Below, in pieces: positions 1-34,407 of a stretch of 34,407 nucleotides of DNA. Within the stretch, counting starts at the first letter, position 1. Each line of letters begins with the position of its first letter. The stretch is from an uncultured Microbacteriaceae bacterium (GTDB lineage Bacteria; Actinomycetota; Actinomycetes; Actinomycetales; Microbacteriaceae), in NCBI GenBank assembly GCA_903915075.1, contig CAIWRM010000104.1, positions 1 through 34,407 on the forward strand, in the 5' to 3' direction. The notes beneath the pieces are model-generated. The model ran no database searches and was not told the origin of the DNA. It saw nothing but the letters and a program-made list of their open reading frames with translations. Position numbers and translations under genes: made by a program.

Positions 1-1
1 C

Positions 2-1966
2 GCCCGAGATTTTCGGCGCGCGCTCGACACCAAGCCCGAGATGCGGGAGTTCGCCACAATGCTCGAGGAGGATGCCCGCCTCGAGTTGCTCGTCGACGTG
101 GCCGAACGCCTCGACCGACTCCCCCGCCACGTGTCCATGTATCCGTGTGGTGTGATCCTCGGCAACAACGAGCTGTACAACCTGAGTCCCATGCAACCCT
201 CGGGCATGGGACTGCCCATGAGCCAGTTCGACAAAGACGACATCGATGACGTGGGTCTGCTCAAACTCGACGTGCTGGGGGTGCGCATGCAGTCGACGCT
301 GTCGTACACCCTGCGCGAGATTCAGCGCGTGCACGGCCCGCACGCCGCCGAGGTGGGCAAACTGCCCAGCGACGCCCCCTACATCAAGCCCAACGGGCTT
401 ATCGAGCTCGACGCTATCCCCCACGACGACGAAGCCACGTATGCCAACATTCGCACCGGCCACACGCTCGGCATGTTTCAGATCGAGAGCCCCGGGCAAC
501 GCGAGCTGATCGGCAAGATGCAGCCCGATGAGTACAACGACCTCATCGCCGACATCTCGCTGTTTCGTCCCGGTCCCATGAAGGGCAACATGGTGGCACC
601 CTTCTTGGATGCCAAACACGGGTTTACCGCGCCCAACTATCTGCATCCGCGCTTTCGTTCGTTTTTGCGCGACAGCTACGGCGTGGTCATCTACCACGAG
701 CACATTCTGCGTATTTTGCACGAGTGCATGGGTGTGACGTTGGCCGAGGCCGACGAGCTGCGACGCGCCATGGAGAAGTCCACCGCGTCAATCGAGCGCG
801 CGTTTCGCCGGCGCACGGCCGAGCGGCGCGATCCCGAAACGGGAAAGCGCCTCTTCACCGACGCCGACATCGAGCGCATCTGGGCGGTACTCAAGGGTTT
901 TGGGTCGTTCGGTTTTTGCAAGGCGCACGGCGCGGCTTTCGCGCTCCCCACGTATCAGAGCGCCTGGCTCAAGACGCACTATCCGACCGAGTTCCTCGCG
1001 GGCATCCTCACGCACGATCCGGGAATGTACCCCCGGCGCCTGCTGCTGGCCGAAGCGCGCCGCATGGGCGTGCCCATCCTGCCGCTGGATGCCAACCTCA
1101 GCATCGACGAGTACCGCGTGGAGCGCCTGCGCGGCGGCACCCTCGGCATTCGCCTCTCGCTGCGCGACGTGCACGGCATCAGCGATGCCGAACTGGGGCG
1201 ACTACTGGCCGGCCAGCCGTTCACTGGCGTCACCGACCTGTACGAACGCGCCCGGCCCTCGCGCGCGCTGATGCAGCGCCTGGCGCTGGTGGGGGCGCTG
1301 GATTCGCTCGCGCTACCCGCGGCCCCAGGGGACGACGATTGCCGTGAGCGGACCCCGGTTACCGTGCCACCCGACGCACCGCCCACGCGCGGCGATGTGA
1401 TCGCGTTCGTGCGCCAACTCACCGCCAAACGGCCGACCCGTGGCGATCCCGCAAGCCAGCTCAACTTCACGATCGACGACCGGCATTCGATTCCGCGCGG
1501 AAACCCCCAGTTCACCGCCGCCGATCGGGCTCGGGTCGAGCTCGGGGTGCTCGACATGGATGCTTCGGAGCACCTCATTGAGGCCTACCGGCCCCTGCTC
1601 GATGACATGGGTGTCACGCCGGCCAATCAGTTGCTGGCCCTGCGGAGTAAAACCGAGGTGCTGGTGGCGGGCGTGCGCATCGCCACACAAACTCCCCCCA
1701 TGCGTTCGGGCAAACGCGTGGTGTTCATCAGCCTCGACGACGGCAGTGGATGCGCCGACGCGACCTTCTTCGAAGAGGCGCAACAGGCCACGGGATCCCT
1801 GTTGTTCGGCACCAAACTCATGGTGATTCGTGGCCGTACCCGCCGCACCGGTGAACGGGGTATCTCGATTGAGGCAATCCAGGCCTGGGACCTCAAACAG
1901 CTCTGGGCTGAGTTCTGCGCGCGCCGCCACGAGTACGCGGGGGGCGCGACTACCGTGAAACCGTGA
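2..1966 (+). CDS. dnaE2: Error-prone DNA polymerase III alpha subunit, DnaE2-like (5' partial, runs off the left edge)
   Basis: The frame is open from base 2 upstream of the listed ATG (ARDFRRALDTKPEMREFATML...). DnaE-family motifs: LKLDVLGVRMQS, GMFQIESPGQRELIGKMQP, ISLFRPGPMKGNMVAPFLDAKHG, GFGSFGFCKAHGAAFALPTYQSAWLK. C-terminal OB-like segment (ISLDDGSGCADATFF). Confidence 0.92.
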   Translation, partial: ARDFRRALDTKPEMREFATMLEEDARLELLVDVAERLDRLPRHVSMYPCGVILGNNELYNLSPMQPSGMGLPMSQFDKDDIDDVGLLKLDVLGVRMQSTLSYTLREIQRVHGPHAAEVGKLPSDAPYIKPNGLIELDAIPHDDEATYANIRTGHTLGMFQIESPGQRELIGKMQPDEYNDLIADISLFRPGPMKGNMVAPFLDAKHGFTAPNYLHPRFRSFLRDSYGVVIYHEHILRILHECMGVTLAEADELRRAMEKSTASIERAFRRRTAERRDPETGKRLFTDADIERIWAVLKGFGSFGFCKAHGAAFALPTYQSAWLKTHYPTEFLAGILTHDPGMYPRRLLLAEARRMGVPILPLDANLSIDEYRVERLRGGTLGIRLSLRDVHGISDAELGRLLAGQPFTGVTDLYERARPSRALMQRLALVGALDSLALPAAPGDDDCRERTPVTVPPDAPPTRGDVIAFVRQLTAKRPTRGDPASQLNFTIDDRHSIPRGNPQFTAADRARVELGVLDMDASEHLIEAYRPLLDDMGVTPANQLLALRSKTEVLVAGVRIATQTPPMRSGKRVVFISLDDGSGCADATFFEEAQQATGSLLFGTKLMVIRGRTRRTGERGISIEAIQAWDLKQLWAEFCARRHEYAGGATTVKP

Positions 1967-3018
1967 GCATCCGAGCGAACGTGCGGGCCAAAAGGCGCAT
2001 CCCCTTCCTTCAGGTGCTCAAGTCCATCGGCGCCGCCGTGGCAGCGTGGCTCATTGCCGTCCCCCTGTTTCAGACAGACCAGCCGGTTTTTGCCGCCATC
2101 GCTGCGATCATCGTGGTGCAACCCAGCGTCAACGCCTCGCTCGGCAAAGCCTTCGAGCGCTCCACCGCCACGGTCATTGGCGTAGCCATTGCTCTCGGGG
2201 CGAGCCTCGTTTTTGGGGCACCCTCGTGGCTCGTGCTCGTGGCGATAGCAGCCGCCATCACCGTGGGCTGGGCCTTCAAGCTCACGCCGGCCACCGCCAA
2301 CCAAATTGCGATTAGCGCCATGCTCTCGATTGTCATTGGTGCCGCCACCCCCGACTACGCACTCACGGGAATTCTCCAGACGATTCTGGGTGCTGTGATC
2401 GGCATCATCATCAACGCCGTCATTGTGCCCCCAGTGGCCCTCACTCCCGCCAAGAGCGCGGTGGCCCGCCTGGGTGGTGACATTGCTCAGCTCCTCGAAG
2501 ACATGGGGGCCGTGCTCTCGCGACGCACCAGCCCCGAGGTACTCGACGCGCTCTACTGGCGAGCCCGGGGGCTGCGCGCCGAACTCAATGCGGCGCTTTC
2601 GCGGGTGAACGCCCTGAGCGAGAGCCTGCGCTTCAACATGATTCGCCGAAACAAACACCGGCCTGCCGTCGATCAGATGTCGGGCCTGCTGGCACGTCTC
2701 GCCGTGGTTACCACGCGCACCATTGGCATGGCCCGCGGGGTGCGCGACCACTACGACGAGTCGCTTGTGAGCGACACCAACATGGCTCAGATTGCCGACG
2801 AGCTCAAGCGCGCCGGCCACGACCTGCGCATTGTGGTGCGAGACAACGGGCTTGAGGCCATGACGGCGCCCCACCCGGAAACGCAGGATCTACCGGCGCT
2901 CACTCAACCCATTCGACTCACGCGCCCGTCCAGCAAAAACTGGGTCCTCGAGGGATTCCTCGTTGAGAACCTGCGGTTGGTGAATGAGGAAATCACGGGC
3001 ATCCTCACCGAGGACTAG
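1963..3018 (+). CDS. FUSC / aromatic-acid-exporter-like integral membrane protein
   Basis: GTG start overlaps the dnaE2 stop (GTGA). N-terminal hydrophobic segments and an FUSC-like pattern (FAAIAAIIVVQPSVNASLGKAFERSTATVIGVAIA), followed by a soluble helical region. Confidence 0.8.
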   Translation: MSIRANVRAKRRIPFLQVLKSIGAAVAAWLIAVPLFQTDQPVFAAIAAIIVVQPSVNASLGKAFERSTATVIGVAIALGASLVFGAPSWLVLVAIAAAITVGWAFKLTPATANQIAISAMLSIVIGAATPDYALTGILQTILGAVIGIIINAVIVPPVALTPAKSAVARLGGDIAQLLEDMGAVLSRRTSPEVLDALYWRARGLRAELNAALSRVNALSESLRFNMIRRNKHRPAVDQMSGLLARLAVVTTRTIGMARGVRDHYDESLVSDTNMAQIADELKRAGHDLRIVVRDNGLEAMTAPHPETQDLPALTQPIRLTRPSSKNWVLEGFLVENLRLVNEEITGILTED

Positions 3019-3038
3019 ACAACAGGGCACACGGAAAA

Positions 3039-3062
3039 GGGCTCCGAGTCGCCTCGAAGCCC
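3039..3062. terminator. Hairpin between convergent FUSC and yceI genes, possible bidirectional terminator
   Basis: GGGCTcCGAG-TCGC-CTCGaAGCCC, one mismatch, in a convergent intergenic gap. No strong T-tract. Confidence 0.45.
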
Positions 3063-3078
3063 CTCACCGTGACAAGAA

Positions 3079-3636
3079 CTAAACCTGCAGTGCTGCTTGG
3101 AGCTCGATAGTGATGGACACCTTCTCGCCAACCAGTACACCACCGGTCTCGAGCGCGGCATTCCAGACCAAACCAAATTCTTCTCGGTTGATTTCGCCGG
3201 TCACCGTGGCGGCCAGCTTGTAGTTGCCGTAGGGGTCGGTGGCGAATCCACCAAACTCAAGGTCAAACTCGACCGGCTTCGTAACGCCTCGCAGAGTGAG
3301 ATTGCCCATGACCTTGTAGTCACTGCCGGCAGCCGCCACCGACGTCGAGGCGAACTCGAGGTTCGGGTGATTGGCTGCATCGAAAAAGTCGTTCTCACGC
3401 AGGTGCTTATCGCGGCCCTCATCATTGGTGTCGATGCTGGCCACCTGGGCCGAGGCAGTGATTTTCGTGTCAGCCGGGTTCTCACTGGTGAGGATGGTGG
3501 CCGAGAAGCTCCCAAACTTTCCGCGGACCTTGCTGATCATGAGGTGGCGAACCGAAAACGAAACCTCCGAGTGGGAGGGGTCAACAATCCAGGTGCCTGC
3601 TTTGTAACCGGGGATGGATTCTGCGGTGAGGGTCAT
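3079..3636 (-). CDS. YceI family protein
   Basis: TWIVDPSHSEVSFSVRHLMISKVRGKFGSFSATI, DFFDAANHPNLEFAST, GNLTLRGVTKPVEFDLEFGG, typical of YceI. Start set at the MTLTAES ATG. Confidence 0.92.
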   Translation of the reverse strand: MTLTAESIPGYKAGTWIVDPSHSEVSFSVRHLMISKVRGKFGSFSATILTSENPADTKITASAQVASIDTNDEGRDKHLRENDFFDAANHPNLEFASTSVAAAGSDYKVMGNLTLRGVTKPVEFDLEFGGFATDPYGNYKLAATVTGEINREEFGLVWNAALETGGVLVGEKVSITIELQAALQV

Positions 3637-3801
3637 GGTTGTCCACTTCTCCGGGCGCGGATGCCCGGGACGTCTAATGAGCACACGTCAGATTGGCGTG
3701 CACAGCAGATAAGACGAGAGGAGCGGGGATTATTCCCGCGGTGACGGAAATCTCGCTAACCCGCACGTGAGTGACTCGAGGAGGGGCTTGTCCAGCCGCG
3801 G

Positions 3802-5154
3802 CTAGGGAGCGAGGGCAATTCCCTCGGGAACGGTGCCACGAGGCTCACGGGGAAAAGAGCAGCCGAAATCGCACGGCGCGCGCCAACGCTCGGCACCCGG
3901 AGCGAGTCCGCGCCGAAACGTGAGCATTCTCAGAACAGAAGCGTCAAGCTGCGCAGTGGGAACGATTCCCGACTCAACGGCCTGGCTGAGGGTATTCACG
4001 AGAACACCCACATCGATACCCACGGCGGAAGGGTCGGCGGGGAACACATAGAGGAGGGCATCATTTCCGGCGGCCAGCGCGGCCACCGCGTTGGCATACG
4101 GATCACTCCACCGGGCATCGCCTGAAGCCTGAAGCATCAGCAGGTCGTCAGTTACGGTAATCCCCTGGAATCCGAGGTCTCGTCTCAGCACGTCGTGCCA
4201 CGTGGCCGAGAGACTGGCCGGCACGTCGTCAACGGCCGGAAACGCGAGGTGTCCAAACATCACAAAGCGAGCACCGGCCTCAATGCCCGCCGAGAAGGGC
4301 ACCGCGTCGGTCGCGCGCCACTCACCTGGGTCAACCGGTGCCATGGGAATTCCGAAGTGTGAATCGTCGGCGCTGCGGCCGTGACCGGGAAAGTGCTTGA
4401 GCGTGCTCGCCACATGGGCCTGTTCGGCAGTCACCGCTGCCGCGACGCGCTCCGCGCTTTCGGTGCCGGAGTCACCGAGCGTGCGGCTGAAGATGTAAGA
4501 GCGCCGGTCAGACGTAACGTCGGCGACAATACCGAAGTTCACATTGACACCCACCGAGGCCAACAGTCCCCCGCGACCGGCAAACGCGTCCGCTGTGGCG
4601 CTGGCCGGCTGGGTTCGCAGTTCGTTTGCTCCGGGATAGGGGTCGAAGGACAGACGAACCACTTCGCCGCCCTCCTGATCTATGGCAATGATGGGTGGCA
4701 AGTCTGGCTCGGCAACCACCGCTGCCGTCAGCGCTGCCACCTCGGCCGGATCGGGCGTCACGTTATCGCGCATCAGGATGATGCCGCCCCACCCTGCTCC
4801 TCCGCTCGCCGCGGGAGCCACCGCGAAACGCATCCCCTCCGGGTTCATGCCACTCACATGGCCGATCAACAGGCTGCGCACCTTGTCGTCCGTCGTCATT
4901 TCGTCAAGACGGATCCGAGCCCATCGCTCAATCGGATTCGTCGCTGGCGACGGTACGCGGGCCGCATCCTCCTGTGTGATCGGAACGCTGGACGCACCTG
5001 CTCCCGCAGCGGTCGTGACCGCAGATGTCGAGAGCAACGCCAGCACCGCGAGGAATCCAACGCCCAGCGCGGCTGCCCGCGCGGATCCGACTCTTGCGAT
5101 GGCGGAACGAGCCCATGCGCCCATTCGAAGAAAGCCGACACGTAAGACGCTCAC
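3802..5154 (-). CDS. Glycoside hydrolase family 3 N-terminal domain protein (beta-N-acetylhexosaminidase / NagZ-like), exported or membrane anchored
   Basis: IAIDQEGGEVVRL, AEQAHVASTLKHFPGHGRSADDSH, ITVTDDLLMLQ are GH3/NagZ motifs. Hydrophobic N-terminal signal/anchor. Start uncertain: the track ORF begins at 5250 but overlaps the upstream gene. Confidence 0.85.
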   Translation of the reverse strand: MSVLRVGFLRMGAWARSAIARVGSARAAALGVGFLAVLALLSTSAVTTAAGAGASSVPITQEDAARVPSPATNPIERWARIRLDEMTTDDKVRSLLIGHVSGMNPEGMRFAVAPAASGGAGWGGIILMRDNVTPDPAEVAALTAAVVAEPDLPPIIAIDQEGGEVVRLSFDPYPGANELRTQPASATADAFAGRGGLLASVGVNVNFGIVADVTSDRRSYIFSRTLGDSGTESAERVAAAVTAEQAHVASTLKHFPGHGRSADDSHFGIPMAPVDPGEWRATDAVPFSAGIEAGARFVMFGHLAFPAVDDVPASLSATWHDVLRRDLGFQGITVTDDLLMLQASGDARWSDPYANAVAALAAGNDALLYVFPADPSAVGIDVGVLVNTLSQAVESGIVPTAQLDASVLRMLTFRRGLAPGAERWRAPCDFGCSFPREPRGTVPEGIALAP

Positions 5155-5174
5155 GGCACGCTGAAGAAGGCGTC

Positions 5175-6227
5175 CTAGGCCGCCTTGGCTGCCCGCGCGA
5201 CCAGTTCTCGCACGAGCGGCACGACTTCGGTGCCATAGAGACGAATGCACTCCATGAGGTTCTCATGCCCGAGCGTGCCCAGCGAGTACTTGAGGTCGAA
5301 GCGTGTCACACCGAGCCCCATCATTGATCGAGCAATCTTTTGGGCAACGGTCTCGGGCGAGCCCACCATGAGAGCACCCTCGGCACCCGCTTCGACATCA
5401 AACTGGGCGCGCGTGAACGGCGGCCAACCCCGCTCCGCCCCAATGCGGGTGTGCATGTCGCGGAAGTGCGGCCACGCCAATTCACGTGCCTCGGCATCGG
5501 TGGCCGCGACAAAACCGGGCGAGTGCTGCCCCACCGGCAGAATCTCTTTGCCCATCTCGGTGAGCGCACGATGATACAAATCCACGTAGGGACGAAAGCG
5601 CAGGGGGTCACCACCAATGATGGCCAGCATCAGCGGGAGACCATAGCGTGCTGCGCGAACGACGGATTGCGGGCTGCCTCCCACCCCGATCCATGCCTTG
5701 AGTCGCCCCTCTTCAATCGGCGGGTAAATGCGTACGTCATTGAGATCCGGACGCGTCGAACCCGACCACGTGACCGGCTGTTCCTTCAAAATCTCAACAA
5801 AGAGGCCAAGTTTTTCTTCGAAGAGGGTCTCGTAGTCGCGAAGCTCGTAGCCAAAAAGCGGGAATGACTCGGTGAAGGAACCGCGGCCGAGAATGACCTC
5901 GGCCCGGCCGTTCGAGAGCGCGTTGACCTCCGAGAATCGCTGGTAGACCCGGATGGGGTCGTCAGAACTGAGCACGGTCACGGCCGATCCCACGTGAATG
6001 TTCTGTGTGCGAGCCGCGATTGCGGCCATCACGACCTCAGGAGCTGACACGGCAAAATCTTCCCGGTGGTGTTCGCCGATACCAATGAAGTTGAGTCCCA
6101 CCTGGTCAGCCAGTACACCCTCGGCAATGACGTTCCGGATCACCTGGGCATGGCTGAGCGGAGTTCCGTCCGGCGCAACCGTGGCATCGCCAAACGTGTC
6201 GAGCCCAAACTCCAAAACTTCCGTCAT
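5175..6227 (-). CDS. LLM class flavin-dependent oxidoreductase (luciferase-like monooxygenase)
   Basis: MTEVLEFGLDTFGD..., GIGEHHREDFAVSAPEVVMAAIAARTQNIHVGSAVTVLSSDDPIRVYQRFSEVNALSNGRAEVILGRGSFTESF are typical of bacterial luciferase-like proteins. Confidence 0.92.
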   Translation of the reverse strand: MTEVLEFGLDTFGDATVAPDGTPLSHAQVIRNVIAEGVLADQVGLNFIGIGEHHREDFAVSAPEVVMAAIAARTQNIHVGSAVTVLSSDDPIRVYQRFSEVNALSNGRAEVILGRGSFTESFPLFGYELRDYETLFEEKLGLFVEILKEQPVTWSGSTRPDLNDVRIYPPIEEGRLKAWIGVGGSPQSVVRAARYGLPLMLAIIGGDPLRFRPYVDLYHRALTEMGKEILPVGQHSPGFVAATDAEARELAWPHFRDMHTRIGAERGWPPFTRAQFDVEAGAEGALMVGSPETVAQKIARSMMGLGVTRFDLKYSLGTLGHENLMECIRLYGTEVVPLVRELVARAAKAA

Positions 6228-6333
6228 GGCTAACTCTCCTTTGGTGGCGACGTGAAAGCAGTTCTGTCTTGACTAACGCGCGGGTTCTGCAAAGTTATTC
6301 CGCAAGACACAATTTCCCCTGCAATACTTTATT

Positions 6334-6355
6334 CGGTGCCCAGTTTTGGGCACCG
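6334..6355. promoter_or_regulatory. Perfect 9-bp inverted repeat in the leader of the ABC ATPase gene
   Basis: CGGTGCCCA-GTTT-TGGGCACCG, about 54 nt upstream of the ATG at 6409, in the divergent intergenic region. Confidence 0.5.
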
Positions 6356-6408
6356 TCACTTCACAACGGATCGTCCGGCACGTACCTGCCGGTGAAGGAG
6401 TAATTACC

Positions 6409-7503
6409 ATGGCAAGTGTCACCTTTGAAAGCGCCACTCGGCTCTACCAGGGAACGGCCCGCTCTGCGGTCGAGAATCTAAACCTCACCATCGAGGACGG
6501 TGAATTCCTCGTCTTGGTTGGCCCGTCAGGTTGCGGCAAGTCCACAAGCCTGCGCATGCTGGCTGGCCTCGAGGAGATCAACTCTGGTCGCATTCTCATT
6601 GGCGATCGTGATGTCACCAACGTTCCTCCCAAGGACCGCGACATCGCGATGGTTTTCCAAAACTACGCCCTCTACCCGCACATGACAGTTGCCGAGAATA
6701 TGGGATTTGCACTGAAGATCGCCGGTGTCCCCAAAGCCGAGCGTGCGGAGCGGGTTCTCGAGGCGGCCAAACTGCTCGACCTCGAACCCTACCTCGAGCG
6801 CAAACCCAAGAACCTCTCGGGTGGACAACGACAGCGCGTCGCCATGGGTCGCGCCATTGTTCGCAAGCCGCAAGTGTTCCTCATGGACGAACCGCTGTCA
6901 AACCTCGATGCCAAGTTGCGCGTTCAAACACGCACCCAAATCGCATCACTCCAGCGCCGACTGGGAGTCACGACGGTTTACGTCACGCACGACCAAACCG
7001 AGGCGCTGACAATGGGAGACCGAATCGCTGTCCTCAAGGATGGCGTGCTTCAGCAAGTGGGCACACCGCGGGAACTCTATGAGCAGCCGGCAAACGACTT
7101 CGTCGCCGGTTTCATTGGATCGCCTGCGATGAACATCTTCCCGTCACACATGGTGACAGGCGGAGTCCAGGTGGGAACAACGGTCGGCGTCGTCGACGCC
7201 CAGACTGTCAAGAACTCCGTCGGCAAGTCCGTGCTCGTAGGCATTCGCCCCGAGGATCTTGTCATTGCCAAGGACGGTAAGGGCCTGTCGGTCAAGATTG
7301 ACGTGGTCGAAGAACTCGGTGCGGACGGGTATCTCTATGGCACCGTCGACCTCGACGGCTCCCCGCACCCGATTGTTATCCGTGTTGACGGGCGCAAACA
7401 CCCCCTGCGTGGAGAAACAGTTGTAGTGGCACCCGTGCCCAAGCACATCCACGTCTTTGATGCGGAATCTGGGGTGCGGCTCTCGGCTCCCGTCGAGGTC
7501 TGA
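6409..7503 (+). CDS. ABC transporter ATP-binding protein, UgpC/MalK/MsiK type
   Basis: Walker A GPSGCGKST, signature LSGGQRQRVAMGRAIVRKPQVFLMDEPLSNLDAKLR, H-loop VYVTHDQTEA, C-terminal TOBE/MOI-like regulatory region. ATG at 6409 preceded by GAAGGAG. Confidence 0.95.
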   Translation: MASVTFESATRLYQGTARSAVENLNLTIEDGEFLVLVGPSGCGKSTSLRMLAGLEEINSGRILIGDRDVTNVPPKDRDIAMVFQNYALYPHMTVAENMGFALKIAGVPKAERAERVLEAAKLLDLEPYLERKPKNLSGGQRQRVAMGRAIVRKPQVFLMDEPLSNLDAKLRVQTRTQIASLQRRLGVTTVYVTHDQTEALTMGDRIAVLKDGVLQQVGTPRELYEQPANDFVAGFIGSPAMNIFPSHMVTGGVQVGTTVGVVDAQTVKNSVGKSVLVGIRPEDLVIAKDGKGLSVKIDVVEELGADGYLYGTVDLDGSPHPIVIRVDGRKHPLRGETVVVAPVPKHIHVFDAESGVRLSAPVEV

Positions 7504-7604
7504 CGCTTCCGCATCGCACGTCGCTTGACGTGGATGATGCGAGCGTAATTCAGTCTGTGTCGTCACTGTCCACCAAATGGAAGACTCGGAGGTAGAGTCA
7601 AAAC

Positions 7605-8348
7605 ATGGCATCTCCCGTAGCGCCGGACGCCCTCGCATACACCGCGAAGGACTGGCTGAAGTATGGCTCCACTGAGTCGCCATCCACGCGGGAGAAGATG
7701 ATCATGCTCGCGATCGAAGACATCATTACCGTGGGCCCCGCCGACTTCAACGCTTTTCGGGTCTGCGATCGGATTGACATCAAGCACCCGATGGTGAACT
7801 ACTACTTTGGTAACCGCGACGGACTCCTCGCTGAAGCCACGTGGTGGGCCTATCAGGAGTGGTCAAAGAATGTTCGACGATCGATGCGCGAGGCGCCGGC
7901 CGACCCTGAGAAGCGCTTGCGCGCCTTTATCGAAGAAGAATGCGTCTGGGCGGAGCGCATGGGTGGAATGTACCTGCTGTTGCAGTACCCGCTTGCCTCT
8001 GCCGGTTCGCACGTCATCGTGGCTGAGAACTACGGCGAGAAGATGCAGGGCATCTTTGACTACCACCTCGCACTCTTGGCAACAACGATTGTTGATCTTC
8101 GCTCAGGAAAGTTGAGCTCGCTCGACTTTGACGAAGACTCCATTCCGACAACCGCACTCTTGTTGCACCCCGCTGAGGTCATCGCATCTGGGCACGTCGC
8201 GTGGATGACCCACGGCCTCGCATCATGGTCCACGGGACAACACACGGCGACCCGCAAGATGCCCACCCGAGGCATTAAGGGGCTCACCGTGGGTATCGCC
8301 CGCTCGTCCTATGTGGACCAAATCATCAAGGTTGCCCGCGGCGCGTAG
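7605..8348 (+). CDS. TetR/AcrR family transcriptional regulator
   Basis: N-terminal HTH-like region (STREKMIMLAIEDIITVGPADFNAFRVCDRIDIKHPMVNYYFGNRDGLLAEATWWAY), including the VNYYFGNRDGLL recognition-helix pattern. Confidence 0.75.
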   Translation: MASPVAPDALAYTAKDWLKYGSTESPSTREKMIMLAIEDIITVGPADFNAFRVCDRIDIKHPMVNYYFGNRDGLLAEATWWAYQEWSKNVRRSMREAPADPEKRLRAFIEEECVWAERMGGMYLLLQYPLASAGSHVIVAENYGEKMQGIFDYHLALLATTIVDLRSGKLSSLDFDEDSIPTTALLLHPAEVIASGHVAWMTHGLASWSTGQHTATRKMPTRGIKGLTVGIARSSYVDQIIKVARGA

Positions 8349-8357
8349 CCTCAAAAG

Positions 8358-8390
8358 AAAAACCACCCTCAAGGGGTGGTTTCTTCTTTT
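8358..8390. terminator. Rho-independent terminator between tetR and convergent tRNA-Ala
   Basis: AAACCACCC-TCAAG-GGGTGGTTT flanked by an A-tract and a T-tract (TTCTTCTTTTT), so potentially bidirectional. Confidence 0.85.
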
Positions 8391-8392
8391 TG

Positions 8393-8465
8393 TGGATCTG
8401 AGGGGACTCGAACCCCTGACCCCCTGCATGCCATGCAGGTGCGCTACCAGCTGCGCCACAGACCC
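8393..8465 (-). tRNA. tRNA-Ala (anticodon GGC)
   Basis: Minus strand GGGTCTGTGGCGCAGCTGGTAGCGCACCTGCATGGCATGCAGGGGGTCAGGGGTTCGAGTCCCCTCAGATCCA. Complete cloverleaf; anticodon loop ATGGCAT; T-arm GGTTCGAGTCC. Confidence 0.97.
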
Positions 8466-8503
8466 ATAATCGTTGTCACCACGACCTTGTTTAGATTACT
8501 ACA

Positions 8504-8884
8504 TCACTCCGCGGGCCTTGAACCGATGCCCTCGGGCAACGGCAGAACAGGACAGTCTCCCCAGAGACGTTCGAGTCCGTAATACAAGCGGTCTTCCTCA
8601 TGGAATACGTGCACGATCAGGCCACCGAAGTCAATCAGCACCCAGCGCCCTTCACCACGTCCCTCGCGGCGCAACGGCTTAACGCCCATTTCGAAGAGCT
8701 TGTCTTCAATCTCGTTAGCAACGGCAGAAACGTTTCGTTCATTGCGCCCAGTAACGATAAGGAACGCATCAGCCAGGGCGAGACGGTCTGAGACGTCGAG
8801 CGCAACCATGTCGTCACCGCCGGTGGCATCGGCAGCCAAAGCTGCGGCGTTGAGGGAGTCGAGTGTTTCTTGGGTGGCGGTCAC
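8504..8884 (-). CDS. rsfS: Ribosome silencing factor RsfS
   Basis: DMVALDVSDRLALADAFLIVTGRNERNVSAVANEIEDKLFEMGVKPLRREGRGEGRWVLIDFGGLIVHVFHEEDRLYYGLERLWGDCP, typical RsfS. GTG start before TATQETL. Confidence 0.93.
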   Translation of the reverse strand: MTATQETLDSLNAAALAADATGGDDMVALDVSDRLALADAFLIVTGRNERNVSAVANEIEDKLFEMGVKPLRREGRGEGRWVLIDFGGLIVHVFHEEDRLYYGLERLWGDCPVLPLPEGIGSRPAE

Positions 8885-8894
8885 TCCAACCAGC

Positions 8895-10376
8895 CTAGAA
8901 GAACTTGAGGAAGATATTTGCCACGAAGACACCGACGACGGCTACGGCAAGACCTGCCGCAATGAGCGCAAGGGCCATGGGAAGTCGGTGTGACCCTGCT
9001 CGCGGAGGAAGAGACGATGCCGTGGGAGACGAAAAGGCACTGACCGCACGGGTTGCACTCACCGGAGCGAGATTACCCACGTTGCCCGTTTGCGGCTCTT
9101 GTTCACTCACCACGTCGATTTCTGCGGTGTCGAAGCGCCGCATATCGGTGCCCGTCTGAGCCACCCCAGCGGGAAGGACGATCTGGCCTGTCACGATGAT
9201 CTCACCGGTCTCGTTCATGGCACTCAGAGCACTGGGCACGTCCGTGGGCACATTTGACATGATCAGGGAGTGGCCGGATATCGGCACACCGCCCGTGGTG
9301 GACATGCCGGGAACGGTTGACTCGAGCACGGCATCGCGCGCCATGGCAGCCCTGCTGGCCTCTTCCATTGCACGCAACTGTGCCACGGTGGGCCCCGACG
9401 GCTGAGTGGGAGCAAGGGAAGTGCGGGTGGCCTCAATAATGTCGAGTCGACCGGTGATGGCTGCCATTTCTGCCGCGGCCGCCGGCACGCCCGGAAGGGT
9501 CGTGGAAAGAGGAACGTAGGGCGCCGATTCTGGAACGGGCGATGGGGTCAGCGCGGACGGGGAGAGCGCGGAAGGCGCAAGCGCTGCTGGCTGCCCCGTT
9601 GCCGCATAGGGCGAGAGGACGGCCGAGGTTGCGGCGGCCATGGCAGCAGCTTCCTCAATGCGGGACATCGAATCGCTGGACTCGCCAATGCGCGCCGTGG
9701 CCTGCTCGCGCAACTTCCTCATCTCGCGACGTGAGAGTCCAGACGTGTCTTCTGCGGGCGGGGCAACAACGGCGGGCATCACCGGGATCTCGGGCGATGT
9801 CAGTGGATCGACCCGCAATCCGGGAGTTTCTGTGGGCACAGGGATCAGGGTGTCCGCCTGCACAGGAACGTAGACCGGTTCAGGAGCGTAGACCGGTTCG
9901 GGCGCGCTCACGGGCGGCGCGACGAACACCGGCTCGGGCGCAACGGGCTGAGCTATTGGTTGAGCCGGCTGAACTGGCTGAGGGGTCGGTGGCGCGCTGG
10001 GCAAGGTGGCCTCGGGTGGCGCACTGGGCATGGCTACCGCAGGCGGCACACTCGGCATCGCGGCAGCGGGAGGCGCGCTCGGCATGGCCGCCGCAGGCGG
10101 GCGTGCGGTAGGAGGCAGGGGAGGAATGACGGGCGCGGGCGGGGCACTCGCGGCCGGTGCTGAAGCCGGGGGCGTAGCAGTAGGAGGCTTGGCAGCAGGA
10201 GGCGCGACAGAAGGACCGGAATCGGCAGGTTTTCCGGTGGCAGGTTTTCCGGTGGCAGGATTACCCTTGTCAGGAACGGCAGCGTCGGAAACGGGCTCTT
10301 CGGGTTGAGACGGCCAGTGAACGCCGTAGGTGCGCGGTGGCGCCTCCTCGCCCTTCCTGCCGTTCTGGTTTTCCAC
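8895..10376 (-). CDS. Hypothetical Pro/Ala-rich low-complexity protein with a single C-terminal transmembrane segment (tail-anchored)
   Basis: Long ORF between nadD and rsfS. Degenerate PPAAAMPSAPP and PATGK repeats. C-terminus RLPMALALIAAGLAVAVVGVFVANIFLKFF is a hydrophobic anchor. Confidence 0.7.
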   Translation of the reverse strand: MENQNGRKGEEAPPRTYGVHWPSQPEEPVSDAAVPDKGNPATGKPATGKPADSGPSVAPPAAKPPTATPPASAPAASAPPAPVIPPLPPTARPPAAAMPSAPPAAAMPSVPPAVAMPSAPPEATLPSAPPTPQPVQPAQPIAQPVAPEPVFVAPPVSAPEPVYAPEPVYVPVQADTLIPVPTETPGLRVDPLTSPEIPVMPAVVAPPAEDTSGLSRREMRKLREQATARIGESSDSMSRIEEAAAMAAATSAVLSPYAATGQPAALAPSALSPSALTPSPVPESAPYVPLSTTLPGVPAAAAEMAAITGRLDIIEATRTSLAPTQPSGPTVAQLRAMEEASRAAMARDAVLESTVPGMSTTGGVPISGHSLIMSNVPTDVPSALSAMNETGEIIVTGQIVLPAGVAQTGTDMRRFDTAEIDVVSEQEPQTGNVGNLAPVSATRAVSAFSSPTASSLPPRAGSHRLPMALALIAAGLAVAVVGVFVANIFLKFF

Positions 10377-10378
10377 CG

Positions 10379-10960
10379 CTACTCCCTGTAAAGACCTTGA
10401 GCCATGATGTACTCGGCCACTGCGTTTGGCACCAAACCGGTCAATGCCTCGCCCTTGCTTACCAATTCCCGAATTGCCGACGACGAAACGTCAACAGGCG
10501 GTATTTGTAGCAAGTTTAGGTCATAGCCCTCGTCATCGAGCTGAGGCGGGGGCGTGCCGGGTCGCGTCACAACGATGAACGACGTCGAGCCCCGCAGCTC
10601 ATCTGCACGATGCCAGGTGGGTAAACCGGCAGCCGCATCGCTGCCCACGATGAACGAGATTTCTGCGTTCGGATGCAGCACAGCGAGATCCGACAGCGTG
10701 TCCACGGTGTAGGTGGGGCCACCGCGCACAACGTCGATGTCACTCACGTCAACACTCGAATGGCCAGCTACACCGCGTCGCACCATCTCGAGGCGCTGGT
10801 CAGGCGAGGCCACGCAACGTTTCTGCCACGGATCGTTGGCGGGAACGACCAGAATCTCATCGACGAGGCCCGAATCACCAACGGCACGAATAATCTCTGC
10901 GTGCCCATTGTGGAATGGGTCAAACGTTCCCCCGAGAACGCCGATGCGGGTTCTCGACAC
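10379..10960 (-). CDS. nadD: Nicotinate-nucleotide adenylyltransferase
   Basis: GVLGGTFDPFHNGHAEI nucleotidyltransferase motif, VPANDPWQK, SFIVGSDAAAGLPTWHRADEL, ISSSAIRELV-like segment (VSSSAIRELVSKG). Confidence 0.95.
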   Translation of the reverse strand: MSRTRIGVLGGTFDPFHNGHAEIIRAVGDSGLVDEILVVPANDPWQKRCVASPDQRLEMVRRGVAGHSSVDVSDIDVVRGGPTYTVDTLSDLAVLHPNAEISFIVGSDAAAGLPTWHRADELRGSTSFIVVTRPGTPPPQLDDEGYDLNLLQIPPVDVSSSAIRELVSKGEALTGLVPNAVAEYIMAQGLYRE

Positions 10961-10969
10961 GGCTAAAAC

Positions 10970-11150
10970 CTAGTGGTGTCCCGAACCGGACGTGTCGTTC
11001 TTGTGAGCGTGCCGGTTTGCCACGTCGCGGTAGCTGAACACCATGAACCCCATGACAGCAAAAATCACCAACGCGATGATGCCAAAAACCGGCGCCGGCA
11101 GAAAGAGCGGGCGTAACACTTCTTCAGCAAGAACGGTGAGGTGAGACATG
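10970..11150 (-). pseudogene. Small single-TM membrane protein ORF disrupted by a +1 frameshift (conserved-looking hypothetical between proA and nadD)
   Basis: From ATG 11150, frame 0 gives MSHLTVLAEEVLRPLFL. The adjacent frame then gives PAPVFGIIALVIFAVMGFMVFSYRDVANRHAHKNDTSGSGHH* ending at TAG 10970. The span is 181 nt, not a multiple of 3. Confidence 0.6.
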
Positions 11151-11186
11151 CATTACTCCTGAGGAATGGGTTGTGGTGGCTTTAGT

Positions 11187-12449
11187 CTAGCGACGAATCT
11201 GCCCCTGGCCGCGGACCAACCACTTGGTACTGGTGAGCTCCGGAAGCCCCATGGGGCCGCGTGCGTGCAGTTTCTGCGTGGAGATGCCAACCTCGGCACC
11301 AAAACCAAATTCACCACCGTCAGTAAAGCGCGTCGAGGCGTTGACCATCACCGCGGCCGAGTCCACTTCGGCGAGAAACCGCTCCGCATTGCCGGCGTCG
11401 TTCGTGATGATTGACTCGGTGTGCTTGGTCGAGTAGCGCCGGATGTGCGCAATTGCCGCATCGAGATCCGGCACCACTTTGACAGCGATATCGAGACTCA
11501 TGAACTCCCGACCGAAATCTTCTGGCTCTGCGGGCACGGAATCGGCAAAGATGGCGCGCGCCTGGTCGTCGGCGTGAATCGTCACGCCGGCCTCGCGCAG
11601 GCGAGCCAGCACGGGGGGCAACAGTCGCTCGGCTGCGGATTCCACCACGAGTAGCGTTTCGAGGGCGTTGCACACGCTCGGCCGCTGCACCTTGGAGTTG
11701 TGCACGATATCGACAGCCCAATCGAGGTCGGCGGTCTCATCGAGCACAAGGTGCACGACCCCGGCACCCGTTTCGATAACGGGAACCTTCGATTCCATCA
11801 CCACGGTGTTGATCAGATCGGCCGAGCCACGCGGAACGAGAACGTCGACGAGACCGCGGGCCGCCATGAGGCGGCGTGCCCCCTCGCGACCAAACTCATC
11901 GATTGTTTGAACGGCGGCCGCGGGAAGACCCACGGAGGTCAACGCGTCTTGGATGATGGCCACGAGCATGCGATTGCTGTTCTCGGCAGCGGAGCCACCA
12001 CGAAGCACAACGGCGTTACCGCTCTTGAGCGACAGGGCCGCGATATCCACGGTCACATTGGGGCGAGCCTCGTAGATGGTTCCCACAACGCCGAACGGAA
12101 CCCGAACCTGGGTGAGGTGCACGCCATTGGGCATGTCCATGCCGCGCACAACGTGACCAACCGGGTCTGCCAGCGCAGCCACCTGTCGAACGGCATCCGA
12201 CAGGCCGGCAATGCGGGCGGGAGTGAGCGCGAGGCGGTCCATGAGCCCCTCAGAAGTGCCGTTGGCGCGTCCGTTGTCAAGGTCGAGCGCGTTGGCCGCA
12301 ACGATGTCTTCAACCTTGGCATCGAGGGCTTCGGCAATGGCGTGAAGTCCCGCGTTCTTGGCATCGGTGTTGAGCGTCGCCAAGACAATGGCGGCGGCCT
12401 GCGCCGCCTCGAGCTTGTGGGTAAACGCTGCGAGCTCCTCTAGTGGCAT
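11187..12449 (-). CDS. proA: Glutamate-5-semialdehyde dehydrogenase (gamma-glutamyl phosphate reductase)
   Basis: RVPFGVVGTIYEARPNVTVDIAALSLKSGNAVVLRGGSAAENSNRML, VQRPSVCNALETLLV, DSAAVMVNASTRFTDGGEFGFGAEVGISTQKLHARGPMGLPELTSTKW. Confidence 0.97.
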   Translation of the reverse strand: MPLEELAAFTHKLEAAQAAAIVLATLNTDAKNAGLHAIAEALDAKVEDIVAANALDLDNGRANGTSEGLMDRLALTPARIAGLSDAVRQVAALADPVGHVVRGMDMPNGVHLTQVRVPFGVVGTIYEARPNVTVDIAALSLKSGNAVVLRGGSAAENSNRMLVAIIQDALTSVGLPAAAVQTIDEFGREGARRLMAARGLVDVLVPRGSADLINTVVMESKVPVIETGAGVVHLVLDETADLDWAVDIVHNSKVQRPSVCNALETLLVVESAAERLLPPVLARLREAGVTIHADDQARAIFADSVPAEPEDFGREFMSLDIAVKVVPDLDAAIAHIRRYSTKHTESIITNDAGNAERFLAEVDSAAVMVNASTRFTDGGEFGFGAEVGISTQKLHARGPMGLPELTSTKWLVRGQGQIRR

Positions 12450-12500
12450 GAGGAAAGTCTAACGGTGGCGTGCTTTGACGGCTGAAGCGAAAGACGGTGC

Positions 12501-13295
12501 CTAAGCAGCGCGGTCCGGATTGGGCTCAAACCACGTGCCGATGCGGGCTCCGCTCAGGGCATCCCCCACCAGCTCTGCCGCGGTGATAAGAACTGCGGTA
12601 CCCGAGGCGCTCGCCAGGTGAGCAGCCGCAACCTTGGTAACCGCTCCCCCGGTGCCCACGCCCGCATCGCCGATCTCGCCGAACTCAACCGAGTCGAGGT
12701 CGTCGCCAAACGTCACGTAGTCAATCTTCTCGGCACCCACCTCGTGCGGGGGTTTCGTGTACAGCGCGTCAACGTCGGAGAGTAGGATGAGCACGTCGGC
12801 GCGCACGAGCACGGCAACGAGAGCGGCGAGCCGGTCGTTGTCCCCAAAACGAATCTCGGAGGTTGCCACCGTGTCGTTCTCGTTGACGATGGGCAGGGTG
12901 CGCAAGGCGAGGAGTCGATCGAGGGCGCGCTCCGCGTTGGCGCGAGTCTCATCGTGTTCCAAGTCGCCCGCGGTCAGCAAGACCTGGCCGGCAACAATCC
13001 CAAAGCGGTCGAGATTCTCCTGATAGCGGTGGATGAGAGCGTTTTGGCCAACGGCGGCGACAGCCTGCTGCGTGGCAAGGTCTTCCGGGCGAGCCTCGAG
13101 GCCCAAGAGTGGCATACCCGTGGAGATGGCGCCCGACGACACGAGCACAATTTCGGTGCCCCGCTCGTAGGCAGCAGCAAGAACGTCAACGATGTGGGAA
13201 ATGCGCGCGGCGTTTGCGCCGCTGATGGACGATGAGCCAACCTTGACGACGACCCGACGGGCTGTGGGGATGTCGCGACGGTCATCCAGCGCCAT
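12501..13295 (-). CDS. proB: Glutamate 5-kinase
   Basis: [103 protein letters not shown] 13295 (MALDDRRD) preferred over the upstream track start. Confidence 0.95.
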
Positions 13296-14796
13296 TGTCG
13301 TCCTCCTCGGTCCAGAGACCGGCTTCACGCTCCCTGGCAAGTTCATCACGCGCTGCCTGCTTGGCATCCATGCGCTCCGTATATTCTTCACGACGCTCGC
13401 GCGTACTTCGACGCGGTGGCCCGGCAAGTCTGTCATCCGACCCGCGTGGGCCAACGGTGAGTTCGGCCGCCGAGGTCAGAGTGGGTTCCCAATCGAACAC
13501 CACGCCACCGCGTTCGCCAATCACCACGGCAGAGCCGGGAACGGCGCCCTTGGCAAACAGCGCCTCTTCAACTCCGAGGCGAGCGAGTCGGTCGGCCAGA
13601 TAACCAACCGCTTCGTCGTTCGAGAAATCTGTTTGCGCCACCCAGCGCTCTGGTTTGGCGCCCAGCACGCGGAACATTCGCTCGTCCAGCGGACCCTCGA
13701 CCCGAATCGAGAAGTCTTTCTCGTCGACGGGCTGCGGGCGAATAACGATCCGGGGTACGTCTGCCACAGCTTCGGCGCTCCGTTGCGACGACACCATCTC
13801 GGCAAGCGCGTAGGACAGTGCCTTGAGCCCCTCGTGCGACGCCGTCGAGATGGGGAATACGCGATATCCACGCTCGACAAACATGGGCGCCACCATCTCA
13901 GCGAGGTCTTTTGCGTCGGGCACGTCGATCTTGTTGAGGGCGATGATCTGCGGGCGTTCGGCCAGGGGAATCTGGCCCGCGGGCACCGGATACTCCGTGA
14001 GCTCGTGCAAAATGATGTCGAGGTCAGACAGCGGATCGCGTCCCGGCTCGAGCGTCGCGCAGTCCACCACGTGCACCAGAACTCGGCAGCGCTCCACGTG
14101 ACGCAGGAACTCGAGGCCGAGTCCCTTGCCCTCACTGGCGCCCTCGATGAGGCCGGGTACATCAGCGATTGTGTAGCGCGTTTCGCCGGCCTGCACGACG
14201 CCGAGGTTGGGGTGGAGCGTGGTGAAGGGGTAGTCGGCAATCTTGGGACGCGCGGCAGAGAGCGCAGCAACCAAGCTCGACTTACCGGCTGACGGGTAGC
14301 CCACCAGGGCAACGTCGGCGAGTGTCTTGAGCTCGAGCACCACGTCGCCTTCAAATCCGGGGGTACCCAGCAGAGCGAAACCCGGTGCCTTGCGCTTAGT
14401 TGAGGACAGCGAGGAGTTGCCCAATCCCCCCAGACCTCCGGGAGCCACAACAACCCTCATACCCGGCACGTTCATGTCGGCGATGACCTTGCCCGAGGGT
14501 TCCTTGACCACGGTGCCCACGGGCACTGTCAGTTCGAGAGGGGCACCGGTGGCCCCCTGTCGATTGCTCCCCTGGCCGGGCTCACCGTTTGACGAGGTCT
14601 GGTGCGGGTGTCGGTGGTAGGACAGCAGGGTGGTTTCTTGAGGATCCGAAACCAGCACGATGTCCCCACCGCTGCCGCCGTTGCCGCCATCGGGGCCAGC
14701 GAGAGGCTTGAACTTCTCCCGGCGCACCGAGACACAGCCGTGTCCCCCATGACCCGCGCGGAGGTGCAGTGTCACCTCGTCAACGAACGTGGTCAT
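13282..14796 (-). CDS. obgE: GTPase ObgE/CgtA
   Basis: [49 protein letters not shown] Obg fold, G1 [33 protein letters not shown]-terminal OCT-like domain. Confidence 0.97.
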
Positions 14797-14835
14797 GCGG
14801 GTCCTGTCTGATGGGTCGTGCTGATGGTACGAACG

Positions 14836-14860
14836 CAAAAGAGCGAGCCGAAGCTCGCCC
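14836..14860 (-). terminator. Hairpin plus T-run between rpmA and obgE (terminator or attenuator)
   Basis: Minus strand GGGCGAGC-TTCG-GCTCGCTC-TTTTGCG. Confidence 0.65.
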
Positions 14861-14877
14861 TTGTGCAGAAGTGCTGG

Positions 14878-15129
14878 TTATACGGTGACGATGTTGATGA
14901 CCTTGCGGCCACCCTTCGCACCAAACTCAACGGCGCCTTCGGCAAGGGCGAAGAGAGTGTCGTCGCCGCCACGCCCCACGTTCACGCCGGGGTGAAAGTG
15001 CGTTCCGCGCTGGCGAACCAAGATTTCTCCGGCCTTGACCTTCTGGCCGCCGAAGCGCTTAACTCCCAGGCGCTGTGCGTTCGAGTCGCGTCCGTTGCGA
15101 GTGGAACTCGCTCCCTTTTTGTGTGCCAT
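14878..15129 (-). CDS. rpmA: 50S ribosomal protein L27
   Basis: [65 protein letters not shown]. Confidence 0.99.
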
Positions 15130-15151
15130 CTCTGGTTACTCCCTCGACGCC

Positions 15152-15460
15152 TTACTTGATTCCGGTGACCTTGACCCGCGTGAGCTCCTGGCGGTGGCCC
15201 TGGCGCTTGCGGTATCCGGTCTTGTTCTTGAACTTGTGAATGACAATCTTGGGGCCGCGGAGGTCTTCGAGCACCTCAGCGGTGACAACAACCTTGGCCA
15301 GCGATGCGGCGTCGGACGTGACCTTGGCGCCGTCCACGAGAAGCACGGCGGGGAGAGTGATGATGCCCGACTTGTCGGCTGCGATGCGGTCCATCGTAAT
15401 GATGGTTCCGACCTCAACCTTTTCTTGGCGGCCACCTGACTTGACTACTGCGAAAACCAC
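15152..15460 (-). CDS. rplU: 50S ribosomal protein L21
   Basis: [26 protein letters not shown]...[48 protein letters not shown] start at 15460. Confidence 0.97.
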
Positions 15461-15483
15461 TGTGCATACCTCACGTAAACGGG

Positions 15484-15508
15484 GGCGAGACTGTCTCGCC
15501 AAAAAAAA
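15484..15508 (-). promoter_or_regulatory. rplU leader hairpin next to an 8-T run
   Basis: Minus strand TTTTTTTT-GGCGAGA-CAG-TCTCGCC, 23 nt upstream of the rplU GTG. Confidence 0.5.
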
Positions 15509-15592
15509 CTCTGGAATCGCGCCACGGCAACGTGGAACGCACACCAACACTCAAGAATATCCCGGGAGTTAGCGCGGGGTCAAACTGTCAGG

Positions 15593-17797
15593 TCACACGG
15601 CAGGCTCAGTTACCTCTGCCGTGATGCTGTCCGTGGAGACCCGACGACGTTTTGGCCGACCCTTACCCGGGTCAGACGGCTCCGGGAGAGCATCCAAAAC
15701 GCTGTCGAGTGCGGCCGAATTGACGTCTGCCTTCTTGCGGCGACCTTTCGTGATGGTGACCGGAATATCAAGGATCTCCGTCACTTCGGTGGTCTCGGTT
15801 GACGCATCCGAAGAAGATCCTGCGGCGTCATCCGACTGGGACAGGGTGGAGGCCGCAATCTTTGCCAGAGCGCTCGATGCTCCCTCCGGGATGATGTGAA
15901 CTTCGCCGCTCGGGGCAACGGCACCGCGGCTGCGGCCAGATCCACCACCCGAACCGGGACCCGAACCGCCACGACGACTCTTTTCCGCGGGCTTGTCGGC
16001 AGCCCTGCTGCGCGTCACGGGTTCGTGAAAGACGATGACGCCGCGACCGGCGCACACCTCACACGGCTCGCTGAACGTCTCGAGCAGGCCCAGACCCAAC
16101 TTCTTACGGGTCATCTGCACGAGCCCGAGCGAGGTGATCTCAGCAACCTGATGCTTGGTTCGGTCACGGCTGAGACACTCAATCAGACGGCGCTGCACCA
16201 GATCTCGGTTGGACTCGAGCACCATGTCGATGAAGTCGACCACGATGATGCCGCCGATATCGCGCAGACGAAGCTGGCGAACAATTTCTTCTGCGGCTTC
16301 CAGGTTGTTCTTGGTGACGGTCTCTTCCAGGTTTCCCCCGGAGCCCACGAACTTTCCGGTGTTGACGTCAACCACGGTCATGGCCTCGGTGCGGTCAATC
16401 ACGAGAGACCCACCACTGGGGAGGTACACCTTACGGTCGAGAGCCTTCTCAATCTGCTCCGTGACGCGGAACTCGGCGAATGAATCCATCGATGACGCGT
16501 GGTCAATCACACGCTCAAGAAGCTCGGGGGCCACGCCCTCAAGGTACGTGCGAATGGTCTCTCCCACAGTGGGGCCATCGATGATGACCTTGGTGAAGTC
16601 CTCGTTAAAAACATCGCGAATAATTTTGACCAGCAGGTCGGGTTCGCTGTGCAGGAGGACAGGCGCTTGGCCCTTCTCGACCTTGCTTGAGATGGCCGCC
16701 CACTGCGATTGGAGGCGATCGACGTCGTTGCGCAACTGCTCTTCCGAGGCGCCCTCGGCGGCGGTGCGCACTATCACGCCAACGTTTTCGGGAAGCACCT
16801 CTTTGAGAATCTTCTTGAGACGGAGACGCTCGGGTTCGGGAAGCTTACGGCTGATTCCGTTCATGGTGTTGTTCGGCACGTAAACGAGGTAGCGACCGGG
16901 AAGCGACACCTGCGAAGTGAGGCGTGCGCCCTTGTGACCAACGGGATCTTTGGTGACCTGCACGAGAACTTTGTCGCCAGGCTTCAGCGCGAGTTCAATT
17001 CGGCGCGACTGGTCTTTGTTTTCGACGGCGTCCCAATCGACCTCACCCGAATAGAGCACTGCGTTACGACCGCGGCCGATATCCACGAATGCTGCTTCCA
17101 TGGAGGGCAGCACGTTTTGCACCTTGCCGAGGTACACGTTTCCGATGAGGCTGGCCTCGGATGCCCGGGCAACGTAGTGCTCCACCAAAACGGTGTCTTC
17201 GAGAACGCCGATCTGCGTGCGATCTTCGCGCTCACGAACCACCATGACGCGGTCAACCGACTCGCGCCGGGCCAGGAATTCGCTCTCCGTCACAACCGTG
17301 CGGCGGCGGCCCACATCTCGGCCGTCGCGGCGACGCTGCTTTTTGGCTTCCAGTCGAGTGGAGCCACGAATGCGCTGGGGCTCGGTAATGAGTTCGGGCT
17401 CGCGCGGCAGACGCACTTTCACTACCGTGCGTGATTCATCGTCGCTCAGCGGGCGATTGTCACCCGCGCGCTGCCGTTGACGCCGCCGCAGCGAAACCTG
17501 CTCGTCAAAGGGATCGCCGTCGCGCTCCCAACGGTCGCGTGTTGTTGCCTCGCGGCGCGGTAAGGCGGGGGCGTAGAAAACGAGGTCGGTAATCTCGCTT
17601 GCCGAAAGAGTGGGGATGTCGAGGCCGACTGCCGCGGCTGCCTCGGCCGCAACGTCATCTTCCGATTCCGACGTGGCTACTGTCGCGGATGCGGTGGACA
17701 CAAGGTCGGGAATTCGGTCGGCGTGAGCCTCCAACCAGACCTCGGCGTTCTCGCCATGGCTGAACGGGTTGACGTCAGAATTTTTCTTTTTCACCAT
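15593..17797 (-). CDS. rne: Ribonuclease E/G
   Basis: VMVVREREDRTQIGVLEDTVLVEHYVARASEASLIGNVYLGKVQNVLPSMEAAFVDIGRGRNAVLYSGEVDW (S1), GGSLVIDRTEAMTVVDVNTGKFVGSGG, CEVCAGRGVIV (Zn-link-like). ATG 17797 (MVKKKNSD) chosen. Confidence 0.95.
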   Translation of the reverse strand: MVKKKNSDVNPFSHGENAEVWLEAHADRIPDLVSTASATVATSESEDDVAAEAAAAVGLDIPTLSASEITDLVFYAPALPRREATTRDRWERDGDPFDEQVSLRRRQRQRAGDNRPLSDDESRTVVKVRLPREPELITEPQRIRGSTRLEAKKQRRRDGRDVGRRRTVVTESEFLARRESVDRVMVVREREDRTQIGVLEDTVLVEHYVARASEASLIGNVYLGKVQNVLPSMEAAFVDIGRGRNAVLYSGEVDWDAVENKDQSRRIELALKPGDKVLVQVTKDPVGHKGARLTSQVSLPGRYLVYVPNNTMNGISRKLPEPERLRLKKILKEVLPENVGVIVRTAAEGASEEQLRNDVDRLQSQWAAISSKVEKGQAPVLLHSEPDLLVKIIRDVFNEDFTKVIIDGPTVGETIRTYLEGVAPELLERVIDHASSMDSFAEFRVTEQIEKALDRKVYLPSGGSLVIDRTEAMTVVDVNTGKFVGSGGNLEETVTKNNLEAAEEIVRQLRLRDIGGIIVVDFIDMVLESNRDLVQRRLIECLSRDRTKHQVAEITSLGLVQMTRKKLGLGLLETFSEPCEVCAGRGVIVFHEPVTRSRAADKPAEKSRRGGSGPGSGGGSGRSRGAVAPSGEVHIIPEGASSALAKIAASTLSQSDDAAGSSSDASTETTEVTEILDIPVTITKGRRKKADVNSAALDSVLDALPEPSDPGKGRPKRRRVSTDSITAEVTEPAV

Positions 17798-18092
17798 GAG
17801 TGGTGCAACTCTCCGCACCGCGAGCCCGTTTCTCGACGAACAAATCGTGGTGCTTAATCCTCGTGGCTCGCGCAGAGCGCCTGCCAAAAAACTGCTTTGT
17901 GCCCACCGAAACGATGTCGAGCCGGCGAGATGTGGGAGGTAAACCTGCCCACGAGCAACCTTGCGGTTACCCAAAAGTCTTTGCGTTGCGACCCATCAGG
18001 GGGTTACAACACTTCTAGTATCACACGGATTTGTTTCGCGCGCCGGAAATGGGGCGGGCAATCTCACGGCTACAACTGCAATAATCAGGCGC

Positions 18093-18698
18093 GTGAGTAA
18101 CACAGCAGAGATTTCCGCCCGCAAACCCGTTGCCGTATCGATTCTCTTCATCGTGGTCGCCGCGTTGGGGCTCTTGGCGGCGTTCGCGCTGACCCTCGAG
18201 AAGATTCATGCGCTCACGAATCCCGGTGAAGCCGCGAGCTGCGATTTCAGTGTCGTTGTGCAGTGTGGCAAGAATCTTTCCTCGTGGCAGGGTTCGCTTC
18301 TCGGATTCCCCAACCCGCTGATTGGCATGATGGCTTGGCCGGTAGTCGCGGCCACCGGTGTCGCCATGCTGGCCGGTGCCCGCCTTGCCAACTGGTACTG
18401 GCGCGCCTTCGACATTGTGGCCACCCTCGGTTTTCTGTTCACCGTCTGGCTCTACGCCGAAAGCGTCTTCGTTCTCGGTACGCTCTGCCCGTGGTGCATG
18501 GTGACTTGGATCGCCACCATTACGCTGACCGTGGTGGCCAAGGGCTACACGATCAAGAACGGCGTATGGGGAACGCGACCCTGGATTTTGGCCACCGGCG
18601 CCAAGATCCTGTCGTGGTCACCCACCATCATCCTCGGCATTTTGCTCATTGAGGCCCTTATCGCGCAGGTGCGCTTGGACTGGATCAACAACCTCTAA
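18093..18698 (+). CDS. Vitamin K epoxide reductase (VKOR) family protein
   Basis: ALTLEKIHALTNPGEAASCDFSVVVQCGKNLSSWQGSLLGFPNPLIGMMAWPVVAATGVAML and FVLGTLCPWCMVTW (CxxC) are typical of bacterial VKOR. GTG start at 18093. Confidence 0.9.
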   Translation: MSNTAEISARKPVAVSILFIVVAALGLLAAFALTLEKIHALTNPGEAASCDFSVVVQCGKNLSSWQGSLLGFPNPLIGMMAWPVVAATGVAMLAGARLANWYWRAFDIVATLGFLFTVWLYAESVFVLGTLCPWCMVTWIATITLTVVAKGYTIKNGVWGTRPWILATGAKILSWSPTIILGILLIEALIAQVRLDWINNL

Positions 18699-18734
18699 CT
18701 GACGCCGGCGAGTGTGGCGGGAGCCCTCAGCCGT

Positions 18735-19163
18735 TTAGGAGTTGGCGAACCACAGCCCGAGTTCGCGCACCGCTGACTCCGGAGCGTCGGAACCGTGTAC
18801 CAGGTTCCGTTGCACTGCCGCACCCCAGTCGCGGCCAAGATCGCCGCGAATTGTGCCCGGCGCTGCCGTGGTGGGGTCGGTCGTGCCCGCGAGCGCACGG
18901 AATCCCTCGATCACACGCTGACCGCGAAGGCGAACAGCAACCACGGGGCCGCTCGCCATGAACTCAACGAGGGGCTCAAAAAACGGCTTGCCCTCGTGCT
19001 CGGCGTAGTGGGCAACGAGAAGGTCGCGCGATGGCGTGATCATGCGCAGGTCGGCAATCTCGTAACCCTTCGCTTCGATGCGGCGCAATATCTCGCCCGT
19101 CAGTCCGCGTTCGACACCGTCGGGCTTAACCAGTACCAGGGTCTCTTCGATCTCTGCGCTCAT
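18735..19163 (-). CDS. ndk: Nucleoside diphosphate kinase
   Basis: ETLVLVKPDGVERGLTGEILRRIEAKGYEIADLRMITPSRDLLVAHYAEHEGKPFFEPLVEFMASGPVVAVRLRGQRVIEGFRALAGTTDPTTAAPGTIRGDLG...LVHGSDAPESAVRELGLWF. Confidence 0.98.
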   Translation of the reverse strand: MSAEIEETLVLVKPDGVERGLTGEILRRIEAKGYEIADLRMITPSRDLLVAHYAEHEGKPFFEPLVEFMASGPVVAVRLRGQRVIEGFRALAGTTDPTTAAPGTIRGDLGRDWGAAVQRNLVHGSDAPESAVRELGLWFANS

Positions 19164-19582
19164 TGTGTGTTGTCCTCTCGAGTGGCGTGTCCGTTGTTGC
19201 GTACGTTTCGGGCCCGATCAATTCTCCCGCCCTGGACGAGGGCGTAGACCCACATTGCGGTAAAGACTGCCCCGACCACAAACATCGCTCCGGTAATGAA
19301 TCCGCTCGCCACAACGACCGCTTGGGCGATCCACCCGAGGACAAGGCCGACGGTGAAACGCGCGAACAAGGCACCGGCAATGAGAACCGCGATAACGAGC
19401 CCGCCACCCACGAGTGCCTGAACGAAATCGAGCGCTTTGAGGCCCAGCAGGGTGAGCGCACCCAGGCCCACCACAATCGCTTCGAAGCCCAACACAATGG
19501 CCATGAGCGATTCCCGCGTGCCACGCTGACGTCGTGGCGTTCGCCGGGGTTGCCCGTGCGGTTGTGGTTGCGTTGAACTCAT
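19160..19582 (-). CDS. DUF4233-like membrane protein
   Basis: RESLMAIVLGFEAIVVGLGALTLLGLKAL... with four hydrophobic segments, located between folC and ndk. ATGA overlaps at both ends. Confidence 0.8.
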   Translation of the reverse strand: MSSTQPQPHGQPRRTPRRQRGTRESLMAIVLGFEAIVVGLGALTLLGLKALDFVQALVGGGLVIAVLIAGALFARFTVGLVLGWIAQAVVVASGFITGAMFVVGAVFTAMWVYALVQGGRIDRARNVRNNGHATREDNTQ

Positions 19583-20940
19583 GACCATTTCTCCTCGATC
19601 GCGCAGGCCAGGGTGAGGCCCACGAGCGATATTGAGCCTGACACTACTACTGCGCCCTTGAGACTTTGCGCTGCATAGGCGCGAGCTTCAACCAATGCCA
19701 CCATGGGGTCGGGCTGCACGGTAACCAGAACCTCTGGGGGAAGGGACAGCGCGGCCGCGATGTCGCCAGCGTCGATGGCTCGATCGCTCGGAGGTGTGGT
19801 GAGAATGATGCGGTGCACAAACGGCGCCAGGGTCGAGACAAACTCCACGTAGTCCTTGTCGGCCAGCGATCCAAAGACCAGGGTGATGTCATCGCAGTCG
19901 AAATATGACGTCAACGCCTCAGCCAGCGATTGGGCGCCGTGTGGATTGTGCGCGGCGTCGACGATGACCGGCGGATTGCTAGCGACACGCTGAAGGCGCC
20001 CGGGCGACGTGACGGTAGCAAAAGCTTCAGCAAGGAGGTTGCGGTCGATGGTTTGGCTCGCCCCGCCCAAGAAACTCTCCACGGCCATCAGGGCCACAGC
20101 GGCGTTGATGGCCTGGTGATCCCCGAGCAACCCCAGGAACAGGTCGTCATAGGTGCCCGCCAAGCCGATAATCGAGACGAGCTGACCACCCACGGCAACC
20201 TCCGACACCACCGAGGTGCCCCCGGTGCCAAGAACGTTAATGGCGGACTCAGTCAGCGCGGCCGCTTCGCGAAGGACGGCCTCTCCGTCGGGTTCTTGCG
20301 GTGCCGACACCACCATGGCAGCAGGCTTGATGATGCCCGACTTCGTGCGTGCGATCGTGTTGATATCGGGTCCGAGTCGTTCGGTGTGATCGAGCGCAAT
20401 GGGCGTAAAGACGGCGACCACGCCATCGGCCACATTGGTGGCATCCCACTCTCCGCCCATGCCGGCCTCGACAACGGCAACGTCCACCGGGGCGTCGGCA
20501 AACGACGCAAAGCCCAGAACGGTGAGCACCTCAAAGAAGGTCAGTCGCAGCTCGCCCTTGGCGACCAGTTCGGCATCCACCATCTCTACATAGGGCTTGA
20601 TGTCAACCCAGTTGGCGACGAGCGTTTCGTCGGCAATGGGCTCGCCGTCAATCTGGATGCGCTCGTTGAGAGAAATCAGGTGGGGGCTTGTAAACAACCC
20701 GGTGCGGAGTCCGAGCGCGCGCAGAATCGACTCAATCAGGCGCGCGGTCGACGTCTTACCGTTCGTGCCCGCGATGTGAATCACGGGATACGCCCGGTGC
20801 ACGTCGCCGAGCAGTTCGACCACGCGACGTGTGGGTTCCAGACGGGGTTGGGGCTCCCCCTCCCCCATGCGCGAGAGGAGTTCCTGGTAGGCCAACTCGG
20901 CGGCGCGCGCGTATTCGGATTCCTCCGCCGACCTAGACAT
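19579..20940 (-). CDS. folC: Bifunctional folylpolyglutamate synthase/dihydrofolate synthase
   Basis: [88 protein letters not shown]. Start MSRSAEESE overlaps the ileS stop by 8 nt (ATGTCTAG). Confidence 0.96.
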
Positions 20941-23900
20941 GGTGGGTGCGCTCCGTTCGCGACACGGCAACGACGAAGTCGCCCACGTTGGCGAAGGCGC
21001 CCGCGTCAAAACGAGCGAAATGCTCAACGTCGGCACTCGAGACGTTGCCGAGCCACTCAGATGCCAACTGGCCACTCAGGGTGGGCAGCAGGTCAAACGT
21101 CGCCGGCGAGTGAATGGCAAACGTGGTGGCCAAGGTCTCTGCCGCGATGTCGGCGCCCGTGGCGTGCGCGAGGGCTGTTGCGTCGGCCTCGTCGAAACAC
21201 ACGACGTCGAGCACGATCCGATCGCTCACCTCGAAGCCAGCCGCCTTTCGGGTGTCCTGCACGGCCCGAATGAGGTCACGCTGGAAGCCTTCCGCCTCGA
21301 GTTCGGGTGTGGTCGTGACATCGAGCAGAACAAAACCACCGCTCGGGATGAGTGCGAGTGCGCGATCTGCGTCGTCGCCGGTCGCCCCGGTTTCGAGGGT
21401 GAGTTCGAACTCACCCGGCTCCAGCGCAGTTCCGCCCGCAACCACCACACCGTTGTTCTCAGACCAGTCGCCGTTCTTTGCCGCCTGAATGATGCGCTGC
21501 ACGTCCTTGCCCAAGCGGGGTCCCGCCGCACGGGCGTTGACCGACAACCGCGACGTGATGCCGAACTCGGTGGCGCTGTTTTCGGTCCAGGCCGTGTTGG
21601 TCACGGTTTTGACGTTCAGCTCATCTCGCAGGATGTCGGCATAAGCGCCGAGCGCCTGGGCGCGTTCGGTGACCACGACGAGTTCCGCGAGGGGCAAGCG
21701 CACACGTCGTCCCGTCTGCTTGCGCAGGGCGAGCGCCGTGGAGACAATCTCGCGGACCTCATCCATGTCGGTAACGAGGTCTGGAGCCTGCGGAAAGTCG
21801 TCGGCGCTCGGCCAGTCGGTGAGGTGCACAGAGCGACCCCCGGTAAGCCCCTGCCACATGCGCTCGGTGACCAGCGGCAAGAACGGCGCCGAAACACGGG
21901 TGAGCGTTTCGAGCACGGTGAACAGCGTGTCAAAGGCATCGCGTCCGTCGGCGGTTGAGGAACCCGACCAAAAACGGTCGCGCGAGCGGCGCACGTACCA
22001 GTTGGTCAGCACGTCGGCGAAGTCGCGCAGGGCCGCTGCTGCCAGTGTCGAGTCGAGCGCATCGAGGTGCTGCTGCACGGTGCGAATGACATCGCCGGTC
22101 TTGGCCAGCAGGTAGCGATCGAGGAGGTTGGTGCTGTCGGTGCGCCAGGTGGCCTCGTAACCGCCACCGTCATCGCCAGCAACGTTGGCGTAGAGCGTGA
22201 AGAAGTAATACGTGCTCCACAGCGGCAGCAGCATCTGGCGGGTGCCCTCTCGGATACCCTCCTCGGTGACAATCAGGTTGCCGCCGCGCAGCACCGACGA
22301 ACTCATCAAGAACCAGCGCATGGCATCGGAGCCGTCGCGGTCAAAGACCTCGTTGACATCCGGATAGTTGCGCAGCGACTTCGACATCTTCTGCCCGTCG
22401 TTACCGAGCACAATGCCGTGGCTAATCACGTTCGTGAATGCCGGGCGGTCGAAGAGTGCGGTGGACAGCACGTGCAGCGTATAGAACCAGCCGCGTGTTT
22501 GCCCGATGTACTCCACGATGTAGTCGGCCGGGTTGTGCGAATCGAACCATTCGCGATTCTCGAACGGGTAGTGCACCTGCGCGAACGGCATCGAGCCCGA
22601 GTCAAACCACACGTCGAGCACATCAGAAATGCGACGCATCGTGGATGAGCCGGTGGGGTCATCGGGATTCGGTCGGGTCAGCTCGTCGATCTGGGGTCGG
22701 TGCAGATCGGTGGGGCGCACACCGAAGTCGCGCTCGAGCTCGTCGAGCGAACCGTAGACATCCACCCGGGGGTAGTCCGGGTTGTCGCTCTTCCACACGG
22801 GAATGGGCGAACCCCAGAACCGATTGCGGCTGATGGACCAGTCGCGAGCACCCTCGAGCCACTTCCCGAACTGGCCGTCCTTGACGTTGTCGGGCACCCA
22901 GTTGATCTGCTGGTTGAGTTCGACCATGCGGTCGCGGAACTCGGTGACGCGCACGAACCACGACGAGACAGCCCGATAGATGAGCGGATTGCGGCAGCGC
23001 CAGCAGTGCGGGTACGAGTGCTCGTAGCTGGCGACGCGAACGAGCCGGCCCATCTCGCGCAGCATGGCCGTGAGGGGCTTGTTGGCGTCGAAGACCTGCT
23101 GACCCGCGACCTCGGTGATGCGCGACAGAAAGACGCCGCCGTCGTCGAGAGACATCATGACGGGAATGCCGTTCTCCTCGCACACCTTTTGGTCGTCCTC
23201 GCCGTAGGCGGGAGCCAGGTGCACGATTCCCGTGCCGTCGGCGGTGGTAACGAACTCTGCCGCGAAGATGCGCCAGGCGTTGGTCTGGTACTCCGGCTCG
23301 TCGGCAAAGTAGTCCCACAGGCGTTCGTAAGACACGCCAACGAGGTCACTGCCGAGAACGGTAGAAGTCACAGCGGCATGCACTTCTGCGGCGTCGGCGT
23401 AGCCGAGCTCCTTGGCGTAGGCGCCGGCCAGGTCCTCAGCGATCAGGAAAGCCGGTTGAGTAGTCGACGCATCGCCGTTCGCTGGTTGAGTAGTCGACGC
23501 ATCGCCGTTCGCTGGTTGAGTAGTCGACGCAGTAGACGTATCGAAACCCGCGAGGCTGAACGCGGGACCCGCCGGCACGACCGCATAGGTGATTGCAGGC
23601 CCCACGGCGAGCGCCGCGTTCGTGGGCAGTGTCCAGGGTGTGGTGGTCCAGGCGAGTGCCTGCACTCCCCCAAGCCCGAGTGCTTCGGCGCGCTCGCCCA
23701 CCAACGGGAAGGCGACGGTGACCGACTGGTCTTGACGCATCTTGTAGACGTCGTCATCCATGCGCAGTTCGTGATTGCTCAGCGGGGTCTGGTCGCGCCA
23801 GCAGTAGGGCAGCACACGGTATCCCTCGTAGGCGAGACCCTTGTCGTGCAGTTGCTTGAACGCCCAGATGGCGCTCTCCATAAAGGTGATGTCGAGGGTC

Positions 23901-24379
23901 TTGTAGTCGTTGTCGAAGTCAACCCAGCGGGCCTGGCGCGTCACGTATTCCTGCCACTCGTGCGTGTACTTGAGCACCGATTCTCGCGCCACCTTGTTGA
24001 AGGCCGCGATGCCCATCTCTTCGATCTGGCTCTTGTCGGTGATGCCCAGTTGGCGCTCGGCCTCCAGTTCGGCGGGGAGTCCGTGGGTGTCCCACCCGAA
24101 TCGGCGCTCGACGCGCTTGCCGCGCATGGTCTGGTAGCGCGGGAACAGGTCTTTGGCATAACCCGTGAGCAGGTGGCCGTAGTGCGGCAGACCGTTGGCA
24201 AACGGCGGCCCGTCGTAGAACACCCACTCTTCGGCGCCCTGCTCGGCGCGTTGCGCGATTGAGGCGCGGAACGTGTCATCCGCCTTCCAGAAGGCGAGCA
24301 CCTGCTCTTCGATGGCGGGAAACGACGGCGAAGGCACCACTTCGGAAGCCTCATTATTGGCCGACTTGGGATAGGTCAC
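20933..24379 (-). CDS. ileS: Isoleucyl-tRNA synthetase carrying an in-frame repeat insertion
   Basis: [108 protein letters not shown] at 24379 ([12 protein letters not shown]) with AGGAG upstream is the likely start; ATG 24409 is an in-frame alternative. Confidence 0.95.
23454..23552. repeat. Palindromic repeat element within ileS, made of two 30-bp tandem units plus a terminal unit
   Basis: GGTTGAGTAGTCGACGCATCGCCGTTCGCT exactly twice (23454-23483, 23484-23513), then GGTTGAGTAGTCGACGCAGTAGACGTATCGAAACCCGCG. Shares GGTTGAGTAGYCGACGCA and GTATCGAAACC with 33822-33895. Confidence 0.95.
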
Positions 24380-24409
24380 GGGTTTCTCCTGAAACGAAGG
24401 ATGGTTCAT

Positions 24410-24640
24410 CTACTTCGCCAGGACGCGATTTTCCCCGCATGTGGGGATTTTCGCGCGGTACCACCTGAGCTTGGTCTCGCGGGCGAGACCCTCTTGTTCT
24501 TTGGCTGTCACGGGCCAGACCCGTTCGGTTCTACTCTTCGTCGATTTCAGCAAGCTGACCCGGCGAATTTCTTCCGAAGACTCCCCGGTGATTGCCGGAT
24601 CAGTGTCTCTATGTCTCAGCCTAATACGTCACGCGGTAAA
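24410..24640 (-). promoter_or_regulatory. T-box leader (Ile-responsive, actinobacterial translational type) upstream of ileS
   Basis: Minus strand has canonical T-box AGGTGGTACCGCG (24455-24467). Upstream is CTGATCCGGCAATCACCGGGGAGTCTTCGGAAGAA, where the short hairpin CCGG-CAATCA-CCGG holds Ile codon ATC as specifier candidate. Stem GGGTCTCGCCCGCGAGACC precedes the T-box. Confidence 0.9.
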
Positions 24641-24723
24641 CTCGAGGCACCCACATCTGAGGCACACTCGCCGGCCGAGCCGGTAAACGACGCGGTGCCG
24701 CTCATAGAAATTCGAGGTTCATC

Positions 24724-27312
24724 ATGACGAGTAATGCTGCCGGCGTTCCCGAAAAACCTGCCCTCGAGGGCCTCGAAGACAAGTGGACCGCCACGTGGGA
24801 TTCGGAGGGCACATACCGGTTCGAGCGCGACGGCCAAACCCGCGCGAGCATCTTCTCCATCGACACCCCTCCCCCCACCGCTTCGGGCTCGCTGCACGTG
24901 GGACACGTGTTCAGCTACACGCACACCGACGTGATGGCGCGCTATCAGCGCATGTGCGGCAAAGAGGTCTTCTACCCCATGGGCTGGGACGACAACGGTC
25001 TGCCCACCGAGCGACGCGTACAGAACTACTACGGCGTTCGCTGCGACCCCTCGCTGCCCTACGAGGCCGGATTCACTCCCCCGTTTGAGGGTGGCGACAA
25101 CAAGAGCACCAAGGCCGCCGATCAGGTGCCCATCAGCCGACGCAACTTCATCGAGCTGTGCGAGAAGCTGACCGTCGAAGACGAGAAGCAGTTTGAGGCG
25201 CTGTGGCGCACGCTCGGCCTCTCGGTCGACTGGAACCAGACCTACCGCACCATTGGCAGCGATTCGATCCGCTCGTCGCAGCTGGCCTTCGTGCGCAACA
25301 TCGAGCGCGGCGAGGCCTATCAGGCCATGGCGCCCACACTGTGGGACGTCACGTTCCGCACCGCTGTGGCTCAGGCCGAGCTCGAAGACAAAGACATCGC
25401 GGGCGCGTATCACCGCCTCGCTTTCCACCGCTCGGGTGGCGACGACATCTTTATCGAGACCACGCGTCCCGAGCTACTCGCCGCGTGCGTGGCCCTCGTG
25501 GCCCACCCCGAGGATGAGCGCTACAAGCCACTCTTTGGATCGAACGTCACCACGCCCATTTTTGGCGTTGAGGTGCCAATTCTGGCTCACCACCTCGCGC
25601 AGCCCGACAAGGGTTCGGGCATCGCCATGATCTGTACGTTCGGTGATGTCACCGACGTGATCTGGTGGCGTGAGCTCGACCTGCCCAACCGCGCCATCAT
25701 CGGATTCGACGGTCGCATTCTGGGCGATGCTCCCGACGTGATTACCAGCGATGCCGGCAAGGCCGCGTTCGCTGAGATCGCCGGCAAGACCATCTTCTCG
25801 GCCAAAGAGGCCATGGTGGCCCTGCTGCGCGAGTCGGGCGAGATGGAGGGCGACCCCAAGCCCATCACGCATCCCGTGAAGTTCTTTGAGAAGGGCGACA
25901 AGCCGCTCGAGATTGTGTCCACGCGTCAGTGGTATGTAATCAACGGTGCCCGCGACGAAAAACTGCGCGGCCAGTTGCTGGAGTTTGGCAAGGAGCTCAA
26001 CTGGCACCCCGACTTCATGCGCGTGCGCTACGAAAACTGGGTCGGCGGACTCGCCGGAGACTGGCTCATTTCGCGCCAACGCTTCTTTGGTGTACCGATT
26101 CCCGTGTGGTATCCGCTCGACGCCGACGGCAACCCGGTCTTTGACCAGCCGCTCGTGGCACGCGACGGCCAGTTGCCGGTCGACCCGTCAAGCGATGTGC
26201 CCGAGGGTTACACCGAGGAGCAACGCGGGGCGGCCAACGGCTTCATTGGCGAGGTCGACGTGATGGACACGTGGGCCACCAGCTCGCTCACCCCCCAGCT
26301 GGCCGGCGGATGGGAACGCGATACCGAGCTGTGGAACCTCGTGTGGCCGTTTGACCTGCGCCCTCAGGGCCAGGACATCATCCGCACGTGGCTGTTCTCC
26401 ACCATGCTGCGCGCAGTTCTCGAGTCGGGCGAAATGCCGTGGCGCAACGCCGCCATCTCGGGCTTCATCGTGGACCCCGATCGCAAGAAGATGTCGAAGT
26501 CAAAGGGCAACGTGGTGACCCCGAGCGACATGCTCGAGCAGCATGGTTCCGACGCGGTTCGCTACTGGGCAGCGTCAAGTCGACTCGGTACGGATGCCGC
26601 CTTCGACCCGCAGAATCCCACCCAGATCAAGATTGGTCGCCGCCTGGCCATCAAGGTGCTCAACGCGTCCAAGTTCATTCTCGGCTTCGAGGTGCCCGCG
26701 GGCGATCTCCGGGCCGCCGTGACCAACCCCGTTGACCTGTCGATGCTGGCCACCCTGCGCGGTGTCGTCAACGATGCCACCGCAGCACTCGACGCCTACG
26801 ATCACGCCAAGGCGATGGAAGTCACCGAGTCGTTCCTCTGGAACTTCACCGATGACTACCTCGAGTTGGTTAAGGAGCGTGCGTACGACGCAGCACACTC
26901 CGACCAGGGTTCTGCTGCGGCAGCCCTGCGGATTGCCCTGACGGTTCTGCTGCGACTCTTTGCTCCGGTGCTGCCGTTTGCCACGGAGGAGACCTGGTCG
27001 TGGTTCGCGTCAGGATCGGTGCACCGCGCCGCCTGGCCGACGGTGGATGAACTCCCCGAGGGTGGCGACACCGGTGTGCTGAACACCGCCTCTGCCGCGT
27101 TGATTGGTATTCGTCGCGCCAAGACCGACGCCAAGGCCTCCCAGAAGACCGAAGTGACCTCGTGCGTGATTACCGCCCCGGCAGCCGCTCAGCCCTGGCT
27201 CGAAGCTGCCGCCGCCGACCTCAAGGCCGTGGGTCGCATCCACGCACTCCACATTGTCGAAGGCCCCGAGGTTGCCGTGACGTCAATCGAGCTGGCGCCC
27301 ACTCCCGAGTAG
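24724..27312 (+). CDS. valS: Valyl-tRNA synthetase
   Basis: PTASGSLHVGHVFSYTHTDVMARYQRMCGKEVFYPMGWDDNGLPTERRVQNYYGVRCD, RYENWVGGLAGDWLISRQRFFGVPIPVWY, DRKKMSKSKGNVVTPSDMLEQHGSDAVRYWAASSRLGTD. Confidence 0.96.
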   Translation: MTSNAAGVPEKPALEGLEDKWTATWDSEGTYRFERDGQTRASIFSIDTPPPTASGSLHVGHVFSYTHTDVMARYQRMCGKEVFYPMGWDDNGLPTERRVQNYYGVRCDPSLPYEAGFTPPFEGGDNKSTKAADQVPISRRNFIELCEKLTVEDEKQFEALWRTLGLSVDWNQTYRTIGSDSIRSSQLAFVRNIERGEAYQAMAPTLWDVTFRTAVAQAELEDKDIAGAYHRLAFHRSGGDDIFIETTRPELLAACVALVAHPEDERYKPLFGSNVTTPIFGVEVPILAHHLAQPDKGSGIAMICTFGDVTDVIWWRELDLPNRAIIGFDGRILGDAPDVITSDAGKAAFAEIAGKTIFSAKEAMVALLRESGEMEGDPKPITHPVKFFEKGDKPLEIVSTRQWYVINGARDEKLRGQLLEFGKELNWHPDFMRVRYENWVGGLAGDWLISRQRFFGVPIPVWYPLDADGNPVFDQPLVARDGQLPVDPSSDVPEGYTEEQRGAANGFIGEVDVMDTWATSSLTPQLAGGWERDTELWNLVWPFDLRPQGQDIIRTWLFSTMLRAVLESGEMPWRNAAISGFIVDPDRKKMSKSKGNVVTPSDMLEQHGSDAVRYWAASSRLGTDAAFDPQNPTQIKIGRRLAIKVLNASKFILGFEVPAGDLRAAVTNPVDLSMLATLRGVVNDATAALDAYDHAKAMEVTESFLWNFTDDYLELVKERAYDAAHSDQGSAAAALRIALTVLLRLFAPVLPFATEETWSWFASGSVHRAAWPTVDELPEGGDTGVLNTASAALIGIRRAKTDAKASQKTEVTSCVITAPAAAQPWLEAAAADLKAVGRIHALHIVEGPEVAVTSIELAPTPE

Positions 27313-27368
27313 TTTCCGCCACATTCTGCTGTCCTTCGTGCCACGTAGTGTGCGAATGGAGGGACAAC

Positions 27369-27902
27369 ATGAGAAACAATCACACGTTCGTAAATCCCAT
27401 ACTCGCCGGCGACTGGTTACCGATCGCACGATCCATCGCCTACGTTCTGGAGAGAGTCCCATTGAAGGCCTGTGCCGTCGCCGACTTCATGAGCTTCGGT
27501 GTTGACGAATGGGATTATTCGAGTCCGGTGAGAGGCCCGTATTTTCAGGTCTGGCACAAAAGCGATGGACGGCTTCTCGGCGAAGTCGGTTTTGGCCCCG
27601 ATCTCATCCGCGCGAACCCACAGGTCACGCAAATCCTTGCGTTTCTGGGGTTTACCCCGCCCACGCCGGGCGATGCCAACCACCCCAACTTCTCGAAGTT
27701 CTATCCTGCCGGCTGGAATGCCAGTGATGTCACGCGAGAGCTGATCACTGGCGTTCTGATGAGCAACATCCTGACCACCGAGGTCGGATTCCACCTGTTC
27801 TGCCCTGACCAGGCGGCCGTTGCAGACCTCGGTCTCGTGACCTACCACACGGGATTACGGATGTGGGTGGCTACCCAAGATAGCGCCTCGCTGACCGCTT
27901 AG
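27369..27902 (+). CDS. Hypothetical protein (possible YbjN / TY-Chap, T3SS-chaperone-like fold)
   Basis: ATG at 27369 with a purine-rich GGAGGG site upstream. The segment NFSKFYPAGWNASDVTRELITGVLMSN loosely resembles TY-Chap domains. Family assignment is weak. Confidence 0.6.
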   Translation: MRNNHTFVNPILAGDWLPIARSIAYVLERVPLKACAVADFMSFGVDEWDYSSPVRGPYFQVWHKSDGRLLGEVGFGPDLIRANPQVTQILAFLGFTPPTPGDANHPNFSKFYPAGWNASDVTRELITGVLMSNILTTEVGFHLFCPDQAAVADLGLVTYHTGLRMWVATQDSASLTA

Positions 27903-27908
27903 CGAGGC
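27885..27908 (+). terminator. Stem-loop spanning the stop codon of the hypothetical gene
   Basis: GCCTCGCT-GACCGCTT-AGCGAGGC, 8-bp perfect arms. The TAG stop (27900-27902) overlaps the 3' arm. No T-tract. Confidence 0.45.
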
Positions 27909-27949
27909 ACCCATGGGAAGGACGGCACGGCAACCGCGGCCTTCGAAGG

Positions 27950-29422
27950 CTAGTCGCCCCGCACCCTGCGCTTGCGAGCCGCGATCCGACGAGCGGCCGC
28001 TCGGTCGCGCTGCTCCATGTGGGACAGACGCGATTCGATCGAATGCATCATCTCGTTGACACGTGCTGAGGTGCCGGCCAGACGCAAGCGCCCGCGAGAG
28101 AAGAACAAGACGAAAGCAGCAGCAAACAACAACACGCTACCGATAATCACGCCGGTCATTACTCGAGCCGAAAGACCAGTGTCGGGCATGGTCGGGACGA
28201 TTGCCGTGTCAGAAATTTTCGTGATGGTGCAGTCTGAGGCTAGTTCGACCCAGGTGCTGTCGGTGACCGCTGCGTCACTGGCATCCACGCCAGTGAGGAT
28301 GAGTTCGTGAATTCCGTCGGAGCCACACACGGCAAGAGGGAGTGTGATTGTTTCTGAGAAGGCACCGTCGCCGTCCGTTGTTCCCTGCGACAGAACGACC
28401 GGATCGGAGTGCATGGTGAAGTCAAAACCGCTGGCTGCCTTGAGGTCGGTGCCCGTAATGGTTGCCGTCTGACCATTGAGTTTGTCACCCACCTCCGCGT
28501 TCAGCGTGAGGTCCACAACGGCCATGGGATCGGGATCAGTATCCGGATCCGAGTTGTTCGTGTTGTCGGTGACCTCTTCGGGCGTCAAATACGTGTTGTA
28601 GATACGGATGTAGCGAATCGAGCCTTCGAGATCAGCATCGCCCGTGAAGTTACTGCGTCCCAAGAATGCAGAAGGTCGAGTCGTTGTCAGAGGAAGCGGA
28701 TAGGCAGATCCGTTCGGAACAGAAGGAGTGATGTCCACATTTTCATTGCTTGCAGAGGCCACTCGCGTGGGTAACTCAACGCCGTCCTTGTAAATACGAC
28801 ACACGGAACCGTCAAGGGTCAATATCCACTTGTGAAGCGTGCGGTCTCCTGCGGGGCCGAGTGCGCCTCCCGCGACGTCGGTGTGGCAGCGACCTTGGTT
28901 TGTGCCGTTGATCCAGGTCTCGAGAGTCAACTCATTTCGTGAGCCGATCTGACCGACCCAGAAAACGTTGGCAACATTCGAGATATCAGAAAATGAAGAC
29001 GATTGAGCGAGAGCGAAGTCAAAAACTCGCTCCCAGGGGCTCCGCGCGGAGCCAAACTCACCCTCGAACTCGATGGTGAGGCCGTTGGTGAAATTATCGA
29101 AATCGCCATTTAGGTCGACAAATCCCGAGCCGTTTGCTCCGCCGGAGAATTGCATCGTTTGAGTTCCCGAATTGAAAGTCACTCCACCCGTGAGGGTGCC
29201 GTCTCGCCCGCTACCAGAGATGTCCGTCCAGGTTGTTCCGCTGCCGCCGTACGACGAGGACTTGGAGGCATCCAAATAAATCATGAGCCCATCGGTCACA
29301 TAGGCCTGTGCCGGGGCAGCAACGCCAAAGACCGTCGTGGCAACAACGCCGAGGGCAACAAGAATGCCAGAAGTGCGCGAGGCCGCGCCGGTGGAGGGGG
29401 CTGTGGTTTTCCGCAGAAACAT
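27950..29422 (-). CDS. Secreted LamG-like (concanavalin A-like) surface protein with LPXTG-like MPDTG motif and C-terminal TM
   Basis: Signal peptide (VALGVVATTVFGVAAPAQA), LamG-type segment GLMIYLDASKSSSYGGSGTTWTDISGSGRDGTLTGGVTFNSG...QFSGGANGSGFVDLNG, Ig-like segment, MPDTG followed by TM VMTGVIIGSVLLFAAAFVLFF and a basic tail. Confidence 0.8.
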   Translation of the reverse strand: MFLRKTTAPSTGAASRTSGILVALGVVATTVFGVAAPAQAYVTDGLMIYLDASKSSSYGGSGTTWTDISGSGRDGTLTGGVTFNSGTQTMQFSGGANGSGFVDLNGDFDNFTNGLTIEFEGEFGSARSPWERVFDFALAQSSSFSDISNVANVFWVGQIGSRNELTLETWINGTNQGRCHTDVAGGALGPAGDRTLHKWILTLDGSVCRIYKDGVELPTRVASASNENVDITPSVPNGSAYPLPLTTTRPSAFLGRSNFTGDADLEGSIRYIRIYNTYLTPEEVTDNTNNSDPDTDPDPMAVVDLTLNAEVGDKLNGQTATITGTDLKAASGFDFTMHSDPVVLSQGTTDGDGAFSETITLPLAVCGSDGIHELILTGVDASDAAVTDSTWVELASDCTITKISDTAIVPTMPDTGLSARVMTGVIIGSVLLFAAAFVLFFSRGRLRLAGTSARVNEMMHSIESRLSHMEQRDRAAARRIAARKRRVRGD

Positions 29423-29481
29423 GGAATTAAGTTTAGTGGACCTTCAGTCCGAACGCACTCCGTTGTTACGTTCCGTTGTGA

Positions 29482-29715
29482 CTCACTTCTGAGCTGGGGG
29501 GTGATGGCGGCGAAAACCTCCAAACGGCGCAAGACATCCTCCAAAGCCTGGGGAGTTATATTCTCAGCCAAGAAGACGCGACACCTGCAGGTCGAATCCA
29601 GATTCTTGACAGGAATTGGTACGTGTGCAGCCAATACCCGGAAGCAGGCGCCACGGTTGCCGTCAGTGACTTGGTGACTCTGTGGAATGTAAAGCTCGAG
29701 GAAGCCTGCCCTTAA
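29482..29715 (+). pseudogene. 3' remnant of a PASTA-like actinobacterial secreted/lipoprotein gene, lacking a start codon
   Basis: Open frame after an in-frame TGA (29479): LTSELGGDGGENLQTAQDILQSLGSYILSQEDATPAGRIQILDRNWYVCSQYPEAGATVAVSDLVTLWNVKLEEACP*. No plausible upstream ATG/GTG/TTG in frame. Confidence 0.65.
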
Positions 29716-29792
29716 TGGCTCCGGTCAGCGAACTTTTCCAAGCCCGCTGAGATAACGTTCAAGCTCTAAGTCACGGTCGAAATGACCGGTTC

Positions 29793-31088
29793 CTAGGCCG
29801 ACTCGGCCTGCGGGAGGGTGTCGTTCTTGGCCGCGGCCTTGCGCGAGATCATTGTGGGAGGTGCGTTATTCACAACAGCGTCGAGCGTGACAATGACCTT
29901 GGCGATGGTCTCGGTTGAGGGAACCTCAAACATGATGGGTCCCAGCACGTCTTCCATGATGGCGCGAAGCCCGCGGGCGCCCGTTTGGCGGGTCACGGCG
30001 AGATCGGCGATGGCCTCAAGTGCGTCGTTCTCAAAGTCGAGCTCAACGTTGTCGAGAGCGAACATGCGCTGATACTGCTTGACGAGCGCGTTCTTGGGGA
30101 CGGTGAGAATCTCCATGAGCGCATCGCGATCTAGGGGCGAAACCGACGCCACCACAGGGAGACGACCGATGAACTCGGGAATCAGGCCAAACTTGTGCAG
30201 GTCTTCGGGAAGAACCTCCATGTAGAGGTCGCGCGAATCGTCCTTGCTGTGGATGGGCGAACCAAAACCGATGCCCTTCTTGCCCACGCGCTGGGAAACA
30301 ATCTCGTCGAGGCCCGCGAACGCTCCCGCGACGATAAAGAGGACGTTGGTGGTGTCAATCTGAATGAACTCTTGGTGGGGGTGCTTGCGCCCGCCCTGCG
30401 GCGGCACCGAGGCCACTGTTCCCTCGAGAATCTTGAGCAGCGCCTGTTGCACGCCCTCACCCGATACGTCACGGGTTATCGAAGGATTCTCGGCCTTGCG
30501 CGAAATCTTGTCGATTTCGTCGATGTAGATGATGCCCGTTTCGGCGCGGGCCACATCGAAGTCGGCAGACTGCAGCAACTTGAGCAAAATGTTCTCGACG
30601 TCTTCGCCAACATATCCGGCTTCGGTAAGCGCCGTGGCGTCGGCAACGGCGAACGGCACGTTGAGTCGACGAGCGAGGGTCTGCGCCAAGTAGGTTTTGC
30701 CACAGCCCGTGGGCCCAATCAGCAGGATGTTGCTCTTAGCGATCTCTACCTCGTCGGCCTTGACATCTGCCGGCGCAATAGCGGCTGCGGCACGCACACG
30801 CTTGTAGTGGTTGTAGACGGCCACCGACAGGGCGCGCTTGGCCGGCTCTTGGCCAATGACGTATTCGTCGAGGAAAGCAAAGATCTCTTTGGGCTTGGGC
30901 AGTTCGAAGTCTTCGGCTTCGGTCTCTTTGGCTTCAGCCAGGCGCTCTTCGATGATCTCGTTACAGAGCTCTACGCACTCGTCGCAGATGTACACACCCG
31001 GGCCGGCAATGAGCTGCTGTACCTGCTTTTGGCTCTTGCCACAGAAAGAACACTTGAGCATTTCGGCGCTCTCACCAATGCGCGTCAT
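29793..31088 (-). CDS. clpX: ATP-dependent Clp protease ATP-binding subunit ClpX
   Basis: Zn-binding [96 protein letters not shown]. Confidence 0.98.
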
Positions 31089-31141
31089 GTGACCTCCTCA
31101 TGCCAATCGGGTTCGCAACGCGCGGGGATTCGCAACGATGC

Positions 31142-31156
31142 TTAGGGCGAGCCTAA
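31142..31156. promoter_or_regulatory. TTAGG-N5-CCTAA palindrome upstream of clpX (weakly DtxR/IdeR-like)
   Basis: TTAGGGCGAGCCTAA, about 54 nt upstream of the clpX ATG. Shorter than the 19-bp DtxR/IdeR consensus. Confidence 0.25.
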
Positions 31157-31215
31157 TCCCAAACTCGGACAACAAATGACACATCCTCGGGCGCGCCCTG
31201 CCAGGCCTCACGCGC

Positions 31216-32394
31216 CTAGGTAATTGCCTTTCGTGTGAGCAAAACGGCGAGGAGCGCCTGAATGCACAGCACCCCGACGGCCGCGAGAAGTAAGCCATAA
31301 CTCTGCATGCTGTCGGCCGGTATTCCCAAGATGGCCAGGGTCGAAATAATCACCACACCGACAAGGTGCACGACCGCAGGCGCCGACAGGCGCCGATCAC
31401 GCAAGAGTGTCATCCAGAGAATTGCCCCGGCAATGCTCGCTAAGGGCAACGATGTCCACGTACCCTCATCGCTAATGCGGAGGAGTTCGGCAGTAGGTGT
31501 CTTTGTCATCCAGGTGCACGCCACAATCGCTACCGTGCTGCTCAGCACGAGCAAGAAGTGCGCTCCGAGTCGTGCGTAGGAACGACCGAGCTGCGTCGAA
31601 ATCTCGGTCTCGGCCAACGCCGGAAAGTACAGCGCCCAAATAGCGAAGACGAGAACAACAGATGCCACAAAGAAGGCTGGTTGAGGGATGGCGCCGTCTG
31701 TTCCCACGCTCGTGAGAAGAAGCAAGAAAGAGTCGCCCAACACAATGAGCAGGATGAGGCCGAAACGTTCTTGGATGACGTGCGCACGAACGCGACTCGA
31801 ACTATCGACGAGCTGCGGAATCAAGGTCAGAGCGCCCGCGATCGTGACGCCAGCGCCAGCGAAGAAAACAAGATTGGAGAACTCAACGCCACCCCAGGTA
31901 AGGCTCGGTGAGACCCATGCCCCGGCAAAAAAGATTAACGACGCGAACGTCAACAGCACGACTCGGCGCCGTAAGTGAGAATTCCGCGGTCCCCAGGCGT
32001 CACGGTGCAAACCCGTGAGCACGGCCGAACAACCGAGCGCAACGGAGAGGGCGGCAAAACCCCAGGCGTTTTGCAACCCCTTGCCGTGTCCGAGCGAGAG
32101 TGCAGCCAAAATGATGGCCGACATCTGCACGAATCCGATTATTCGATGCGGCCAGGTTTCTACTGCGCTGACGAGAGACTCGATGGTGGTGACGGCCCAG
32201 ATCGAATAGATCAGCATGATGCACCCGGCCACAAAGGCTGACGTCACCCACGTGGGATTGGCCTGATACATCTTGGCCGTCTGGCTAAAGGCAGCGACGA
32301 CAACGAGGTCAAAGAACAGAACGAACCAGGGAATGTTCGACGGGTTAAGTCCCGTACCCATGGGTTGCTTCGTTACCTGAGACACGCTCTCCAT
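31216..32394 (-). CDS. Low temperature requirement protein A (LtrA)-like membrane protein
   Basis: WFVLFFDLVVVAAFSQTAKMYQ..., HVIQERFGLILLIVLGDSFLLLLTSVG are typical of the LtrA family. Multiple hydrophobic helices. Start MESVSQ (32394) or 32409. Confidence 0.85.
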   Translation of the reverse strand: MESVSQVTKQPMGTGLNPSNIPWFVLFFDLVVVAAFSQTAKMYQANPTWVTSAFVAGCIMLIYSIWAVTTIESLVSAVETWPHRIIGFVQMSAIILAALSLGHGKGLQNAWGFAALSVALGCSAVLTGLHRDAWGPRNSHLRRRVVLLTFASLIFFAGAWVSPSLTWGGVEFSNLVFFAGAGVTIAGALTLIPQLVDSSSRVRAHVIQERFGLILLIVLGDSFLLLLTSVGTDGAIPQPAFFVASVVLVFAIWALYFPALAETEISTQLGRSYARLGAHFLLVLSSTVAIVACTWMTKTPTAELLRISDEGTWTSLPLASIAGAILWMTLLRDRRLSAPAVVHLVGVVIISTLAILGIPADSMQSYGLLLAAVGVLCIQALLAVLLTRKAIT

Positions 32395-32422
32395 TGTGCC
32401 GGGTCGCACGCCGGCACGCCCA

Positions 32423-33091
32423 CTAAATGACGGGAGTGTTCTTGCGGGTGGTCAGCACCTGATCAATCAGACCGTACTCGAGCGCTTCCTGAGCCGAGAG
32501 AATCTTGTCGCGGTCGATGTCTTTGTTGACCTCTTCCGCGGTCTTGTTGGACTGACGCGCCAGCGTCTCTTCGAGCCAGGTGCGCATGCGGGCAATCTCG
32601 CGCGCCTGAATCTCGATGTCGCTCGCTTGGCCGCGACCCGATTCGCCCATGGCGGGCTGGTGGATGAGGATGCGTGAGTTGGGCAGAGCGAGACGTTTGC
32701 CGGGAGCTCCCGCGGCCAACAGAACGGCGGCTGCCGAGGCTGCCTGACCGAGGCACACCGTCTGAACTTCGGGACGGATGTACTGCATGGTGTCGTAGAT
32801 GGCCGTCATGGCCGTGAACGACCCGCCGGGCGAGTTGATGTACATGGTGATGTCGCGATCAGGGTCCTGGCTCTCGAGCACGAGAAGCTGGGCCATCACG
32901 TCGTCGGCCGAGGTGTCGTCTACCTGCACACCGAGAAAGATGATGCGGTCGTCGAAGAGCTTGCCGTAGGGGTCCTGCTGGCGAAAGCCGTAAGACGTGC
33001 GCTCTTGGAACTGCGGGATGATGTAGCGCGAGCCGGGAGCGTCAACGCCCGAGGAGCCGAAGGCCGAGTTGCCGATGTTGGGGGTGTACAT
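32423..33091 (-). CDS. clpP2: ATP-dependent Clp protease proteolytic subunit (ClpP2-type)
   Basis: [105 protein letters not shown]. Confidence 0.96.
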   Translation of the reverse strand: MYTPNIGNSAFGSSGVDAPGSRYIIPQFQERTSYGFRQQDPYGKLFDDRIIFLGVQVDDTSADDVMAQLLVLESQDPDRDITMYINSPGGSFTAMTAIYDTMQYIRPEVQTVCLGQAASAAAVLLAAGAPGKRLALPNSRILIHQPAMGESGRGQASDIEIQAREIARMRTWLEETLARQSNKTAEEVNKDIDRDKILSAQEALEYGLIDQVLTTRKNTPVI

Positions 33092-33109
33092 AGTTGTCCT
33101 CGTCGCCTT

Positions 33110-33706
33110 CTACGCTTTCGCGCCCTGGTTCGTTCCGCCGCCGCCAAAGACATCGCCGGCCGATTCGCGCACGTGGTCGACGAATCCATACTCAAGTGCC
33201 TCTTGGGCGGTGAACCAGCGGTCGCGGTCTCCGTCGGCGTTGATCTGCTCAACGCTCTTGCCGGTTTGCCCGGCCGTGATCTCGGCGAGGCGCGTCTTCA
33301 TGGAGTTGATGAGTTGAGCCTGAGTCTGGATATCGCTGGAGGTTCCACCGAATCCACCGTGCGGCTGGTGCAACAGCACGCGCGCGTTGGGCGTGATGTA
33401 GCGCTTGCCCTTGGTTCCCGAGGTGAGGAGGAGCTGACCCATCGAAGCCGCCATACCAATACCCACCGTCACGATGTCGTTCGGCACGAACTGCATGGTG
33501 TCGTAGATGGCCATGCCCGCGGTGATCGAACCACCGGGCGAGTTGATGTAGAGGTAGATGTCGCGCTTGGCGTCCTCGGCCGCGAGCAGCAACATCTTGG
33601 CGCAAATCTCGTTGGCGTTGTCGTCGCGCACCTCTGAACCAAGCCAGATGATGCGGTCTTTGAGAAGCCGGTCGAAGACCGAGTTGGGGGCCTGCATTTC
33701 GGCCAT
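33110..33706 (-). CDS. clpP1: ATP-dependent Clp protease proteolytic subunit (ClpP1-type)
   Basis: [103 protein letters not shown]. Ser/His catalytic motifs intact. Confidence 0.96.
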
Positions 33707-33798
33707 GTGATGCTCCGTTCGACGTAACGCGACACCCCCACACGAGGGTGTCTTGACGCTTTCGACACTAGCCGAGGCAGACCCACCGAAACGGCGAT

Positions 33799-33812
33799 GT
33801 TCGCCGTGGGCG
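33799..33812 (-). promoter_or_regulatory. Candidate ClgR-binding site upstream of clpP1P2
   Basis: Minus strand CGCCCACGGCGAAC matches the CGCYNANRGCGWWS core as I remember it for ClgR. It lies about 93 nt upstream of the clpP1 ATG and about 30 nt upstream of a TAGTGT -10-like box. Confidence 0.45.
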
Positions 33813-33821
33813 CATCACGCG

Positions 33822-33895
33822 GGTTGAGTAGCCGACGCAGTCGGCGTTGCTCGCCGGTTGAGTAGCCGACGCAGTCGGCGTATCGAAACCCCGCG
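33822..33895. repeat. Intergenic copy of the palindromic repeat element, with tandem 34-bp unit
   Basis: GGTTGAGTAGCCGACGCAGTCGGCGTTGCTCGCC followed by GGTTGAGTAGCCGACGCAGTCGGCGTATCGAAACCCCGCG. Hairpin core GCCGAC-GCA-GTCGGC. Confidence 0.92.
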
Positions 33896-33906
33896 ACAGA
33901 GCTGGC

Positions 33907-34407
33907 TTAGCGCAGCGTCTCGAGAATGGCGGAGTTGTCGAGAAGCTTCGCAGCGCGAGCTCCCAGCCACGCCAGGTTCATGTTGGCGAACTCCACATCG
34001 TCGGTGCCGAGCGCGTCGGTGGCCATGACAACCTGAAACCCGCGCTGGTAAGCGCCGAGCACGGCGGCTCGCACGCACGTCTGCGTATAGACGCCACAGA
34101 CCACAACGGTCTCCACGCCCTGCGCCCGCAACCACGGCTCGAGCCCAGGATCGACAAACCCGTCATAGTGCTGCTTGATGGCGACAAACTCGCCATCGGC
34201 CGGACGAAGCGGTTCGGGGGCCAGCACGCCGGGCGTTCCCGCCACGCAGAGCATCTTGTCGGGCAGCCAGTGAGGCATGGCATCCGAGCCATCGGGCGCA
34301 CAGACGGTGTGAATGTGCGCCACAGGCGCACCGGCAGCGCGAAACGCCTGAAGCAGTTGGGCCGCGCCCGAGATAACCTCGTCACGCGTTGGCGTCATGC
34401 CACGGGC
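33907..34407 (-). CDS. Isochorismatase family cysteine hydrolase (5' partial, runs off the right edge)
   Basis: LLQAFRAAGAPVAHIHTV, HYDGFVDPGLEPWLRAQGVETVVVCGVYTQTCVRAAVLGAYQRGFQVVMATDAL. The usual N-terminal catalytic Asp segment is missing; frame stays open to the edge. Confidence 0.88.
   Translation of the reverse strand, partial: ARGMTPTRDEVISGAAQLLQAFRAAGAPVAHIHTVCAPDGSDAMPHWLPDKMLCVAGTPGVLAPEPLRPADGEFVAIKQHYDGFVDPGLEPWLRAQGVETVVVCGVYTQTCVRAAVLGAYQRGFQVVMATDALGTDDVEFANMNLAWLGARAAKLLDNSAILETLR

Follow-up and report, generated by a model that had tools for sequence, protein, structure and literature searches.

An element of a dispersed palindromic repeat family lies in frame, together with tandemly amplified half-units, inside the isoleucyl-tRNA synthetase gene (ileS) of a member of the Microbacteriaceae. 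It is very probable that a REP-like palindrome entered this gene once, in the ancestor of the genus, at a tolerant loop, and that its tandem units have since varied under a reading-frame filter. The position common to the congeners, the restriction to the genus, the variation in unit number, the in-frame arrays in other genes, the covariation of the stem and the presence or absence of copies between species were all observed directly. An earlier, sequence-only reading had proposed an in-frame, amplified palindromic insertion, and this interpretation of the ileS array is supported.

The ileS array and its encoded loop

The stretch of DNA analysed here (the window, 34,407 nt) derives from an uncultured freshwater actinobacterium of the Microbacteriaceae that is known from a metagenome-assembled genome (MAG). 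This genome (G000) was compared with five congeneric genomes from separate assemblies (G001 to G005); all six are fragmented, incomplete MAGs (77–90%), with a contamination of 7% listed for G000. The features of the window are as follows.

20933–24409, minus strand: ileS, isoleucyl-tRNA synthetase, 1158 aa (open frame; TIGR00392; PF00133)
23454–23483, plus strand (coding strand minus): first tandem half-unit, 30 bp (sequence; repeat families; extra units missing in G002, G004 and G005)
23484–23513, plus strand: second tandem half-unit, 30 bp, same sequence as the first (sequence; repeat families; congener comparison)
23514–23548, plus strand: full 35-bp palindromic element, stem TCGAC-GCA-GTaGA (sequence; genome-wide pattern; ortholog in 6/6 congeneric ileS genes)
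23453–23548, minus strand: encoded insert, IleRS residues 288–319 (translation; nothing comparable in other genera; pLDDT mostly <50)
23618–23650, minus strand: CP1 editing-site motif, residues 254–264 (conserved across the family; alignment to solved IleRS structures)
33822–33855, plus strand: intergenic 34-bp unit, an incomplete copy, lying downstream of the ORF at 33907–34398 (minus) and upstream of the ORF at 33110–33706 (minus); not at the orthologous place in G005
33856–33890, plus strand: full 35-bp intergenic element, stem CCGAC-GCA-GTCGG (pattern match); not at the orthologous place in G005

The gene is identified by the equivalog model TIGR00392 (823.8 bits against a cut-off of 621.4) as well as by a match to PF00133, and its minus-strand frame of 1158 aa stays open through the array. 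Two identical 30-mers (GGTTGAGTAGTCGACGCATCGCCGTTCGCT), read directly from the sequence at 23454–23483 and 23484–23513, adjoin a full 35-bp element (GGTTGAGTAGTCGACGCAGTAGACGTATCGAAACC) at 23514–23548, giving a 95-bp array that lies entirely within ileS. Sequence and translation agree with the earlier description of two exact 30-bp units plus a terminal unit, in frame, and with the peptide given there; its start at 23454 also stands, while its end at 23552 does not, as the array stops at 23548. Each half-unit joins the left half of the element to a spacer of 12 bp, together 30 bp. On the coding strand the element is GGTTTCGATACGTCGACTGCGTCGACTACTCAACC, with single-base variants in the congeners; its frames are open, and it reads GFDT...TTQP, in a Ser/Thr/Pro/Gln-rich segment. 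The stem of the ileS element has one mismatch in this genome and is perfect in most congeners. With at most one mismatch, GGTTGAGTAG occurs 6 times in the window versus 0.97 expected, a number that 0 of 100 shuffles reach. Directly upstream of ileS (24416–24612, minus strand) lies a T-box leader-like structure with a AGGTGGTACCGCG motif; its RF00230 score of 43.9 bits (E = 1.4e-8) falls short of the gathering score, 93.

In phmmer searches, solved IleRS structures match on either side of the insert, with no alignment running across it. Together with an AlphaFold model built for the CP1 segment, these alignments place the insert within CP1, between conserved editing-domain segments, as had been proposed from the sequence; in the model it falls between two confident CP1 strands (95–100 and 141–145 of the segment) with pLDDT <50. 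The insert is modelled as a flexible, unstructured surface loop of the editing domain. The PAF residues on both sides had been taken as a possible duplication at insertion, a suggestion that does not hold, with the left copy about 9–12 bases from the element and not abutting it.

A full element occupies the same ileS codon in 6/6 congeneric genomes. The number of extra 30-bp units differs (none in G002, G004 and G005, one in G001, two in G000 and three in G003), in line with the proposed tandem amplification. The spacers of the extra units (GCGAACGGCGAT, GCGAGTGGCGCT and GCGAGTGGCTCT) resemble one another, which suggests that a unit was already present in the ancestor and that copies were gained and lost afterwards. 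In a family alignment, some 80 other Microbacteriaceae genera carry at this site an unrelated hydrophilic loop of widely varying length and sequence, and the insert peptide was never found there. The first insertion is older than the genus, the only variable part being the number of units. As the site is a variable-length loop in all relatives, the insert extends that loop or takes its place and does not enter a conserved core.

Third codon positions within the element have also changed little. Across its 11 full codons, the six species show 3 third-position changes versus 12.7 in amino-acid-matched ileS codons (P = 2.5e-4 on a tree). The G003 ileS (L032) is a mosaic, parts of it being nearest to G000 and the last sixth 95–99% identical to G002, which suggests recombination between species. 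Since no single tree therefore fits ileS, a tree-free version of the test is of importance; it gives 1.5e-4 with all six genomes and 3e-4 with four lineages. So little change is not expected if the DNA drifted freely under protein selection alone, and either DNA-level selection or homogenisation may account for it.

A covarying repeat family in Microbacteriaceae

The pattern GGTTGAGTAG-N(5–33)-TATCGAAACC has 43, 20, 31, 36, 16 and 27 matches in G000 to G005, respectively, with 0 in the reversed control. A looser two-ended pattern finds 1–173 copies in 48 of 200 genomes of the family (reversed control 0), so that the suspected repeat element is indeed a family, with a patchy spread that includes near-complete genomes in one or few contigs. 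Copy numbers in the genus g58 are 0 (G062), 10 (G130) and 172 (G183). Rfam has no family for the element, and a literature search by repeat sequence and family name, with coverage mostly outside subscription journals, returned nothing on it.

The element measures 35 bp (31–38), with fixed ends GGTTGAGTAG and GTATCGAAACC flanking the stem. GTAG stands directly 5′ of the stem, the conserved TCGCYGGTTGA lies outside GTAG, and CGTATCGAAACC follows past the stem; the consensus continues to the left of the 35 bp as TCGCY. MITEs are characterised by terminal inverted repeats and a target-site duplication; as an inverted terminal match, the ends here share GGTT/AACC, 4 bp only. Among 52 distinct 35-mers, which were picked by exact ends so that the invariance of the ends is partly built in, stem covariation is strong: 63 two-sided cells were counted versus 19.9 in shuffles, and 99.2% of cells are paired, dropping to 31–44% in slid controls. 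Each genome also holds 2–8 copies of a stemless cousin (GGTTGAGCNNGTCGAAACC), and at two loci (L079 and L081) tandem stemless relatives (GGTTTCGACAGGCTCAACC) adjoin full elements. Judging by these sequences, the long and short repeats have common ends, hinting at perhaps a common origin.

Copies were studied on contigs covering ~239 kb of G000 and 1.12 Mb of G005. Most G000 copies lie outside recognised genes, including the one the sequence-only reading had seen at 33822–33895; it is present there between two ORFs, with copies that cover 33822–33890. Open frames backed by HMM matches identify in-frame copies in dnaX, mutM, accB (BCCP), recG, one ABC-F gene and one ABC exporter of G000; in G005 such a copy lies at the end of leuC. 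A further candidate carrier is a small membrane protein that has no HMM match. A codon-score test for coding location proved too insensitive beside low-complexity arrays, and open frames and HMMs were used instead. In MutM/Fpg, an in-frame array of 27-bp units, read from the opposite strand (LSSAEG...AYRNP), lies between the N-terminal and H2TH domains (L212 12136–13221 in G000; G005 C1 106–1200), with units that are species-specific. Tandem spacing is a multiple of three in 13/13 coding cases versus 10/37 others (Fisher 3e-6), a result partly built in by recognising genes through frames open across the array. Steps of three are a requirement of working genes and not an independent proof.

Comparison between species shows both whole copies and stems changing. 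The pair at 33822–33890 is missing at the orthologous site of G005. G004 carries an inverted pair of elements, flanked by a ~14-bp direct repeat (CTAGTTGGCGAGGG), where G005 and G000 have none; this pair sits right at a stop codon (L284 1620–1740, compared with G005 C6 ~2243 and L219 5314–5325). No clear flanking duplication was seen at two other insertion sites. In one tandem array all copies have GGCGAC/GTCGCC in G000 (C201) and the compensated GGCGTC/GACGCC in G005 (C4), and in another, compared between G004 and G005 (C23), the same base difference appears in both units. Such paired stem changes can arise by template switching, as has been published (PMC8794818), or else by conversion between copies. 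A search for RAYT transposases (PF01797) gave no match in the 6 congeners or in 20 other genomes of the family, among them near-complete ones with >170 copies, with positive results in 5 of 14 controls.

Proposed history and alternative explanations

We propose a single entry of a REP-like palindrome into ileS, at the hydrophilic CP1 loop, in the ancestor of the genus. This single ancestral insertion is inferred, and some points count against the proposal: the site is already filled in all congeners and the flanks in other genera are too diverged to read an empty site, the third positions of the element have changed less than protein selection alone would lead one to expect, and the genomes are incomplete MAGs. 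The element and one neighbouring base would have added ~12 codons without a stop. Later, the 30-bp half-unit with its spacer would have gained or lost tandem copies, leading to the 0 to 3 extra units seen by species, with only frame-keeping changes surviving. The same process probably acts at many other loci, both in linkers of other proteins and at intergenic sites. Changes in units and renewal of the stem probably came from slippage or template switching at the hairpin, and the effect on IleRS was presumably near-neutral.

An alternative is that the ileS segment is kept for a role of its DNA or RNA sequence, such as an mRNA hairpin, a binding site or a recombination site, and not only tolerated in a loop. 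The third-position conservation (3 versus 12.7) and the strong stem covariation over the whole family favour such a role, but the full ileS copy of G000 has a stem mismatch and its copies do not fold better than shuffles, and therefore no RNA role is claimed. Covariation could moreover come from template switching without selection (PMC8794818), and conversion between copies could limit change, though no other TCGAC-stem copy is listed in G000; we regard this alternative as rather unlikely. Retention throughout the genus would also fit an adaptive feature of the IleRS protein, for example in editing-domain dynamics, to which the DNA resemblance would be secondary. This we hold to be highly improbable, given that over its full length the DNA matches a repeat found throughout the genome, that a similar type of peptide occurs in unrelated proteins, that the extra units number 0 to 3 and that the insert is unstructured in the model.

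Size, copy number, mostly intergenic placement and GTAG directly 5′ of the stem would fit a canonical GTAG REP mobilised by a RAYT transposase, and intragenic REPs have been described (PMC3733652). Against this stand the absence of PF01797 matches in 6/6 congeners and 20/20 other family genomes and a GTAG that is not terminal, with conserved bases outside on both sides, which make this origin improbable. All six genomes being fragmented MAGs, an artefact of metagenome assembly or binning was also considered. It is unlikely in the extreme: separate assemblies of related species have the array at the same locus with differing unit numbers and unit sequences, near-complete family genomes in one or few contigs carry the repeat, and an array of 95 bp is shorter than a typical sequencing read.

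Beyond the single ancestral insertion and frame-filtered unit variation that we favour for ileS, a wider reading is tentative, and we lean somewhat against it as a whole. It holds that the element represents an undescribed mobile hairpin repeat family in Microbacteriaceae that would spread without RAYT, with fixed ends and a stem renewed by paired changes through template switching or conversion, forming in-frame linkers of variable number in essential proteins of replication, repair and translation, and with DNA-level constraint in ileS.

Relation to known palindromic repeats

Rickettsia palindromic elements (RPEs; RPE-1 to RPE-7) are dispersed palindromic repeats found in frame in conserved genes, at solvent-exposed positions common to related species (PMC3767692). 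The element described here is likewise an in-frame palindrome within conserved protein-coding genes, and its position in ileS is solvent-exposed or unstructured, as judged from the AlphaFold model of ileS only. The resemblance to RPEs suggested earlier is closer than was noted then, RPE-7 having been reported in the Rickettsia isoleucyl-tRNA synthetase itself (PMC3767692). By their description, RPEs are set apart by a length of 100–150 bp and another sequence (PMC3767692), versus 35 bp (31–38) for the actinobacterial element. Unlike RPEs, the latter also forms tandem arrays of half-units that differ in number from species to species.

GTAG REPs are mostly intergenic, with some intragenic copies in repair genes and tRNA synthetases (PMC3733652); Actinobacteria are not mentioned in the main text of the 2013 REP survey. 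With these repeats the element shares a hairpin of 20–40 bp, GTAG by the stem, complementary stem variants, high copy number and mostly intergenic placement. GTAG REPs, however, end in an unpaired GTAG, whereas in the element GTAG abuts the stem and is not terminal; long conserved ends surround a hypervariable stem, and no RAYT was found in the genomes tested. The insertion specific to G004, being an inverted pair, is reminiscent of REPINs and BIMEs, but it has the ~14-bp flanking direct repeat, most copies are single or head-to-tail, and RAYT is again lacking. The element works like RPEs and REPs but, as tested, is a member of neither, as its size is not that of RPEs, its GTAG is not terminal and a search of 26 genomes yielded no RAYT. 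What is already known is that palindromes insert in frame (RPEs and intragenic REPs); what is new is the actinobacterial host, the lack of a detected RAYT, the fixed ends, the covarying stem and the in-frame half-unit arrays.

Together these results extend in-frame palindromic insertions, best known from Rickettsia and REP-rich bacteria, to a large family of actinobacteria. Where orthologous arrays differ in unit number, they offer a view of repeat DNA becoming protein sequence. With its fixed ends, covarying stem, concerted array change and no usual transposase, the family is a test case for how repeats move and how stem pairing is maintained without a known function, and a range from 0 to >170 copies within one genus makes it a good setting for tracing the gene responsible for spreading.
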